In this document: positions 1 through 64,000 of the stretch, piece by piece
How the letters are laid out: each line of letters starts with the position of its first letter
Numbering within the stretch: position 1 is the stretch's first letter
Source: Pontibacter russatus
GTDB taxonomy: Bacteria > Bacteroidota > Bacteroidia > Cytophagales > Hymenobacteraceae
Length of the DNA stretch: 64,000 bases
Direction: 5' to 3'
Assembly: GCF_009931655.1 (NCBI RefSeq)
Contig: NZ_CP047984.1
Location: forward strand, 2,993,001 to 3,057,000
The notes under the pieces: model-generated
The model's database searches: none
The model's input: only the letters and a program-made list of their open reading frames with translations
Told to the model about the DNA's origin: nothing
Made by a program: the position numbers and the translations under genes

Positions 1-12
1 AACAATCAAGAA

Positions 13-873
13 ATGAAAGGAATCATATTGGCCGGAGGCTCCGGCACCCGTTTACACCCCCTGACCATTGCGGTGAGCAAGCAGCTGATGCCGGTCTATG
101 ACAAGCCGATGATTTACTATCCGCTGTCTACGCTCATGCTGTCTGGCATCAAGGACATCCTGATCATCTCGACGCCGCACGACCTGCCGCTGTTCGAGCG
201 GCTTCTGGGCGACGGCAGCCATATAGGCTGCAGTTTCAGCTACGCCGTGCAGGAGGAGCCAAACGGGCTGGCGCAGGCCTTCGTCATCGGGGAGGAATTT
301 ATTGGCGGCGATAAAGCGGCGCTGATACTGGGCGACAATATCTTTTACGGGTCGGGTATGAGCAAGCTGCTGCAGGCCAATAATGATCCGGACGGCGGGG
401 TGGTGTTTGCCTACCACGTGCACGATCCGGAGCGCTATGGTGTGGTGGAGTTTGATGAGCATAACGTAGCCGTATCGATAGAGGAGAAGCCTAAGGAGCC
501 AAAATCCAGCTTCGCGGTGCCGGGGCTGTACTTCTACGATAACGATGTGGTGGAGATCGCCAAAAACCTGCAGCCAAGCCCGCGTGGCGAATATGAAATC
601 ACGGATGTGAACAAAGAGTACTTACGACGAGGCAAACTGAAAGTGGGCATTCTGGACCGGGGCACCGCCTGGCTGGACACGGGCACCATCGTGTCGCTGA
701 TGCAGGCGGCCACCTTTGTGCAGGTGATCGAGGAGCGGCAGGGCCTGAAGATCGGCAGCATCGAGGAGGTGGCTTATCGCATGGGTTTTATCAACGCGGA
801 GCAACTGCAGCGCGTGGCCGAGCCCCTGCGCAAGAGCGGCTACGGCGAATACCTGCTGCAAATTCTGAAGTAG
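13..873 (+). CDS. rfbA: Glucose-1-phosphate thymidylyltransferase
   Basis: Cytoplasmic enzyme joining dTTP and glucose-1-phosphate to make dTDP-glucose, the first step of dTDP-L-rhamnose synthesis for surface polysaccharide. The 286-residue length is normal for RmlA. The nucleotide-binding signature [11 protein letters not shown] is at residues 8-18, the [10 protein letters not shown] active-site strand near 105-114 and the EEKP motif near 160. The ATG at 13 begins directly with the expected N-terminus. Only 12 bases lie upstream, so promoter and operon partners (rfbB, rfbC and rfbD would be expected) are outside the window. A strong hairpin closes the unit at 914-955. Identification is by clear family similarity. 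Confidence 0.96.
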
Positions 874-876
874 ATT

Positions 877-904
877 TTATATATGAATTAGGTTTCATAT
901 ATAA
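877..904. other. AT-rich hairpin after rfbA
   Basis: 11-bp arms 877-887 and 894-904 around a six-base loop; the arms carry TATATA. It sits just before the GC-rich terminator at 914-955. An accessory stem at the transcript end is an inference. Confidence 0.5.
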
Positions 905-913
905 ACCATGTAT

Positions 914-955
914 AAGACGAGGCCCGGCTGAGAAAACTTAGCCGGGCCTCGTCTT
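914..955. terminator. Bidirectional terminator, rfbA / chrA
   Basis: 16-bp perfect arms 914-929 and 940-955 with a 10-base loop. The stem begins with A and ends with T, so it can end transcription of convergent rfbA (+) and chrA (-). Confidence 0.85.
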
Positions 956-956
956 T

Positions 957-2129
957 TCAATTGATAATGATGCCCAGTAGCAGTCCTGTCAGGATAAGCA
1001 CAGGCGCGGGTATTTTGGTGAAGAGGAGCAGGCAAAACGTGGCCACCACAATGCCGAAGTTCAGGGGCGTGTTCTCGATGGGGTGATAGAGCTGTATGGC
1101 CGCCGCTACCACCATGCCCGAACTCACGGCGCTGATTCCTTCCAGCGAGGCCCGCACCACCCGGTATTTCTTCAGGCCGTCCCAAAACCGGATAACGAAG
1201 AAGATGAGAAAAGTGCCCGGCAGGAAAATGCCGACGGTCGCCACAAAAGAGCCCAGCAACTGGCCCGGCAGGCCGAACTTCCGCATCGCCAGGCTGCCGA
1301 CGAAGGAGCAGAAAGAGAAGGTGGGTCCCGGCAGGGCCTGCACAATGGCGTAGCCCGACAGGAACTCCTCCCCGGTGAGGTAACCTTTAAAGTCCACAAA
1401 CTCGGTGAAGAGCAGCGGAATGAGCACCTGCCCGCCCCCAAACACCAGGCTTCCGTTCCGGTAAAAGTTCTCGAACAACCTGACCGGCAACGAGGAGGTC
1501 GTGGCACCCAGCACCGCCGCCGTTACCAACACCCCCACAAACAATATGAAATTGGCCCACTGGATGTGCAGCTTCTTGTCTTTTTCGAGCGGGTGCTGCT
1601 TAAAGCGCAGGGCCGTGACCGCGCCGCCCGCAAGCAGCATCACCGGAAACACCCACGGAGAGGAGAAGAAATACACCAGGATAGCCGAAATCACCATCAG
1701 CACAATGGCCGTTTTTGTCGTCACCACTTTCAGGCTGATGACATAGGCGGCGTAGGCCACAAAACCCACGGCCATGGGTAGGATAATCCGCAGGAACTCC
1801 AGGGACATGCCCTGCTGCTGCAGGTAGGAGATGCCGATGGCCGCCAGCGCCATAATGGTGGCGGCAGGCGTTATCCAGACAAGCAGCGTAAGGTACGCCA
1901 GGTTCGGCCCCCCGATCTTAAAGCCGATGGCCGTGATGGTTTGGGTGGAGGTGGGGCCGGGCAGGATCTGGCACAGGGCGTTCAGCTCTATCAGTTCCTT
2001 CTCCGTCAGGTAGCGGCGCTTGTCTACCAGTAGCTTGAACATCATGGCAATGTGCGCCTGCGGCCCCCCGAAAGCTGTGAGGGCCAGAATCAGGACATCC
2101 CTGAGAAAGATATAGTAGCGCAGGCTCAT
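957..2129 (-). CDS. chrA: Chromate transporter, two-domain ChrA type
   Basis: Inner-membrane protein of the CHR family, whose characterised members export chromate. The 390 residues contain two homologous halves. The N-terminal half has FGGPQAHIAMM near residue 20 and LPGPTSTQ near 56. The C-terminal half repeats the pattern with VFGGGQVLIP and LPGPTFSFC near 265. About ten hydrophobic segments are visible. The ATG at 2129 gives the usual short N-terminus. It lies downstream of the oxygenase gene on the same strand, but a terminator at 2145-2179 separates them, so it probably has its own promoter. Real substrate specificity (chromate, sulfate or another anion) cannot be read from the sequence. 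Confidence 0.92.
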   Translation of the reverse strand: MSLRYYIFLRDVLILALTAFGGPQAHIAMMFKLLVDKRRYLTEKELIELNALCQILPGPTSTQTITAIGFKIGGPNLAYLTLLVWITPAATIMALAAIGISYLQQQGMSLEFLRIILPMAVGFVAYAAYVISLKVVTTKTAIVLMVISAILVYFFSSPWVFPVMLLAGGAVTALRFKQHPLEKDKKLHIQWANFILFVGVLVTAAVLGATTSSLPVRLFENFYRNGSLVFGGGQVLIPLLFTEFVDFKGYLTGEEFLSGYAIVQALPGPTFSFCSFVGSLAMRKFGLPGQLLGSFVATVGIFLPGTFLIFFVIRFWDGLKKYRVVRASLEGISAVSSGMVVAAAIQLYHPIENTPLNFGIVVATFCLLLFTKIPAPVLILTGLLLGIIIN

Positions 2130-2144
2130 GTAGCATAAAAGTAA

Positions 2145-2179
2145 AAAAAGAGAGACAGGTTTTAGCTATCTCTCTTTTT
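2145..2179 (-). terminator. Rho-independent terminator of the oxygenase gene
   Basis: Arms 2145-2158 and 2166-2179 with one internal mismatch; read on the minus strand the stem is followed by a run of T. It lies between the stop at 2199 and the chrA start. Confidence 0.8.
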
Positions 2180-2198
2180 AAAGTTTCAGGCAGCGCCT

Positions 2199-3173
2199 TT
2201 ATGCTTTTTTCAGGCCGAGTTCTATGAGGCGCTCGTTCAGGTACTCCCCGGCGGTGGCGTCAGGGTAGGCTTTGGGGTTTTGCGCATCGATGCAGCTCTC
2301 CAGGCAGGTCAGGTCCATTTCGGAGCGCGGGTGCATGAAGAACGGGATGGAGTAGCGGGAGGTGTTCATCAGCTCGCGCGGCGGGTTCACCACCCGGTGG
2401 ATGGTCGACTTCAGCTTGTTGTTGGTGAGGCGCGCCAGCATGTCGCCCACGTTTACCACCACCTGCTCGGGCAGGGCCGTAATCGGAATCCACTTGCCGT
2501 CGCGGCGCAGCACCTGCAGGCCGTCGGCGCTGGCGCCCATCAGCAGCGTGATCAGGTTGATGTCGCCGTGCTCGGCGGCGCGCACCGCATCGGCGGGCAC
2601 ACTGTCCGGGTCTTCAATCGGGAAGTAGTGGATGGGGCGCAGAATGCTGTTGCCGTTGTGTACTTTGTCGTCAAAGTAGCTCTCCTCCAGGCCCAGGTTG
2701 ATGGCGATGGCCTTCAGCACTTGCTTGCCGGCCGCCTCCAGTTTGCGGTAAGCCTCCAGCGTCACCTCTCTGAAATCTGCTATCTCTTTCGGAAAGATGT
2801 TCTCCGGGTACTCGTCCTTAATCGGGTCGTTGTCCGTCACCTCCTGGCCCACGTGGTAGAACTCTTTCAGGTCGCCGGTGTTGCGGCCTTTGGCGTGCTC
2901 CTTGCCCTTGCCCACATAGCCGCGCTGGCCTGCCAGTCCCGGCACCTCGTACTGTTGCTTCACCTCGTCGGGCAACGCAAAAAATGCCCTGGTGGCGGCA
3001 TACAGTTTTTGGGTCAGTTCATCACTCAACCCGTGGTTGCGCAGCGCGATGAAGCCGATATTCTGGTACGCATCGCTCAGCTGCCCCACAAACCTTGCCC
3101 TTCGCTCCGCGTCACCCGATGTAAAATCAGCCAGGTCCAGCGAAGGAACCTCCTCAAACAAAATCTCGCTCAT
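2199..3173 (-). CDS. Isopenicillin N synthase-like Fe(II)/2-oxoglutarate dioxygenase
   Basis: Soluble non-haem iron oxygenase of the DIOX_N plus 2OG-FeII_Oxy type. The iron-binding triad is visible as H202, D204 (EHGDIN) and H259 (STIHRV). R273 in the RYSIPFF motif would bind 2-oxoglutarate. The N-terminal DIOX_N region includes the IGFIALRNHG strand at 39-48. The 324-residue length is typical. The family includes plant-hormone and antibiotic enzymes and many bacterial members of unknown substrate; nothing nearby names a substrate. The ATG at 3173 is the only sensible start. The gene ends at its own terminator (2145-2179). Confidence 0.88.
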   Translation of the reverse strand: MSEILFEEVPSLDLADFTSGDAERRARFVGQLSDAYQNIGFIALRNHGLSDELTQKLYAATRAFFALPDEVKQQYEVPGLAGQRGYVGKGKEHAKGRNTGDLKEFYHVGQEVTDNDPIKDEYPENIFPKEIADFREVTLEAYRKLEAAGKQVLKAIAINLGLEESYFDDKVHNGNSILRPIHYFPIEDPDSVPADAVRAAEHGDINLITLLMGASADGLQVLRRDGKWIPITALPEQVVVNVGDMLARLTNNKLKSTIHRVVNPPRELMNTSRYSIPFFMHPRSEMDLTCLESCIDAQNPKAYPDATAGEYLNERLIELGLKKA

Positions 3174-3276
3174 ATAGTAAAAACTGTATACTTTTTTGTA
3201 ACTTATACGTAGATCGCAATATACGGAAAAATTAAAACCGCTAAATTAGCCCTGTCGCTAACTAAACCCAAAATTG

Positions 3277-4116
3277 ATGAGAAAAACGTACTTGCTTCTG
3301 GCCTCGGCCCTGATGGTTGGATTCACCGCCTGTGACACTGCCCGGCAGACGCAGGATGTAGAAACACAGACTCCTGTGGCTCCGATTAACGAGGGTCCGA
3401 TACCGGCTGGCGCTGTAATGAACAAAAACGGACTGAGTGTTTTTGCCTTCAACAACTCGCAGAATTACCCGGAGTCGCAATTGCGCCTGAACGTGCCTGC
3501 CGCAGGAAGCGTGGTGGAGCCTGGGCCTGTGCAGTTCGACTATACCCTGTCTAACTACCAACTAACGCGCATGACGCCGCACTCCAATGCCGAGCACCTG
3601 GCCAACTCGCAGCAGGGGCAGCACATCCACAACATCGTGGACAATGAGCCGTACACCGCGCACTACGAGACAGAGTTTACGAAAGAGATGAAAGAGGGAG
3701 AGCACGTAATTCTGTCGTTCCTGTCCCGCTCCTACCACGAGAGCCTGAAGCACGAGGGCGCGTACGACCTGCGCAAGGTTACGGTAGGCCGCCCCACCGA
3801 AAGCCTGGAATTCGACCTGTCGACCCCGCACATGTTCTACAGCCGACCCAAGGGCGAGTATGTAGGCAAGGATGCGGAGCAGATCATGCTGGACTTTTAC
3901 CTCGTGAACACAGACCTTTCCGCCACGGGAAATAAAGTGAGGGCCACCATCAACGGCACCGAGTTTATGCTGGACAGATGGTTGCCCTATAGCATACAAG
4001 GTCTACCGATGGGCGAGAACACCATACAACTGGAACTGGTGGATAGCAGCGGCAACGTGCTGCCGGGCCCATACAACAGCGTGACGCGCACCTTCACACT
4101 GAAGCCCGCGGCTTAA
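3277..4116 (+). CDS. Histidine-rich lipoprotein of unknown function
   Basis: 279 residues from the ATG at 3277; a TTG one codon upstream is a less likely start. A lipoprotein signal ends at C19 (GFTAC). After a short linker comes a domain rich in His and Tyr with spaced histidines (HSNAEHLANS, QHIHNIVDN, TAHYE), suggesting a beta-sandwich with possible metal contacts. Similar cell-surface proteins in this phylum are sometimes annotated as phosphopeptide-binding, but I know of no experimental basis and give no function. It stands alone, followed by a hairpin at 4131-4186. Confidence 0.8.
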   Translation: MRKTYLLLASALMVGFTACDTARQTQDVETQTPVAPINEGPIPAGAVMNKNGLSVFAFNNSQNYPESQLRLNVPAAGSVVEPGPVQFDYTLSNYQLTRMTPHSNAEHLANSQQGQHIHNIVDNEPYTAHYETEFTKEMKEGEHVILSFLSRSYHESLKHEGAYDLRKVTVGRPTESLEFDLSTPHMFYSRPKGEYVGKDAEQIMLDFYLVNTDLSATGNKVRATINGTEFMLDRWLPYSIQGLPMGENTIQLELVDSSGNVLPGPYNSVTRTFTLKPAA

Positions 4117-4419
4117 GTTGTTCATTTTTATATATAGCAGAACGCCCACGTTAGACAGAATTCTGGCGTGGGCGCTCTGCTATATATGGCTTTGAGTGTT
4201 GCAGCTATATATAGCTCGCAGGAGAAGGCATATGTGCCTGCTGGGGTTTGGTGGCAGGGGATAATTTTAAAGTGATGGAGGGGAATTTAGAACTTGCTAT
4301 ATAGGGCCTTAAATAAAAGCACGATATTACTGTCTATTATATGGGAGAGCTTCATTGCGTTTTTTGTCCCTGCATTTCAAAAAGCTATTTCGGAATCAGA
4401 TTATACTTTATTTAAACAT
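4117..4419. other. Intergenic region with TATATA runs
   Basis: Apart from the hairpin at 4131-4186 it holds further TATATA tracts (near 4205 and 4299) and AT-rich DNA before the next gene. An in-frame TTG at 4294 would extend that gene by 42 codons, but the extension is AT-rich and unlike a secreted protein's start. I see no other gene. Confidence 0.5.
4131..4186 (+). terminator. Terminator hairpin flanked by TATATA
   Basis: 20-bp arms 4131-4150 and 4167-4186 with one G-U pair; the outer part of both arms is TATATA, so the tract usually held by a U-run pairs with itself. Confidence 0.7.
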
Positions 4420-4809
4420 ATGAAACACCTGAAGATCACGCTGCTCCTGGTCATGCTTCTGGGCGTGAGCCCCTTCCTGCTTCTCAGCGCCGGTGCCTCC
4501 AAGGCTCAGAAACTGCGGCATGCGGTGGCTTTTAAGTTTAAACCCGAAGTTACCCCCGAGCAGATGAAGAAAGCTACGGAAGACTTCCATGCCTTGAAGG
4601 GAAAAGTGCCCCAGATACTAGAATTTGAGGGAGGACCGGATGTGGCCTTCCAGAAGAAGCGTGGAGGGTTTACCCACTGCTTTATTGTTACAGTGAGGGA
4701 TGAGGAGGCGTTGGCAGCCTATGGGGCCCACCCAGACCACCAAGCCTTCAGCAAGTCTGTGGATCCGCTGCTGGCAGAAGTCATGGTGGTGGACTATTGG
4801 GCAGAGTAA
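4420..4809 (+). CDS. Exported Dabb (stress-responsive alpha/beta barrel) protein
   Basis: 129 residues from the ATG at 4420. Residues 1-28 form a hydrophobic signal sequence (LKITLLLVMLLGVSPFLLL). The mature part is one Dabb domain: LRHAVAFKFKPEVTPEQ, then GPDVAFQKKRGGFTHCFIVTVRD, then HPDHQAFSKSVDPLL. Dabb proteins are small ferredoxin-like dimers; many are of unknown role, some act on plant or bacterial metabolites. Export is unusual enough to note, since many family members are cytosolic. It is monocistronic and ends at the shared terminator 4820-4873. Confidence 0.85.
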   Translation: MKHLKITLLLVMLLGVSPFLLLSAGASKAQKLRHAVAFKFKPEVTPEQMKKATEDFHALKGKVPQILEFEGGPDVAFQKKRGGFTHCFIVTVRDEEALAAYGAHPDHQAFSKSVDPLLAEVMVVDYWAE

Positions 4810-4819
4810 GCAAAAGATT

Positions 4820-4873
4820 AACAGCAGGGGATGCCGCTGCCTCTGTTTGGGTGCAGCAGCATCCCCTGCTGTT
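4820..4873. terminator. Bidirectional terminator, Dabb gene / floA
   Basis: 15-bp outer arms (4820-4834, 4859-4873), one mismatch, then five more pairs around a 12-base loop. It lies between convergent genes. Confidence 0.8.
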
Positions 4874-4875
4874 GT

Positions 4876-5862
4876 CTACTCCCGCGGCTTGTTCGCGCCT
4901 CCCTGCCCCGGACTGGCGATGGAGTTGCGCATATCGGTGTCGGACTGGATGTTCTGCATGCGGTAGTAGTCCATAATGCCCAGGTGTCCACTGCGGAAAG
5001 CGGCGGCGATGGCCTGCGGCACTTCCACCTCCGCCTGAATTACGTTGGCACGCGCTTCCTGCGCCTTTGCCTTCATTTCCTGCTCCACGGCCACCGCCAT
5101 AGCGCGGCGCTCTTCGGCTTTGGCCTCGGCCACGCGCAGGTCAGCCCCGGCCTGGTCTATCTGCAGTTTCGCCCCGATGTTCTCGCCCACATCGACGTCC
5201 GCGATGTCGATGGAGAGGATTTCGTAGGCGGTGCCCGCATCCAGGCCTTTCTGCAGCACCAGTTTTGAGATCATGTCGGGGTTTTCCAGCACGCTTTTGT
5301 GCGAGATAGAGGAGCCAATGGAAGTGACGATGCCTTCCCCCACCCGGGCCAGGATGGTCTCCTCGCCAGCGCCGCCTACCAGTTGGTTTATGTTGGCGCG
5401 CACCGTCACACGGGCCTTCGCAATCAGTTGGATGCCGTCCTGCGCCACGGCGGCCACATTGGGCGTGTTAATCACCTTCGGGTTCACGGAGGTAGTGACG
5501 GCCTCGAACACATTGCGGCCTGCCAGGTCTATGGCGGTGGCCTGCTTGAAAGACAGCGGGATGTTTGCCTTGTCCGCAGAAATCAGCGCTTTGATGACAG
5601 TTGGCACATTGCCGCCCGCCAGGTAGTGCGTCTCCAACTCGGTTGTCGTCAGGTCGATGCCAGCTTTGGTGGCGTTAATCATGGAGTTGACAATAAGGCT
5701 CGGCGGCACTTTCCGGATGCGCATGAACACCAGTTCCGCCAGGCCAACCTTCACGCCGGAGAAAAGCGCGGTGATCCAGAGGCTGATCGGCACGAAGTAC
5801 AGGAAGATGACCAGGGCTACTATGACGCCTGCAATAATCAGCAATACGGACAGGTTTTCCAT
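4876..5862 (-). CDS. floA: Flotillin-like protein FloA
   Basis: Membrane-microdomain scaffold protein. Residues 5-27 form a single membrane hairpin; the rest is a SPFH-like region ([20 protein letters not shown], later [14 protein letters not shown]) followed by an Ala/Glu-rich helical segment ([16 protein letters not shown], near 240-285) that drives oligomerisation in the family. The 328-residue length is normal. It lies 10 bases after the nfeD-like gene on the same strand, the classic NfeD-FloA operon. In Bacillus these proteins affect membrane fluidity and signalling; the role here is inferred from family. Confidence 0.94.
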
Positions 5863-5872
5863 CTGTGTTTAG

Positions 5873-6346
5873 TTAGGAGATAGGTTCTACTATAATTTTA
5901 TTCTGCTCCAGGCGGATGATGCGGACAGCGGCATTGGGCGCAACGAACTCACCACGGGTCTGTACCTCGTGCGGACGGTCGGCAAACAGCGCAGTGCCCT
6001 GCGGGCGCAGCGCCGACACGGTTCTCCCCTCTTCGCCTACCTGCAGCATATGGGGAGAGTCCTCATTCACATAGCTGCGGTTCCGGTCTTTCAGGGCAAA
6101 CTTCGACCAACTATCGGAGCGGAAGCTGTAGACAAAGGCTGTTATACCTGCCAGTACCGAGATGGCCAGGATGATGTGCCCGATGGTGGTGCCGAGGGCA
6201 GCATAGCCGATCCAGATGCCGATGGCGGCGAGGATGAAACCAAGTATGCCCACCACGGTAGTGCCCGGCACGAAAACAAGCTCCACCACCACCAGCAGCA
6301 GGCCAATACCGATGAGCAATAAAACCGTGATCCAATCCAGTAGCAT
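5873..6346 (-). CDS. NfeD-family membrane protein, FloA partner
   Basis: 157 residues. Three or four membrane segments in the first 75 residues (LLLIGIGLLLVVVELVFVPG, then GILGFILAAIGIWIG, then HIILAISVLAGITAFVYSF) precede a small OB-fold-like C-terminal domain (VGEEGRTVSALRPQGTALF) typical of NfeD. It lacks the ClpP-like protease domain of long NfeD proteins. It is first in a two-gene operon with floA. The family assists flotillin assembly; the exact biochemical role is not settled. Confidence 0.9.
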   Translation of the reverse strand: MLLDWITVLLLIGIGLLLVVVELVFVPGTTVVGILGFILAAIGIWIGYAALGTTIGHIILAISVLAGITAFVYSFRSDSWSKFALKDRNRSYVNEDSPHMLQVGEEGRTVSALRPQGTALFADRPHEVQTRGEFVAPNAAVRIIRLEQNKIIVEPIS

Positions 6347-6383
6347 AGGGCAGGGAGCTTATATAGGTAAATATAGTGATTTA

Positions 6384-6416
6384 GAATTACGAATTACGAA
6401 TTACGAATTACGAATT
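6384..6416. repeat. Period-7 tandem array (gaattac)
   Basis: Four perfect copies of gaattac plus five bases, upstream of nfeD-floA. Simple-sequence slippage product; it could alter promoter spacing if copy number varies. Confidence 0.8.
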
Positions 6417-6451
6417 CTCAGCTTTGGGCAATCTTTGTCTGTGGGAGAAGC

Positions 6452-6503
6452 CCTGTATAAACAGCGCCGCCTCCGGTGCAGGAGGCGGCGCTGTTTATAC
6501 AGG
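6452..6503 (-). terminator. Long perfect hairpin after proS
   Basis: 23-bp perfect arms 6452-6474 and 6481-6503, six-base loop. The outer part of the stem is AT-rich instead of a free U-run. It is positioned to end proS transcription and insulate the floA operon. Confidence 0.75.
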
Positions 6504-6559
6504 TTGTATATAGCCGGTGCTATCGCCGCTCATGGGAGACGATAAACGAACAACGGCCA

Positions 6560-8038
6560 TCAATACGCTTTGGCGAAATACACGCGCTGCCTGCTTGGCT
6601 TGCCTGTCAGCATGTCCACGCCTTCCTCCTCCTCCGTGTCGAGGGCGATGCAGCGGATAGTGGCTTTTGTCTCTTCCTTGATGCGCTCCTCCGTTTCCGG
6701 GGTGCCGTCCCAGTGTGCCAGCACGAAGCCGCCTTTATTCTCCAGCACCTCTTTAAACTCCTCATAAGTGTCTACCCGGGTGGTGTGCTCCTCGCGGTAG
6801 TTCAGGGCTTTGCTGTAGATGTTCTGCTGTATCTCGTCCAGCAGAGCGGGTATATAAGCAGCGAGGGTGTCGAAGGCCTGCGTGCTCTTCTCCTTGGTGT
6901 CGCGGCGGGCCACTTCGGCGGTGCCGTTCTCCAGGTCGCGGGCGCCGATGGCCAGGCGCACCGGCACGCCCTTCAGCTCCCACTCGGCAAACTTAAAGCC
7001 GGGGCGCTCGGTGTCGCGGTCATCAAACTTCACGCTGATGCCTCTGGCCTCCAGTTCCTTCTTCAGGCCGTTCACCTTCTCGCTGATTTGCGCCAGTTGC
7101 TCCTCGCCTTTATATATGGGCACGATGACCACCTGGATAGGGGCCAGTTTTGGAGGCAGCACCAGCCCCTCGTCGTCGGAATGCGCCATCACGAGCGCGC
7201 CCATCAGGCGCGTGCTCACGCCCCACGAAGTGCCCCACACATGCTCCAGGCCACCGTCTTTCGTAGCAAATTTCACATCAAAAGCTTTGGCGAAGTTCTG
7301 GCCCAGGAAGTGTGAGGTGCCTGCCTGCAAAGCCTTTCCGTCCTGCATCATGCCTTCAATACAGTAGGTGTCCAGGGCGCCGGCAAAGCGCTCGCTTGGC
7401 GTCTTGACGCCCCGTATCACAGGCAGGGCGATGTACTGCTCCGCGAAGGTGGCGTATACCTCCATCATCTGCTTTGTCTCGGCAATGGCTTCTTCGGCGG
7501 TGGCGTGCGCGGTGTGGCCCTCCTGCCACAGGAACTCGGCCGTGCGCAGGAACAGGCGCGTGCGCATCTCCCAGCGCACCACGTTGGCCCACTGGTTTAT
7601 CAGCAGGGGCAGGTCGCGGTAACTCTGTATCCAGTTTTTGTAGGTGCTCCAGATAATGGCCTCCGAGGTGGGGCGCACAATCAGCTCTTCCTCCAACCGG
7701 GCGTTCGGGTCCACGCGTAGCTTACCAGCGTTGTCAGGGTCGGTCTGCAGGCGGTAGTGGGTTACCACAGCGCACTCCTTGGCAAAGCCCTCGGCGTTCT
7801 GCTCCTCGGCCTCAAACAGGCTCTTGGGCACAAACAGCGGGAAATAGGCATTCTGGTGGCCTGTGGCCTTAAACATATCGTCCAGCACGCGCTGCATCTT
7901 CTCCCATATCGCATAGCCATAGGGCTTGATGACCATACAGCCGCGCACGGCGGAATTCTCAGCCAGTCCTGCTTTCTTTACCAGTTCATTGTACCACAGT
8001 GAGTAGTCCTCGCTTCTCTTAGGTAGCCCCTTGCTCAT
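6560..8038 (-). CDS. proS: Prolyl-tRNA synthetase, archaeal/eukaryotic type
   Basis: Charges tRNA-Pro in the cytoplasm. At 492 residues it is the short form without the bacterial editing (INS) domain. Class II motifs are visible: motif 2 around [25 protein letters not shown] (given in part: [12 protein letters not shown]), the [13 protein letters not shown] substrate loop and motif 3 at [16 protein letters not shown]. An anticodon-binding domain (QVVIVPIYK onward) and a C-terminal zinc-like/ProRS-C domain end in the family's typical aromatic residue (AKAY). The ATG at 8038 gives [13 protein letters not shown], the standard start. Bacteroidota normally use this type, which fits the taxonomic reading. 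Confidence 0.96.
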
Positions 8039-8170
8039 AATTTAAAACTCTTTTTGGTATATACCGCTTATCGTTAACGCGTTTGGAATAGATTTTGCTA
8101 TATTAAGTATATAAAGCATCATATCATTCTGGCGTAAAATTACGTTAATATATTACACTATAAATAAGGA

Positions 8171-8196
8171 TTTGCGCCATTGTGTGGTTATCTTTG
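8171..8196 (+). promoter_or_regulatory. Possible Bacteroidota-type promoter before the 8236 gene
   Basis: TATCTTTG at 8189-8196 fits TAnnTTTG; a TTTG lies at 8171-8174. The 14-base spacing is shorter than usual, so support is weak. Confidence 0.3.
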
Positions 8197-8235
8197 ATAT
8201 AGCTCTAACTTAAGGGGTTCTTTACAGCACTAGCC

Positions 8236-9411
8236 ATGAAAAAATATACCTTACTTACGATAGCCCCCGCCCTTGCGCTGCTAGCGGTGGGCTGCAGCAG
8301 CCCTGTAGCGATGCAGTCTACGGAGTACGACGACATGTACTACGGCGCATCCGACAAAACGGAGTACGTGCAGACGCAGGAGGCTACGGCTTCGTCGGGC
8401 CAGGAGTACCAGCAGCGCGGGGAGCCTGCAGAGGAGGCGCTTGCTGAAGGCGAGGTGCTGAACCCGGAGTATGCAGGCAGCGAAGCCGCCGTGAACAACT
8501 ATTACACCGAGGAATACTACGACGGGCGTTCGTATGACCCGCGCGACAACTGGTACCAGCCGAACTACTCGTTCGTGGACCCTTACTGGGGATCGGCGTA
8601 CTCGCCGCGCATGGCCAGCTACGCGTACTACGACCCCTTCTACGACCCTTTCTTTGATGATCCGTTTTCCTACAGCTCTTTCCGCCGCAACCCCTACTGG
8701 AACAACGGCCTGCGCCTTAGTGTGAGCTACGGGCTGGGCTGGGGCAGTGGCTTCTACAACCACCCGTACAGCAACTGGTGGCCCGGCAGCTACGGATACG
8801 GCCTCTATAACGGCTACCGCCACGGCTACTACAATGGCCTGCATAACGGCTACTATGCCAGCAACCCCTACGGCTATTACGACCGCCCGGTGATCATAAC
8901 CAACCCGGTGCGTGTGCAGAACCGCCCGCGCGACTCGCGTAGCACTGTGGTTACCGAACGATCTTCTGTAGCAGGCAGGCCAGCCAGAGGCAATGTGTAC
9001 GAAGGCGAAAGCAGGGGAGGCCGACAGGCTGCCACCAGAGGAGAGGCAGCAACCTCTCCGACAAACTCGCAGGAAAGCAAGGCCAGCCTCGAAAACCGCC
9101 CTGCCCGCCCAAGCCGCACCATCGAAAGCCGCCAGCGCCGCACGCAGGAGCCTGGGGTGGAAAGAAGCCAGGAGCAGCGACGCGAGGTAGTGCCCGCCCG
9201 TACAGAGCGTCCGGAGCGCCGCAGCACCCGCACTCAGGAGTTCCGGCAGGAGCGGCAGCAGGAGCAGCGCACATTTGAAAGCCGCCCGGACCGCACCTAC
9301 GAAAGCCGTCCAGCGCGCTCTACCTTTGAGAGCCGTCCGGCGCCCTCCAGCAGCCCGGCGCAGCAAAGCAGCGGTTCATCCGGTGGTGGTCGTCCTCGTC
9401 GAGGCAACTAA
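8236..9411 (+). CDS. Low-complexity lipoprotein (Tyr/Asn-rich, then Arg/Glu-rich)
   Basis: 391 residues with a lipoprotein signal ending at C20 (LLAVGC). Residues 85-230 are dominated by Tyr, Asn, Gly, Trp and Pro (NGYRHGYYNGLHNGYY). The region from about 235 on is highly charged and disordered with repeated ESRPxRTxESRP and QERQQEQR phrases. No catalytic domain is visible. It lies 33 bases before the porin-like gene on the same strand and probably shares its transcript, hinting at an envelope role. Comparable lipoproteins are common in Cytophagales, with no function I can name. Confidence 0.82.
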   Translation: MKKYTLLTIAPALALLAVGCSSPVAMQSTEYDDMYYGASDKTEYVQTQEATASSGQEYQQRGEPAEEALAEGEVLNPEYAGSEAAVNNYYTEEYYDGRSYDPRDNWYQPNYSFVDPYWGSAYSPRMASYAYYDPFYDPFFDDPFSYSSFRRNPYWNNGLRLSVSYGLGWGSGFYNHPYSNWWPGSYGYGLYNGYRHGYYNGLHNGYYASNPYGYYDRPVIITNPVRVQNRPRDSRSTVVTERSSVAGRPARGNVYEGESRGGRQAATRGEAATSPTNSQESKASLENRPARPSRTIESRQRRTQEPGVERSQEQRREVVPARTERPERRSTRTQEFRQERQQEQRTFESRPDRTYESRPARSTFESRPAPSSSPAQQSSGSSGGGRPRRGN

Positions 9412-9444
9412 CAGCAATTCATTAAAAAGCTCAACCGAACATAT

Positions 9445-11010
9445 ATGAAAAAGATAGTTTTGGCCAGCCTGGCGTTCGCGCTGGGCTGGAGCGGAACTGC
9501 TTTTGCTCAAACCGAGGTGGATGCCCTGCGCTACTCTCAACTGGGCGTGGCAGGCTCCGCACGCACACAAGGACTGGGAGGCGCACAAACAGCTTTAGGC
9601 GCTGATGTATCAAACCTGGCAGGCAACCCCGCTGGTATTGGGATGTTCCGCCGCTCGGAGTTCAGCATTACCCCGGCTTTGCAATACAGCATTTCAGAGG
9701 CTACCGCAAACCAGGCAACGCAGTCCGACGAGCGCAACCTGCTCACTATTCCGCAGGCGGGCCTCATCCTCTCGAACCGCAAGGGCGACGAGGACGCCAG
9801 CGACTGGCGCGGCCTGAACTTCGGGATAGGCTTCACGCGGCTCAACAACTTCAACCAGCGGATCTCCTACCAAAACACCTCCGCCCCGCCCAACACCATT
9901 GTAGATTACTTTGCGGAGCGTGCCAACCTGAGGGCCCTGAATGCTGGCGAAACGCTGCAGGAAAGCCTGGATGACGAGTATGACGCCGGTTTCAACACGA
10001 TAGAGGGCCTGGCCTACGGCAATTACCTGATTGATGTGCTGGAAGACGACCTCGGGCAGTATGCCGAGCCGCTCTATAGCTTAGGCGATATCGCCCAGAG
10101 CGAGGAGATCGAGCGCAGGGGGTCGCAGAACCAGATAGACATTGGCGTCGGCACCAGCTACCGCGACCGGATCTATATAGGGGCCTCTGTGGGAATCATA
10201 ACCACGAACTTTACACAGGAGAGTATTTTCCGCGAGTCAGGCCACTATATAGCTAGCTTTAATGAAGACGGCAGCCCGGATGTGGAAGGAAATTACAGCC
10301 TGGAGCTGTACGATAATTTCACCACGCGCGGTGCAGGGGTTAACCTGAAGGTGGGCGTCATTGCCCGGCCCATCGACGCGTTGCGGCTAGGCGCCAGCAT
10401 CCAGACGCCGACGGCCTTCACCCTGACTGACACGTACCAGCGCTCGCTGTCCTCCACCACGCTCAACCCCGACACCGGCGTGCCGGAAAGTTTTGAAGCC
10501 TTTGAGGACCCGGGCGACTTTACCTACCAGCTGACCACTCCGTTCAGGGCTACGGGCGGCGTGGCCGTTTTTCTGGGCAAATATGGCTTCCTGACCGGGG
10601 ATGTGGAGTACGTGAACTACGCCAGCAGCCGCTTTAAAGAGGATGATGAGTTCGGAACCGGCACAACCGGCTTCTTCACCGATCTGAACGGCAACATCTC
10701 CAACACTTACCAGTCGGCGATGAACTACAGGATAGGCGCTGAGGGGCGTTACGAATCGTTCCGGGTGCGCGCAGGCTATGCCCACTCAGGAGACCCTTAC
10801 CAAAGCGCTGCCCTGGATGGAGCCGTAAACTCCGTTACCGCAGGAGTGGGGGTGCGCCTCCAGAATTGGTATGCCGACCTTGCCTTTGTGAGTAGCAAGA
10901 GCGAGAGCCGCTTTTCGCCCTATCGGTTTTCATCCGAGGGCGGGGAGCCTGTAGTGGACCTTAACAACACGCAGAACTCGGTGCTGCTGACGGTGGGCTA
11001 CAATTTTTAA
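9445..11010 (+). CDS. OmpP1/FadL-like outer-membrane beta-barrel protein
   Basis: 521 residues; signal peptide ends near residue 22 (GTAFAQ). The mature start YSQLGVAGSARTQGLGGAQT followed by SNLAGNPAGIGMFRRSE matches the N-terminal hatch of Bacteroidota FadL/TodX-like proteins, which carry hydrophobic molecules across the outer membrane. The remainder is alternating aromatic beta-strand sequence ending in NSVLLTVGYNF, a C-terminal Phe typical of barrels. Its ATG follows the preceding lipoprotein by 33 bases. The terminator at 11056-11087 ends the pair. The transported substrate is not indicated. Confidence 0.85.
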   Translation: MKKIVLASLAFALGWSGTAFAQTEVDALRYSQLGVAGSARTQGLGGAQTALGADVSNLAGNPAGIGMFRRSEFSITPALQYSISEATANQATQSDERNLLTIPQAGLILSNRKGDEDASDWRGLNFGIGFTRLNNFNQRISYQNTSAPPNTIVDYFAERANLRALNAGETLQESLDDEYDAGFNTIEGLAYGNYLIDVLEDDLGQYAEPLYSLGDIAQSEEIERRGSQNQIDIGVGTSYRDRIYIGASVGIITTNFTQESIFRESGHYIASFNEDGSPDVEGNYSLELYDNFTTRGAGVNLKVGVIARPIDALRLGASIQTPTAFTLTDTYQRSLSSTTLNPDTGVPESFEAFEDPGDFTYQLTTPFRATGGVAVFLGKYGFLTGDVEYVNYASSRFKEDDEFGTGTTGFFTDLNGNISNTYQSAMNYRIGAEGRYESFRVRAGYAHSGDPYQSAALDGAVNSVTAGVGVRLQNWYADLAFVSSKSESRFSPYRFSSEGGEPVVDLNNTQNSVLLTVGYNF

Positions 11011-11055
11011 CGGCACCATATATAGAAGCTATATATAAAGATAGAGGCTATATAT

Positions 11056-11087
11056 AAAAGACAGTTCCGGAAGCGGGGCTGTCTTTT
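11056..11087 (+). terminator. Rho-independent terminator
   Basis: 9-bp arms 11056-11064 and 11079-11087 followed by more T. It is preceded by two GCTATATA runs. Confidence 0.75.
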
Positions 11088-11198
11088 TTCTTCCGGCCAT
11101 ATAGGGCGCGGCCGCCGGTCCGGTATATATGGCCGGCACCTATGGCGAAACGATATTATTCCTATAAATTTGATCAGAGAAACCCATATATAAACTGC

Positions 11199-13436
11199 AT
11201 GCATCTCAAACTAAAAACGAATTTGCTGACTGCCATGCTGCTTTGCCTTGCTTTTGTGGCGCAGGCGCAGCAGAAAAAGGACCTTACCTTAGAAGACATT
11301 TACCAGAAAGGCGCCTTCCGGGCAGAATCGGTTTACGGCGTGAACTGGATGAACGACGGCCGCTACTACAGCTCCACGGTGCCGGACGAAAAGAACAGGG
11401 TGTACGACATCGTAAAGTATGACGTGACCACCGGCCAGCCTGTCGCCACCATCATCGAGGGCGAGCGCCTGGTGCCAGCCGGCGGCAACGCCCCCATCCA
11501 GTACGACGACTACACTTTTTCTTCGGACGAGCAGAAAGTGCTGTTCTCCACCGACACCGAGCGGATATACCGCCGTTCGTCCAAAGCGGAGTTTTATATA
11601 TATGACATCGCCTCCCAAAAGCTGACGAAGCTGAGCGACGGCGGCCCGCAGCTATACGCCACGTTCTCGCCGGATGGCAAAAAAGTGGCCTTTGCGCGCG
11701 AGAACAACATGTTCGTGACCGACCTGGGCACGATGAAGGAAACGCAGATCACCACCGACGGCAAAACTAACTCCATCATCAACGGGTATGCCGACTGGGT
11801 ATATGAGGAGGAGTTCTCTTTTGCCAAAGGCTTCCACTGGTCTCCGGACGGGAAGAGGATTGCGTTCTATACCTTCGATGAAACCAACGTGCCGGAGTAT
11901 AACATGCAGCTGTGGGGCGAGCTGTATCCGCAGGATTACAAGTTCAAGTACCCCAAAGCCGGTGAGGCCAACTCGAAAGTGAAGGTGTCGGTGTATGACG
12001 TGAGCAGCGGCAAAACCGTGGAGATGGAAACCGGCAGCGAGGCCGATGTCTATATCCCGCGCATCAAGTGGACCGGCAACCCCAACCTGCTCTCCATCCA
12101 GAAAATGAACCGGCTGCAGAACACCCTGGAGATTCTGCATGCCAACGCCAGCACGGGCAAAGCGGATGTGGTGCTGAAGGAAACCAGCAAAACCTATATA
12201 GACGTCACCGACGACCTGACCTATCTGAAGGACGGCAAGCACTTCATCCACTCTTCTGAGAAAGACGGCTTCAACCACCTGTACCTCTACAGAATGGATG
12301 GCAAGCTGGTGCGCCAGATCACGGACGGCGCGTGGGAGGTAAGCGAGTTTGTGGGGTACGACGAGAAGAGTGACCGACTCTACTATATGTCCACGGAGGT
12401 GTCGCCGCTGGACCGCCACTTGTACAGCATCAGCAGCAAGGGCCGGAAAAAAGACCGCCTGACGGAGAAGCCGGGCACGCACGACATCAACATGAGCAAT
12501 GACTTCAAGTACTACCTCGATTATTACTCCGCCGCCAACACGCCGCCCACAGTAAGCCTGCACACCGCCAAAGACGGCAAGCTGATAAAAGTGCTGGAGG
12601 ACAACGAGGAGCTCAGAAACACGCTGGCGCAGTACAGCATCTCCAAGAAAGAGTTCTTCACCATTGACCTTGAAAACGGTGCTAAACTGAATGCCTGGAT
12701 GATCAGACCGGCTGACTTTGACCCGAACAAAAAGTACCCGGTGCTGATGTTTGTATATGGCGGGCCTGGCTCCCAAACCGTGATCAACAGCTGGGGTGGC
12801 AGCAATTACCTGTGGCACCAGCTGCTGGCCGACAAAGGTGTAATTGTGGTGAGCGTGGACAACCGCGGCACCGGCGGCCGTGGCGCCGACTTCAAGAAGC
12901 TGACTTATGCCAACCTGGGCAAGTACGAGATTGAGGACCAGATCGCGGCGGCCAAGTGGCTGGGTGGGCAGCCGTACGCAGACAAAGACCGCATCGGCAT
13001 ATGGGGCCACAGTTTCGGGGGCTATATGACGCTGCTGGGCCTGGCCAAGGGCGATGGCGTGTTCCGGGCGGGCATATCGGTGGCCCCGGTCACCAACTGG
13101 CGCTTTTACGACTCCATCTACACCGAACGCTACCTCAAAACCCCGCAGCAGAACGCCGCCGGCTACGACGAGAACTCCCCGCTGTTCTTCGCCGACCAAC
13201 TGCAGGGCGACCTGCTGCTGATCCACGGCACCGGCGACGATAACGTGCATTTCCAGAACTCCGTGGCGATGCAGGACGCACTTATCAGCGCCAACAAGCA
13301 GTTCGAGAGCTTCTACTACCCCAACCGCAACCATGGCATCGGGGGCGGCATCACCACGCTGCACCGTTTCAGGATGATGACCGACTTCCTGGAGCGCAAG
13401 CTGATAAACCCGGACGATGCTGAGGTGAACCAATAA
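11199..13436 (+). CDS. Secreted DPP4-like S9 prolyl peptidase
   Basis: Dipeptidyl-peptidase IV family protease, probably periplasmic or secreted. Starting at the ATG at 11199 gives a signal peptide (MHLKLKTNLLTAMLLCLAF, cleaved after AQAQ) and 745 residues; an in-frame ATG at 11142 would add a charged leader before it and is disfavoured. An N-terminal beta-propeller (about 50-480) precedes the alpha/beta-hydrolase domain. The triad is S605 (GHSFGGY), D680 (HGTGDDNVH) and H712 (RNHGIGG). A glutamate pair near 210 (VYEEEF) matches the DPP4 substrate-N-terminus anchor. Function is peptide scavenging by removal of X-Pro dipeptides, inferred from family. It is monocistronic. Confidence 0.93.
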   Translation: MHLKLKTNLLTAMLLCLAFVAQAQQKKDLTLEDIYQKGAFRAESVYGVNWMNDGRYYSSTVPDEKNRVYDIVKYDVTTGQPVATIIEGERLVPAGGNAPIQYDDYTFSSDEQKVLFSTDTERIYRRSSKAEFYIYDIASQKLTKLSDGGPQLYATFSPDGKKVAFARENNMFVTDLGTMKETQITTDGKTNSIINGYADWVYEEEFSFAKGFHWSPDGKRIAFYTFDETNVPEYNMQLWGELYPQDYKFKYPKAGEANSKVKVSVYDVSSGKTVEMETGSEADVYIPRIKWTGNPNLLSIQKMNRLQNTLEILHANASTGKADVVLKETSKTYIDVTDDLTYLKDGKHFIHSSEKDGFNHLYLYRMDGKLVRQITDGAWEVSEFVGYDEKSDRLYYMSTEVSPLDRHLYSISSKGRKKDRLTEKPGTHDINMSNDFKYYLDYYSAANTPPTVSLHTAKDGKLIKVLEDNEELRNTLAQYSISKKEFFTIDLENGAKLNAWMIRPADFDPNKKYPVLMFVYGGPGSQTVINSWGGSNYLWHQLLADKGVIVVSVDNRGTGGRGADFKKLTYANLGKYEIEDQIAAAKWLGGQPYADKDRIGIWGHSFGGYMTLLGLAKGDGVFRAGISVAPVTNWRFYDSIYTERYLKTPQQNAAGYDENSPLFFADQLQGDLLLIHGTGDDNVHFQNSVAMQDALISANKQFESFYYPNRNHGIGGGITTLHRFRMMTDFLERKLINPDDAEVNQ

Positions 13437-13440
13437 AAAG

Positions 13441-13502
13441 GCTATATATAAATGAGGAAGGGCAGGCTATATATAGCCTGCCCTTCCTCATTTATATATA
13501 GC
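13441..13502. terminator. 62-bp perfect palindrome, bidirectional terminator
   Basis: 31 bases on each side of the 13471/13472 centre are exact reverse complements with no unpaired loop. TATATA lies at both ends and at the centre, GC-rich sequence between. It separates convergent DPP4-like and ClC genes. Confidence 0.8.
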
Positions 13503-13520
13503 TTGCCTCCGGGGCTTGCA

Positions 13521-15443
13521 CTACTTGTCTTTTACGCTCCTTGAGGTGAAGAACTTCTGCCCGCGGAGCAGTATTCTCATCCCGTTCCGTCTCAGCGAAA
13601 TATCAGGCAGCATTTCCTCGTGCTCCTCAATGCCGTGCTTGTAGGTGGCGATGATATCCTTATAAGACAATACTCCGACAATGTTGTTGTCGTCGCTGGA
13701 CACGACAGGAAGGACGTCTATGTTTTCTTTCGCCATCATCTCCACGGCGGTGCGCAGGCTGCTGTCCGTGGAGACAGAGATGTGCTTGCGCTTGATGAGG
13801 CTGCCAATGCTGCTCTCGGGGTTGTGGTGGTGGCTGAACAGGTTGGAAGAGCTCAGGATGCCCTTGAACGCGCCCGCATTGTCGGAGATGATGAAGTAAT
13901 TGCTGTTGTAGTCCTGCTCCTTGCTGAGCCAGTCGCGCACCTCCTGGATGCTGTTCTCCTCGCTCAGCACCAGCCCGTGTTTGTTGGCGGCCTGTTCCGC
14001 CGTTACCTTCTCCAGAATGTCGGGCTCATAGGAATAAGGCGTCTTCACACCCCGGCGGGCTATCTTCTCCGTCATGATGGTGTTTTTCATGATGAAGAAA
14101 GAGATGATGTAGGAGGCCGCGCAGGCAGCCAGCAGCGGCAGCAGCGCATTCGCCTGCGAGGTGGACTCCAGAGCGAAGATAATGGACGTGAGCAGTGCCC
14201 GGGAAGCCCCCGCAAACATAGCCGACATGCCCACCAGGGCCGCCAGCGGAATCGTGATGCCGGACTCCGGGAAGAAATAAAGGACGGCGCTGCCCAGCAG
14301 CGAGCCGGTGGCGCCCCCGATAGTCAGTAAGGGAGCCAGCGTGCCGCCCGAGGTGCCGCTGCCCAACGCAATGGCCCAGGAAAGAAACTTGAGGATGCAC
14401 AGCGAGAAGATAAGCTGCACCGTCATGTCGCCTGTTAGCAGGTCTGTGATGTTTTCGTAGCCAACGCCCAGGGTGCGCGGCGCGAAGAAACCGATGACAC
14501 CGACTGCCAGCCCGCCGATGGCCGGCCACCACATCCAGTGGATGGGCAGTTTCTCAAAACCGTCCTCCACATAGTAAACGATCTTGGTCGTCAATACAGA
14601 GAGCACACCCATCGCAAGGCCGATGGCGCTGTAATAGGCGAGCGCAATGTTGCTGGGCATTGCAATAATTCCCTCCATCGGAAATACAGGCCCTTCCTCA
14701 AAAAGCAGGTGATGCCCTGCCGCGCCCGTAATACAGGCCAGCGCCACCGGGATAATGGAGCGCGGGGAGAACTCGAACAGCAGCAGTTCGATGGCCAGGA
14801 AAATGGCTGCGATGGGGGTGCCGAATATGGCCGACATACCGGCGGTGGCACCCGCTGCAAGTAATATCTTACGCTCGTTGTGGGTAATTTTCAGCAACTG
14901 CCCCAGGGTGGAGCCCAGCGCCCCGCCCGTCGCAATAATCGGGCCCTCCGCCCCGAAGGGTCCCCCGGTGCCTATGGCGATAGCGGAGGACAGGGGCTTC
15001 AGGTACGTGATGGAAGGCTTTATCTTACTTTGGTTCGTGAGCACCTGCTCCATGGCCTCGGGTATGCCGTGCCCCCGGATGGCCTTGGAGCCGTAGAGCG
15101 CCATCAGGCCTACAATAAGGCCACCCACGGCAGGTATAATGATTACGTAGAGCCCCAGGTCGTTTGCAGCCGGGCTTATGTATTCAACAGAAAACCGGCC
15201 GTAGAAGGCAATGTTGCTGACCAGGTCGATGAGGTAGATGAGCAGTTTGGCGATGCCGCTGATACAGGCGGCAACCAGGATTGCCAGGGCAGAAATTCTG
15301 AGTAGTCTTTTTTTGTCCTCGGTTATCCTGGGCCGGATGTTCTCGGATTCCAGCGTTGGCTTTAGCGCGACTGAAACAGGGATACCATTGTTTAAGTTTT
15401 TTGCTGATGTCATTAAAGAATTACTGTATGCTGTTGCCACCAT
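13521..15443 (-). CDS. ClC-family chloride channel/transporter with CBS pair
   Basis: 640 residues. The ClC membrane domain spans about 45-450 and a CBS pair follows (about 500-610: VSTDSSLRTAVEMMAKENID). Filter motifs are GHGIPEA at 124-130 (canonical GSGIP has Ser where H125 sits), GAEGP at 164-168 with the gating glutamate E166, and GGTLAP for the GxFxP motif. At the position of the inner proton glutamate of E. coli ClC (second E of IEE) this protein reads IEL, so proton coupling may be lost. The CBS domains suggest nucleotide regulation. An alternative ATG at 15413 would remove ten residues. It is monocistronic. Confidence 0.92.
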   Translation of the reverse strand: MVATAYSNSLMTSAKNLNNGIPVSVALKPTLESENIRPRITEDKKRLLRISALAILVAACISGIAKLLIYLIDLVSNIAFYGRFSVEYISPAANDLGLYVIIIPAVGGLIVGLMALYGSKAIRGHGIPEAMEQVLTNQSKIKPSITYLKPLSSAIAIGTGGPFGAEGPIIATGGALGSTLGQLLKITHNERKILLAAGATAGMSAIFGTPIAAIFLAIELLLFEFSPRSIIPVALACITGAAGHHLLFEEGPVFPMEGIIAMPSNIALAYYSAIGLAMGVLSVLTTKIVYYVEDGFEKLPIHWMWWPAIGGLAVGVIGFFAPRTLGVGYENITDLLTGDMTVQLIFSLCILKFLSWAIALGSGTSGGTLAPLLTIGGATGSLLGSAVLYFFPESGITIPLAALVGMSAMFAGASRALLTSIIFALESTSQANALLPLLAACAASYIISFFIMKNTIMTEKIARRGVKTPYSYEPDILEKVTAEQAANKHGLVLSEENSIQEVRDWLSKEQDYNSNYFIISDNAGAFKGILSSSNLFSHHHNPESSIGSLIKRKHISVSTDSSLRTAVEMMAKENIDVLPVVSSDDNNIVGVLSYKDIIATYKHGIEEHEEMLPDISLRRNGMRILLRGQKFFTSRSVKDK

Positions 15444-15644
15444 TAAGCGGCTGATGTACTCGGGCGGTCGGGTGTTTCCCTGGCCCTACAACGCAAAGGT
15501 AATCAAAAGTACGCCAACTGGCAGTGCTTTCAGCAGGAAGAAGTCCCAGTGAGGCCTGATTTTGTGCAAGTTCAGCCTTGCCAATGAAGCACTTATATGT
15601 TGGTGCCAGGCTGAGGGCGCGGCTCATGCTCCTGCACGGCACAA

Positions 15645-17090
15645 TTACAGCTTCACGCAAACGTTCTGCGACTCCGTGAAAAAGCGCAGCGCCTCAAAGC
15701 CACCCTCACGGCCCACGCCGGAGTTCTTCATCCCGCCAAATGGGGTCCGTAAATCGCGCAGCAGCCAGGTATTGACCCAGATGATTCCAGCGTGTACTTG
15801 GTGCGCCACACGGTGGGCACGGGAGAGGTTTTGGGTCCAGATGGTGGCGGAGAGGCCGTAGTCGGTGCAGTTGGCGTAGCGGATAACTTCTTCCTCGGTG
15901 TCAAACGGGGTGAGGGTGACGACGGGGCCGAAGATTTCCTCGGTGTTGGTGCGGCAGTCGCAGGGCAGGCCTTCTATCACGGTGGGAGATATAAACCAGC
16001 CGTTGGCGCAGCGCCCCGCTACCTGCACCCGGTGTCCTCCTGCCAGGATGGTGCCGCCTTCCTGCTTTGCCAGTGCTATATAGGACAGCACCTTCTGCAT
16101 ATGCCGCTCCGACACGACGGCTCCCTGCACTGTTGCCTCCTCCAAGGGATCGCCCACCGTCATGGCCTTTACCTTCTCCACAAACGCCTCCCGGAACTTT
16201 ATATATAAAGGGCGCTCGACAAAAATGCGCGAGCCGCAGAGGCAGATCTGGCCCTGGTTGGCAAACGACGACTGGATGGAGGTGTGCAGGGCGTTGTCGA
16301 AATCACAGTCGGCGAAGATGATGTTCGGGTTCTTGCCACCCAATTCCAGCGACAGCTTCTTGAATAGGGGAGCCGCCGTGGCCGCGATGGAGCGGCCGGT
16401 AGCCGTGCCGCCCGTGAAGGAAATGACCGGCACCTTCGGGTGCGCGACGATGGCCGCACCTACTTTATGCCCGTAGCCGTGCACGATGTTGAGGACACCT
16501 GCCGGTAAACCAGCCTCCATGCAGATTTCCGAGAGCAGGTAGGCCGTCATGGGGGTTACTTCCGAGGGCTTCGCTACCACGCAGTTGCCGGCCGCCAGCG
16601 CAGGCGCAATTTTCCAGGTGAACAAATACAGTGGCAGGTTCCAGGGCGAGATGCAGCCTGCCACGCCGTGCGGGTGGCGGATGGTGTAATTGATGGCTTC
16701 GGTGCCCTCCATATAGTGCGCCTCCGAAGCGAAATGGGGAATGGCGGTGCCGTAAAAGCGCATGTTGCTGCTGGCCCGAGGGATGTCCACCGTCTTCGCC
16801 AGTTTCAGCGGCTTGCCATTGTCAGTAGATTCCGCTTCGGCCAGTTGGTCCAGGCACTCGTCTATCAGGTCGGCAATGCGCATCAGAAGCTGTCCGCGCT
16901 TTTCGGCAGGCGTTTTCGCCCAAGACGGGAAAGCCGCCTGCGCTGCCAGCACTGCCAACTCCACATCCTGTGCATCCGAGTCGGGGATGAGGCTATATAC
17001 CTCCCCGGTGGCCGGGTTGTAGTTGTCTATATATTGCCCCGACACAGGTGGGGTTAGCTGGCCGTTGATATAGTTCTGGAGCTTTCTCAC
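15645..17090 (-). CDS. Aldehyde dehydrogenase, probably 2-aminomuconic semialdehyde dehydrogenase
   Basis: 481-residue NAD(P)-dependent aldehyde dehydrogenase. The cofactor motif FTGGTATG is near 228, the general base is in ELGGKNP near 252, and the nucleophile is in NQGQICLC near 285. Length and sequence resemble the hydroxymuconic/aminomuconic semialdehyde group (ALDH8-like). Its place beside 3-hydroxyanthranilate dioxygenase, ACMSD and kynureninase supports oxidation of 2-aminomuconate 6-semialdehyde to 2-aminomuconate; that assignment rests mainly on context. The start codon is GTG at 17090. It shares orientation with the SDR gene but a 317-base repeat-rich gap lies between them. Confidence 0.85.
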   Translation of the reverse strand: MRKLQNYINGQLTPPVSGQYIDNYNPATGEVYSLIPDSDAQDVELAVLAAQAAFPSWAKTPAEKRGQLLMRIADLIDECLDQLAEAESTDNGKPLKLAKTVDIPRASSNMRFYGTAIPHFASEAHYMEGTEAINYTIRHPHGVAGCISPWNLPLYLFTWKIAPALAAGNCVVAKPSEVTPMTAYLLSEICMEAGLPAGVLNIVHGYGHKVGAAIVAHPKVPVISFTGGTATGRSIAATAAPLFKKLSLELGGKNPNIIFADCDFDNALHTSIQSSFANQGQICLCGSRIFVERPLYIKFREAFVEKVKAMTVGDPLEEATVQGAVVSERHMQKVLSYIALAKQEGGTILAGGHRVQVAGRCANGWFISPTVIEGLPCDCRTNTEEIFGPVVTLTPFDTEEEVIRYANCTDYGLSATIWTQNLSRAHRVAHQVHAGIIWVNTWLLRDLRTPFGGMKNSGVGREGGFEALRFFTESQNVCVKL

Positions 17091-17407
17091 TGCGTTCGCA
17101 ATTAGAAATTAAAAATTAGAAATTATGGGGAAGCGTAACCAGTTCTGGGTCCAACCACCCCAGGACATTTACCTCACACCAGCCCTCTCCTAAAAACAGG
17201 AGAGGGTGCTTTAGTTCTACTCCTTCCTTCTGCATAGCAAGCGCCTGCTTATATATGGTTGTATATGCTGGGCTTCATTTACAGCTATATCTTCAACTAT
17301 AGTCTTTAAAATTAAAGGAGGCAGAACCAGACTCCCCTCCTTGGACAAGGAGGGGCAGGGGTGGTTGGATTACGTTTGCAGAACAATCAACAATCAACAA
17401 CCACCAA
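17091..17407. repeat. Intergenic region with REP-like palindromes
   Basis: It holds AT-rich aattagaaatt repeats (17100-17125), a hairpin with arms 17183-17191 and 17198-17206, and a second with arms 17334-17342 and 17347-17355. CCAACCACCCC at 17151-17161 is the inverse of GGGGTGGTTGG at 17358-17368. The second hairpin arm plus tail (17347-17368) matches 21 of 22 bases of 47352-47373, so it belongs to a dispersed family. No gene is visible. Confidence 0.7.
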
Positions 17408-18196
17408 TCATATACTCCCCGTCCGCCCCCCGTCCACAGCCAGGCTGACGCCGTTTATATAGGCGGCGGCGGGCGTGGCCAGGAAAGCGGCGGTGGCGGC
17501 TACCTCTTCCGGCTCGGCAAAGCGGCGGGCGGGGATAGCGGCTTCCATCTCCTGCTGCACCTCCTCCCGGCTGCGCCCCGACTTTTCGGCCCGGCTCTCC
17601 ACCAGCGACCAGATGCGGCTGGTTTTGGTGGAGCCCGGGAGTACGTTGTTGACCGTGATGCCAAACTGCCCCAGTTCGTTGGCCATTGTTTTGGCCCAGC
17701 TGGCTACCGCGCCGCGCGTGGTGTTCGACACGCCCAAACCTGGAATGGGCTCTTTCACGGAAGTGCTGATGATGTTGATGATGCGCCCGTAGCACGCTTT
17801 TTTCATGAACGGCACCACGGCCTGCACCAGTTGGTGGTTGTTGACGAGGTGCATGTTAAACGCCTTCAGGAACTCCTCCGGCTTTGCCTCCAGAATAGGC
17901 CCGCCGGGAGGGCCGCCCGTGTTGTTCACCAGGATGTGCATGGCGGCCTGCTCCTGCATATAAGCCTTTAGCTGCCTATATACCTCATCCGGGTTCGAGA
18001 AATCGGCCACGATATAATCATGCTGCTGCCCGCCGGTTCGCTCAAGTTCCCCGACTGCTTCTTTCAGCTTTTCTTCGTTACGGGCCACCAGCGTCACGCT
18101 GGCCCCCAGGGCTGCCAGTTCCAGGGCCACCGCTTTGCCGATGCCCTGCGTGCTGCCGCACACCATGGCGCGTTTGTTTTTCAGGTCTAAGTTCAT
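17408..18196 (-). CDS. SDR-family protein with altered catalytic residues
   Basis: 262 residues from the ATG at 18196; an in-frame ATG nine codons upstream is less likely. The Rossmann fold is clear: GSTQGIG at 14-20, NNTGG at 91-95, and the C-terminal AYINGVSLAVDGG. The usual YxxxK catalytic pair is absent: residues 156-161 read VSNTTR, with Ser at the Tyr position and Arg at the Lys position, while Ser residues of ISTSV (144, 146) are kept. It may be a divergent reductase or a non-canonical enzyme of kynurenine breakdown. It is divergent from the HAO gene with 122 bases between starts. Confidence 0.85.
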   Translation of the reverse strand: MNLDLKNKRAMVCGSTQGIGKAVALELAALGASVTLVARNEEKLKEAVGELERTGGQQHDYIVADFSNPDEVYRQLKAYMQEQAAMHILVNNTGGPPGGPILEAKPEEFLKAFNMHLVNNHQLVQAVVPFMKKACYGRIINIISTSVKEPIPGLGVSNTTRGAVASWAKTMANELGQFGITVNNVLPGSTKTSRIWSLVESRAEKSGRSREEVQQEMEAAIPARRFAEPEEVAATAAFLATPAAAYINGVSLAVDGGRTGSI

Positions 18197-18318
18197 AACC
18201 TGAATGTACGGAAATCCGCCCAAACCTGTATGGCCTATATAGCTGCGGACGTTGGTGAGGCTACCATTTTCAACTGCTTTTGCGTACCTTCAGGCTAGTA
18301 ACCAAACGATACAGAACG

Positions 18319-18858
18319 ATGGCCATAACACGACCTTTCAACTTCAAAGCCTGGATAGAGGAAAACCGCCACCTGCTGAAACCGCCCGTGGGCAACCAGC
18401 AGGTATATAAAGGCAACGACGATTTTATTGTGATGGTGGTCGGCGGCCCGAACGCCCGCAAGGACTACCACTACGACGAGGGCGAGGAGTTTTTTTACCA
18501 GTTGGAAGGCGACATTGTGCTGAAGATCATAGAAGACGGCAAGCCGGTGGATATTCCGATAAAAGAAGGAGAGATTTTCCTGCTGCCGCCCCGCGTGCCG
18601 CACTCCCCGCGCCGCCCGGCCAACACGGTGGGGCTGGTGATGGAGCGCTACCGCAAAGCGGGCGAGAAGGACGGCTTCCTGTGGTTCTGCGAAAACTGCG
18701 GCAACAAGCTATATGAGGAGTACGCCGACGTGACGGATATAGTGGGGCAACTGCCTGTGATCATGGACAACTTCTGGAAGAGCGAGGAGCGCCGCACCTG
18801 CAGCAATTGCGGCGAAGTGATGCGACCGCCTGTTCAGCCAGCCGGGGCGGCAAAATAA
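18319..18858 (+). CDS. nbaC: 3-Hydroxyanthranilate 3,4-dioxygenase
   Basis: Iron-dependent ring-opening enzyme turning 3-hydroxyanthranilate into 2-amino-3-carboxymuconate semialdehyde. From the ATG at 18319 the protein is 179 residues. The cupin iron ligands are H51, E57 (HYDEGEEFFY) and H95 (PPRVPHSP). A second, rubredoxin-like metal site is formed by C124/C127 and C161/C164 (CENCG, CSNCG), typical of the bacterial enzyme. An upstream in-frame ATG at 18280 would add 13 basic residues and is not preferred. A terminator at 18889-18939 follows, so it is transcribed separately from the ACMSD gene. Confidence 0.95.
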   Translation: MAITRPFNFKAWIEENRHLLKPPVGNQQVYKGNDDFIVMVVGGPNARKDYHYDEGEEFFYQLEGDIVLKIIEDGKPVDIPIKEGEIFLLPPRVPHSPRRPANTVGLVMERYRKAGEKDGFLWFCENCGNKLYEEYADVTDIVGQLPVIMDNFWKSEERRTCSNCGEVMRPPVQPAGAAK

Positions 18859-18888
18859 ACTGCCCGAACCACACAACTCCTGACAAGC

Positions 18889-18939
18889 AAAAAGCAGCCA
18901 GCCCATACATACCAGCTATATATGGCCAGGCTGCTTTTT
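18889..18939 (+). terminator. Terminator after the HAO gene
   Basis: Arms 18889-18899 and 18929-18939 with a long loop containing TATATA, followed by T. Confidence 0.75.
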
Positions 18940-19003
18940 TACTGTCTGAGCCGCCATCTATATATAGGCAGAAGATAGAGCCGCGCTAAATTTTCTGCCT
19001 GTA

Positions 19004-19031
19004 TTGATTGATTCCCGCCTGGCTACTTTTG
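19004..19031 (+). promoter_or_regulatory. Putative TTG / TAnnTTTG promoter for the ACMSD gene
   Basis: TACTTTTG at 19024-19031 matches the Bacteroidota -7 box exactly; TTG at 19004-19006 lies 17 bases upstream. The predicted leader is about 90 bases. Confidence 0.5.
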
Positions 19032-19128
19032 CCACTCAACGTGCGTAGAAAGAAGAAAATCAGTATCTTGTTGGATTGCCTTTTGCCGCGCGTCCGGCAG
19101 CCAGACCACTTTCATCCTGTTCGTTCAC

Positions 19129-20193
19129 ATGCACGAGAAAAAGCTCCAAACCGCGTCCGTTGCGGGTGCCGACCTGTTCAAGATCGACATCCACACGCAT
19201 ATACTGCCGCGCACGTGGCCGGACCTGCGGGAGCGCTACGGCTACGGCGGCTTTGTAAGGCTGGAGCACCACAAGCCCTGCTGTGCCCGCATGATGATGG
19301 ACGACAAGTTCTTCCGGGAGATACAGGACAACTGCTGGGACCCCGAAGTGCGCATGCACGAGTGCAGCCAGCACCGGGTGGGCGTGCAGGTGCTGAGCAC
19401 GGTGCCCGTCATGTTTAACTACTGGGCCAGGCCGGAGCACACCCACGACCTGTCCCGGATGCTGAACGACCATATAGCCGGCGTGGTGGCCGACTACCCG
19501 GACCGGTTTGTGGGCCTGGGCACGCTACCGATGCAGGCGCCGGATCTGGCGGTAAAGGAGCTGGAGCGTTGCGTGAAAGAACTGGGGCTGGCGGGCGTCC
19601 AGATCGGCACGCACATCAACGAGCATAACCTGGACTCGCCTTACCTCTTCCCGGTTTTCCAGGCGGCGGAGGAATTGGGCGCAGCTGTTTTCGTGCATCC
19701 CTGGGACATGTTTGGCAAGAAGAAGATGAGCAAATACTGGCTGCCCTGGCTGGTGGCTATGCCCGCCGAGACAAGCCTCGCCATCTGCTCCATGATTTTC
19801 GGCGGTGTGTTCGAGCGCCTGCCGAAGCTGCGCGTGGCCTTTGCACACGGCGGCGGCTCTTTTCCGGCCACCATCGGCCGCATCGCCCACGGCTTTGAGG
19901 TGCGGCCCGACCTCTGTGCCGTCGACAACAACGTGAACCCCCGCGAGTACCTCGGCAGGTTTTACCTGGATTCGCTGGTGCATGAGCCGAAGGTGCTGGA
20001 GTACCTGGTGGAGTTGGTGGGGGCAAACTGCATCGCCCTTGGCACTGACTACCCGTTCCCGCTGGGCGAACTGGAGCCGGGCAAACTCATCGAATCCATT
20101 CCTTATGGGCAGGCCACCAAAAACCGCATGCTGCACGGCACCGCCCTGGAGTGGCTGAACCTGCAGAAAGAGCAGTTTGTGAAAGGGAGTTGA
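19129..20193 (+). CDS. nbaD: 2-Amino-3-carboxymuconate-6-semialdehyde decarboxylase (ACMSD)
   Basis: Amidohydrolase-fold decarboxylase diverting the ring-opened product from quinolinate/NAD synthesis to 2-aminomuconate semialdehyde. The 354 residues show the zinc ligands H22 and H24 (IDIHTHILP), H190 (VHPWDM), the catalytic H240 (FAHGGGSFP) and D307 (GTDYPFPLGE). The sequence matches ACMSD along its whole length. The ATG at 19129 leaves a slightly long N-terminus (MHEKKLQTASVAGAD) before the first strand. With HAO upstream and kynureninase downstream the pathway role is firm. Confidence 0.95.
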   Translation: MHEKKLQTASVAGADLFKIDIHTHILPRTWPDLRERYGYGGFVRLEHHKPCCARMMMDDKFFREIQDNCWDPEVRMHECSQHRVGVQVLSTVPVMFNYWARPEHTHDLSRMLNDHIAGVVADYPDRFVGLGTLPMQAPDLAVKELERCVKELGLAGVQIGTHINEHNLDSPYLFPVFQAAEELGAAVFVHPWDMFGKKKMSKYWLPWLVAMPAETSLAICSMIFGGVFERLPKLRVAFAHGGGSFPATIGRIAHGFEVRPDLCAVDNNVNPREYLGRFYLDSLVHEPKVLEYLVELVGANCIALGTDYPFPLGELEPGKLIESIPYGQATKNRMLHGTALEWLNLQKEQFVKGS

Positions 20194-20464
20194 TTTCTAG
20201 TTGCACTGCATAATCATCGTGGCTGGACAGATATGCAAGGCCCATTTGATACTGACATTGCATATATTCCCTATATGATTTATAGATAGCTCTGCTCCCA
20301 AGAACCTCGCAGCGTGCGCACCCGCCCCGCAGGCTTGCGGGAGCTCCTGCGAGCGTCTGCCGCAACGCCTGTTCCTCTCATCCGTAACTCAAAACGCAAA
20401 TTCGTATATTCGCAGCGTTCCCAAAACAATACCTGCCGCGGCAGCTTCTATATATAAAATCCGC
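20194..20464. other. Intergenic region with GC-rich fold before kynU
   Basis: Two short nested stems are visible: CTCGCAG 20306-20312 with 20347-20353, and CCCGCA 20326-20331 with 20336-20341. There is no U-run. It may be a leader structure or a REP-like repeat. No gene is seen. Confidence 0.35.
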
Positions 20465-21739
20465 ATGAACTACCAGAATACCCTTGCCTTTGCGCAGGAG
20501 CAGGACCGGCGCGACCCGCTTTATCACTTCCGGGATCGCTTTTACTATCCGCAGGTAAACAGGCAGGATGCCATCTACTTCTGCGGCAACTCCCTGGGGC
20601 TGCAGCCAAAATCGGCGCAGATGTACATCGACAATGAAATGTACAAGTGGGCGAACCTGGCTGTGGAAGGCCACTTTAAAGGAGAGGAGCCCTGGGTGAA
20701 TTACCATGAACTGCTGGCGCCGGGTGCTGCCCGCGTGGTGGGGGCCAAAGAGAGCGAGGTGGTGATCATGAACCAACTGACCGTGAACCTGCACCTCATG
20801 CTGGTGTCTTTCTACCGCCCGCAGGGCAGGCGCTATAAAATTATCACCGAAGGCGGCGCTTTCCCCTCCGACCAGTACGCGCTTGAGACACAGACAAAAT
20901 TCCATGGCTATAACCCCGATGATGCCGTCATTGAACTGTTCCCGCGCGAGGGGGAGCACACGCTGCGCACGGAGGATATACTGCAAAGCATACAGGCACA
21001 TGCCGACGAGCTGGCGCTGGTGATGATGGGCGGCATTAACTACTACACCGGGCAGGTGTTCGATATGGAGGCCATCACGAAAGCAGGGCATGCGGCTGGT
21101 GCTTTCGTTGGCTTTGACCTGGCGCACGCCGCCGGGAACGTGCCGCTGCGCCTGCACGACTGGGATGTGGACTTTGCCGTGTGGTGCACCTACAAATACC
21201 TGAACTCCGGGCCCGGCGGCACCTCCGGGGTATACGTACATGAGCGTTTCGGCAATGACCTTTCCATCCCGCGTTTTGCCGGCTGGTGGGGGCACAATTC
21301 AAAAGAGCGCTTTCAGATGAAAAAAGGCTTCCGGCCGATGGCAGGGGCGGCAGGCTGGCAACTGAGCAACAGCCAGATTCTGCCGATGGCCGTGCATCGC
21401 GCCTCGCTGCAGCTGTTCGACGAGGCAGGCATGGAGAGCCTCCGCGCCAAAAGCGAAAAGCTGACGGGCTACCTCGAGTACCTGATAGATGACGTGAAGG
21501 CGGGGGAGGACGTGCTGGAGATGATTACGCCGCGCGACCCGCAGGCCCGCGGCTGCCAGATTTCGCTGCTCGTGAAACAGCACTCCCGCCTGCTGTTCGA
21601 GCGGCTGATGAACGCCGGTATTATTGTGGATTACCGGGAGCCGGACGTGATCCGGGTGGCACCCGCGCCGCTCTACAACGGCTTTGAGGAAGTGTACCGC
21701 TTCTCCGAGATTCTGCACCAATGCCTCCGGGACGTGTAG
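20465..21739 (+). CDS. kynU: Kynureninase
   Basis: PLP enzyme cleaving 3-hydroxykynurenine (or kynurenine) to 3-hydroxyanthranilate (or anthranilate) and alanine. 424 residues; the PLP lysine is K244 in WCTYKYLNSGPGG, with the preceding GFDLAHAAGNVPL strand (216-228) supplying the Asp contact. The N-terminal YFCGNSLGLQPK motif (38-49) is characteristic. The ATG at 20465 is well placed. It lies 271 bases after the ACMSD gene and is closed by a hairpin at 21757-21788. Confidence 0.96.
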   Translation: MNYQNTLAFAQEQDRRDPLYHFRDRFYYPQVNRQDAIYFCGNSLGLQPKSAQMYIDNEMYKWANLAVEGHFKGEEPWVNYHELLAPGAARVVGAKESEVVIMNQLTVNLHLMLVSFYRPQGRRYKIITEGGAFPSDQYALETQTKFHGYNPDDAVIELFPREGEHTLRTEDILQSIQAHADELALVMMGGINYYTGQVFDMEAITKAGHAAGAFVGFDLAHAAGNVPLRLHDWDVDFAVWCTYKYLNSGPGGTSGVYVHERFGNDLSIPRFAGWWGHNSKERFQMKKGFRPMAGAAGWQLSNSQILPMAVHRASLQLFDEAGMESLRAKSEKLTGYLEYLIDDVKAGEDVLEMITPRDPQARGCQISLLVKQHSRLLFERLMNAGIIVDYREPDVIRVAPAPLYNGFEEVYRFSEILHQCLRDV

Positions 21740-21756
21740 AGGCACGGGCGGTGCAG

Positions 21757-21788
21757 CCGGCAGGCGCGGCAAAATCTTCGCCTGCCGG
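21757..21788 (+). terminator. Terminator after kynU
   Basis: 10-bp perfect arms 21757-21766 and 21779-21788, 12-base loop, followed by a short T-rich stretch. Confidence 0.6.
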
Positions 21789-21859
21789 TTATGCTTTTGT
21801 TATCCGTTTATATATAAATGCTAGGTATATGGTTAAACGTAGCGTGGTAAAGGATAAGA

Positions 21860-23323
21860 ATGAACTTTACGATTGAAGACATACTGCTCGGAGCATCCGT
21901 GCTGCTCCTGATAAGCATCCTGATCAGCAAGAGCCTGGGCCGGTTCGGTATCCCGGCGCTCATCCTGTTCCTGGGCGTGGGTATGCTGGCCGGCTCGGAG
22001 GGCATCGGCGGTATACACTTCGACGATTCTCTTACGGCACAGTCAATGGGCAGCATTGCTCTGACGCTCATACTTTTCTCGGGAGGCCTGGACACGCGCT
22101 GGGAAAATATACGGCCAATCCTATGGCGTGGGGTGGTGCTCTCCACGCTGGGGGTTTTTATCACGGCCATGCTGCTGGGGGTGTTTGTTTCCTGGGTTAC
22201 GGGCTTCACCCTGCTGGAGGGGTTGCTGCTCGGCTCCATTGTTTCCTCTACCGATGCGGCGGCCGTATTCTCTATTCTCCGCTCCAAAAACCTCGGGCTC
22301 AAACACAACCTGAGGCCCACACTGGAGCTGGAGTCGGGCAGTAACGACCCGATGGCCTATTTCCTGACGGTGAGCTTTACGTATCTGGTGATGAACCAGG
22401 AGGAGGCCAGCATCCTGCAGCTGGTGCCCATGTTCCTCATGCAGATGAGCATCGGCGGAGCCATGGGCGTGGCCATGGGCCGGGGCATGGCCTGGGTTAT
22501 CAACAACATCAAGCTGCAGCAGGAGGGGCTGTACCCGGCGCTCACGCTGGGGATGGTTATCTTCACCTACGCGTTTACCAACCTCATCAGCGGAAACGGC
22601 TTTCTGGCTGTCTATATAGCGGCGGTGGTGCTCGGCAACAAAAACTTTATCCACAAGGGCAGCCTTACCCGGTTCTACGACGGGGTGGCCTGGCTCATGC
22701 AGATCATGATGTTCCTGACGCTGGGCCTGCTGGTGTTTCCCTCCGAGATGCTGCCCGTCATCGGCACGGGCCTGCTCATCTCGCTGTTCCTGATGTTAGT
22801 GGCCCGCCCCGTCAGCGTGTTTCTCGGGCTCGCCTTTTTCAAAGTGTCCCTGCCCGAAAAATTGTACATCTCCTGGGTGGGGCTCCGGGGGGCGGTGCCC
22901 ATTGTGTTTGCCACCTACCCCTTGCTGGCGGGCGTGGAGAAGTCGGGGATGATCTTTAACATCGTGTTCTTTATCGTACTCACCTCCGTCATGCTGCAGG
23001 GCACCACGCTGTCGGTGGTGGCAAAATGGCTCGGGCTGAGTGAGCGGGACAACAAACCAAAAAAGATACAGCTGGGGGAGGAGATGGGGTACGATGCCAA
23101 AAACGCCCTGGTGGAGGTGGAACTGACAAGCCAGAGCACCGCCATCGGCAAATCTATTGTGGAGCTGCTGTTTCCCAGAACCGCGCTGATTGTGCTGATA
23201 GACCGGGGAGGGAAATTCGTGACGCCCAATGGCGGCACTGTGCTGGAGAGCAACGACAAGCTGCTGGTGATGGTGGACAACGACGAGGAACTGGAAAAGG
23301 TGAACGCGGCTCTGGGCCTATAG
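21860..23323 (+). CDS. CPA1-type potassium/proton antiporter with TrkA-C domain
   Basis: 487 residues resembling NhaP2/CvrA. Twelve or so membrane segments occupy residues 5-395. The transport-site motifs SSTDAAAVFS (near 130) and ELESGSNDPMAYFL (near 155) are intact. A cytoplasmic RCK_C/TrkA-C domain (about 415-487: VEVELTSQSTAIGKSIVELL) would sense a ligand. Members exchange K+ or Na+ for H+. It opens a block of ion transporters continuing to 31980, though gaps argue for separate transcripts. Confidence 0.92.
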   Translation: MNFTIEDILLGASVLLLISILISKSLGRFGIPALILFLGVGMLAGSEGIGGIHFDDSLTAQSMGSIALTLILFSGGLDTRWENIRPILWRGVVLSTLGVFITAMLLGVFVSWVTGFTLLEGLLLGSIVSSTDAAAVFSILRSKNLGLKHNLRPTLELESGSNDPMAYFLTVSFTYLVMNQEEASILQLVPMFLMQMSIGGAMGVAMGRGMAWVINNIKLQQEGLYPALTLGMVIFTYAFTNLISGNGFLAVYIAAVVLGNKNFIHKGSLTRFYDGVAWLMQIMMFLTLGLLVFPSEMLPVIGTGLLISLFLMLVARPVSVFLGLAFFKVSLPEKLYISWVGLRGAVPIVFATYPLLAGVEKSGMIFNIVFFIVLTSVMLQGTTLSVVAKWLGLSERDNKPKKIQLGEEMGYDAKNALVEVELTSQSTAIGKSIVELLFPRTALIVLIDRGGKFVTPNGGTVLESNDKLLVMVDNDEELEKVNAALGL

Positions 23324-23560
23324 CCTGAGTACCCGGGCGAGCACTCTCCCTGGAGGCATCGCACATCCTATACAGTTAGTAACACCCATATCGGATGGGT
23401 TTTGCGCAGCGGGTATGCGCAAAATCTTAGTGGATAAGGGCATAATCTGTGAGGCGCGATACAAATGTCCTGTGTCCTTCTACTTCTATATAAAGTACCA
23501 CTGCTGGCAGGCTACTGCTCAAATCGGGGCCATGCGGTTTCATTTTAGCCCCGGATGTGC

Positions 23561-23568
23561 TATTTTTG
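23561..23568 (+). promoter_or_regulatory. TAnnTTTG box before a small secreted-protein gene
   Basis: TATTTTTG at 23561-23568 matches the -7 consensus; a T-rich upstream region stands in for the -33 box. If used, transcription would start almost at the ATG at 23575. Confidence 0.3.
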
Positions 23569-23574
23569 TACCGC

Positions 23575-23964
23575 ATGATGCTGCACAGGAAAACGACAGG
23601 CTATTATTTCCGCTATCCGCTTATGGCGGTGATGCTGCTCTGGGCGCTCACCCTGCCGGGGCAGGAGGTGGCGGTCTATAGCTTTCTGTTTCATGGCACG
23701 GCATCCGGGTTAACCCTCCAGTCGGCGACAGCTGCAGGCGAGGGGCAGGCGGCGGTACAAGAGCAGGCGGTGCAGGCATTCCAGGACGCCAGAGTGTCTT
23801 CCTGCCCGGAGATAGACCTGGCGCAGCCCATAAAGCAGCCCCTGCTGCTGCTGGCCTTTGCCGCACCCACCAACGAACCGATCCCTGCTTTTTCCACAGG
23901 CGCTGCAGGAGTCAGGCTTTTAGCGCAGCTGCTGCCCGCCACGCTGCAACCCAACGCTCCTTAG
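23575..23964 (+). CDS. Small putative secreted protein
   Basis: 129 residues from the ATG at 23575 (ATG-ATG). A basic start (MMLHRKTTGYYFRYP) leads into one hydrophobic segment (LMAVMLLWALTLPG), consistent with a signal sequence or anchor. The rest is Ala/Gln/Pro-rich with no recognised domain. I see no homologous family from memory. The hydrophobic N-terminus and a possible promoter box argue for a gene; the compositional plainness argues for caution. Confidence 0.4.
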   Translation: MMLHRKTTGYYFRYPLMAVMLLWALTLPGQEVAVYSFLFHGTASGLTLQSATAAGEGQAAVQEQAVQAFQDARVSSCPEIDLAQPIKQPLLLLAFAAPTNEPIPAFSTGAAGVRLLAQLLPATLQPNAP

Positions 23965-24016
23965 GGCTTCCTCCTCTTTCTCTTTTTTCAGAAGGCAAGC
24001 GCGTGGTTGCGCCCCT

Positions 24017-24152
24017 GGCCGCGCCCGCTTTTGGCGGGATATGCCATATGGAGGCGGACTGCGCCCGCAGCGCAGTCCGCCCAGAGCCATGGGCCTGGCT
24101 GGCATGCTGCCGTGCCTTCTGCCTTTCATCTTATTCAGAAGCGGGCGCGGCC
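24017..24152. other. Nested GC-rich inverted repeats, possible structured RNA
   Basis: An outer 14-bp perfect stem (24017-24030 with 24139-24152) encloses a six-base stem (24041-24046 with 24100-24105) and a 12-bp perfect hairpin (24053-24064 with 24070-24081). The region is non-coding and lies 50 bases before a small gene. It could be a cis-acting RNA, a small RNA or a mobile palindromic element. Confidence 0.35.
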
Positions 24153-24201
24153 TCCCAAAAGCATTGCCGGGCCTGTTCGGGTTAGCTGTAAATAGAGCGC
24201 T

Positions 24202-24378
24202 ATGGCAAACTTTGCAATCGTTATTTCATGGGCGGCCATCACCGGGATCATGGTGGGTTTGGTCGCCCCGAAGAGGAGCCTCTTCTGGTATCCCGGGGAG
24301 CAGAACAGGATAAACGTCCTCGTCATATATGGCTTCCTGCTCCTGATGTCGTTTATCGTTTTCGCCGTAACGGAGTAA
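24202..24378 (+). CDS. 58-residue two-helix membrane protein
   Basis: Short open frame beginning MANFAIVISWAAITGIMVG and ending AVTE. There are two hydrophobic helices (about 4-21 and 38-56) joined by a polar loop with WYPGEQNR. This is a typical small inner-membrane protein. The basic residues (PKR at 23-25, R34) sit in the loop, suggesting both ends face the same side. It lies between antiporter genes, which suggests but does not prove an accessory role. I do not recognise a named family. Confidence 0.6.
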   Translation: MANFAIVISWAAITGIMVGLVAPKRSLFWYPGEQNRINVLVIYGFLLLMSFIVFAVTE

Positions 24379-24691
24379 GCCTGCCGGAGAGCGGGAACCG
24401 CGGGGGCTTATATATAAAGTTCATATATAAACGCCCTAACAAAATGAGCTTCATCTGCTTTGTCATCCTGCAAACTATATACCCGGAAGGACGGGAAAAC
24501 TGTAACTAAACCGTATAGCTGCCCGGCATTTATATAGGGCACTTCTGCCGCGCATAAAGTCTGGCCAATTGTTCCGGAGCCCGCATGATGGCAGCATGCA
24601 GAGATGAACGCAATTTACCGTATATTGTAGATTGCGTATAGCTTGTAGCACTTATTCAGTACGCTTTTCTTTAGGAGACAACCATCTTTGA
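24379..24691. other. Intergenic region before the first CPA2 antiporter
   Basis: It contains TATATA runs (near 24412 and 24424), a fragment tttgtcatcctgcaa at 24459-24473 resembling one at 32029-32040, and an AGGAG at 24673-24677 that may help place the start at 24692. Confidence 0.45.
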
Positions 24692-26926
24692 ATGACACAT
24701 TTACCGAACTTAATTACGGATTTAGGGCTGATACTTGGGGCAGCAGGCGTTACCACCCTTCTTTTTAAGTGGCTGAAGCAGCCCCTGGTGCTGGGATACA
24801 TCATCGTCGGGTTGCTGGTGGGGCCGCACACGCCCCTTTTTCCCTCCATCGTCGAAACCGAGAACATTAACATATGGGCCGAGATTGGCGTCATCTTCCT
24901 GCTGTTCAGCCTGGGGCTGGAGTTCAGTTTCAAGAAGCTGGTGAAGGTGGGCGGGGCCTCCTCCATCATGGCTTTCGTGGAGGTGGTGGTGATGCTGCTG
25001 CTCGGCTACGTCACGGGCCAGTTGCTCGGCTGGTCCACGATGGACAGCATTTTCCTGGGCGGCATCCTCTCCATCTCCTCCACCACCATCATCATCCGTG
25101 CGTTTGAGGAGCTGGGCGTGAAGTCGCAGCGGTTCGCGGGGCTGGTGTTCGGGGTGCTGATTGTGGAGGACCTAGTGGCTATCCTGCTGCTGGTGCTGCT
25201 CTCCACGCTGGCGGTGAGCCAGCAGTTTGCTGGCTCCGAGATGCTGGAGGCGGTGCTGAAACTCGGCTTCTTTCTGCTGCTGTGGTTCCTGGCGGGTATT
25301 TTTCTCATCCCCACTTTCCTCAGGAGGGCCAGCAAGCTGATGAACGACGAGATGCTGCTGATCGTTTCGCTGGCGCTCTGCCTGCTGATGGTGATACTGG
25401 CGGCGCAGGTGGGCTTCTCCCCGGCGCTGGGCGCCTTCATCATGGGCTCCATCCTGGCCGAGACGACCAAGGCGGAAAAGATAGAGCACCTCATCGCCCC
25501 GGTCAAGGACCTGTTCGGGGCCATCTTCTTCGTGTCGGTGGGCATCCTCATCGACCCGTCCATGATGGTGGAGTATGCCGGGCCCATCGCGGTGATAACG
25601 CTGGTGACGCTGGTGGGTAAGTTTATGAGCATCACGAGCGGCGGCCTGATGGCGGGACAGGGGCTGAAGACATCTATACAATCTGGTATGAGCGTCTCGC
25701 AGATCGGCGAGTTCTCCTTCATCATCGCCACGCTCGGTCTCACCCTCAACGTGACCAGCGACTTCCTCTATCCCGTGGCCGTGGCGGTGTCGGCCATCAC
25801 CACCTTCACCACGCCCTATATGATCCGCTATTCCGAGCCGCTGTACAGGTCGGTGGAGCGGGTGCTGCCGGAGAAGTGGAAAGCCTCGCTGAGCGAATAC
25901 AACTCCGGCGCGCAGACCATCGGCACCACCAGCGACTGGAAACTGGTGCTGCGGTCCTACACCCTCAACCTGGTGGTATACTCCGCCATCATGATTGCCA
26001 TTGTCATCCTCTCTGCCAGCTACGCCAATCCCTTTATTCGGGAGAACGTGGTGGGCGGCAACCTCGGAGACCTGCTGACCACGGCGGTCACGCTTGTTTT
26101 TATGGCGCCTTTCCTGTGGGCCCTGGCCATCCACCACCCGCAGCAGGAGGCGCAGGGGCGTATATGGGCGAACAAGAACTACCGCAGCCTGATCATCGTG
26201 CTGGAGTTTGCCCGGATCGGCATCGCCATTCTGTTCATCGGGTTTCTGCTCCACCAGTTCTTCTCGGTGCAGGTCGCCATTGTGGTGGGCCTGATCATTA
26301 TTGCGCTGCTGGCCGTTTTCTCCCAGCGTATCCAGGCTTTCTATATCCGGATAGAGACCCGCTTTATGAACAACCTGAACGCCCGCGAGATCAGCGAGGC
26401 AGCCAAAATGCACCACACCCTCACGCCCTGGGACGCCCGCCTGACCAGCTTCGATGTCTCGCCTGAGTCCGTCATAGTAGGGAAGAGCCTCGTGGAGCTG
26501 CAGATAAGGGAGAAGTATGGGGTAAACGTGGCCGTGATAGAGCGGGGCAGCCGCACCATTATGGCACCCACGCGCAACGAGCGGGTGCTGCCCGGCGACC
26601 GTATATATGCTTTCGGGACGGATGACCAGATGGAGACCTTCCGGCAACTGATGGAGGCGGAGGTGGAGACGGCCGCAAACGGCGGGGACGGGAAAGAAGA
26701 CATCCGGCTTCAGAAGCTTCTGGTTACGGGCAACTCGCCGCTGCTGCACACCTCCATACGGGAGGCGGGGGTGCGGGAGAAAACCAAGGGCCTGATAGTG
26801 GGCGTCGAGAAAAACGGCAGGCGCATCCTCAACCCGGACTCTGACCTGGTGTTTGAGGAAGGCGACATTGTCTGGATAGTGGGCAGCCCGTGGCGCATCA
26901 GCAAACTGGAGGCGGCCATGCATTAG
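24692..26926 (+). CDS. CPA2-family cation/proton antiporter, copy 1
   Basis: 744-residue KefB/YjbQ-like antiporter. The membrane domain (1-390) has LFSLGLEFSFKKL, the transport-site stretch LVFGVLIVEDLVAILLL (near 150-166) and QIGEFSFIIATLGL (near 333). Two more hydrophobic stretches follow (430-450, 510-545). The C-terminal half carries two RCK_C/TrkA-C domains (about 578-660 and 670-744: REAGVREKTKGLIVGVE). No nucleotide-binding RCK_N domain is evident between them. It likely exchanges K+ or Na+ for H+ under C-terminal ligand control. It has a tandem paralogue downstream. Confidence 0.92.
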   Translation: MTHLPNLITDLGLILGAAGVTTLLFKWLKQPLVLGYIIVGLLVGPHTPLFPSIVETENINIWAEIGVIFLLFSLGLEFSFKKLVKVGGASSIMAFVEVVVMLLLGYVTGQLLGWSTMDSIFLGGILSISSTTIIIRAFEELGVKSQRFAGLVFGVLIVEDLVAILLLVLLSTLAVSQQFAGSEMLEAVLKLGFFLLLWFLAGIFLIPTFLRRASKLMNDEMLLIVSLALCLLMVILAAQVGFSPALGAFIMGSILAETTKAEKIEHLIAPVKDLFGAIFFVSVGILIDPSMMVEYAGPIAVITLVTLVGKFMSITSGGLMAGQGLKTSIQSGMSVSQIGEFSFIIATLGLTLNVTSDFLYPVAVAVSAITTFTTPYMIRYSEPLYRSVERVLPEKWKASLSEYNSGAQTIGTTSDWKLVLRSYTLNLVVYSAIMIAIVILSASYANPFIRENVVGGNLGDLLTTAVTLVFMAPFLWALAIHHPQQEAQGRIWANKNYRSLIIVLEFARIGIAILFIGFLLHQFFSVQVAIVVGLIIIALLAVFSQRIQAFYIRIETRFMNNLNAREISEAAKMHHTLTPWDARLTSFDVSPESVIVGKSLVELQIREKYGVNVAVIERGSRTIMAPTRNERVLPGDRIYAFGTDDQMETFRQLMEAEVETAANGGDGKEDIRLQKLLVTGNSPLLHTSIREAGVREKTKGLIVGVEKNGRRILNPDSDLVFEEGDIVWIVGSPWRISKLEAAMH
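24872..25609 (+). repeat. Direct repeat: CPA2 copy 1 membrane-domain tracts
   Basis: Exact matches to copy 2 at 24872-24954 (27395-27477), 24986-25101 (27509-27624) and 25379-25609 (27902-28132), separated by diverged DNA. Identity includes synonymous positions. Confidence 0.9.
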
Positions 26927-27214
26927 CGCGGGGCAGGCGGAGAGACGTGCGCCCCGTGCATTCATTGTCGGAGCCGGCAGCAAGCCGTGCCCGGTTTATA
27001 TATACCCATATAAGAGGCAGGGAAGCGGCACCAAGGGCAGTTCGGGGGCGCTGGCTGCCACCAGCCCGGAGCCATATAGAAGCGGTTAAATGCGGCATAT
27101 AGCAGCAACTCCTGTGGCAGGGCATATACAGCAAGTGTGAACTTCGCGCCTTTGCGTAGTCTTTCGGGTTACCTGTGTTTTACTATGCGCAAATGAATCA
27201 GAGCTAAAAACCAC

Positions 27215-29470
27215 ATGACGCATCTCCCACACTTAATCGCCGATTTAGGCCTGCTGCTCGGGGCCGCTGGCATTACCAGCCTGTTGTTCAAATGGATTAA
27301 GCAACCCGTGGTGCTGGGGTATATCATCGCTGGCCTGCTGGTGGGGCCGCACTTCTCGTTTTTCCCCTCCATAGCCGACACAGGCAACATCCGGATATGG
27401 GCCGAGATTGGCGTCATCTTCCTGCTGTTCAGCCTGGGGCTGGAGTTCAGTTTCAAGAAGCTGGTGAAGGTGGGCGGCTCCTCGTCTGTCATGGCCCTGA
27501 CGGAGATCGTGGTGATGCTGCTGCTCGGCTACGTCACGGGCCAGTTGCTCGGCTGGTCCACGATGGACAGCATTTTCCTGGGCGGCATCCTCTCCATCTC
27601 CTCCACCACCATCATCATCCGTGCCTTTGAGGAACTGGGCGTGAAGTCGCAGCAGTTCGCGGGGCTGGTGTTCGGGGTGCTGATTGTGGAGGACCTGGTG
27701 GCTATCCTGCTGCTGGTGCTGCTCTCCACGGTGGCGGTGAGCCAGCAGTTCGCTGGCACGGAGATGCTCACCTCCGTCCTGAAGCTCGGCTTCTTTCTGA
27801 TGGTATGGTTTCTGGGAGGCATCTTTCTCATCCCCACTTTTCTGAAGAAAGCCGGGAAATACATGAACGAGGAGACGCTGCTGATCGTGTCCATCGCGCT
27901 TTGCCTGCTGATGGTGATACTGGCGGCGCAGGTGGGCTTCTCCCCGGCGCTGGGCGCCTTCATCATGGGCTCCATCCTGGCCGAGACGACCAAGGCGGAA
28001 AAGATAGAGCACCTCATCGCCCCGGTCAAGGACCTGTTCGGGGCCATCTTCTTCGTGTCGGTGGGCATCCTCATCGACCCGTCCATGATGGTGGAGTATG
28101 CCGGGCCCATCGCGGTGATAACGCTGGTGACGGTTGGCGGCAAGTTTATGAGCATCACGAGCGGGGCGCTGATGGCGGGCAAAGGGCTGAAGACCGCTAT
28201 CCAGTCGGGCATGAGCGTCTCGCAGATCGGCGAGTTCTCCTTCATCATCGCCACGCTCGGGCTGACGTTGAATGTGACCAGCGATTTTCTGTACCCGATT
28301 GCGGTGGCGGTGTCGGCCATCACCACCTTCACCACGCCCTATATGATCCGCTACTCCGAGCCGCTGTACAGGCGCATCGAGGCGCTGCTGCCCGCCAGGT
28401 GGCAGAAGGCGCTGAACAGGTATAACACGGGCGCCCACACCATCTCCACCACCAGCGACTGGAAGCCGGTGCTGAAGTCTTACGCCCTGAACCTGGTCAT
28501 CTTCTCCGTTATCATTGTGGCCATTGTCATGTTCTCGGTGCGTGTGCTGAACCCCTTTATCATGGAGAATGTAGCGGGAGGCAACTCGGGCGATTTGCTG
28601 ACGACTACCATCACGCTGCTGGCCATGGCCCCCTTCCTGTGGGCGCTGGCTGTGTACCACCCGCAGCAGGAGGCGCAGGCCAGGCTCTGGGCAAACAAGA
28701 ACTACCGCAACCTGCTGATTGTGCTGGAGTTTGTGCGGGGCCTCGTCGCGGTCCTGTATGTGGGCTTCCTGCTCAACCAGATTTTCTCTGTCCGGGTAAC
28801 GCTCGCCATCAGCCTGCTCATCATCGCGCTGCTCGCCTTCTTCTCCAAAAGGATCCAGGGCTTTTACTCAACAATAGAGAGCCGCTTTTTGTCCAACCTC
28901 AACGCCCGGGAGATTGAGGAGTTCAAACGGATGCACCACGACATTGCCCCCTGGAACGCCCACCTCACCAGCCTCGACATCAAGCCACGGTCTGTAGTTG
29001 TGGGCGAAACCCTCGAGCACCTTCAGATAAGGGAGAAGTTCGGGGTGAACATTGCCGTTATCGAGCGCGGCGGGTATACTGTGATGCCTCCCACCAAGGA
29101 TGAGAGGGTATACCCCGGCGACAGAATCTATATCTTTGGGACGGATGAGCAGATTGAGACATTCCGGAAGTATATAGAGGAAAAAGCGATGCTTGCCGCC
29201 AACGAGGGCGCAGAGCGCGAGGACGTGCGGCTTCAGAAGCTTGTCGTGACCCACAATTCGCAGCTGTTGCACAAAACCATACGGGAGTCGGGCATCCGGG
29301 AGAAAACCAAAGGGCTGATAGTGGGCATAGAGCGGGACGGAAAGAGAATCATGAACCCCGACTCATTCCTGTCCTTCGCCGAGGGAGACATCCTGTGGGT
29401 GGTGGGCACGCCCTGGCGCATCAAGCAACTGGAGGCAGACAAGCAGGATAGCGCACCCTTGCAGAGGTGA
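27215..29470 (+). CDS. CPA2-family cation/proton antiporter, copy 2
   Basis: 751 residues, collinear with copy 1 at a constant 2523-base offset through the membrane domain. It keeps the same motifs (LFSLGLEFSF, VLIVEDLVAILLL, QIGEFSFII) and the same paired C-terminal TrkA-C domains. Differences cluster in the extreme N-terminus, the 185-225 loop and the C-terminal 350 residues, so the two may differ in ligand control more than in transport. DNA is identical to copy 1 over 83, 116 and 231 bases. The 288-base gap from copy 1 allows a separate promoter. Confidence 0.92.
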   Translation: MTHLPHLIADLGLLLGAAGITSLLFKWIKQPVVLGYIIAGLLVGPHFSFFPSIADTGNIRIWAEIGVIFLLFSLGLEFSFKKLVKVGGSSSVMALTEIVVMLLLGYVTGQLLGWSTMDSIFLGGILSISSTTIIIRAFEELGVKSQQFAGLVFGVLIVEDLVAILLLVLLSTVAVSQQFAGTEMLTSVLKLGFFLMVWFLGGIFLIPTFLKKAGKYMNEETLLIVSIALCLLMVILAAQVGFSPALGAFIMGSILAETTKAEKIEHLIAPVKDLFGAIFFVSVGILIDPSMMVEYAGPIAVITLVTVGGKFMSITSGALMAGKGLKTAIQSGMSVSQIGEFSFIIATLGLTLNVTSDFLYPIAVAVSAITTFTTPYMIRYSEPLYRRIEALLPARWQKALNRYNTGAHTISTTSDWKPVLKSYALNLVIFSVIIVAIVMFSVRVLNPFIMENVAGGNSGDLLTTTITLLAMAPFLWALAVYHPQQEAQARLWANKNYRNLLIVLEFVRGLVAVLYVGFLLNQIFSVRVTLAISLLIIALLAFFSKRIQGFYSTIESRFLSNLNAREIEEFKRMHHDIAPWNAHLTSLDIKPRSVVVGETLEHLQIREKFGVNIAVIERGGYTVMPPTKDERVYPGDRIYIFGTDEQIETFRKYIEEKAMLAANEGAEREDVRLQKLVVTHNSQLLHKTIRESGIREKTKGLIVGIERDGKRIMNPDSFLSFAEGDILWVVGTPWRIKQLEADKQDSAPLQR
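27395..28132 (+). repeat. Direct repeat: CPA2 copy 2 membrane-domain tracts
   Basis: Counterpart of 24872-25609 at a fixed offset of 2523 bases, with no indel between the tracts. Confidence 0.9.
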
Positions 29471-29485
29471 CCGGCTATATATGAA

Positions 29486-29547
29486 TTGCCCCGGCACCGC
29501 TGCGGCGGGGCAACAACCTGTCTCTTATATATAAATCTATATATAAG
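29486..29547 (+). terminator. Double hairpin after CPA2 copy 2
   Basis: A GC-rich stem (29486-29493 with 29506-29513) is followed by a pure TATATA stem (29524-29533 with 29538-29547, loop of four). It resembles the paired stems after rfbA. Confidence 0.55.
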
Positions 29548-29576
29548 GCGGGAGGAAACTTAGAAAAGATTTTTGT

Positions 29577-30503
29577 ATGCGAAGAGTAGAACACTGGATT
29601 GAAGAGGCCGTAGGCCTGCCAGCCGATGTCCAGCATAACATACTGTCGTCTGTGGTGGTGCTGGCGGGGCTGTGGATCATCAGCAGGCTGCTGCTGCGCG
29701 TTGCCTCCCAGCGCCAGACGGACTCCCGGAAACTGTTCCAGTGGAAAAAGACGACAAACTATGTGGTGACGGGGCTGGGCATCATCTTCCTGGCGAATAT
29801 ATGGTTCGATGGCTTCCAGTCTATCGCCACGTTCCTGGGGCTGCTTTCCGCAGGCTTGGTGGTGGCCCTCCGCGACCCCATCGTGAACATGTTTGGCTGG
29901 GTGTTCCTGATATGGAAGCGGCCTTTCAAGATAGGGGACAGGATCAAGATAAATGAATACACCGGCGACGTGATCGACATCGCTTTTTTCCAGTTCACCT
30001 TAAACGAACTCGGGCAGTGGGTCGACTCTGAGCAGGCGACGGGGCGCGTGGTGCACCTGCCAAACAGCTATGTCTTTACGCATGCGCAGATCAACTACAA
30101 CTACGCCTTCCCTTTTCTGTGGAACGAGGTGCAGGTCCATATCACCTTCGAGAGCGACTGGCAGAAAGCCAAAACCATCCTGCAGGGCATCGCCAACAGG
30201 TGCTCGGTAGAGTTGAGCGAGACGGCAGAGCAGCGGGTGAGGCGGGAGTCGCAGCGGCACCTTATTTTCTACCAGAACTTCCAACCCAAAGTGTACACCA
30301 AAGTGCGGGAGAACGGCATTCAGCTGACCATCCGCTACCTCTGCAACCTGAACGGCCGCCGCGACAGCGAAAACCAGCTCTGGGAAGAAGTGCTGCATCA
30401 GTTCAAGGGGGCCCCTGATATCAGGTTCGCCTACCCCACCACCCGCTTTTACCAGACGCCTGGAGACCAGTTGCAGGGCCCGCAGACAAACAGGCCCGCT
30501 TAA
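29577..30503 (+). CDS. MscS-family mechanosensitive channel
   Basis: 308 residues. Two or three membrane segments (about 22-40, 60-78, 80-100) end in the pore-like helix SIATFLGLLSAGLVVALRDP. The conserved beta domain follows with MFGWVFLIWKRPFKIGDRIKI and VVHLPNSYVF, then an alpha/beta vestibule domain. MscS channels open under membrane tension to release solutes during hypo-osmotic shock. It lies between antiporter genes on the same strand. The ATG at 29577 follows the TATATA double hairpin by 29 bases. Confidence 0.92.
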   Translation: MRRVEHWIEEAVGLPADVQHNILSSVVVLAGLWIISRLLLRVASQRQTDSRKLFQWKKTTNYVVTGLGIIFLANIWFDGFQSIATFLGLLSAGLVVALRDPIVNMFGWVFLIWKRPFKIGDRIKINEYTGDVIDIAFFQFTLNELGQWVDSEQATGRVVHLPNSYVFTHAQINYNYAFPFLWNEVQVHITFESDWQKAKTILQGIANRCSVELSETAEQRVRRESQRHLIFYQNFQPKVYTKVRENGIQLTIRYLCNLNGRRDSENQLWEEVLHQFKGAPDIRFAYPTTRFYQTPGDQLQGPQTNRPA

Positions 30504-30611
30504 ATTTGCCGCCTTGTCGCCCTGCCTCTTCTTCCAAAGCGCCTTCTCTATTCTGAGGCAGCCCATGCCTGCTTCTCGTCATCAGGCTACCGGCATGACT
30601 ATAAATGCGCG

Positions 30612-30623
30612 AACTACGTAGTT
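30612..30623. promoter_or_regulatory. 12-bp palindrome upstream of the CPA1 gene
   Basis: AACTACGTAGTT is a perfect dyad 80 bases before the start at 30703. It is a possible operator; a chance palindrome is not excluded. Confidence 0.25.
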
Positions 30624-30702
30624 ATGCCTACTCCGGCCAGTATATCAGGCTTAAGGAGCTATAAGAAGGGCGGCACAGCACTGGCGCTGGCAGCAAACTC
30701 AT

Positions 30703-31980
30703 ATGAATGACTATATAATAGCGATAGCCGTGATAGGTTTTGCCGCCATGTCCATGACGTGGGTGCCGGCCCTCATGGAGAAGACGCCCTTTTCATACCC
30801 TATCGTGTACCTGTTGCTGGGGATGCTCCTATACCTGCTGCCCCTGGGGCTGCCCACACCCGACCCGCTCTGGCAGGAAGACTACGTGGTGCGGCTCACC
30901 GAATTCAGCGTCATTATCTCGCTGATGGGCACGGGCCTGAAGATCAGGCGGAAGTTCGGGTTCAAGAGGTGGCGCATACCGTTGCGGCTGGTAAGCATCA
31001 CCATGTTGCTGAGCATTGCGGCCATCGCGCTGCTGGGGTGGAGCGTGCTGGGCTTTTCGGTGGCGGGCGCCGTGCTGCTGGGCGCCGTGCTGGCCCCAAC
31101 CGACCCGGTGCTGGCGGAGCAGGTGCAGGTAGGCCCGCCACATGAGGAGGAGGAGGACGTGGTGCGCTTCTCGCTCACGGCCGAGGCGGGGCTGAACGAC
31201 GGCTCGGCTTTCCCGTTCACGTGGCTGGCCATCGTGCTGGCCGTGTCGGCCGGGGCGGGGGGCGACTGGTTTGCAGACTGGCTGCTGCGCGATGTGCTGT
31301 ACAAGGTAGCGGTAGGGATAGGGGCGGGCTTCCTGATTGGCCGCGGGCTGGCTTTTCTGGTTTATATCCTCCCCAGAAAGACGAAGTTCCCGAAGGCGGA
31401 GCACGGCTTTCTGGCCCTCTCTGCTACCCTGGTTACCTATGGGGTAACCGAATTGCTGCACGGCTACGGTTTTATTGCTGTGTTTGTGGCGGCGCTTGCC
31501 ATGAGCAGCGTGGAAGAGGAGCACGCGTATAATACCGAAATGCATGATTTCGTGAACCAGGTGGAACGCATTATCATGGTGGTTTTGCTGGTGCTGTTCG
31601 GCGGGAGTATCGTCACCGGTATCTTAGATTACCTGACCTGGCAGGGCGCCTTGATTGGGCTGGCCTTTTTGTTTCTCATCAGGCCCCTCACTGCCTTACC
31701 GAGCCTGCTGGGGACGTTCTCCACCGCCAAGGAGAAACTGGCAATCTGCTTTTTTGGCATCCGGGGCATCGGCTCGTTTTTTTACCTCTCGTTCGGCTTA
31801 GATAAAATTGCCTTGCCGGAGGCTAATGAGCTGTGGTCGGTGGTGGCGTTTATCGTGATGGTGTCCATCATCCTGCATGGCATAACCGCCACCAAAGTTA
31901 TTACTGATTTAGATATGGAGCGCAAGAAAAGCCGCCGCCCCGTCCCTGACTCAGACCAAACCCCGGAAGATATTTTTTGA
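30703..31980 (+). CDS. CPA1-family sodium/proton antiporter
   Basis: 425 residues without a regulatory tail. Transport-site motifs are APTDPVLA (near 131) and EAGLNDGSAFPF (near 161), with FFGIRGIGSFFYL late in the protein, as in NhaP-type antiporters. About twelve membrane segments are visible. A short charged tail ends in PDSDQTPEDIF. It is the fourth antiporter of the block and the only one lacking TrkA-C. The ATG at 30703 is preceded by a GGAGC-containing stretch, with the palindrome 30612-30623 further upstream. Confidence 0.92.
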   Translation: MNDYIIAIAVIGFAAMSMTWVPALMEKTPFSYPIVYLLLGMLLYLLPLGLPTPDPLWQEDYVVRLTEFSVIISLMGTGLKIRRKFGFKRWRIPLRLVSITMLLSIAAIALLGWSVLGFSVAGAVLLGAVLAPTDPVLAEQVQVGPPHEEEEDVVRFSLTAEAGLNDGSAFPFTWLAIVLAVSAGAGGDWFADWLLRDVLYKVAVGIGAGFLIGRGLAFLVYILPRKTKFPKAEHGFLALSATLVTYGVTELLHGYGFIAVFVAALAMSSVEEEHAYNTEMHDFVNQVERIIMVVLLVLFGGSIVTGILDYLTWQGALIGLAFLFLIRPLTALPSLLGTFSTAKEKLAICFFGIRGIGSFFYLSFGLDKIALPEANELWSVVAFIVMVSIILHGITATKVITDLDMERKKSRRPVPDSDQTPEDIF

Positions 31981-32110
31981 AAAGCATCTGTCAAGAATTA
32001 ATGTACACATCAGCTTGAGACATTCTTCTTTGTCATCCTTCCAAGATGACAGAATGGAAATCAGCTTGTAAATCATATATAACAGCATTCCTGCTATATA
32101 TCTGAACCAC

Positions 32111-32704
32111 TTGCACAATTACCCCTTGCAAAAGTTAGACTTGCCCGACGCCACCATCTGTTACGCGCCGCACTTCTTCGGCCCGGAAGAGAGCGATGCG
32201 TACTTTCAGGCGCTGGAGCAGCATATAAACTGGCAGCAGGAGCACATCAGGATGTTTGGCAAGGAACTGCCGATGCCGCGCCTCACCGCCTGGTACGGCG
32301 ATAGAAGCTACACGTACTCGGGGCTATACAACGCGCCGCAGCCGTGGGTGCCGGTGTTGCAGGAACTGAAGAACCAGGTGGAACTGGCCAGCGGCCATAT
32401 ATATAACAGCGTGCTCCTGAACTTCTACCGCCACGGCAACGACAGCATGGGCTGGCACGCCGACAACGAGCCGGAGCTGGGGGAGGAGCCAGCCATCGCC
32501 AGCCTGAGCCTTGGCGGCGAGCGCCGCTTCAGCCTGAAGCACCGCACCCGCAAAGACCTGGAGCCGGTATATATAACGCTGGCGCACGGCAGCCTGCTGC
32601 TGATGCAGGGCCCCACGCAACACCACTGGCTCCACCACATCCCCAAAACCAAGCGCCCCGTACAACCACGCATCAACCTCACTTTCCGGCACGTGAAAGG
32701 CTAG
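32111..32704 (+). CDS. alkB: AlkB-like 2-oxoglutarate-dependent DNA repair dioxygenase
   Basis: 197 residues. Iron ligands are in GWHADNEPELG (His and Asp) and in the THHWLHHIPK strand (His); RINLTFR supplies the 2-oxoglutarate-binding Arg. The nucleotide-recognition lid (MPRLTAWYGD, YTYSGLYN) matches the AlkB/ALKBH2 group, which directly reverses alkylation of A and C bases. The frame has no upstream ATG before a stop at 32069, and the first internal ATG would remove essential strands, so initiation at the TTG at 32111 is inferred. KMO follows 69 bases downstream and may be co-transcribed. Confidence 0.9.
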   Translation: MHNYPLQKLDLPDATICYAPHFFGPEESDAYFQALEQHINWQQEHIRMFGKELPMPRLTAWYGDRSYTYSGLYNAPQPWVPVLQELKNQVELASGHIYNSVLLNFYRHGNDSMGWHADNEPELGEEPAIASLSLGGERRFSLKHRTRKDLEPVYITLAHGSLLLMQGPTQHHWLHHIPKTKRPVQPRINLTFRHVKG

Positions 32705-32773
32705 CAGACGTTGCCAATCCGGGCCGGATACCGTTACTTTACAGCGTCAAGCGGCCCTGGGCCCTGCATCTAT

Positions 32774-34153
32774 ATGACCGAGAAAAAGAACATAGCCATC
32801 ATGGGAGCCGGTTTGGTGGGCTCGCTGCTGTCGTTGTACCTGGCCAGGCGCGGCCACAGGGTAGACCTCTACGAGCGCCGCCCCGACCTCCGCACCACCG
32901 TGGTGGACCGCGGCCGCTCCATCAACCTTGCCCTCAGCGACCGGGGCTGGCGTGCCCTCAAAGGCATTGGCATAGAGGAGGAGGTGCGCAAGGTGGCCAT
33001 CCCGATGCGCCGCCGCGTGATGCACGACGAACGGGGCAACCTCACCTTCCAGCCCTACGGCAAAGAGGGGCAGGCCATATACTCCGTGTCAAGGGGCGGG
33101 CTGAACGTGGCGCTGATGAACCTCTCGGAGCCGAACCCGGACATCACCTTCCACTTCAGCCGCCAGGCCTTGGACGTGAACCTGCGCACCAACGAGGTGC
33201 AGCTGCGCAACCTGGAGACAGGCGCGTTGGAAACGGTGCAGCCGGACCTGCTTTTCGGGGCCGACGGGGCTTTCTCGGTGGTGCGGGGGGCGATGCAGAA
33301 AACGGAGCGCTTCAACTACGAGCAGCGTTACCTGGAGTACGGCTATAAGGAACTGACCATCCCGGCGGCGGCTGGCGGCGGATGGGTGATAGAAAAGAAC
33401 GCGCTGCATATATGGCCGCGCGGCAACTATATGATGATCGCCCTGCCCAACCTGGACGGCAGCTTCACCTGCACGCTTTTCTTTCCCTACGAGGGCGAGC
33501 ACTCTTTCGCCGCCATCCAAAAAGAGGAGGATTTGCTGCGCTTTTTCCAGGAGGTGTTCCCGGATGCCCTGCCGCTGATGCCGGATTTGGCGGAGGAGTA
33601 TTTCGGGAACCCGGTCGGCTCGCTGGTGACGGTGAAGTGTTTCCCATGGAGCTTTGAGGGCAGGTCGCTGCTGATCGGTGACGCCAGCCATGCGGTGGTG
33701 CCCTTTTACGGCCAGGGCATGAACGCCGGTTTTGAGGACATCACGGTGCTGGACCAGATGCTGGAAGCCTTTGAGGGCGATGACTGGGAAGGTCTTTTCA
33801 AGGCTTTCGAGCGCCGCCGCAAGCCCGACGCCGACGCCATCGCCGACCTGGCCGTGCTCAACTTCATCGAGATGCGCGACAAGGTGGCGGACCCGCGTTT
33901 CCTGCTCCGCAAAAAGATAGAAGGTAAAATATCAGCGCAGTACCCCGACCACTGGATCCCGCTTTACTCCATGGTCACCTTCACCGACCTGCCCTATTCC
34001 TACGCCCTCGAAACAGGCCGGAAGCAGGACGAGATCATGCAAATGGTGATGAAGCACATCAAAACAGTGGAAGACTACGACAAGCCGGAGGTGCAGCGCC
34101 TGCTGGAGAAACAGCTCATCCGGAAAGAAAAACTCAAGCCATATAGGGGGTAG
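32774..34153 (+). CDS. kmo: Kynurenine 3-monooxygenase
   Basis: Flavin monooxygenase hydroxylating L-kynurenine to 3-hydroxykynurenine. 459 residues from the ATG at 32774, the codon directly before the FAD-binding strand. Dinucleotide motif GAGLVGS is at 11-17, the signature RSINLALSDRGW near 57, and the second FAD motif LLIGDASHAVVPFYGQGMNAG near 300. A C-terminal hydrophobic patch (YSMVTFTDLPYSYAL) corresponds to the KMO active-site region. It completes the kynurenine route encoded at 15645-21739 although it lies 11 kb away, next to alkB. Confidence 0.96.
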   Translation: MTEKKNIAIMGAGLVGSLLSLYLARRGHRVDLYERRPDLRTTVVDRGRSINLALSDRGWRALKGIGIEEEVRKVAIPMRRRVMHDERGNLTFQPYGKEGQAIYSVSRGGLNVALMNLSEPNPDITFHFSRQALDVNLRTNEVQLRNLETGALETVQPDLLFGADGAFSVVRGAMQKTERFNYEQRYLEYGYKELTIPAAAGGGWVIEKNALHIWPRGNYMMIALPNLDGSFTCTLFFPYEGEHSFAAIQKEEDLLRFFQEVFPDALPLMPDLAEEYFGNPVGSLVTVKCFPWSFEGRSLLIGDASHAVVPFYGQGMNAGFEDITVLDQMLEAFEGDDWEGLFKAFERRRKPDADAIADLAVLNFIEMRDKVADPRFLLRKKIEGKISAQYPDHWIPLYSMVTFTDLPYSYALETGRKQDEIMQMVMKHIKTVEDYDKPEVQRLLEKQLIRKEKLKPYRG

Positions 34154-34177
34154 GGCCAGACAAATTTTCCGTCAGGC

Positions 34178-36676
34178 TTATTTTGGAGCAGTGGTTGGCG
34201 CGGTGCCTAAAACTGCAGTCTGGCTGCCGATTAAGCCATCGGGCGTAATGCCTTCCGCCACCACATGTATGGCTTCCACGTTATCCGCGTTGTAGAAGCT
34301 AACCGTTGCCTTGCCATGGGTATCCGTCACGACGTGCGGAGCCCAGAGAAGTGTAGCGCGCATGTCGGGCAATTCATGCTCCGGTTTCTGTGCGTTATAC
34401 TTTGGCGCGTAAAATTCCCTTGCCTTGTAATAGCCAGCCAGGGAGGTGGAAAGCACACCCGGTGCGTCGACGTTTGCATAGGTACCGGCAGCACGCTTGG
34501 TATAAACGGCAATCACCCCGTTGTAGCCACGCGAGCCGAAAATAGTGGAGGCGTTTTTCAGGATGTCGATTGTCTCCACCAGCGCCGGGTCTATGGATGT
34601 GATCATGCTGATGTCTGTGGGCGTTCCGTCCAGCAGAAACAAAGGCTCGCCTCTCCCCCTGATGGACACGATCGTGTTGGGCCAGTCCCCTCTGACCGCC
34701 ACGCCAGGCACCCTCCCCTGTATGGCCTCCAGCACGTTTCGGTAAGAGGCGGCGCTGACCAGGTCTCCCATCTGCACCACATTATCGGGGCGGCTGTACA
34801 TCTTCCTGAAACCCTGTTCCGCTTGCTGCTTCCCTTCGATAACCACCTCTTGCAGCAGGTGCTCCCCATTGGCAATGGCATAGGCTTCATCGGCCTTCTC
34901 CTTTTCTTCTGCCCGCTTCAGGTAGGCTTCTATATAGGGCGGTCTTGCCTCAGGAAGCGGGGCCGGGCTCATGTGCAACGAGGGGAAGGTACGGGAATCC
35001 AGCACGATGGAAACATCTTTCCGGCCGTTCTCATTTTCGGCCTGCAGGAACAGCGCGGCATTGCCGTAAAAATCCAGGCCGTCGATTTGGAAGTTCCCCG
35101 CGGCGTCAGTGGTCGCCTGCGCCCACAGGGGCTCGTCAGCTGGCAGGTAGAGCTGTACCCTGCTGTTGGGCCAGGGCTCCCCGCCGTTGAGGTGTTTTAC
35201 CTGCCCGCTCACGGTCAGGCCCCGCTTTATCGGATAATTAACAGCAGGGAATTTGGCGGCAAGGATGTCTTTCCACACAAACCTGCTCCAGCCCTGGGTC
35301 AGCATCAGGTTGTCCAGCGCCTGCTTGGTAGCGGGGAGCTGGTCCTTGAAATAGTAGGCGGGCTGTTCAATGGCACCCTGCAGGTCGGACGACAGCAGCA
35401 GGTAAGTATGGATGTTGCGCGCGTAGGGGCGGTGGCTCAGCGCTGCATCCGTAGCAGCCAGCGATAAATTCGCAGCAACAGGGCCGCCGTTCGCATCGGT
35501 TGCCGTAATCTCCAGTTGCACCAGCTCTCTGGGCCCATAAGAGGGCTTGCTGCTCTTGATAGATAGGGTAAGATTATTTTGCCGCTTCCGGATGAAAACC
35601 AGACGCTCGCTCAGCGGCTCGCCGGTGGCCGCATCAAAGAGCGTGAGTTGGGTAACCCCTGCCGGGAAGTTCTCTTTGGGCACCTCCACGATAAAGGAAG
35701 AATCTGTGAACTTTGCTTTGGAGGCATAGCGCACCACCCCCCGCGACTGGCCAATCAGCACGACCTCCCTGCCGCCGGGTTTGCCCGCCACCTTTTGCGC
35801 CACTTGAACGTACAGCTTGTCCTCCAGAAAGTTGTTCACCTGCATCCGGACCCCGCGTTCCTGCACCTCGGGGAACGGGAAGTTCGTGGGCTGCCCGCTT
35901 TCGCCGGCCTTTACACGGGCAGTATAGGTAGTGCCGTACCCCGGCGTGAATACAAAGCTGCCCATGCCCAGGTGCGTACTCCTGAACACGGCTACTTCTT
36001 CTCCTTTTTCATTGAGCAGGCTGCCCGCGATGGGCGTTCCCCTGCCTGCCGCGTCAATGGCCTTGAAAGCGACCCGGCTCTCAATTCCGTCTATCAGGTT
36101 GCCGCTCTCAGGAAAGAACTGGACATCCAGATTGGGGGAGTTCCTATCCTTTACTGAATCAGAGTAGCCGCTACTATATGCTTCTTCAGCCTGAGGCGGG
36201 GCGCCAGCGCTATTTTTCCAGATGCGGAAGTCTTGCTTGAAGAAGAAACCATCCGAAAAATTGCGCATCCAGTTGGTGTAGGCGCGCACCCTGTACGTGC
36301 CCGCTTCCAGGGAATCGGCGAGAGCGAAATCACCGGACGCCATACCGCCCCTTACCTGGAGTATGTTCCTCTGTATGACTTTACCAGTTGGCGAGATTAG
36401 CTCCACATACGCGTTTCGGGTGGCTGAATCGGGGGTAAGAAAAGCGGCATTCACAAGATAGGCCTTGTACCACATGTCTTCGCCGGTAGCATAGTAGGGC
36501 TTGTCGAAGTGCAGGTAGATTTTTTCCTGGGGGTAGTTTTTGCTGAAGAAGTTGGCCTGGGCGATAATCCTGGTGATGAGATCATCTGTTACTGTTTTGA
36601 AAGCCCCTAAAGTAAAAAGCACGGACAGGCTGGTTATGGTTGACAGCAGGAAGAGCCTTTTCTTTTTTCGCGTCAT
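34178..36676 (-). CDS. Outer-membrane MG2 / TonB-plug domain protein
   Basis: 832 residues. A signal-like segment (FLLSTITSLSVLFTLGAF) is followed by a macroglobulin MG2 domain (PQEKIYLHFDKPYYATGEDMW, 49-150) and further beta-sandwich modules with a carboxypeptidase-like repeat (LTVSGQVKHLNGGEPW, about 485). A TonB-dependent-receptor plug domain follows (about 620-735: EAIQGRVPGVAVRGDWP, then IRGRGEPLFLLDG). There is no following beta-barrel, so it is not a TonB receptor. Such proteins are common in Bacteroidota and may work in surface assembly. It converges on KMO with only 24 bases between stops. Confidence 0.85.
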   Translation of the reverse strand: MTRKKKRLFLLSTITSLSVLFTLGAFKTVTDDLITRIIAQANFFSKNYPQEKIYLHFDKPYYATGEDMWYKAYLVNAAFLTPDSATRNAYVELISPTGKVIQRNILQVRGGMASGDFALADSLEAGTYRVRAYTNWMRNFSDGFFFKQDFRIWKNSAGAPPQAEEAYSSGYSDSVKDRNSPNLDVQFFPESGNLIDGIESRVAFKAIDAAGRGTPIAGSLLNEKGEEVAVFRSTHLGMGSFVFTPGYGTTYTARVKAGESGQPTNFPFPEVQERGVRMQVNNFLEDKLYVQVAQKVAGKPGGREVVLIGQSRGVVRYASKAKFTDSSFIVEVPKENFPAGVTQLTLFDAATGEPLSERLVFIRKRQNNLTLSIKSSKPSYGPRELVQLEITATDANGGPVAANLSLAATDAALSHRPYARNIHTYLLLSSDLQGAIEQPAYYFKDQLPATKQALDNLMLTQGWSRFVWKDILAAKFPAVNYPIKRGLTVSGQVKHLNGGEPWPNSRVQLYLPADEPLWAQATTDAAGNFQIDGLDFYGNAALFLQAENENGRKDVSIVLDSRTFPSLHMSPAPLPEARPPYIEAYLKRAEEKEKADEAYAIANGEHLLQEVVIEGKQQAEQGFRKMYSRPDNVVQMGDLVSAASYRNVLEAIQGRVPGVAVRGDWPNTIVSIRGRGEPLFLLDGTPTDISMITSIDPALVETIDILKNASTIFGSRGYNGVIAVYTKRAAGTYANVDAPGVLSTSLAGYYKAREFYAPKYNAQKPEHELPDMRATLLWAPHVVTDTHGKATVSFYNADNVEAIHVVAEGITPDGLIGSQTAVLGTAPTTAPK

Positions 36677-36835
36677 GGTTAAAAGATTAGGGGCGGTAGA
36701 TGTTTGAACTACAATATAACGAATTTTTAATAATCCGCTAAATGCTGTGTCTTAAAAGCCGCCCATCACTGGAGGCACCGGCACCTTACCGCCTGCAGAG
36801 GCCGCTGTGCAACTATTTTGCTCAAAGAGGGGTAT

Positions 36836-36880
36836 AAATGTGTCTGCAAGGGCGGAGAGTTATCTCTTGCAGACACATTT
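36836..36880 (+). promoter_or_regulatory. Long hairpin upstream of the DUF4168 gene
   Basis: 15-bp perfect arms 36836-36850 and 36866-36880, 31 bases before the ATG at 36912. It has the position of a leader hairpin, not a terminator for either divergent neighbour. Confidence 0.5.
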
Positions 36881-36911
36881 ATCCATCTCGTAATTCTTAA
36901 ATCCGAACTTT

Positions 36912-37412
36912 ATGAACTTAACAAATAAACTTAGAAGGGCAGCGATAGCTGTGCTCACCATTGGCTTTGCTTCCTTTGGAACAGTGGCCATGGCGCAGCA
37001 GGCCACACCACCTGCGCAGCAGCAACAGGCCGCACCACAGGACATTTCTGATGCCGACCTGAAGCAGTTTGCTGACGCCAGCAACCGCCTGATGGCGGTG
37101 CAGCAGGAAGGCGAAAAAACTATGATGGGCATTCTGGAGGAAGAGAAGCTGAGCGTTGACAAGTTCAACCAGATGGCGCAGGCGCACCAGCAGCAGAAAC
37201 TGGCCGAAGTGGGTGCCACCGCCGAGGAAATGGCTGCCTTCAACAAAGCAGCGCAGCGCATGATGGAACTGCAGCCCGCCATGCAGAAAGAAGTGGAAAC
37301 CGCCATCCAGAAAGACGGCATGACGCTGGAGAAATATGAGCAGATCATGCTTGTTTACCAGCAGGACCCCTCGCTGCAGGAGCGCGTGAACAAGCTGATG
37401 GGGCAGCAGTAA
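36912..37412 (+). CDS. Exported DUF4168 protein
   Basis: 166 residues with a signal peptide (MNLTNKLRRAAIAVLTIGF, cleaved after AMAQ). A Gln/Pro linker precedes an all-helical DUF4168 domain: DISDADLKQFADASNRLM, then TAEEMAAFNKAAQRMMELQ and GMTLEKYEQIMLVYQQDP. The domain resembles helical periplasmic proteins, but no function is established. It is preceded by the 36836-36880 hairpin and ends at a very strong terminator. Confidence 0.88.
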   Translation: MNLTNKLRRAAIAVLTIGFASFGTVAMAQQATPPAQQQQAAPQDISDADLKQFADASNRLMAVQQEGEKTMMGILEEEKLSVDKFNQMAQAHQQQKLAEVGATAEEMAAFNKAAQRMMELQPAMQKEVETAIQKDGMTLEKYEQIMLVYQQDPSLQERVNKLMGQQ

Positions 37413-37417
37413 ACGGC

Positions 37418-37481
37418 CCTCTGTATATATAAAAAAGCCCTGCTGGTGCATACCGGCAGGGCTTTTTTATATATACAGAGG
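37418..37481. terminator. Bidirectional terminator with 26-bp perfect stem
   Basis: Arms 37418-37443 and 37456-37481; a G-U pair and three further pairs shrink the loop to four. Each arm contains TATATA next to an A6/T6 tract, giving a U-run on both strands. It overlaps the final stop region of the minus-strand gene at 37482. Confidence 0.88.
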
Positions 37482-39041
37482 CTATTCCTGGCCCTGCGGC
37501 TCTGGTGCCTCCTGGCCGTGGGCAAACTCCATGATGCGGAAAGTCCTGGCCTTGCGGTCGTAGTAGCCGTAGTGCAGTTTGTCGCCATAGCGGTACACCG
37601 TCTTGTACTCCGGCTCCCGCTTCAGCTCCTCCTCAAAGGTTTCGATCTTATCCTGCAGCACCTCTGCCTTCGCGTCCTCTACCTTCGTCAGGTTATCGGC
37701 ATCGAGCACAGACCGGAAATAAGTGCTGGTGCCCGGCCCCGAAGCATAGCTGCCGCCCTGGCCGTAGGGGTCGTAGAAGTAGCGGCTGTAGTAGGGCGAG
37801 TTCAGGTAATAGCTCGGGATGTTGTAGGCAGGCGTCCAGCGGCCCGGCACCATCATCAGGCCGCGCGACGTCCGTACGTAGCGGTCGGGCGTGCGCACCA
37901 TGCGGGTTCTGTCGTCCATGCCGCTGCGCTCTGCGGGCGCCTCGTAAGAGCCTATCGTCAGTTGCAGCGTGCTGTCGTTGAAGGAGTCCACGGTGATGGC
38001 CGGCACGCCGTCGGCCAGGTTCTTCATCACCTTCGACGTTTTCTCGATCACGGTCTTGTCGGGGGAGAAGATGGCCTTTGCGCCGCGCTGCTGCACAGGT
38101 GTGGATTTGATGGCGATTTCCTCATCGCCGGTGTAGGTGTACTCCTTGATGGGCTCCAGCGTCTCAAAGTCGTAGGCTGTGAGCTTAAACTTGTCTTTCT
38201 CCATGTTCACCCGGAACAGCTTGTCCTTATACAGGAAGGAGTTGAAGGTCGGGTCGTTGCGCTGCTCCAGCGGGGGCAGGGTGCGGTACTCCGTCTCGCC
38301 GGTTTCCCAGTCCAGGGCCAGAATCTCGGTGGTCGCCTTGTTCCGCTCGCCGCCTCTCAGATCAAAACCATCAAAAATCATATAGATCTTCCCGTCCCGG
38401 AGGTAGATCTTGCTGCGGTGGTGCCCGGTGAATACGTTGTGCTCAATGTCGTCGCTCACATAAATCAGGTCCTCTTCGCGGGCGTAGCGGTCGCGGGTGC
38501 GGGGCATCTCGGGCTTGAACACCCGGTGCTCCAGACGCGCCACGTTCTCGTCGTTGTCGCGGTAGAGGTGCAGGTTGTTGTCCCGGTCGGTGTAGAGCAT
38601 ATAAAAGTGCTCGTCGTTGCCGAAGCCACCCAGGAACTCGGCGTTGCGGGCTATCTCCAGTTGCTCGTCCTGCATGCTGCGGAAGGCGCCTGTGTGGCGG
38701 TTCACGGCGAAGGGGCGCACGTACTCGCGGCGGCCGTTGGTGTAGCGGCTGTAGAAGATAAACTCATCGTCGGTGACGCGGGTGCCCAGTATCTGCGGCT
38801 CCTGCGAGAAGCGGTACGGAATCTCATGCTGCGCCAGTTGCTCCCCTGTTGGCGAGAGCAGGGCGATGTTCAGCCGCCCGTTTTGGTAAAAGTAAATGAC
38901 TACGTTGCCGTCCTCGTCTGCCACGGTCACCAGGTCTTCGGCGCGGTTCATCGGTAATTCTATATTGGCGAACTCTCTCTGGGCTTGGGCCGCTGTGGCA
39001 AAGGCACCCGTGAGGAGCAGGCTCAGGAATATTTTGCGCAT
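37482..39041 (-). CDS. Large exported protein of unknown function
   Basis: 519 residues from the ATG at 39041, which gives a clean signal peptide (MRKIFLSLLLTGAFATAAQAQ is 21 long; cleavage follows AQA). Short repeated beta motifs (VTVADEDGNVVIYFYQNG, MLYTDRDNNLHLYRDND, KIYMIFDGFDLR) suggest a beta-propeller-like body. A Tyr/Pro/Gly-rich segment (near 415-450) and a Glu/Lys-rich C-terminus follow. No catalytic residues are recognisable. It stands alone, ended by the shared terminator. Confidence 0.8.
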   Translation of the reverse strand: MRKIFLSLLLTGAFATAAQAQREFANIELPMNRAEDLVTVADEDGNVVIYFYQNGRLNIALLSPTGEQLAQHEIPYRFSQEPQILGTRVTDDEFIFYSRYTNGRREYVRPFAVNRHTGAFRSMQDEQLEIARNAEFLGGFGNDEHFYMLYTDRDNNLHLYRDNDENVARLEHRVFKPEMPRTRDRYAREEDLIYVSDDIEHNVFTGHHRSKIYLRDGKIYMIFDGFDLRGGERNKATTEILALDWETGETEYRTLPPLEQRNDPTFNSFLYKDKLFRVNMEKDKFKLTAYDFETLEPIKEYTYTGDEEIAIKSTPVQQRGAKAIFSPDKTVIEKTSKVMKNLADGVPAITVDSFNDSTLQLTIGSYEAPAERSGMDDRTRMVRTPDRYVRTSRGLMMVPGRWTPAYNIPSYYLNSPYYSRYFYDPYGQGGSYASGPGTSTYFRSVLDADNLTKVEDAKAEVLQDKIETFEEELKREPEYKTVYRYGDKLHYGYYDRKARTFRIMEFAHGQEAPEPQGQE

Positions 39042-39408
39042 AGGATAAGGAATTAGATGATATACAGCTATAACGTGCAAATTTTTGGCCAAAGTATTCA
39101 AAAACAATGGCTAAGCAATAAATTTTCCTGTGGGATTCATTCGTGTGTCTGATGTTATGGCTTGATCTCTGTTTCCGGCGCCTGCCTGAAATTCCAAATT
39201 CTTTGGTCTTCCGGAACAACGCCTGCCGCCGCGATGGAATTATAAATGCCGTCGAAGTGTTCCTGCCGGATGCAAGGGTGCAAGCCCATGTGTTAATTTT
39301 AGCAGCAACCATTGTATAGCACTATCCTAATCTTTATATTGGGCAGTATCCGGTAACACAGCAGAAAAGCAGCACCGTTGCCGTCATGCCCTTGCCAAAC
39401 CCTGTATC
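39042..39408. other. Divergent intergenic region
   Basis: Promoters for the 519-residue protein gene (-) and the small lipoprotein gene (+) must lie here, but I find no exact TAnnTTTG box. A 44-codon minus-strand frame (39155-39289) is the only coding hint. Confidence 0.35.
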
Positions 39409-39762
39409 ATGAAAATCGTCGCTCAAACCTTATTGTCTGCCGCCTTTTTAGGCATGGTGGCCTGCTCGGCCAAAGAGCAGAAAGAGACCATCACCACAGC
39501 GCCCCTGAACCTGCCCACGGCTGCGCCGGTAGCGGACACTGCCTCCGGCGCGGTGGCAGGCCTGAACCCGGCGCACGGCCAGCCCGGCCATCGCTGCGAT
39601 ATACCGGTCGGGGCCTCGCTGAGCCTCCCGGTGCAGCCTAACCTGAACGCACAGCCCACGGTTACGCCCCCGCCAACGCAAGGGGCCGTGGCGGGCCTGA
39701 ACCCACCGCACGGCCAGCCCGGCCACAGCTGCGCCATCCCGGTGGGGGCGCCGCTCAACTAG
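39409..39762 (+). CDS. Small lipoprotein with a duplicated His/Cys motif
   Basis: 117 residues; lipobox Cys is C19 (GMVAC). The mature protein is almost only two copies of a 25-residue unit at 47-71 and 92-116, with 21 of 25 positions identical. Each copy has the core GLNPxHGQPGHxC then IPVGAxL, joined by a Pro/Asn linker. Two His and one Cys per unit suggest metal or haem binding, which is inference. Similar NPxHGxPGHRCD phrases occur in other Bacteroidota proteins as I remember them. A strong hairpin follows. Confidence 0.78.
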   Translation: MKIVAQTLLSAAFLGMVACSAKEQKETITTAPLNLPTAAPVADTASGAVAGLNPAHGQPGHRCDIPVGASLSLPVQPNLNAQPTVTPPPTQGAVAGLNPPHGQPGHSCAIPVGAPLN

Positions 39763-39780
39763 CAAGTATAAAGCATCCCG

Positions 39781-39843
39781 AGTAGCCACGGCCATATATA
39801 CCGGACTGCATAAGAAGCTCCGGCATATATGGCCGTGGCTACT
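39781..39843. terminator. Long hairpin after the small lipoprotein gene
   Basis: 25-base arms 39781-39805 and 39819-39843 with one mismatch; each arm includes TATAT. The downstream sequence has only two T, so termination relies on stem strength. Confidence 0.65.
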
Positions 39844-40057
39844 TATTCCTGCAGCGCGCCATTAAATCACGGCAGCGCTGTCGGCGGCGCGATTTCGTAA
39901 CGCGCTCCCCCCTAAGATGTAAATGTACCATGCGACGGCAACAACAAATGCTGATTTCAAGCCCATACCAGTAGCATACCATGCGGTGGCTTTGGGGATA
40001 TAGCGCATTTTTCCATAACTTCCATAGCCGTACAAGTGCAAAACAATCAAACACTCC

Positions 40058-41101
40058 ATGCTACTCCCTAGACTAAAGAACAATGGCAAGGTGACGTTGT
40101 GGCTCAATCCGCTGCAGTTAAAAGTCAGGAGGCAGATACAGGATAAAATGAATTCAGGTGTTTATGAATTCGAGCGTCTTCAGGAATGCGTTATATGTAA
40201 AAGCAGCAGTTGGGAGTTGATAGGGGAAAGGGACAGGTATGGCTTGTATTACCCCGTAAACATCTGCCAGAAATGCGGCCTCGTCTTTGTAGATCCCAGA
40301 ATTGATCAGAAATCCTATAATCAGTTCTACAGCACAGAATACAGGAAGTTATACCTGGGCGCCGAAAAGCCAACGGACTACTTCTTTCAGCAGCAGTACA
40401 GGCAGGGCGAAAGAATCTATAATTTTCTGGCGGACAACAATATGTTGGACAGCAGCCACAAATCTGTTTTGGAAGTTGGGAGCGGCGCAGGCGGAATCCT
40501 TTTATATTTCAAAGAAAAGGGGTTTGAGGTTAAAGGAACTGATCTTTGCGAGGAGTACATCGAGTATGGGAAGAGCAACTATAATTTAGATCTGTATGCC
40601 TCAAACCTCAGGGGCCTTAAGCTCTCAAAGCAGCCGGATATAATCATTTACTCTCATGTGCTGGAGCACCTCCTGAATCTGGAGGAAGAGCTCGCGCTTG
40701 TCAAAAGCATATCCAAACCTAATACGAAAATATATATTGAGGTGCCGAGCTTAAAGCAAATGCACAAAGTGTACGACTATAATATCCTGAAATACTTTCA
40801 CATTGCACACACTTACCATTTCACTCTTGCTACCTTAAAAAATTTACTGACGAAAAATGGGTTTGACCTCGTGGTCGGAAACGAACAGGTAATGTCAGTT
40901 TTCCAACCTGCTGCATCTGCCAGCAAATCAATAACCAATGATTATGATTCGGCAATCGCTTATATAGAAAAGTACGAAAAATTAAGATGGGTGTATTACC
41001 TGTTCCCTAAAGCGATAAAATACTATGCAGGGATGGTGATTATAAAAGCTTTGGAGAAATTGGGATGGAAGGAAAAGGTGAAAAGCATTTTGGGCAGATG
41101 A
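40058..41101 (+). CDS. Class I SAM methyltransferase with N-terminal zinc ribbon
   Basis: 347 residues. A zinc-ribbon-like pair (ECVICKS near 43 and ICQKCGLVF near 70) precedes a SAM-binding domain with VLEVGSGAGGILLYF (near 138) and a conserved YSHVLEHL strand. This architecture is typical of methyltransferases acting on sugars or surface polysaccharide. Codon use is visibly different: about 40% GC against near 58% around it, with many AAA/TTA/ATA codons, indicating recent acquisition. A shorter start at 40148 is possible. No other polysaccharide genes are adjacent. Confidence 0.85.
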   Translation: MLLPRLKNNGKVTLWLNPLQLKVRRQIQDKMNSGVYEFERLQECVICKSSSWELIGERDRYGLYYPVNICQKCGLVFVDPRIDQKSYNQFYSTEYRKLYLGAEKPTDYFFQQQYRQGERIYNFLADNNMLDSSHKSVLEVGSGAGGILLYFKEKGFEVKGTDLCEEYIEYGKSNYNLDLYASNLRGLKLSKQPDIIIYSHVLEHLLNLEEELALVKSISKPNTKIYIEVPSLKQMHKVYDYNILKYFHIAHTYHFTLATLKNLLTKNGFDLVVGNEQVMSVFQPAASASKSITNDYDSAIAYIEKYEKLRWVYYLFPKAIKYYAGMVIIKALEKLGWKEKVKSILGR

Positions 41102-41170
41102 TTTACCGCTCTGGGATAGGTTATTTCCTTACGGCCGTTGGTGCGAGTGTGCAGCAGGAATGCCCGCTTT

Positions 41171-41695
41171 TCAGTTCGCCGCCGCCGTAGCACCCTCGCC
41201 CTCCGGGCAGCCAGCTTCTACCATCTCCCTCAGGTTGTCGATGCACTCTACGGGGATAAAAGGATAGGTGGTTTCGTCGCCGGAACAGTACTTGAAAGTG
41301 GCGAACCTGGAGCGGCTGCGGGGATATACCCAGCGGTCGGTGTTGCAGCCATATACGAAGAGCGGGAACTCGGTGTAGTCATAATCCACGAACGACACCA
41401 CTTCTCCATTGTTCACAAACAGCAGCCTGCGGTTCAACTCCGGCACGGCGGCGCCTTTCCACTTAAAACCGATGGCGTCGCTGATGGCCTTCTCATCCTC
41501 GGGGGCCTGAAAGAAATACATCGTTTCCCACTCAAAGTCCGTCAGGCTGTCCAGCGCGATTACCTGATAGCCATCCGCGCCAAGCTCCTCCCTCTCTACT
41601 GCAGCCTGCAGCTTTTCCAGCAGGGCATCATTGCTGTCGGAGCAGCCCGTCAGGAAAAAAAGTATGGCAAGTGGCAGCAGGAGATTTCGTGTCAT
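41171..41695 (-). CDS. Lipoprotein of unknown function
   Basis: 174 residues with a clear lipobox at C18 (FFLTGC). The mature part is acidic and aromatic: ADGYQVIALDSLTDFEW, then FVDYDYTEFPLFVYGC. Three further cysteines (VYGCN, KYCSG, VECID) could form disulfides. No known domain is recognised. It lies 69 bases after the methyltransferase on the opposite strand and returns to the GC-rich composition of the host. Confidence 0.75.
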   Translation of the reverse strand: MTRNLLLPLAILFFLTGCSDSNDALLEKLQAAVEREELGADGYQVIALDSLTDFEWETMYFFQAPEDEKAISDAIGFKWKGAAVPELNRRLLFVNNGEVVSFVDYDYTEFPLFVYGCNTDRWVYPRSRSRFATFKYCSGDETTYPFIPVECIDNLREMVEAGCPEGEGATAAAN

Positions 41696-41797
41696 AACCA
41701 GGAGTTTATATATAGCTGGCGTGCTTGTGACGCCCGTTTGAAAAGGCAGGCGGTTTGGTTTATAAATCAGCCCGATGCCGAATATAAAGCTTTTTCG

Positions 41798-42940
41798 TTA
41801 AAAGTCCACCTGGTAAAGCCACTCCATCTGCCTTTGCGTGATACCCTGGGGCATCGTTCGGAAAAGGCCGTTGCGCAAGAGGCCCGGCACGGGATGCGGC
41901 CACTGCGCCACCTGCCCCAGCAACCGCGACAGGCGGATAACTTTGGCGGTGCGCGCCAGCCTCCTTTTCTCATATAGCCTCAGGGCGGTTTCCAGAACCG
42001 GCTCCCGCTGCAGGCACTGGCCCAGCACCACGGCATCTTCGATGGCCTGGCAGGCGCCCTGCCCCATGTTGGGCGTGGTGGCGTGGGCGGCATCCCCCAG
42101 CAGCAGCACCCGGTCATATATAAAATGCTTCAGGGGCTTTAAGTCCGCGATATCATTCCAGAGGAGCTGTTCGGGTTTGGTGGCGGCCAGCACTTCCGCC
42201 ACCGGAGCATGCACGCCTGCAAAGTGGCTGGCAAGCTGCGCTGGCGTCATCTGGCGCATATGGGGGTCCTGCTCCGGCGCGTTGATGCAGGCGTACCAGT
42301 AAATGCGGCCACCGGGCAGCGGCGCCATGCCCACCCGCCCCTGCGGTGCCCACGTCTCCGCCGAAATCATCGGATTTATATATACCCCCGGGTTTTGGAT
42401 GACGGCGCGCCAGCAGGTGTAGCCGGCGTAGCGCGGCTGGCTGTGCGGCAACAGTCGCCGCCGCACCACGGAGTTGATGCCGTCGGCCGCCACCAGTAAA
42501 TCGGCGGAAGCCTGGGCGCCGTCCGTAAAGCGCGCCTGCACCTGCCCGCCCTGCTGGGTTATATGCTCACAGCGCTTGCCCAACACAAGAGAGCCGGGCT
42601 GCAGGTGGTTTTGCAGCACTTCGTGGAGGTCGGCGCGGTGTATCACAAAGTTGCTGATACCGTACTTCCGGCTCAGGGGGCGGGTATCGAGGTTGCGGAT
42701 GGTGCCTCCTTTTTCGTCGAACATCACCAGGGCTTCGAGTTGCTTGCCGCGTGCCACCACTTCCTCCGACACCCCCAGGCGTGCCAGGCCCTGCATGGCG
42801 TTGGCCGCCAGGCCCACACCCGCGCCGACCGCCTTCAGCTCGGGCGCCGCCTCATATATAGTGGTGTCAAAGCCGCCCTGCTGCAGCGCAATAGCCGCAC
42901 ACAAACCCCCGATTCCTCCCCCGATGATGATGACCTTCAT
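41798..42940 (-). CDS. FAD-dependent aromatic hydroxylase-like monooxygenase
   Basis: 380-residue group A flavin monooxygenase of the salicylate-hydroxylase type. The N-terminal GGGIGGLCAAIAL (7-19) binds the ADP part of FAD. The DG motif is LLVAADGINSVVRR (near 150), and RVLLLGDAAHATTPNMGQG (near 270) is the second FAD motif. The substrate is unknown; urate-, salicylate- and zeaxanthin-oxidising relatives share this plan. It is divergent in position from neighbours and apparently monocistronic. A role beside the kynurenine genes is conceivable but unsupported. Confidence 0.87.
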   Translation of the reverse strand: MKVIIIGGGIGGLCAAIALQQGGFDTTIYEAAPELKAVGAGVGLAANAMQGLARLGVSEEVVARGKQLEALVMFDEKGGTIRNLDTRPLSRKYGISNFVIHRADLHEVLQNHLQPGSLVLGKRCEHITQQGGQVQARFTDGAQASADLLVAADGINSVVRRRLLPHSQPRYAGYTCWRAVIQNPGVYINPMISAETWAPQGRVGMAPLPGGRIYWYACINAPEQDPHMRQMTPAQLASHFAGVHAPVAEVLAATKPEQLLWNDIADLKPLKHFIYDRVLLLGDAAHATTPNMGQGACQAIEDAVVLGQCLQREPVLETALRLYEKRRLARTAKVIRLSRLLGQVAQWPHPVPGLLRNGLFRTMPQGITQRQMEWLYQVDF

Positions 42941-43011
42941 ATAGCTGCCTTCCGGAGAAGACCTTTATATATCCTGGAACATATGTAGCGGCGCAACATT
43001 TTGCGTCGCTG

Positions 43012-44073
43012 CTACACCCGCACCTCGCTCTGGTGCGAATGGTGGCCGAAGACCTTGGCCACCCACCTCGGCAGGAAGACAGAGCCTAAAATAAGGTAAG
43101 GGTAATAGGTGATGAGGCGGTAAAGCACTACCACGATGGTGCTGAAGCCGCCGAGGAACAGGCCGAAAAAGCTCGGAAAGGCCATCTCCACGATACCGGC
43201 GCCGCCCGGCGTAATGGCGATCAGCATCACAATCCAGAAGACGAGGTTGCGGGAAATAATCAGCAGGTGCTCGCTAAGGCTCACGTCCACGAAGGCGGCG
43301 ATGAGGCAGTTGAGCAGAAAATAGCGGGCGCTCCACACAAAGATGGTGGAAAGGATGGCGCGGGACCAATAGTTGAAGCCTTTGCCCTTCAGTTGCTCCG
43401 ACGCCCACATAATCTCGTTGCCGTGCTGGAACGCATTGACGCGCCACTTGCGCAGGAAGCCGATGGAGGTGATTTTCAGCAGCAGCCACTTGAACGCGCG
43501 CGGGCGCACAAACAGCGCGTAAATCATCAGGAGGGTATATACCGCGATGAGCCCGTAGCTGATATAAAAAGCGGACTGCAGTTTGGCCACATCCGAGGGG
43601 TCGAGGTTAAAGGTGGGGAACACCTGCCCCTGCGTGGCCAGCAGGGCAATGGGCGCGGCCAGAATGAAGAACATGTTATCGAGCACCGCCGTCAGCATCA
43701 CGTACGCCAGCGACTTGCCCAGCGGAATGCCCTCTTTGTTGAGGATGATGGTGGCGACGGTGGTGCCGCCCACCACCGAGGGCGTCACGGCCGAGGCAAA
43801 CTCCCAGAGCATGATCACATCCAGGCTGTTGCGCCAGGTCAGGAACTTGTCGGTGAGGCTGCGGATGCGGTACATATAGCCGAAGTCGCGGACAAACAGC
43901 ACGAGCAGCGCCGCCACCAGCCACCACACATTGGCCTGGGCGATGCCCCTGAGCTCGCCCATTTTGTCGTCGCGCATAAAAAGCCAGACGGTGGCCGCAA
44001 GGCCCAGCAGCACGGGTATCAGTATTTTAACCGGGCTAAAGCTCTTGAGTATCGTCTTTTTGTTCTGATCCAT
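43012..44073 (-). CDS. Flippase-like LPG-synthase-TM family membrane protein
   Basis: 353 residues with about eight membrane segments, matching the UPF0104/AglD-like family (lysylphosphatidylglycerol synthase membrane region). The conserved FASAVTPSVVGGTTVATIIL (near 92-111) and AITPGGAGIVEMAF (near 282) motifs are present; no catalytic LPG-synthase domain follows. Family members are thought to move lipids or lipid-linked sugars. It lies between the monooxygenase and scpA, all minus strand, 107 bases after scpA; co-transcription is possible. Confidence 0.85.
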   Translation of the reverse strand: MDQNKKTILKSFSPVKILIPVLLGLAATVWLFMRDDKMGELRGIAQANVWWLVAALLVLFVRDFGYMYRIRSLTDKFLTWRNSLDVIMLWEFASAVTPSVVGGTTVATIILNKEGIPLGKSLAYVMLTAVLDNMFFILAAPIALLATQGQVFPTFNLDPSDVAKLQSAFYISYGLIAVYTLLMIYALFVRPRAFKWLLLKITSIGFLRKWRVNAFQHGNEIMWASEQLKGKGFNYWSRAILSTIFVWSARYFLLNCLIAAFVDVSLSEHLLIISRNLVFWIVMLIAITPGGAGIVEMAFPSFFGLFLGGFSTIVVVLYRLITYYPYLILGSVFLPRWVAKVFGHHSHQSEVRV

Positions 44074-44180
44074 AGGAGTGGTATGGCGCTTGAGCCGCGC
44101 TGCTTAGCGGCGCGTAAAGCTATTAACTATTCTTGGGCGAAACAGTTTGCCCAAACCAAGGTTTTGTGCCGCGGCACCGG

Positions 44181-44954
44181 CTATTCCTCCAGCAGCAACT
44201 GCATGACCTGCGTGGCCTGCCCTTCGGCCGCCGTGATGATGAAATCGTTGAAGCCCTCGCCCACTTCCACGCCGATCAGGTTGAGCTGCAGCATGTCCAG
44301 AATAGCCAGAAAGTTGAAGATCATCCCGATCTTATCCGGGAACTCGGCGATGAGCTGCGAGAAAGCGAGCTGGCTGCGCTCCGTCACCATCCGCATGATC
44401 AGGTCGCGCTGGTCCTCGATGGTATACGGATAGGTGACGACCGTGTGCTTCGGCCGGGTCTGCTCCTCTGCGTAGCGTGCCATCGCCCGCTCAAACACGC
44501 GCATCAGCCTGTACAGGCTCAGATCCTGCAGCTCGTACTCGAAGTGGTTGGCGCTGGCGATCTGCTGCAGCTCCTCGTGCAGGTTGCCCCGGCTCTCCTG
44601 CGCCAGGCGCTGCTCCTCCATCAGGGCCAGGTCCGGCACGGCACCCTTGTACTTCTTGTACTCCAGCAGGTGCTGCACCAGTTCCTGGCGCGGGTCAATC
44701 TCGTTGCCCGCCTCGTCCTTCTCCACGCGCGGCAGCAGCATTTTGGCCTTGATGCGCATGAGCGTGGCGGCGGTGAGGATAAAATCGCTGGCGACTTCAA
44801 TGTTGAGCTGCTCCAGTTGCTGCAGGTATCCCAGGAACTCGTTCGTGATCTGAAAGATGGGGATGTCGTGGATATCCAGCTCGTCGCGCTCGATGAAGAA
44901 GAGCAACAGGTCGAACGGCCCTTCGAATAATGGTAATTTAATCTCGAAACTCAC
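44181..44954 (-). CDS. scpA: Segregation and condensation protein A
   Basis: 257-residue kleisin that bridges Smc heads with ScpB during chromosome compaction. The N-terminal helix-turn region FEGPFDLLLFFIERDELDIHDIPI (quoted only by its core FEGPFDLLL) and the C-terminal winged helix (VTERSQLAFSQLIAEFPDK) are typical. The middle is helical and charged. The start is GTG at 44954, with AAGG just before it and no in-frame ATG nearby. scpB and smc are not in the window. Confidence 0.93.
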   Translation of the reverse strand: MSFEIKLPLFEGPFDLLLFFIERDELDIHDIPIFQITNEFLGYLQQLEQLNIEVASDFILTAATLMRIKAKMLLPRVEKDEAGNEIDPRQELVQHLLEYKKYKGAVPDLALMEEQRLAQESRGNLHEELQQIASANHFEYELQDLSLYRLMRVFERAMARYAEEQTRPKHTVVTYPYTIEDQRDLIMRMVTERSQLAFSQLIAEFPDKIGMIFNFLAILDMLQLNLIGVEVGEGFNDFIITAAEGQATQVMQLLLEE

Positions 44955-44996
44955 CTTGTATGCTATATTGTTTGGCCGCCGGGGCAGCGCGGGTTA

Positions 44997-45004
44997 CAAA
45001 ATTA
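44997..45004 (-). promoter_or_regulatory. Possible -7 box for scpA
   Basis: On the minus strand TAATTTTG at 45004-44997 fits TAnnTTTG, about 43 bases before the GTG start. No convincing -33 box is seen. Confidence 0.35.
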
Positions 45005-45230
45005 GGGATTTTTGGCAGAAGCCAGCTATGGGCAGGCTCCTGCTACAACCAAACGCAGGGCGGGCATGGTTCATAACCTCCGGCACAAAACGCGGGTATA
45101 GCGCTTTGCCGCACCCCCGCAGGGCACAGGGCCTGCTCCATATATGGCAATGATATATAAAAGACTTTTCTGCAGCTGCGCCGTATGTAACAGCAGGAGC
45201 GGAGAGTCGGCCCGGATTACAGAAATTTGT

Positions 45231-45238
45231 TAACTTTG
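45231..45238 (+). promoter_or_regulatory. -7 box for dxs
   Basis: TAACTTTG followed by C is an exact TAnnTTTG match 75 bases before the dxs ATG; no clear TTTG at -33. Confidence 0.45.
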
Positions 45239-45312
45239 CCCATTGGCCGGGAGCGCAGGCACATGTAAACTTTTGCTAAGACATTTTGTTAGAGGTCAAT
45301 AAGGACGATTCT

Positions 45313-47235
45313 ATGATTATTCAACCCGGAGAGCTACTGGCCTCTATCAACACCCCTGCCGACCTTCGGAAACTGAAGGAGGCCCAGCTGTTGCAGGTAT
45401 GCCAGGAGCTGAGGCAATACATCATTGATGTCGTTTCGATCCACGGCGGCCACTTCGGCGCCAGCCTTGGCGTGGTGGAGCTCACGGTGGCGCTGCACTA
45501 TGCCTTCAACACGCCGTACGACCAACTGGTGTGGGATGTGGGCCACCAGGCCTATGGGCATAAAATCCTGACCGGCCGCCGCGACATTTTCCACACCAAC
45601 CGCAAATACGGCGGCATCTCCGGCTTCCCGAAAAGAAAAGAAAGCGAGTACGACACCTTCGGCGTGGGCCACTCCAGCACGTCCATCTCGGCGGCGCTGG
45701 GCATGGCCGTGGCCTCCAAATACAAACACGAAGACAAGCGCCAGCACATCGCTGTGATAGGCGACGGCGCCATGACGGGCGGCATGGCCTTCGAGGCACT
45801 GAACCACGCGGGCGTGGCCAATGCCAACCTGCTGGTGGTGCTCAACGACAACTGCATGAGCATCGACCCCAACGTGGGCGCGCTGAAGGAATACCTGACC
45901 GACATCACCACCTCCCGCACCTATAACAAAGTGCGGGACGAGGTGTGGAAAATCCTGGGCAAGATCAGCAAATTCGGCCCAGACGCCCGCGCCATCGTCT
46001 CGAAGATAGAGAGCGGGGTGAAAGCGGCCATCCTCAAGCAGAGCAATTTGTTCGAGGGCCTCAACTTCCGCTACTTCGGCCCGATAGACGGCCACGACAT
46101 CGACCACCTGGTGTCGGTGATGGAAGACCTGAAGCACATACCCGGCCCGAAAATCCTGCACTGCCTCACCACCAAGGGCAAGGGCTTCGCGCTCGCTGAG
46201 AAAGACCAGACCAAATGGCACGCGCCCGGCCTGTTCGATAAGATCACGGGCGAGATATACGAAAAGCACTTCGACAAGCCGCAGCCGCCGAAGTACCAGG
46301 ACGTGTTTGGCCACACCATCGTGGAACTGGCGGAGCAGAACCCGAAAATCATGGGCGTGACGCCCGCCATGCCTTCCGGCTGCTCGCTCAACATCATGAT
46401 GCAGGCCATGCCCGACCGCGCTTTTGACGTGGGCATTGCCGAGCAGCACGCCGTTACCTTCTCCGCCGGCCTGGCCACGCAGGGCCTGATTCCGTTCTGC
46501 AACGTTTACAGCACCTTTATGCAGCGCGGCTACGACCAGGTGGTACACGATGTGTGCCTGCAGAACCTGCCGGTGGTTTTCTGCCTTGATCGGGCCGGGT
46601 TCGCCGGCGCCGACGGCCCCACCCACCACGGCGCGTACGACATTGCCTATATGCGCTGCATCCCGAACATGGTGGTGTCGGCCCCGATGAACGAGCAGGA
46701 ACTGCGCAACCTCATGTTTACGGCCACCCAGGAGGGCGCCGGCCCGTTCACGATCCGTTACCCAAGAGGGGAGGGCGTGATGCCGGACTGGCGCACCCCG
46801 CTGGAGGCGATCGAGATCGGCAAAGGGCGCACGGTGCAGGAAGGGGAGAAGGTGGCCCTGCTGACCTTCGGCCATATAGGCAACTATGCGGTGGAGGTGT
46901 GCGCGAAGTTGAAGTACGACGGCATTACCCCCGGCCACTACGACATGCGCTTTGCCAAACCACTGGATGCCGAACTGCTGCACCGCATCTTCCGCAAGTA
47001 CGACAAAGTGATAACCGTGGAAGACGGCTGTCTGCAGGGCGGGTTTGGAAGCGCTGTGCTGGAGTTTATGGTGGACAACGGCTACACCTCGCAGGTAAGG
47101 CGCCTGGGCATTCCGGACCAGATCTTCGAGCACGGCTCCCAACTGGAACTGCACAAAGAAGCAGGCATGGACCCGGCGGCTATCGAACAAACTGTGCGCG
47201 AGATGGTCGGCGTGCCCGTGAAAGTCAGAATATAG
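45313..47235 (+). CDS. dxs: 1-Deoxy-D-xylulose-5-phosphate synthase
   Basis: Thiamine-diphosphate enzyme condensing pyruvate and glyceraldehyde-3-phosphate, first step of the MEP isoprenoid pathway. 640 residues from the ATG at 45313, preceded by AAGGA with fitting spacing; a TTG nine codons upstream is rejected. Motifs: HPSxxGAS-like IHGGHFGASLGVVELTVAL, the ThDP site GDGAMTGGMAFEALNH, and the transketolase C-domain with GIAEQHAVTFSAGLA and DRAGFAGADGPTHHGAYD. It is monocistronic with a terminator at 47258-47289. Confidence 0.97.
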   Translation: MIIQPGELLASINTPADLRKLKEAQLLQVCQELRQYIIDVVSIHGGHFGASLGVVELTVALHYAFNTPYDQLVWDVGHQAYGHKILTGRRDIFHTNRKYGGISGFPKRKESEYDTFGVGHSSTSISAALGMAVASKYKHEDKRQHIAVIGDGAMTGGMAFEALNHAGVANANLLVVLNDNCMSIDPNVGALKEYLTDITTSRTYNKVRDEVWKILGKISKFGPDARAIVSKIESGVKAAILKQSNLFEGLNFRYFGPIDGHDIDHLVSVMEDLKHIPGPKILHCLTTKGKGFALAEKDQTKWHAPGLFDKITGEIYEKHFDKPQPPKYQDVFGHTIVELAEQNPKIMGVTPAMPSGCSLNIMMQAMPDRAFDVGIAEQHAVTFSAGLATQGLIPFCNVYSTFMQRGYDQVVHDVCLQNLPVVFCLDRAGFAGADGPTHHGAYDIAYMRCIPNMVVSAPMNEQELRNLMFTATQEGAGPFTIRYPRGEGVMPDWRTPLEAIEIGKGRTVQEGEKVALLTFGHIGNYAVEVCAKLKYDGITPGHYDMRFAKPLDAELLHRIFRKYDKVITVEDGCLQGGFGSAVLEFMVDNGYTSQVRRLGIPDQIFEHGSQLELHKEAGMDPAAIEQTVREMVGVPVKVRI

Positions 47236-47257
47236 ACGGATACAAAACTTTATATAT

Positions 47258-47289
47258 AACCTCACAGCGTTTCTGAAACCTGTGAGGTT
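47258..47289 (+). terminator. dxs terminator
   Basis: 10-bp perfect arms 47258-47267 and 47280-47289, followed by T; a canonical intrinsic terminator preceded by TATATA. Confidence 0.85.
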
Positions 47290-47325
47290 TTTTGTTTCTG
47301 ATGTTTTGTCTTGAGCAGGCCATAT

Positions 47326-47373
47326 CCAACTACCCCTGCCCCTCCTTAGACAAGGAGGGGCAGGGGTAGTTGG
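47326..47373. repeat. REP-like 22-bp perfect hairpin
   Basis: Arms 47326-47347 and 47352-47373 with a four-base loop. The right arm matches 17347-17368 at 21 of 22 bases, so this is a dispersed palindromic repeat. Confidence 0.75.
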
Positions 47374-47464
47374 TTTTCATATATAAAAATCGTATCGACC
47401 CTGATTCCGTTTGAGATTCTAAAGAACGACAGCCATCTTGTGCCTAAACTTAACCTCTGTCAAC

Positions 47465-48247
47465 ATGGAAAACATATATACAGACGCAGGCTCCGGCGAC
47501 ACGCTGGTCTTCCTGCACGGCTTCTGCGAGAGCAAGCAGGTCTGGGCCGGATTTGTGGCGCCGTTGCAGCAGCGGTTCAGAGTCATCACCCTCGACCTGC
47601 CCGGCCACGGCGATAACACAGCCAGCAGCAGCCCCTATACCATGGAAAGCCTGGCCGATGAGGTGAAACAACGGTTAGATGAACTGGAGGTGAAAAAATG
47701 CCTCCTGGTTGGGCACTCGATGGGCGGCTATGTGGGTATGGCCTTCGCCGAAAAATACGGCCATAGGCTCCGTGGACTCTGCCTTTTCCACTCCTCCGCC
47801 CTGCCCGATACGGAGGAGAAGAAAGCGAGCCGCACCAAATCCATCGACTTTGTGGAGCGCCACGGCGTTACAAGCTTCGTCAATCCGCTGATTGAGCCGC
47901 TGTTTTACGAAGGTAACCGGGACCGCCTGCAGCAGGAGATAGAGATGATGAAGGAGATTGGCCGCCAAACGCCCCAGGCCGCCGTCGTGAGCGCCCTGGC
48001 TGCTATGCGCGACCGGCCCAACCGGGCGCATGTGCTGCGGGAGGCAAAGTACCCGGTGCAGTTCATTTTCGGGAAAGACGACACGGCCGTGCCGCTGGAC
48101 AAAGCCCTGGAGCAATGCCACCTGCCCGACTACGGCACAGCGCTGTTCCTGGGCAAGACGGGGCATATGGGCATGTTCGAGCGTACGGCTGAGACACAGA
48201 AAGCCCTGGTGAAATTTGCCGAGACGGTGTTTGAGTTAGTGAGTTAG
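47465..48247 (+). CDS. Alpha/beta-hydrolase
   Basis: 260 residues from the ATG at 47465. The fold is clear: oxyanion motif FLHGFCESKQVW, DLPGHGDN, the nucleophile elbow VGHSMGGY, the acid in FGKDDTAVPL and the catalytic His in LGKTGHMGMFE. It resembles BioH/MhpC-type esterases. No signal peptide is present. The substrate is unknown; the neighbours (dxs before, a flavoprotein after) do not help. An in-frame ATG at 47438 would add nine residues and is less likely. Confidence 0.9.
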   Translation: MENIYTDAGSGDTLVFLHGFCESKQVWAGFVAPLQQRFRVITLDLPGHGDNTASSSPYTMESLADEVKQRLDELEVKKCLLVGHSMGGYVGMAFAEKYGHRLRGLCLFHSSALPDTEEKKASRTKSIDFVERHGVTSFVNPLIEPLFYEGNRDRLQQEIEMMKEIGRQTPQAAVVSALAAMRDRPNRAHVLREAKYPVQFIFGKDDTAVPLDKALEQCHLPDYGTALFLGKTGHMGMFERTAETQKALVKFAETVFELVS

Positions 48248-48308
48248 GAAGTTAGTGAGTTAAAGAGTTGATATTTTTGAATCTGAACCTTCAGCGAAAT
48301 AAAATTCA

Positions 48309-48345
48309 TTTTTCATATATGCAACAAAGTTGCATATATGAAAAA
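48309..48345. other. 17-bp perfect hairpin between hydrolase and flavoprotein genes
   Basis: Arms 48309-48325 and 48329-48345 around AAA. Each strand starts with T5 and ends with A5, so no U-run follows and it is an unusual terminator. An operator or leader structure for the gene at 48460 is an alternative. Confidence 0.6.
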
Positions 48346-48459
48346 GACTGTTACCTTTACCTGGGCAAGATAAGGATGGACAGTAAGCCATAGCCTGCCG
48401 CTTTCCGCTTACTTCCGCCCCCTGTCTTAGCAGCAGTAATCTCACTTAAAGGAGCATAT

Positions 48460-49398
48460 ATGGAGGGTAACAAAAAACTGGATGTAATTATCGTTGGCGG
48501 AAGTTATGCGGGGCTTTCGGCAGCCATGAGCTTAGGCCGTGCCCTGCGGCAGGTTCTGATTATTGACAGCGGTGAACCCTGCAACCGGCAGACACCGCAC
48601 TCGCACAACTTCATTACACAAGACGGCAACGCCCCCGGGCAGATTGCAGCAACCGCCAAAGAGCAGGTTTTGAAATACCCCACTGTAAGATTTCACGAAG
48701 GGCTCGCCGTTCGCGGCAGGAAAACGGAAGCAGGATTTGAAATCGAGACACAGGCAGGCGAGGGGTTCTCGTCCAGGAAGCTACTGTTTGCGACAGGGCT
48801 GAAAGACATGATGCCTCCTATCGAAGGCATTGCGGCCTGCTGGGGTGTTTCGGTGCTGCACTGCCCTTACTGCCACGGGTACGAAGTGAAAAACGAGAGA
48901 ACGGGCATTCTCGCCAATGGCGACATGGCTTTTGAGTTTGGCAAATTGATCTACAACTGGACGAAAGATTTGACCGTCTTTACCAATGGGCCGTCCCGCT
49001 TAACCGGAGAGCAAGCCAGCGTTCTGGAGGAGCACCATATCCGGGTGAATGAAAAAGAAGTGAGCCAGCTTCTTCACCACCAAGGGCAGCTGCATACCAT
49101 TGTATTTAAAGATCAGTCGGAGTTTGCCGTCAAAGCGCTTTACGCTAGGCCTGCCTTTACGCAGCATTGCAGTATTCCTGAAGAACTGGGATGTGAACTG
49201 ACAGAACAAGGGCTGCTCAAAACGGATATCTTTCAGAAAACGACCGTTGAAGGCGTGTTTGCATGTGGCGACAATTCCACGCTTGGGCGCGCTGTTTCCC
49301 TTTCTGTTTCGGCAGGCACCATGGCCGGGGCGTCTCTGAACAAAGAACTTATTGAAGATGCGTTTCGCGGTTCTGTAACAGCGCCCGGTACTATATAG
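48460..49398 (+). CDS. Thioredoxin-reductase-like FAD/NAD(P) oxidoreductase
   Basis: 312 residues. FAD motif VIIVGGSYAGLSAAMSLGR (near 9-27), a CPYC redox pair in LHCPYCHGYE (near 134), and the C-terminal FAD motif GVFACGDNST. The NADPH-binding GxGxxA of true thioredoxin reductase is weak (ILANGDMAFEFGK), as in a divergent group often found beside regulators or as detoxification enzymes. It has a strong Shine-Dalgarno AAAGGAG at 48448-48454, rare in this phylum. Composition is somewhat AT-richer than the neighbours. Confidence 0.87.
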   Translation: MEGNKKLDVIIVGGSYAGLSAAMSLGRALRQVLIIDSGEPCNRQTPHSHNFITQDGNAPGQIAATAKEQVLKYPTVRFHEGLAVRGRKTEAGFEIETQAGEGFSSRKLLFATGLKDMMPPIEGIAACWGVSVLHCPYCHGYEVKNERTGILANGDMAFEFGKLIYNWTKDLTVFTNGPSRLTGEQASVLEEHHIRVNEKEVSQLLHHQGQLHTIVFKDQSEFAVKALYARPAFTQHCSIPEELGCELTEQGLLKTDIFQKTTVEGVFACGDNSTLGRAVSLSVSAGTMAGASLNKELIEDAFRGSVTAPGTI

Positions 49399-49726
49399 CC
49401 ACTGGGTTTGCAGCAAGCGCATGCCTGCATTGGAATTATATATAGCTGGGGCTCGCGCTGTAAAACCGGTTCGGTTTGAAGAATGGGGGCGCTTCCTTTT
49501 CCCCGGAGAAGCCAGGGGGTAGGTTATTTTTCAGCAGCCAACTTCATCTAAAACAAAGCCTGCACAGGATGATATGCCGACATGCGCTGTGCCGGGATGC
49601 GACCTGCCGGAGGCAAAACAGCTGGTGGCCCATAAGCAAAACGGCAGCCCGCTTTTAAGCAGGCCGCCGCCAAAAAATCGAAACTTCTCCCGTGTGTACT
49701 CCTGAATAGCGAAGAGTGTTGCCCTT
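49399..49726. other. Intergenic region, no gene seen
   Basis: It holds one TATATA run (near 49438) and low-complexity DNA. A 60-codon frame at 49476-49658 has an implausible composition and I do not accept it. Confidence 0.45.
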
Positions 49727-50149
49727 TTACTTTGCTTTCAGCTTCATTTCGGCGCCATCGGGCACTTTCAGGTTCATCTCGTCTTCCGTCAGCTTCGTCA
49801 CCTCAAAGTTCTCGGATACGTTGTCGTTCTCAAACTGAAGTGTCAGGCGCCTGGCAGACTGGTCGAAAGACCAGGTGCCTGTGCGGAGCTGGCCGCCCTC
49901 GCCCAGCGCAAAGCGGCCATCGGCGTAAAACTGCATGCTGCCATTGGCGGCTTCTGCCTGTTCCACCTCTTCGCCGGCAGCGTCCAGTTGCTCGTCGGCC
50001 ACCCAGGTCTTGCTGCTCGGGCCGGAGATCATGCTTTCAGCCCCCACTTTGTCTTCTCCGCCGCAGCTTGCCAGCACCACCGCCAGCAGCAGGGCCAGCA
50101 GCGTGTGCAGCGCGCTTCTACCGGTATACTCTCTTTCTATTCTGCTCAT
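49727..50149 (-). CDS. Lipoprotein with lipocalin-like domain
   Basis: 140 residues from the ATG at 50149; the alternative at 50188 adds 13. The signal ends at C29 (VVLASC). After an acidic stretch (LDAAGEEVEQAEAANG) the strands MQFYADGRFALGEGG, RTGTWSFDQSARRLTLQF and FEVTKLTEDEMNLKV look like the lipocalin-like/DUF4923-type domain frequent in Bacteroidota lipoproteins. Function unknown. It is monocistronic. Confidence 0.78.
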   Translation of the reverse strand: MSRIEREYTGRSALHTLLALLLAVVLASCGGEDKVGAESMISGPSSKTWVADEQLDAAGEEVEQAEAANGSMQFYADGRFALGEGGQLRTGTWSFDQSARRLTLQFENDNVSENFEVTKLTEDEMNLKVPDGAEMKLKAK

Positions 50150-50356
50150 AGTTTTACTGTTTAAATTGTATATTTTATATATAGCCATGCCCTAAGCGGG
50201 CACGGGTGCAAGCTGCTTACGGCCTTCAGAGGCCTGCCGTTGCAATTGGTGCGGCACAACTAACTTCCACAGCAAGCGTATTTTACCATAATGCGGCTTG
50301 TGTGAACCACCATAAGCCGCCTTATGCTATATAACTGACCTAAAATTTGTACTGAT

Positions 50357-50677
50357 ATGGGATTGATGGATTTTTTCAAAAAAGGGAAAGAGGCGCCTGC
50401 CAAGCCAGTCGCTACTCCTAAAAGCGCGCCGCGCACGGCTGCCCCGCCGGTTAGCCCCACGCATGCAGCCGCCGCCAACGACAACCTGAAAAAGGCAGCG
50501 GCCCCTGCCCAGGACACCTACACGGTGCAGAGCGGCGATTCGCTTTCGAAGATTGCCAAGAGCCACTACGGGGACGCCGGTGACTGGAAACGCATCTATG
50601 AGGCTAATAAGACACTTATCGGTGCCAATCCGGATCTGATCCACCCGGGCCAGCGGCTTGTGATTCCGAGAGACTAG
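50357..50677 (+). CDS. LysM-domain protein
   Basis: 106 residues. A short amphipathic start (MGLMDFFKKGKEAP) and an Ala/Pro linker lead to one LysM domain (53-104: TYTVQSGDSLSKIAKSHYGD, then IYEANKTLI and HPGQRLVIP). The arrangement resembles the C-terminus of YgaU-type proteins. No signal peptide is visible, so it may be cytoplasmic or peripherally bound. LysM binds GlcNAc-containing glycans. A long hairpin closes the gene. Confidence 0.88.
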   Translation: MGLMDFFKKGKEAPAKPVATPKSAPRTAAPPVSPTHAAAANDNLKKAAAPAQDTYTVQSGDSLSKIAKSHYGDAGDWKRIYEANKTLIGANPDLIHPGQRLVIPRD

Positions 50678-50691
50678 ACCTTACGCTATAT

Positions 50692-50740
50692 GCTATATAA
50701 ACAGCGGCCAGCATCAAATGCTGGCCGCTGTTTATATAGC
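50692..50740 (+). terminator. 23-bp perfect hairpin after LysM gene
   Basis: Arms 50692-50714 and 50718-50740 with a three-base loop; GCTATATA forms the outer end of both arms. Confidence 0.75.
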
Positions 50741-50910
50741 CCCCGTCTGCATCCCTTTTTGCATGTCGGCGGGACGCCCAATCCAGGATTCTGCCGGAAA
50801 AATTGCAACCCAACCCCAACTAGCAGACTAGCACATTAAAAGCCTGGCCTTCCTATAGGAGGCAGGCAGGTATATATAGCCTTTGCGACACAGGGTGGCG
50901 CAAAAACAAA

Positions 50911-50939
50911 AGCCGCCCAACCTGTAGGGGCGGGCGGCT
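50911..50939 (-). terminator. ndk terminator
   Basis: 8-bp arms 50911-50918 and 50932-50939; on the minus strand the stem is followed by a T-rich tract (complement of 50901-50910). Confidence 0.75.
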
Positions 50940-50963
50940 CTTATGTCTGCAAGTAATTTTTTC

Positions 50964-51383
50964 TTAGAAGCGCTCGTCGGCACTAAAGAAGAAATCGCCT
51001 TCAATTTGTGCGTTTTCGTCGGAGTCGGAGCCGTGTACGGCGTTAGCTTCAATCGACTTGGCGTATTTCTTACGGATGGTGCCTTCCTCGGCCTGTGCCG
51101 GGTTGGTGGCGCCAATCAGCTTGCGGAAGTCCTCTACGGCGTTGTCCTTCTCCAGGATCATGGCTACGATGGGGCCGGAAGACATATAGGAAACCAGGTC
51201 GCCATAGAACGGACGCTCTTTGTGTACCTCGTAAAACTTACCGGCACGCTCGGCTGTCAGTTTTGTTTTCTTCATCGCCACAACACGGAACCCGCCTTGC
51301 TCAATCATTTGGGTAATGCCGCCGATGTGGTTGTCGGCCACTGCGTCAGGCTTAATCATGGTGAATGTGATGTTTCCGGCCAT
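50964..51383 (-). CDS. ndk: Nucleoside diphosphate kinase
   Basis: 139 residues equilibrating nucleoside di- and triphosphates through a phosphohistidine. K11 (MIKPDAV), the GGF motif at 30-32, and the catalytic H117 in NAVHGSD are intact, and the length is normal. The tail ([12 protein letters not shown]) is standard. It is divergent from nrnA, with 228 bases between starts. It is monocistronic. Confidence 0.97.
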
Positions 51384-51611
51384 CTTTTCTAATCTTTATA
51401 GGTTTTACGTCTGTTTTGGGACTGCAAAAGTAGGCATTTCAAGTAAAAGCAGCATACTTTTCTGTTATACTTTCACCAGCCGCCAGGTATGCTGCGGGTT
51501 TTTGAGGCGCTGCCGGGCGGTGGCAAGGGGCTTATTTTATTGCTTAAGAAGTATTTTATGCTGAAATTGGCGCCTTATATCCTTATCTGTCAGAGGATTT
51601 AAAACGATAGT

Positions 51612-52637
51612 ATGCACAATATCAATGCTCTGAAAGAGCTTCTGCGGGAGCCTAAAGAGGTGATGATCACCACACACCACAAGCCGGACGCCGATGCGCT
51701 GGGCTCTTCGCTGGGGTTGGCGGGTTACCTCAAGAAGAAAGGCCACCGCGTCACGGTTATCACGCCTTCTGACTACCCGGACTTCCTGAACTGGATGGAG
51801 GGCAACAGCGAAGTGATCGTGTACACCGAGCAGAAAGACGCCCTGGTGCAGCGGATCATCGCCGAGTCGCAGGTCATTTTCTGCCTCGACTTCAACACGC
51901 TTTCCCGCATCCACGAGATGGGCGAGTACATCCGGCAGGCCGGGGGCACCAAGGTGCTGATAGACCACCACCTGCAGCCCGAGGACTTCGCCGACCTGAA
52001 CTACGCCAACACCAGCGCGGCCGCCACGGCCGAGATTGTGTATGACCTGATAAAGGAAATGGGCGATGCGGACCTGATTGACACGGGCATCGGGGAGTGC
52101 CTCTACGCCGGCATCATGACGGACACCGGGTCTTTCCGGCACCCGAGCACCTCCCAAAATGTACACCTCATCATCGCCGACCTGCTGCAGATAGGCGTGA
52201 AGAGCTCCGACATCCACCGCCTTATATATGACAGCTCCACGGAACTGCGCCTGCGCTTTTTGGGTTATGCCCTGAAAGAAAAGCTGGTGGTGCTGCCGGA
52301 GTACAGAACGGCTTACTTTGCGATTACGGCCGACGAGCTGAAGGCGTACAACTCCAAAACAGGCGACACGGAGGGGCTTGTGAACTATGCGCTTTCCATA
52401 GAGGGCATTGTTTTTGCCGCCCTGATCATTGACCGCACGCAGGCGGTGAAAATGTCGTTCCGGTCGGTGGGTGATTTCTCGGTCAACGAGTTCGCGCGGA
52501 CGCACTTCAACGGCGGGGGGCACAAAAACGCCGCCGGGGGCATCTCAACGGACACGCTGGAGGCCACCGTCCAAAAATTTGAAAGCCTGCTGCCGCAGTA
52601 CAAAGACCAACTGCAGCACAGCGCCACAACCAAGTAA
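51612..52637 (+). CDS. nrnA: DHH/DHHA1 phosphoesterase, NrnA-like
   Basis: 341 residues. The DHH domain has THHKPDADALGSS (21-33), a further Asp in CLDFNTL, and the name-giving LIDHHLQPEDF (near 117). The DHHA1 domain ends with HFNGGGHKNAAGG (near 300-312). NrnA enzymes degrade nano-RNAs and 3'-phosphoadenosine phosphate; some hydrolyse cyclic-dinucleotide products. It is followed after 20 bases by two FKBP lipoprotein genes, likely one operon. Confidence 0.9.
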   Translation: MHNINALKELLREPKEVMITTHHKPDADALGSSLGLAGYLKKKGHRVTVITPSDYPDFLNWMEGNSEVIVYTEQKDALVQRIIAESQVIFCLDFNTLSRIHEMGEYIRQAGGTKVLIDHHLQPEDFADLNYANTSAAATAEIVYDLIKEMGDADLIDTGIGECLYAGIMTDTGSFRHPSTSQNVHLIIADLLQIGVKSSDIHRLIYDSSTELRLRFLGYALKEKLVVLPEYRTAYFAITADELKAYNSKTGDTEGLVNYALSIEGIVFAALIIDRTQAVKMSFRSVGDFSVNEFARTHFNGGGHKNAAGGISTDTLEATVQKFESLLPQYKDQLQHSATTK

Positions 52638-52657
52638 AATTTTCACAACTTATATCC

Positions 52658-53623
52658 ATGCTATCTAAAACTAAATTTTTGCTGCCGGTAGTGGCCGGCG
52701 CACTCTTGTTGCAAGGCTGCGACAAAAACAACGATCAGTTTTATACGACGGCCGATGGCCTGACCTATAAAATATACGAGAAGGAAGAAGGCGGAGCGTA
52801 CGAGAACAAGGGCGAGGTTGCCCCGGGAGACTCCACCGGCGCCAAAATCGGGCAGGTGGTGACCATGCAGATGTCTTACCAGAACGCCGAGGACTCGGTG
52901 CTGTTCGACTCCCGCACCCAGGAGCAGCCGGTGATGATCCCGGTGATGGAGCCCACCTTCAAGGGCAGCCTGGAGCAGGCCCTGATGATGCTCTCGCCCG
53001 GCGACAGCGGCGTGTTTAAAGTAAGCGCCGATTCGCTTTTCGCCAAGACGTTCTCGCAGCCCATGCCCCCGTTCATCAAGCCGGGCTCACAGCTGACGTT
53101 CTTTATCAAGGCCGAGAAGGTGCAGTCGAAAGAAGAGGCGATGGTGGACCAGCAGAAAATGTTTGAGGAGCAGATGAAGAAGGCCGAGGCCCAGGCCGCA
53201 GAGCAGATCAAGATCGACGACAAGAAGATTCAGGAGTACATCGAGGCAAACAACCTGGAGAACGTGCAGAAAACCGAGTCGGGCGTGTATTATGTCGTAA
53301 ACGAGCCGGGCACTGGGCCGGAGCCCGGCGAGGGCGACCTGGTTTCGGTGCATTACAAGCTGTCTTTCCTGGACGGCAAAGAGCTGGAGAACTCCCGCAC
53401 CAATCCCATGGGCAACGGTGAGCCATTCCAGTTCCCGCTGGGCCAGGGCCGCGTTATCAAAGGTTGGGACGATGCCATCAAGGAGCTGAAGGAGGGAAGC
53501 AAGGCCACTCTGCTGGTGCCTTCCACGCTGGCCTACGGCGCACAGGACCGTGGTCCGGACATGCCTGCCAATTCTGTTCTCCGCTTCGATGTGGAGCTGG
53601 TGGACGTGGAGGCGCAACAGTAA
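52658..53623 (+). CDS. Lipoprotein with two FKBP-type prolyl isomerase domains
   Basis: 321 residues; lipobox Cys is C21 (LLLQGC). The N-terminal FKBP-like domain (about 35-150) is divergent; the C-terminal one (about 225-320) is canonical, with VSVHYKLSFLDGKELENS, then GQGRVIKGWDDAIKELKEG and PSTLAYGAQDRG. A charged helical linker joins them. It likely assists folding of envelope proteins from the periplasmic face of a membrane. It sits 20 bases after nrnA and 15 bases before the next FKBP gene. Confidence 0.92.
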   Translation: MLSKTKFLLPVVAGALLLQGCDKNNDQFYTTADGLTYKIYEKEEGGAYENKGEVAPGDSTGAKIGQVVTMQMSYQNAEDSVLFDSRTQEQPVMIPVMEPTFKGSLEQALMMLSPGDSGVFKVSADSLFAKTFSQPMPPFIKPGSQLTFFIKAEKVQSKEEAMVDQQKMFEEQMKKAEAQAAEQIKIDDKKIQEYIEANNLENVQKTESGVYYVVNEPGTGPEPGEGDLVSVHYKLSFLDGKELENSRTNPMGNGEPFQFPLGQGRVIKGWDDAIKELKEGSKATLLVPSTLAYGAQDRGPDMPANSVLRFDVELVDVEAQQ

Positions 53624-53638
53624 TTGCATAAATTACAT

Positions 53639-54166
53639 ATGAAATACCTTATGTTATATATAAAGAGGCGGAGCAGCCTATTACAGGCGCTTTTCCTCTT
53701 TATGGCCATCGGCACGCTTGCCTCCTGCGACAAGGACGAGCCGTTTGACCCTGTAAAGCAGCGGGAGACGGACAACAGGCTGATTCTGGAGTACATGGTG
53801 GCGAACAACGTGGACACCAGTGCCGTGACCCGCACCAACTCCGGCCTGTTTTACCAGCTATTGGAGGCAGGCACAGGGGCCAGGGTGGAGTCCGGTGACG
53901 ACGTGGAAGTGAAGTACAAAGGCTGGTACCTGAACGGCACCGAGTTCGACTCAAACTACGACAGCTCCGCCCCGTTTGTACTGAAGGTTGGCGCGCAGCA
54001 GGTGATACCGGGCTGGGACGAAGGCCTGCAACTGATGAGCGAAGGCGAGAAAGCGCGGTTATATATCCCGTCTCGGCTGGCGTATGGCCCAAACCCGCGT
54101 TATGGAAGCCCGATTCCCCCTAATTCGGTGCTCATTTTCGACGTGGAAATAGTGGACATCAAGTAG
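53639..54166 (+). CDS. FKBP-type peptidyl-prolyl isomerase lipoprotein
   Basis: 175 residues from the ATG at 53639; the TTG at 53624 is not preferred. The lipobox Cys is C30 (GTLASC). One full FKBP domain (about 80-175): VEVKYKGWYLNGTEFDSN, then QQVIPGWDEGLQLMSEG and PSRLAYGPNPRYG, with the aromatic pocket residues kept. It is the third gene of the nrnA operon, ended by the terminator at 54185-54218. Confidence 0.92.
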   Translation: MKYLMLYIKRRSSLLQALFLFMAIGTLASCDKDEPFDPVKQRETDNRLILEYMVANNVDTSAVTRTNSGLFYQLLEAGTGARVESGDDVEVKYKGWYLNGTEFDSNYDSSAPFVLKVGAQQVIPGWDEGLQLMSEGEKARLYIPSRLAYGPNPRYGSPIPPNSVLIFDVEIVDIK

Positions 54167-54184
54167 CAGTCTGACAACTAATTG

Positions 54185-54218
54185 AAAAGGCCGGGGCTAT
54201 ATGTAGCCCCGGCCTTTT
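54185..54218. terminator. Bidirectional terminator, FKBP / recO
   Basis: 15-bp perfect arms 54185-54199 and 54204-54218, loop TATG, A-run on one side and T-run on the other. Confidence 0.9.
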
Positions 54219-54247
54219 TTGTGCGCGTAAGTTTGGTTGAGGGTTTC

Positions 54248-54961
54248 CTACTCCGCCAGTACCTCCGAAAGTATCGCCAGCGATTTTATCTCACCCAGTT
54301 TGTCCACGTGCAGCTGGTAGTAGCGGATGAGCACGTCGAGCAGCTCGCGCCGCACGCGGCCGTTCGGCACGATGCCCGGCGCCGGCTCGCCCAGCAGCCG
54401 GTCGAAATACTGCTCGTGCGCCTGCAGGGCCATTACCGTGGGGGCCGAGGTGGCCGACTGCGCGTTGGCCGAAAACGCCACCTGCTCCACTATCTCCGCC
54501 CCGGAGCCGGGCCCAAAGCCCAAGTGGTAGCTGAGTTGCAGCAGAAACACGAGGTGGAAGTTCTCGAAGCCCCGCTCCTGATTGTCAAAATAGATAATGG
54601 CGTTGTAGAGGAAGTGAAACAGCACCGGGTTTTCCTCCTCCTCCTTCACCGTGCGCGACACCATCTCGGAGAGAAACAGCAAGATGCTGCTCTTCCGGAT
54701 ATCAAACGGAATGGAGGAAAAGGGATGCGCCATCTTGTACTCCGACATGCGGGTGAGGCCGCCCCGATGGGAGGTGTAGACCACCATCTCGAGCAGCGTG
54801 AACGGCTGGAACAGGGCCACGCGGGAGCCGGGGCCCTTCTTGCGCACGCCGTTCACAATATACGACTGCACCCCAAGCGCCTCCGTATATATCCGCGCAA
54901 TCACCGACGTCTCGCGGTACTTGATATGGTTGAGTACGATACCCCGCGTTTTAACTAACAT
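54248..54961 (-). CDS. recO: DNA repair protein RecO
   Basis: 237-residue recombination mediator. An N-terminal OB-fold (VKTRGIVLNHIKYRETSVIA, VRKKGPGSRVALFQPFTLLE) is followed by the helical C-terminal domain (YLLHxLGFGP-like QLSYHLGFGPG). The zinc-ribbon cysteines of some RecO proteins are absent, as usual in Bacteroidota. It helps RecR load RecA onto SSB-coated DNA. It lies directly downstream of the porZ-like gene on the same strand, an association I recall from related genomes. Confidence 0.92.
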   Translation of the reverse strand: MLVKTRGIVLNHIKYRETSVIARIYTEALGVQSYIVNGVRKKGPGSRVALFQPFTLLEMVVYTSHRGGLTRMSEYKMAHPFSSIPFDIRKSSILLFLSEMVSRTVKEEEENPVLFHFLYNAIIYFDNQERGFENFHLVFLLQLSYHLGFGPGSGAEIVEQVAFSANAQSATSAPTVMALQAHEQYFDRLLGEPAPGIVPNGRVRRELLDVLIRYYQLHVDKLGEIKSLAILSEVLAE

Positions 54962-55097
54962 ATCTTTTGGGCTCAGGTAGCAGGACGCGTAGAAAACGTA
55001 GGATGGTTAACTCGCATGGGCTTAAACAGCTATATATAACCGCAAGCGGATGAATTTTAGTATATGAAAGCAATCCGCAACAAGCAACTGTGCTGCC

Positions 55098-57440
55098 TTA
55101 CTCCAGTACGGCGATTTTGCTGATACAGGTTTGCTTCCCGCTCTCGTCTGAGCTCATCACCAGGTACACGCCAGCCTTCACGCGCCTGCCGTTGTAGTCG
55201 CGGGCGTTCCAGGCAAGGGTGCCGCCGGTGGCCCGCGTTTTATATACCAGCGTGCCGGAGATGTCGGTGATGCGCACATGGGCGTTGTTCGGCAGGCCCG
55301 ACACGCCAACCAGACCGGTATAGTCGCGGCGCACGGGGTTCGGGAACACGGTGGCACATTCCGGCTCTCCCTCTGTAACGGTGGCACCTGCCCGGTAGGA
55401 GGCAAGGCCGCCTGCCGTGGCCACAAACACTTCGCCTGTCTGGTGCTCTACCGCCACCGACAGCACGCTGTCGGAAGGCAGCGGGCTGTTTTGGGAGGTG
55501 TAATGCTGGAGCAGTTCATCGCCATCCGGGCTGAAGAGCCAGAGGCCGTCCTCGGTGCCCACCCACTTGCGGTTTGCCCCGTCCACAGCGATGGCGCGCA
55601 CGGTCTGCCCGTTCAGCAGGGGCCGCCCGTCAATGATGGGCAGGTAAGCGTCATAGGGTTGCGTCTCGAAAGCAAACCGGGGATTGTAATAAACAGCAAT
55701 GCCGCTGGCGGTGCCCACCCATATATCGCCGCTCATGTCTTTGGCCATGCCGTAAACGGCGCCGTCTGGCAAGCCCCCATTCCCTTCACCAACTGAGAGA
55801 ATCTTTACCCGGTTCTGCACTTCGTCATATACCGCAAGGCCGCTGTTGGTGCTGTGGCGGGAGAAAGACAGCCATTTCTGCCCGATATCGTCGAGCAGGA
55901 GGAGTTCCAGGCTGGTTTCGCCTGCCACTCCCGGCAGCCTGAACGATGTCCAGGTGCCGTCCGGCTCCAGCCTGTGCAGCCCCGGTGCGTTTGCCTGCCG
56001 GTTCGGGTTCACCACCCACACATTGCCCGCCGCATCCACGGCCATATCCGTCACGCGCACCTGCTCGCCGCCTTCAGGCGCGGAGGTGCTGACAAGGGTG
56101 CTGTTGCTGTTGTCGTACAAAACTGGCTGGCCCGGGCCACTCCATTCCAGCACGCCGTCGCCGTAGCTGCCGAAGTACATTCTGTCGGTGATGGGGTTAT
56201 ATATAGCCGCCACCAAGTCCTGCGTGGGTATATATTCCTGCGGGTTGGGGTACAGAAACTGGTTGTAGCTGGTCCACCTGCCATTCTCATGCACAAAAAA
56301 GCCGTCGCGGATGCCGGAGGGAGTATAGCCTTCGGTGTAGCCGCCGCTCAGCACATAGGTTTTCCCACTGTGTGTGTATAGCCGGAAGCTGCCGCCCGAA
56401 TAAGGTCCGTCCGGGGCGAAAGCGGCAGCATTGGTGCCATCCATATGCAGCCGCACCAACCCACTCACGCTGTCTGCCACCCATATGTAGCCGTCGGCAC
56501 CCACCACGGCGTCCTGCGGCTGGCGCAGCGGTTCGTGCGTCAGCGCCTGCGCCTGCTGTTGCTGGTTCAGCAGCACCACGCTGGCAGTTGTAGCCACGGC
56601 CATATAGCCGTTCCCGGCAGCAAGACTGCGGATAGCTGCTGTAGAATCCACCACTGCTGACCTTTGCCAGTTTTTCCCGCTCAGCCTATATAAACCACTG
56701 GCTGCGGTGCCGGCATATAGCTTATCGTTGAAGGCCGCCAGACTGGCAGCAGCACCGGGGGTTGGCAAACTATTGCTCAGGGCAGACCAGCTGCGGAAGT
56801 CCTGCAGGTTGGTGCCGTTCTGCTGCGCCGCCAGCACGCCCAAGTTTGTGGCTATATAGATGCTGTCGCGCAGGATGGCAGTGCTCTGTACACTGACCAT
56901 TCTGCCGCCCAGGCCCAGGTTGCTGTAGGTGGCCTTCACCTCCAGTTTCTGGAGGTCCAGCACCACCACCCCGAAAGAGCAGGAAAGGTAGGCCAGCCCG
57001 TTGTGCAGGTATATATGGTTGATTCTCTTTTTGCCGGGGATGGCTTTCCGGAAGATGTCCTGGATGTTATAGATGGTATTGCCGCGCAGCAAACCGACCT
57101 GCGTGCTGGCGTAGGCGATGACCAGGGTACCGGTGGCCGCATCGTAGCCGATGGCGCTGATCTGCTGCTCCCGCAGGCCATCCACCTTCGAGATGGTTTG
57201 GGTGGCGTTGAACTCCCGATCATAATAAAAGAGCCCATTTGGAACCGCGGCATAGACCCTGTCTCCGGCATCTGCCACGGCCATGGCCTGCTGGTAAGGC
57301 ACGTGCATCCGCCAACTGCCGAGCGGGAGGGTGCTCTGCCCCAAGATCTGCCTGCCGGGCAGCAACAGCCCCAGCACCGCCAGTATATAAAGGCAGGTGC
57401 TATATAGCTTCTGACGGAAAACAGGTGTGCGGTTCATCAT
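55098..57440 (-). CDS. porZ: PorZ-like type IX secretion protein
   Basis: 780 residues, close to P. gingivalis PorZ. A signal sequence (LYILAVLGLLLPG) is followed by two beta-propellers built from two-component-regulator-like repeats (AIGYDAATGTLVIAYAS, DMSGDIWVGTASGIAVYY, AVDGANRKWVGTEDGLWLF). The C-terminal T9SS sorting domain starts near 695 (CATVFPNPVRRDYTG) and contains ITDISGTLVYK, then YLVMSSDESGKQ. PorZ belongs to the cell-surface attachment complex with PorU, PorV and PorQ. An in-frame second ATG lies one codon later. It shares strand and neighbourhood with recO. Confidence 0.82.
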   Translation of the reverse strand: MMNRTPVFRQKLYSTCLYILAVLGLLLPGRQILGQSTLPLGSWRMHVPYQQAMAVADAGDRVYAAVPNGLFYYDREFNATQTISKVDGLREQQISAIGYDAATGTLVIAYASTQVGLLRGNTIYNIQDIFRKAIPGKKRINHIYLHNGLAYLSCSFGVVVLDLQKLEVKATYSNLGLGGRMVSVQSTAILRDSIYIATNLGVLAAQQNGTNLQDFRSWSALSNSLPTPGAAASLAAFNDKLYAGTAASGLYRLSGKNWQRSAVVDSTAAIRSLAAGNGYMAVATTASVVLLNQQQQAQALTHEPLRQPQDAVVGADGYIWVADSVSGLVRLHMDGTNAAAFAPDGPYSGGSFRLYTHSGKTYVLSGGYTEGYTPSGIRDGFFVHENGRWTSYNQFLYPNPQEYIPTQDLVAAIYNPITDRMYFGSYGDGVLEWSGPGQPVLYDNSNSTLVSTSAPEGGEQVRVTDMAVDAAGNVWVVNPNRQANAPGLHRLEPDGTWTSFRLPGVAGETSLELLLLDDIGQKWLSFSRHSTNSGLAVYDEVQNRVKILSVGEGNGGLPDGAVYGMAKDMSGDIWVGTASGIAVYYNPRFAFETQPYDAYLPIIDGRPLLNGQTVRAIAVDGANRKWVGTEDGLWLFSPDGDELLQHYTSQNSPLPSDSVLSVAVEHQTGEVFVATAGGLASYRAGATVTEGEPECATVFPNPVRRDYTGLVGVSGLPNNAHVRITDISGTLVYKTRATGGTLAWNARDYNGRRVKAGVYLVMSSDESGKQTCISKIAVLE

Positions 57441-57603
57441 TTATATATAAGTACGAGGACAAAATGGGCCCGCCCGCTCCAAAGTGGCATTATGGATTAG
57501 GGGCATTGCCGCGTGTTTTCACCGGCAAGGTGGGCGCTCGTCTCATCGGGTTTATATACAGCTTGTCGGTGGAAGCGCCTGCCCTGGTGCGCCGCAACAA
57601 CGC

Positions 57604-58197
57604 TTATTTCTTGTTTTTCATGCCTTCCACGAAGCAGTGGCGGCAGCGGGCCTCATATGCGTCTGCCTCGCCTAAAAGCACCTGCTGCTCTGAGGCGTCG
57701 CTGCGGAAAGAGTAGGTGGCAATGTCGCCGCACTGCACGCACACGGCATGTACCTTGGTTACGTACTCGGCCACGGCCATCAAGGCGGGCATCGGCCCGA
57801 AGGGCTGGCCCAGGTAATCCATATCCAGGCCGGCGGCGATGACGCGCACCCCGCTGTTGGCGAGTTTCACGCACACTTCGGCCAGGCCATCGTCGAAAAA
57901 CTGGGCCTCGTCCACGCCCACCACGTCGCAGCTGCCGCCCAGCAGCAGCATGTCCTGCGCAAAATCGATGGGGGTGGAGCGGATGGCGTTGGCGTTGTGC
58001 GACACCACATCCTCCTCGTGGTAGCGCTTGTCTACGGCAGGCTTGAAAATCTCGATCTTCTGCTTTGCAATCTTCGCCCGGTTCAGCCGCCGGATAAGCT
58101 CCTCCGTCTTCCCCGAGAACATCGATCCGCAGATCACCTCGATCCATCCTCTTCTGGCAGCCCGGCTGCCGTTGCCTACGCGTGGTTCAATAAACAT
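57604..58197 (-). CDS. tdk: Thymidine kinase, type II
   Basis: 197 residues. P-loop [14 protein letters not shown] (near 24-37), the DEAQFF Walker-B-like motif (near 96), and the zinc-binding cysteines VCVQCG (near 152) and EARCRHC (near 183) are present. It phosphorylates thymidine for salvage. The ATG at 58197 leaves a short N-terminal extension typical of Bacteroidota tdk. It shares the strand with the upstream ferredoxin gene 89 bases away. Confidence 0.95.
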
Positions 58198-58286
58198 TGC
58201 TGGTGGTGTGGAAATGCGCTATGGGTTGATTGCTAAATGGTTGAATGTTTAAATTGTTGATTGCTGTATTGTTGATTGTTAACTTT

Positions 58287-58607
58287 CTAACTATATATCA
58301 GGTGCGGCAGCTTGGTCTGCTCGGGAACTTTTCCGATGGCGTCGCCGCCCTCCAATGTACACTGGCAGGCCAATCGTTCGTTATCCTGCAGGCGGCCCCA
58401 ACTGCGGTAGCGGATTTCGGCCTCCGTCAGCGGGCCAAAATGCTTCAGCCCCTGCAGTACAATTATACGGCAGGTGGTGCAGCGGCCCTTGCCCCCGCAG
58501 GCATGCATCCAGTCCTGCCCCTGGGCTTGCAGGGCCTGGAGCAGCGTTTGCCCCGGTGCAATTTTTACTTGAAGCTGCGCGAGGTTTTGCACCGTCAACT
58601 TCGGCAT
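58287..58607 (-). CDS. 2Fe-2S ferredoxin, plant/adrenodoxin type
   Basis: 106 residues. The cluster ligands are the cysteines in HACGGKGRCTTCR (near 36-47) and the distant LACQCTL (near 81). Small soluble electron carrier; the partner enzyme is not shown by the context. It is divergent from the 374-residue protein gene with only 18 bases between starts, so their promoters overlap the coding ends. Confidence 0.9.
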   Translation of the reverse strand: MPKLTVQNLAQLQVKIAPGQTLLQALQAQGQDWMHACGGKGRCTTCRIIVLQGLKHFGPLTEAEIRYRSWGRLQDNERLACQCTLEGGDAIGKVPEQTKLPHLIYS

Positions 58608-58625
58608 AATTTTATAACTTTACAG

Positions 58626-59750
58626 ATGAAAGCATACCCCATGGAAGACAAATATAATCAATTACACATAGAGCGTTACAGCAGGCAGCTGGCAAATCTG
58701 CTCTGCGACCGCCACTTTGCCACCAACGATACCCTGAACGGCCCTCAGCTGCTTCATTTTACCCCGATCAGGCAGATAAACCTGTTTGTGATAAAGGAGC
58801 TGCTGCTGAAGTGGCACCAGGAGATGGCCAACCTCCGCAGCCCCTACTTCGACTACGAGCACGAGGATGTGAAAGAGGCGCTGCTGCATTTTATGAATGT
58901 TATCTCGCGCAAGATACTGATGAAGCGCAACGCCTTTGAGCCGTTGCTGCAGAAAGCCATATACGACACCTTCCTGGTGGTGCTGGCCCCTGTCGCCACG
59001 TTTGAGGAGAAGTTTCTGCGCATACAGGAGGAAATCGCGCTGCCCAAGCTGCAGGAGAACCTGAAGTACATCGACATCGACAAACCGCTTTTTGCCGGCT
59101 TTATAGACACCCTCTCCGCCAGCAGCCGCGACCGCGAGTATATCCTGAGCCGCTTTAAGCTCTACATAAACGCCAACCAGGACAAACGCACGCCGCTGGC
59201 GGAGCTGCTGCAGAAGTTCAACAGCCTGCTGCCGATCACGGAACAGGAGGCGACGGGGCAGGAAGCCGTGGTAGAGGCCACTCCGCTGCCTAAGCCTACG
59301 CCCGCCGCGCCGGTGCGGGAGCAGGAGGTGGTGTCGCCGATACACACGGCGCAGCGTGAGGCCTCCGCCCCTGCGGCGCCCTCCCAGCGCCCTGCCTACC
59401 GCCCCCACGAGGAAGATGCGGAAGAGGAGGCGCCTAAAAACATGCGCCCCACCCTGAACGACAATTTCCGGAAGGCTCCTGCCGCCTCGCTCGCCGACAC
59501 GCACAGCAACCAGCGGATCGAGTCGCTGAAGAACTCTATCTCCATCAACCAGCGCTTCAGCTTCATCAACGAGCTCTTTAACGGCGAGAACATGGCCTAC
59601 TACCACACCATCAAGGCCCTGGACGAGTACACGGACCCGGAGGCGGCCAAGCGCTATATAACCCACGAGGTGGCCAGCCGCTACGACTGGAGCAAGAAGC
59701 AGGAACACGTCAATAAACTCCTGCGCCTGATCGAGCGGAAGTATGCCTGA
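58626..59750 (+). CDS. Conserved Bacteroidota protein of unknown function
   Basis: 374 residues from the ATG at 58626 (a second ATG at 58641 is possible). The frame stays open far upstream but that part overlaps the ferredoxin gene and is rejected. The N-terminal half is helical (QLHIERYSRQLANLLCDRHF to about 215). A Pro/Ala/Glu-rich linker follows (about 220-290). The C-terminal 80 residues (SFINELFNGENMAYYHTIK) are the most conserved-looking part. No catalytic motif is visible; a structural or adaptor role is a guess. Confidence 0.75.
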   Translation: MKAYPMEDKYNQLHIERYSRQLANLLCDRHFATNDTLNGPQLLHFTPIRQINLFVIKELLLKWHQEMANLRSPYFDYEHEDVKEALLHFMNVISRKILMKRNAFEPLLQKAIYDTFLVVLAPVATFEEKFLRIQEEIALPKLQENLKYIDIDKPLFAGFIDTLSASSRDREYILSRFKLYINANQDKRTPLAELLQKFNSLLPITEQEATGQEAVVEATPLPKPTPAAPVREQEVVSPIHTAQREASAPAAPSQRPAYRPHEEDAEEEAPKNMRPTLNDNFRKAPAASLADTHSNQRIESLKNSISINQRFSFINELFNGENMAYYHTIKALDEYTDPEAAKRYITHEVASRYDWSKKQEHVNKLLRLIERKYA

Positions 59751-60042
59751 CGGCTTCCGCAACTCCACCAGTGGCGCTTGCCGCTGGAAATCCGTTTAGA
59801 CAATCTTTTGTACCTTTAGCGGGATAAAATGGCGCCCTTCCCGAAAAACAGGAAACAAGCCCGGAAGAGCGGCGTAGGCTTTTGCAAATGCGCACCTCAT
59901 ATACTAATTATGCAGTTGCCGCATGCACTAGCCGGTTGCCGGAACCCGGAAACGGCAGAGTTTGTTACCCGGAAAATTTGCCCAGACTGACACAAACAGG
60001 AAATAAACCCGTAATTCACAAAAGAGAACCTTATTAGCAGCC

Positions 60043-60435
60043 ATGAGAGAAGATTTTGACTACGACGACGACTTCGCCCACAACGACTACGACGACGAGG
60101 AGGAGGATGATGACTTCGGAATGACCTTTGAGGAGGACTTGTACCTGATGATACGGGAGAAACTCCGCGACACCATTCAGGAGTTTAAGGGCAGGTATCC
60201 TGCGGCCATGAAAAAACTGGAGAGCGCTGTCAGTTCCTTTAAAGTGAACGTGAAGAACACGGATGACGCGAAGTTCTACCCGCTGGCCGCCAAGCTGCTG
60301 AGCGAGCATATAAAGCCGCTGGCGCAGGAGTACGAGGAGGTGCAGGAGATATATGACAACATGCAAACAGACATCACGCGCTTCAAAAACCAGCGGGCGC
60401 ATGGGTTCGAGGGTGACCTGTACCTGTCGGAATAA
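60043..60435 (+). CDS. Acidic small protein of unknown function
   Basis: 130 residues. The first 25 are almost all Asp/Glu/Tyr (DYDDEEEDDDFG); the remainder is helical and amphipathic (EDLYLMIREKLRDTIQEF, AKLLSEHIKPLAQEYEEV). It is probably cytosolic and elongated. No family is recognised. A strong intrinsic terminator follows at 60457-60490, supporting a real transcription unit. Confidence 0.72.
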   Translation: MREDFDYDDDFAHNDYDDEEEDDDFGMTFEEDLYLMIREKLRDTIQEFKGRYPAAMKKLESAVSSFKVNVKNTDDAKFYPLAAKLLSEHIKPLAQEYEEVQEIYDNMQTDITRFKNQRAHGFEGDLYLSE

Positions 60436-60747
60436 CAGCTAAGAATAGGACAATGGAAGCCCGGCTTGCAGCAGCAAGCCGGGCTTTTTTAAGCCCTCCC
60501 TACACAATACCAGTTTTCCAGTGCAATTTTCAATGAACTTTTACGTTATCAATGGTAGTTGTTGCTTTGGGTCTGTTTTACACTTACTTTCGGGCCTGCA
60601 ATTAAAAAAATAGTTTTTTTCTGATATGCTTGCAACCCTTTGCCTGTTTTTGGAATCTTCTTTGCAGAAAGGTTTTGGGAAACAGTCCTATTACGATTAC
60701 TGCGCTATAACATATACTATACAACAAACTTAATCGCTTCATTACAC
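60436..60747. other. Intergenic region with terminator and AT-rich leader
   Basis: Beyond the terminator (60457-60490) the DNA is AT-rich up to the ATG at 60748. An in-frame TTG at 60640 would add 36 residues to the PH-domain protein and is not preferred. Confidence 0.45.
60457..60490 (+). terminator. Rho-independent terminator
   Basis: 13-bp perfect arms 60457-60469 and 60474-60486, four-base loop, T6 ending at 60490. Confidence 0.9.
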
Positions 60748-61185
60748 ATGGCTGCAAACAAGCTTCTTGAAGGAGAGCAGTACCTTATCCAGACCATCGA
60801 TAAGAGAATTGTGCTCACCACGCACCGACTCATGCAGTTCGGCTTCTCCTGGGCGCTTCCCAGAAAGCGCTCTGTCATGCTGGAGGACATCGTCACCTGG
60901 GAAATCAGGCAGACGGGCACTCCCCTGTACCTGGGGCTGAGCGCTGCCCTGGCCCTCACCACGTATTTCGATGATGCCTTTGCGCTCTTCAGCGGCTTCT
61001 TCCTCATTCTTTACTTCATGACCCGCTACCGCAAAATCCACATCAGGACACATGACTCGGTGATGGTGCTGCCCCTGGACGTGGTGGAGGAGAGCAGCGG
61101 CATAAACGTGCTGATTGACACGGTGCGCGTAGCGCAGCGGGACCGTCTGGAGCAACTCAAGAAAAATACGGCAGTTGCGGCCTGA
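60748..61185 (+). CDS. PH-like domain membrane protein
   Basis: 145 residues from the ATG at 60748. The sequence resembles a bacterial PH domain split by a hydrophobic segment: EGEQYLIQTIDKRIVLTTHR and the strand SVMLEDIVTWEI precede two membrane-type stretches (GLSAALALTTYF, LFSGFFLILYF). The C-terminal part (YRKIHIRTHDSVMVLPL) returns to beta sequence. Function unknown. A 27-bp hairpin closes the gene. Confidence 0.72.
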   Translation: MAANKLLEGEQYLIQTIDKRIVLTTHRLMQFGFSWALPRKRSVMLEDIVTWEIRQTGTPLYLGLSAALALTTYFDDAFALFSGFFLILYFMTRYRKIHIRTHDSVMVLPLDVVEESSGINVLIDTVRVAQRDRLEQLKKNTAVAA

Positions 61186-61203
61186 CCATACGGCTGGCAA
61201 TAT

Positions 61204-61265
61204 CCGGTAAAAAGGCTTCGGGCCATGCAGCATACCTTCTGCATGGCCCGAAGCCTTTTTACCGG
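61204..61265 (+). terminator. 27-bp perfect hairpin terminator
   Basis: Arms 61204-61230 and 61239-61265 with an eight-base loop; the A5/T5 tracts lie inside the stem. Confidence 0.82.
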
Positions 61266-61328
61266 CACAATATTCCCCCACTAATCTCGTATTATGACTA
61301 TATTGAGGCGGTTTAAGGAATAAAGCAG

Positions 61329-62321
61329 ATGCCAGTAGAAGAACTGATATACCCGGACAGGGTAAAGGCGCACCAGCAAAAGATAAAGCAGGTACTGAGT
61401 GAGGTGAGCAAAGTGGTGGTAGGGCAGAGCTATATGGTGAACCGCCTGCTGATTGGCCTGCTCACTGGCGGGCATGTGCTGCTGGAGGGAGTGCCCGGCC
61501 TGGCGAAAACCCTTACCATCAACTCGCTGTCCAAGGCGCTGCACCTCGATTTCCAGCGCATCCAGTTCACCCCGGACCTACTGCCCTCCGACCTCATCGG
61601 CACGATGATATATAACCAGAACGCCTCTGCGTTTGAGGTAAAGAAGGGGCCGATTTTCGCGAACCTCATACTGGCCGACGAGGTGAACCGCTCCCCGGCC
61701 AAGGTGCAGTCGGCGCTGCTGGAGGCGATGCAGGAGAAACAGGTAACCATCGGGGAGACCACTTACCGGCTGGACCTGCCGTTCCTGGTGCTGGCCACCC
61801 AAAACCCTGTGGAGCACGAAGGCACCTACCCGCTGCCCGAGGCGCAGGTAGACCGCTTCATGATGAAGGTATATATAGACTATCCGAAGAAAGAGGACGA
61901 GCTGGAAATCATGCGCCGCATGGCCAACATGAGCTACTCCGACACGGTGTCGAAGGTGCTTTCGAAGGAAGATATTTTCTCTATCCGGAACGAGATAAAC
62001 CAGGTGCAGATATCCGAGACGCTGGAGAAGTACATCATTGAGCTGGTGTTTGCCACCAGGCGCCCCGCCGAGTATGATTTGCTTGATTTTGCGCCCTACA
62101 TCGAGTTCGGGGTGTCGCCGAGGGCCAGCATAGCCATGAACCGGGCGGCCAAGGCGGTGGCTTATTTTGATGAGCGCGACTATGTGCTGCCCGAGGATAT
62201 AAAAGAAGTGGCGCACGACGTGATGAATCACCGCATCATCCTAAACTACGAAGCCGAGGCCGACGGCGTGAGGACAAAAGACTTTATAGAAGCCATCCTC
62301 CGGAAAGTGCCCATCAGCTAA
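61329..62321 (+). CDS. MoxR-family AAA+ ATPase
   Basis: 330 residues. Walker A is GVPGLAKT (near 55), Walker B is ILADEVNRSP (near 116), sensor 1 lies in LATQNPVEHEGTYPLPEAQ and the arginine finger in VDRFMMKV. A helical lid domain ends the protein. MoxR ATPases are chaperone-like and usually sit upstream of DUF58 and von Willebrand-factor genes; here no such partners follow within the next 760 bases, which is atypical. Confidence 0.92.
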   Translation: MPVEELIYPDRVKAHQQKIKQVLSEVSKVVVGQSYMVNRLLIGLLTGGHVLLEGVPGLAKTLTINSLSKALHLDFQRIQFTPDLLPSDLIGTMIYNQNASAFEVKKGPIFANLILADEVNRSPAKVQSALLEAMQEKQVTIGETTYRLDLPFLVLATQNPVEHEGTYPLPEAQVDRFMMKVYIDYPKKEDELEIMRRMANMSYSDTVSKVLSKEDIFSIRNEINQVQISETLEKYIIELVFATRRPAEYDLLDFAPYIEFGVSPRASIAMNRAAKAVAYFDERDYVLPEDIKEVAHDVMNHRIILNYEAEADGVRTKDFIEAILRKVPIS

Positions 62322-63085
62322 GGTTTTGTATCTCCCTATATGGCAGTCGCAGTTATATTATATATGGCGGGATAAAATCAGGGAGTAAGAGATAAAGCAT
62401 ATGGCTGTATACCTGCCATTGCTATATATAACTTATATACAACCTATATATAACTGACGTTACGCAAAAGGCAAAGCAGTTTAAAGAGTACCCTTTTGAA
62501 GCAGGTGTATATGGTATATGGCGCGGATCTTCCCTCGTGAATGCTATCCCGCGGCCTCCGGGCGCCTGTATAAGGCACCCAGCCATTCCCCCAAGCTTAT
62601 CTTGTAGGGAAAACACGCAGCCATTCAGATTGAAGCAGCGGCTATATATAAGGCAGCAAGTTTATAAATGCGAAAATAGCCTTTGATAACCTCTTGACAA
62701 ACTGGCCTCATATATAGCCACATTTGCGCTGTCGCTAAACTTGCGGCATGAACTAAATATTCTTCCCTACAAGATGAGCTTCAAAGGGGTAGGAGTGGGG
62801 CATGTTTCAACGACGAGAGTAAATCGTAGTTTGGGTTTGAATTATGCAGTTTATATATGGATGCAATCTATATATAAACTGCCGCCTATATAAAAGCGGA
62901 CCGGGGGCCCTGTGGTAGTAGACACGAGTGGGGACGCTCGCGCCATATTTACGCGGCTTTCAAAGGAGAAAAAAGAAACTTGCGTAACAGCAGATATATA
63001 AGCGTGAGAGAGGATGCCCCTCAAAGACCCCCTCTCTCACGGTTATATATAGCTTCAATGTTTGGCAACCAGACAGTATAGATGC
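62322..63085. other. Large non-coding region with nested inverted repeats
   Basis: 764 bases rich in TATATA. An outer inverted repeat (62455-62467 with 62980-62992, 11 of 13 paired, core GTTACGCAA) encloses a 19-base inverted repeat (62593-62611 with 62763-62781, 18 of 19) and a 13-bp stem (62847-62859 with 62871-62883). No open frame looks real. It may be a decayed insertion sequence or a MITE. Confidence 0.45.
63003..63041 (-). terminator. Terminator of the gluconate-dehydrogenase-like gene
   Basis: 11-bp perfect arms 63003-63013 and 63031-63041, extended on both sides by paired TATATAA/TTATATA after one mismatch. Confidence 0.75.
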
Positions 63086-63787
63086 CTAACTGTCCCAGGT
63101 CATGATCTGGCCGCGCTCCTCGTTTTTGAGGCACTCTGCCAGCGTTTTCTCGTCGTAAGCCAGGCCATATTGTTTCAGCACGTCATCCGGCACGCCGTCC
63201 CAGGCATTGGGTGTGTTGCCTTTGTATGCCATGTCCTCTATGCCCATTTTGCTTGAGAAAAAGCCGGTGGCCGTCAGGTTGCGCATCTGGTTGAAGAAAG
63301 CCACTCCCTGTTGGTTTTCAGGGGCGGCATTCTCCGGATAGGCAATCATGTCCACCAGTTCAATCCGCTGGGCCTCGCTTGCCTCTGTGAACGACTTGCC
63401 GAAAAGCTTGTTCGACTTTATATCCAACCAGCGCAGCCCGCCCCGCATCGGGGTCTGGTTTTCGGGCCTATCCTTCACAATGAACTCAATAAACGCCGGC
63501 ACGCCGGCTTCCGAGGCGCTGCCCGATCGGCTGTCGGCCGGAATGATGATGTCGCTCAGCACCGTGATGGTAGCCATTTCCGCCTCGGTAAAAAACTGCT
63601 CTTCCATCAGGCGGGCATCCCGCTCTTTTTCTTCCGGTGTGCGGCCATATCCTTCTAAGGAAGCGGCTTTCTTAGCGTCCTTGGCGCTTTTCTCCTCGGT
63701 CTTGACATCGCTGTCGCAACCTATGAGCAGCGTGCCCGCGCCGAGCGACCCGATGGCCAGCGCTTTCAGGGATTCTCTTCTATCCAT
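63086..63787 (-). CDS. Gluconate 2-dehydrogenase subunit 3 family protein
   Basis: 233 residues. The N-terminus MDRRESLKALAIGSLGAG is Tat-like and ends in a lipobox at C24 (LLIGC). The subunit-3 domain follows: FFTEAEMATITVLSDIIIPAD (near 66), then EFIVKDRP and GLRWLDIKSNKLFG. In the family this subunit partners an FAD-containing GMC dehydrogenase, and the gene directly upstream on the same strand is such an enzyme (63805 onward). Substrate (sugar acid or another alcohol) is not defined. Confidence 0.9.
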   Translation of the reverse strand: MDRRESLKALAIGSLGAGTLLIGCDSDVKTEEKSAKDAKKAASLEGYGRTPEEKERDARLMEEQFFTEAEMATITVLSDIIIPADSRSGSASEAGVPAFIEFIVKDRPENQTPMRGGLRWLDIKSNKLFGKSFTEASEAQRIELVDMIAYPENAAPENQQGVAFFNQMRNLTATGFFSSKMGIEDMAYKGNTPNAWDGVPDDVLKQYGLAYDEKTLAECLKNEERGQIMTWDS

Positions 63788-63804
63788 ACTCTATAAATTT
63801 TATA

Positions 63805-64000
63805 CTATGCTATATTCTGCTTCTTGAGCTGGTCCATCATATACTCAGAGGCCCGCATGGACAAAGCCATAATCGTCCAGGTCGGGTTTTTATCGGCCTG
63901 CGACACAAAAGGCCCGCCATCCACCACAAACAGGTTTTTTACCTCATGCGCCTGGCAGAACTTGTTCAACACCGAGCGTTTCGGGTCATTCCCCATGCGG
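63805..64000 (-). CDS. GMC-family oxidoreductase, C-terminal fragment
   Basis: Only the last 64 residues are in the window; the gene continues beyond 64000. The sequence [20 protein letters not shown] followed by [20 protein letters not shown] is the C-terminal FAD-domain end of GMC oxidoreductases (the NPT motif is diagnostic). It lies 17 bases before the subunit-3 gene and forms a two-gene operon with it. It is probably the catalytic subunit of a membrane-linked sugar or polyol dehydrogenase. Confidence 0.85.

Follow-up and report, generated by a model that had tools for sequence, protein, structure and literature searches.

Two adjacent antiporter genes of Pontibacter russatus, termed copies A and B here, are a new and well-supported example of partial concerted evolution, a process that is already known. 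The pattern is very probably the product of recent gene conversion within the genome between anciently diverged tandem paralogs, confined to the transport core and most likely directed from A into B. Gene conversion is favored because silent identity is confined to discrete tracts, orthologs lack these tracts, a second tandem pair in the genus carries a tract of its own, and a dispersed pair carries none. An earlier note on this DNA had already read the pattern as conversion, and that reading is strongly supported by the tract-confined silent identity, the absence of the tracts from orthologs and a permutation test on silent runs. All positions given below are those of the window, i.e., the whole stretch of 64,000 nucleotides that was analyzed.

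Organization of the tandem pair and its surroundings

Copies A and B are intact open reading frames (ORFs) arranged head to tail on the forward strand: copy A, the slower and more ortholog-like gene, occupies positions 24692–26926 (744 amino acids), and its paralog, copy B, occupies positions 27215–29470 (751 amino acids). The P. russatus assembly (genome G000) consists of one contig of 4,965,849 bases, with a listed completeness of 99.99%. When the window is compared with itself at an offset of 2523 bases, identity in 50-base steps is 0.18–0.40 before copy A begins and from position 26950 onward. This is near chance; thus, the repeat unit comprises the genes only, and the flanks of the duplication are unrecognizable. 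Self-comparison of the 64-kb window revealed no further gene-sized pair.

On the basis of domain content, both products are predicted monovalent cation/proton antiporters equipped with TrkA-C regulatory domains. The Pfam model PF00999 scores 200.3 and 190.2 bits in the two copies (gathering score, 26.2 bits) and spans residues 18–377 of copy A, namely the membrane transport core, and PF02080 (TrkA-C) matches two stretches at the C-terminus of each copy. The NCBI model of the CPA2 subfamily, TIGR00932, scores 169.3 and 164.8 bits, which is below its curated cut-off of 238.3, and the proteins are therefore named CPA2-like and not filed in that subfamily. In the predicted structure of copy A (pTM 0.55, mean pLDDT 72), extra helices continue past the core up to residue 572 and are followed by two TrkA-C-like folds (residues 583–655 and 672–743). 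This diverged tail (residues 386–744; 25847–26923) is delimited by the Pfam matches, silent divergence and the structure model. KefC, by comparison, carries an RCK_N-type domain at its C-terminal end. By fold matching, the membrane core of approximately 380 residues resembles that of NapA/KefC-type antiporters (PDB 4bwz, 5bz2, and 8bxg; 27% identical), a relationship that was also recovered by sequence search. Copies A and B differ from these antiporters in that the core is followed by approximately 190 residues with additional helices and then by two TrkA-C domains, and Pfam gave no TrkA-N match in either copy.

The region at 19129–34153 contains four PF00999 antiporters (at 21860, 24692, 27215, and 30703) and an MscS-like channel (29577), located between a kynureninase (20465), which scores above the TIGR01814 cut-off, and a flavin monooxygenase (32711), which we take to be a kynurenine monooxygenase; the gene at 19129 is presumably an amidohydrolase. 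A kynureninase, a CPA2-like antiporter and a monooxygenase occur together in eight of the 18 fetched neighborhoods. A single ortholog occupies the position of the pair in eight syntenic neighborhoods, with the kynureninase on one side and MscS/NhaP on the other. Upstream of the antiporter lies an ORF of 135 amino acids that has no Pfam match (23557–23964); its counterparts (31–49% identity) lie within approximately 1.7 kb upstream of the antiporter in 9/18 neighborhoods, among them those of G230, G285, G004, and G033, where no other tested gene of the window was found on that side. This ORF may encode a small protein accessory to the antiporter. Elsewhere in the window, palindromes of 48–64 bases with 90–100% identity are found at 13441–13502 (perfect across 62 bases), 37418–37481, 61204–61265, 6452–6503, 50692–50740, and 47326–47373, and are perhaps terminators or dispersed repeats. 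An element of 38 bases occurs twice, approximately 30 kb apart, with 92% identity (17334–17371 and 47339–47376).

Tracts of identity in the transport core

Exact runs of at least 20 bases between the copies at offset 2523 are located, in copy A coordinates, at 24872–24954 (83 bases), 24986–25101 (116), 25132–25173 (42), 25175–25207 (33), 25379–25609 (231), 25619–25641 (23), 25688–25737 (50), 25781–25830 (50), and 26133–26156 (24). The runs of 83, 116, and 231 bases, which correspond to 27395–27477, 27509–27624, and 27902–28132 in copy B, are regarded as converted tracts 1, 2, and 3 on the combined basis of exact identity, sliding silent divergence (pS) and the run test described below; all lie on the forward strand. 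The runs of 42 and 33 bases are split by one mismatch and form a near-identical stretch of 76 bases (25132–25207, residues 147–172), which is possibly converted but is not significant alone. The three significant tracts all fall within residues 61–306, and the core of copy A also includes a diverged island (residues 173–229; 25208–25378) that is evident in both sliding and partitioned pS. Outside the tracts, A and B are 80% identical in the remaining core and 70% identical in the tail. The exact runs and pS values thus confirm the identities of 83, 116, and 231 bases, silent sites included, that the earlier note had reported at a fixed offset of 2523 between otherwise diverged copies, and its view that conversion is limited to the transport core holds as well, given where the three significant tracts lie.

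Between A and B, pS is 0.02 in the tracts (a partition that takes in the weaker stretch at residues 147–172), 0.52 in residues 1–60 plus 173–229, 0.41 in the other core, and reaches 0.55 in the tail. Sliding windows of 20 codons that lie inside the tracts 1, 2, and 3 give 0.00, as compared with 0.51–0.91 between copy A and its ortholog in G006 over the same windows. Across the tract region, copy A differs from six orthologs, five of them single-copy genes (G001, G003, G006, G021, and G282) and the sixth copy G024a of genome G024, with pS of 0.42–0.65. Such divergence means that the identity of A and B is not explained by protein selection, and the prospect raised in the earlier note, that orthologs might share the tracts, does not hold.

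A permutation test on silent runs (10,000 shuffles) assigned P < 1e-4 to residues 230–306, P = 0.003 to residues 97–136, and P = 0.04 to residues 61–87; the smaller A–B runs were singly non-significant in this test (P of 0.33 or more). The test was calibrated by applying it to every one of the 561 pairs that can be formed from the 34 copies found in the genus, with 1000 shuffles per pair. P was below 0.001 in only two pairs, both of them tandem pairs within one genome (A/B and the pair of G024); two between-genome pairs stood at 0.001, and nine pairs in total fell below 0.01, as compared with approximately six expected.

Third-position GC of copy A is 0.92 in the tracts (149/162) vs. 0.80 elsewhere (440/548), a larger excess than in any of the 28 single-copy genes. 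It is also high in the tract of the G024 pair, where one of the 28 single copies is as high as G024a and none is as high as G024b. This elevation, which is seen in both tandem pairs, recalls GC-biased gene conversion in bacteria as treated in PMC4450053. However, in a control that took the longest silent run of identity from each of the 558 other pairs, the mean third-position GC excess is 0.116; on the logit scale, the A–B value is reached by 129/558 of these runs (10/47 among runs of at least 12 codons) and the G024 value by 99/558 (4/47 among such runs). Since much of this excess is found in runs that are identical by chance between species, GC-biased conversion of the tracts is not claimed. 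Copy A falls to a third-position GC of 0.62 right after the longest tract, at 25610–25687 (residues 307–332), as compared with 0.93 inside the tract; copy B has 0.83 at the corresponding place.

Second copies in other genomes and the age of the pair

The gene is present in 31 of 50 genomes of the genus (E 1e-150), and two copies are found in three of the 31: P. russatus and G024, in which they are in tandem, and G275, in which they are dispersed. The tandem pair of G024 sits in a different neighborhood from A/B and shares an exact run of 86 bases (residues 146–174), which lies apart from the three significant A–B tracts and occupies the same residues as the weaker A–B stretch at 25132–25207. 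The copies of G275 are approximately 65 kb apart and lack a tract; their longest silent run is 4 (P = 1). They have also diverged further than the tandem copies have, with DNA identity of 72% in the tract columns and 56% in the tail. Adjacency accompanies conversion in 3/3 two-copy genomes, with the caveat that G275 confounds distance with divergence. No further tandem pair was found among 80 distant loci checked. In a class-wide sample (E 1e-180), 42 of 394 other genomes had one copy and none had two, with at most two candidates scored per genome, a depth that sufficed to recover both copies of P. russatus.

Trees of different parts of the gene place the second copies differently. In a DNA tree of the tract columns (26 sequences), A joins B with a support of 100 and G024a joins G024b with 94, although the latter two are not joined in the tract protein tree. 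In the tail, by contrast, B joins G024b with a support of 99 at the DNA and protein levels alike when G275 is left out (26 sequences). Core outside the tracts groups A with B at the DNA level (79) and B with G004 at the protein level (95), and the whole gene groups A with B at the DNA level (90) and B with G024b at the protein level (69). When G275 is included, the tail tree groups B with the second copy of each of these two genomes, G024 and G275, adjoining G004, and the clade of B, G024b and the second G275 copy (G275x) has a support of 0.89–0.95.

Topology tests point in the same direction for the G024 pair. Core DNA rejects B + G024b (AU P = 0.018 with 25 of the 34 copies and full search; P = 0.015 with a faster search) and a clade of B, G024b, G275x, and G004 (AU P = 8e-5, same copies and full search). 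The tract columns alone reject the four-copy clade (P = 0.0045) but not B + G024b (P = 0.097), both with full search. Constrained tract trees from the fast search were imperfect, the one forced to contain A + B scoring 15.8 log units worse than the unconstrained tree; core and tract were therefore redone with full search, and the core result agreed. The tail rejects G024a + G024b (AU P = 0.004 with the fast search and 0.013 with all 34 copies), and it rejects A + B jointly with G024a + G024b (P = 0.006 in two analyses, one with all 34 copies). The tail does not reject A + B by itself (AU P = 0.20 and 0.15), though the best tail tree separates A from B. Thus, the comparison of core and tail phylogenies proposed in the earlier note gives a clear conflict for the G024 pair and leaves A + B acceptable in the tail.

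The signal is also mixed along the gene. Site likelihoods favor grouping B with the remaining second copies in residues 173–229, 521–582, and 583–660 and with A in residues 1–60, 230–306, and 661–744. Tail residues unique to two copies number five for B + G024b, one for A + B, six for G024b + G275x, three for G024b + G004, and two for A + G024a. Outgroups drew G004, G024b, and G275x toward themselves, which indicates that some attraction is present. When G024b and G275x were removed, B shifted beside G032, and B never joined A in six taxon sets with B as query, each run with and without outgroups. Simulation under a uniform LG+G model indicates that long-branch attraction is unlikely to account by itself for the tail topology.

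These trees suggest that A and B are likely an old pair common to several species, the core of which was homogenized later inside each genome. Separate lineage-specific duplications in P. russatus and G024, each followed by conversion, are a possible but less probable history, which would alter the age of the pair and not the conversion itself. This history would fit the different neighborhood of the G024 pair and the acceptance of A + B in the tail; furthermore, tails simulated with G024a + G024b as the true grouping recovered it in 49/200 trees, and little can therefore be read into its absence from the real tree. It is opposed by the rejection in the tail of G024a + G024b and of both own-genome pairs together, and by tails simulated under separate duplications, in which B + G024b appeared in 5/200 trees, always with a support below 0.93, and the grouping of B with G024b and G275x, supported at 0.89–0.95 in the real tail, appeared in 0/200.

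Other origins of the mosaic, and the direction and limits of conversion

A mosaic of the reverse kind, in which A was duplicated recently in tandem and foreign DNA of a related species then replaced most of B outside the tracts, would also yield a patchwork, and W27, M312, and N404 are common to A and B outside the tracts and occur in 0/36 other aligned copies, although W27 is found in distant relatives. We consider this origin very unlikely, as the flanks lack the homology expected of a recent duplication and the genus genomes examined contain nothing close to B, whose best match outside its own genome is a 75% identical protein. Moreover, third-position GC of the B-only segments (0.78/0.88/0.80) is close to that of A (0.75/0.85/0.82) and is approached elsewhere only by G003 and partly by G014. 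An artefact of assembly or polishing, in which reads from one gene would have replaced the sequence of the other where the two are alike, is still harder to credit; tandem paralogs are a known trap, but the genome is in a single contig, the tracts are short with many differences at their borders, and in a separate assembly (G024) the tandem pair there carries a tract as well. Finally, selection for an identical core sequence without conversion has a negligible chance of being correct, for although the tracts span conserved membrane segments in which the mean protein distance of single copies is only 0.063, orthologs differ at 0.42–0.65 of the silent sites there and none of the 558 other, between-genome pairs with whole-gene DNA identity below 0.82 has an exact run of at least 83 bases.

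Gene conversion would thus have acted on tandem paralogs of ancient divergence. Homologous recombination within the genome, presumably of the RecA type, would recently have transferred no fewer than three stretches of the core (83, 116, and 231 bases), likeliest from A to B, leaving the gene copy number unchanged. The direction is probably A to B, and the argument draws on rates only. In the tract regions, the distances of B and A to the single copies are 0.088 and 0.083, and A itself ranks 26 of 28. Elsewhere, B exceeds the single copies: its tail lies at a distance of 0.409 from them (maximum among the 28, 0.402), and in residues 1–60 plus 173–229 it is farther from them than any of the 28. 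A copy B that is like A in the tracts and beyond all 28 elsewhere suits A as the donor, if indirectly.

Homologous recombination requires near-identical DNA, which persists best in the conserved core. Adjacency of the copies and the high DNA identity of the core would permit exchange, and the tail (extra helices plus two TrkA-C domains) may be too diverged for recombination and would keep the copies distinct. The earlier note had also proposed that regulation diversifies around a shared pore. The tail of B does exceed the fastest single copy, but in the 28 single-copy genes as well the mean amino-acid distance is 0.317 in the tail vs. 0.063 in the tract regions. Conversion is therefore expected only where the DNA is still similar enough, a limit of recombination that suffices to explain the pattern, and a selected split between pore and regulation is a possible, optional addition. 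A more elaborate scheme, which we consider improbable, would treat the old pair as one interchangeable pore with two sensors: the core would be repeatedly reset, perhaps so that mixed dimers fit, and the TrkA-C tails would specialize, independently in two species, homogenization having been lost in the species with copies 65 kb apart.

Concerted evolution of prokaryotic paralogs driven by conversion is described for tuf, amo genes, mtrA, and others, with mtrA and fla copies in tandem, in PMC6053082. The present pairs resemble those cases in that paralogs of one genome are closer to each other than to orthologs and in that the pattern recurs across related species, and they differ in that only a portion of the gene is homogenized while the rest keeps diverging, and in that just two such pairs have been seen. 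The words antiporter and transporter are absent from the main text of PMC6053082. A survey of titles and abstract beginnings, covering few subscription journals, returned no report of conversion between bacterial antiporter paralogs.

The significant tracts are restricted to the conserved half of the gene. For this antiporter family, trees based on the core only would place second copies differently from trees based on the tail. The two-copy genomes also offer a natural case for what bacterial gene conversion needs, because adjacent copies carry tracts in two of the three, and the pair that lies 65 kb apart and is more diverged carries none.
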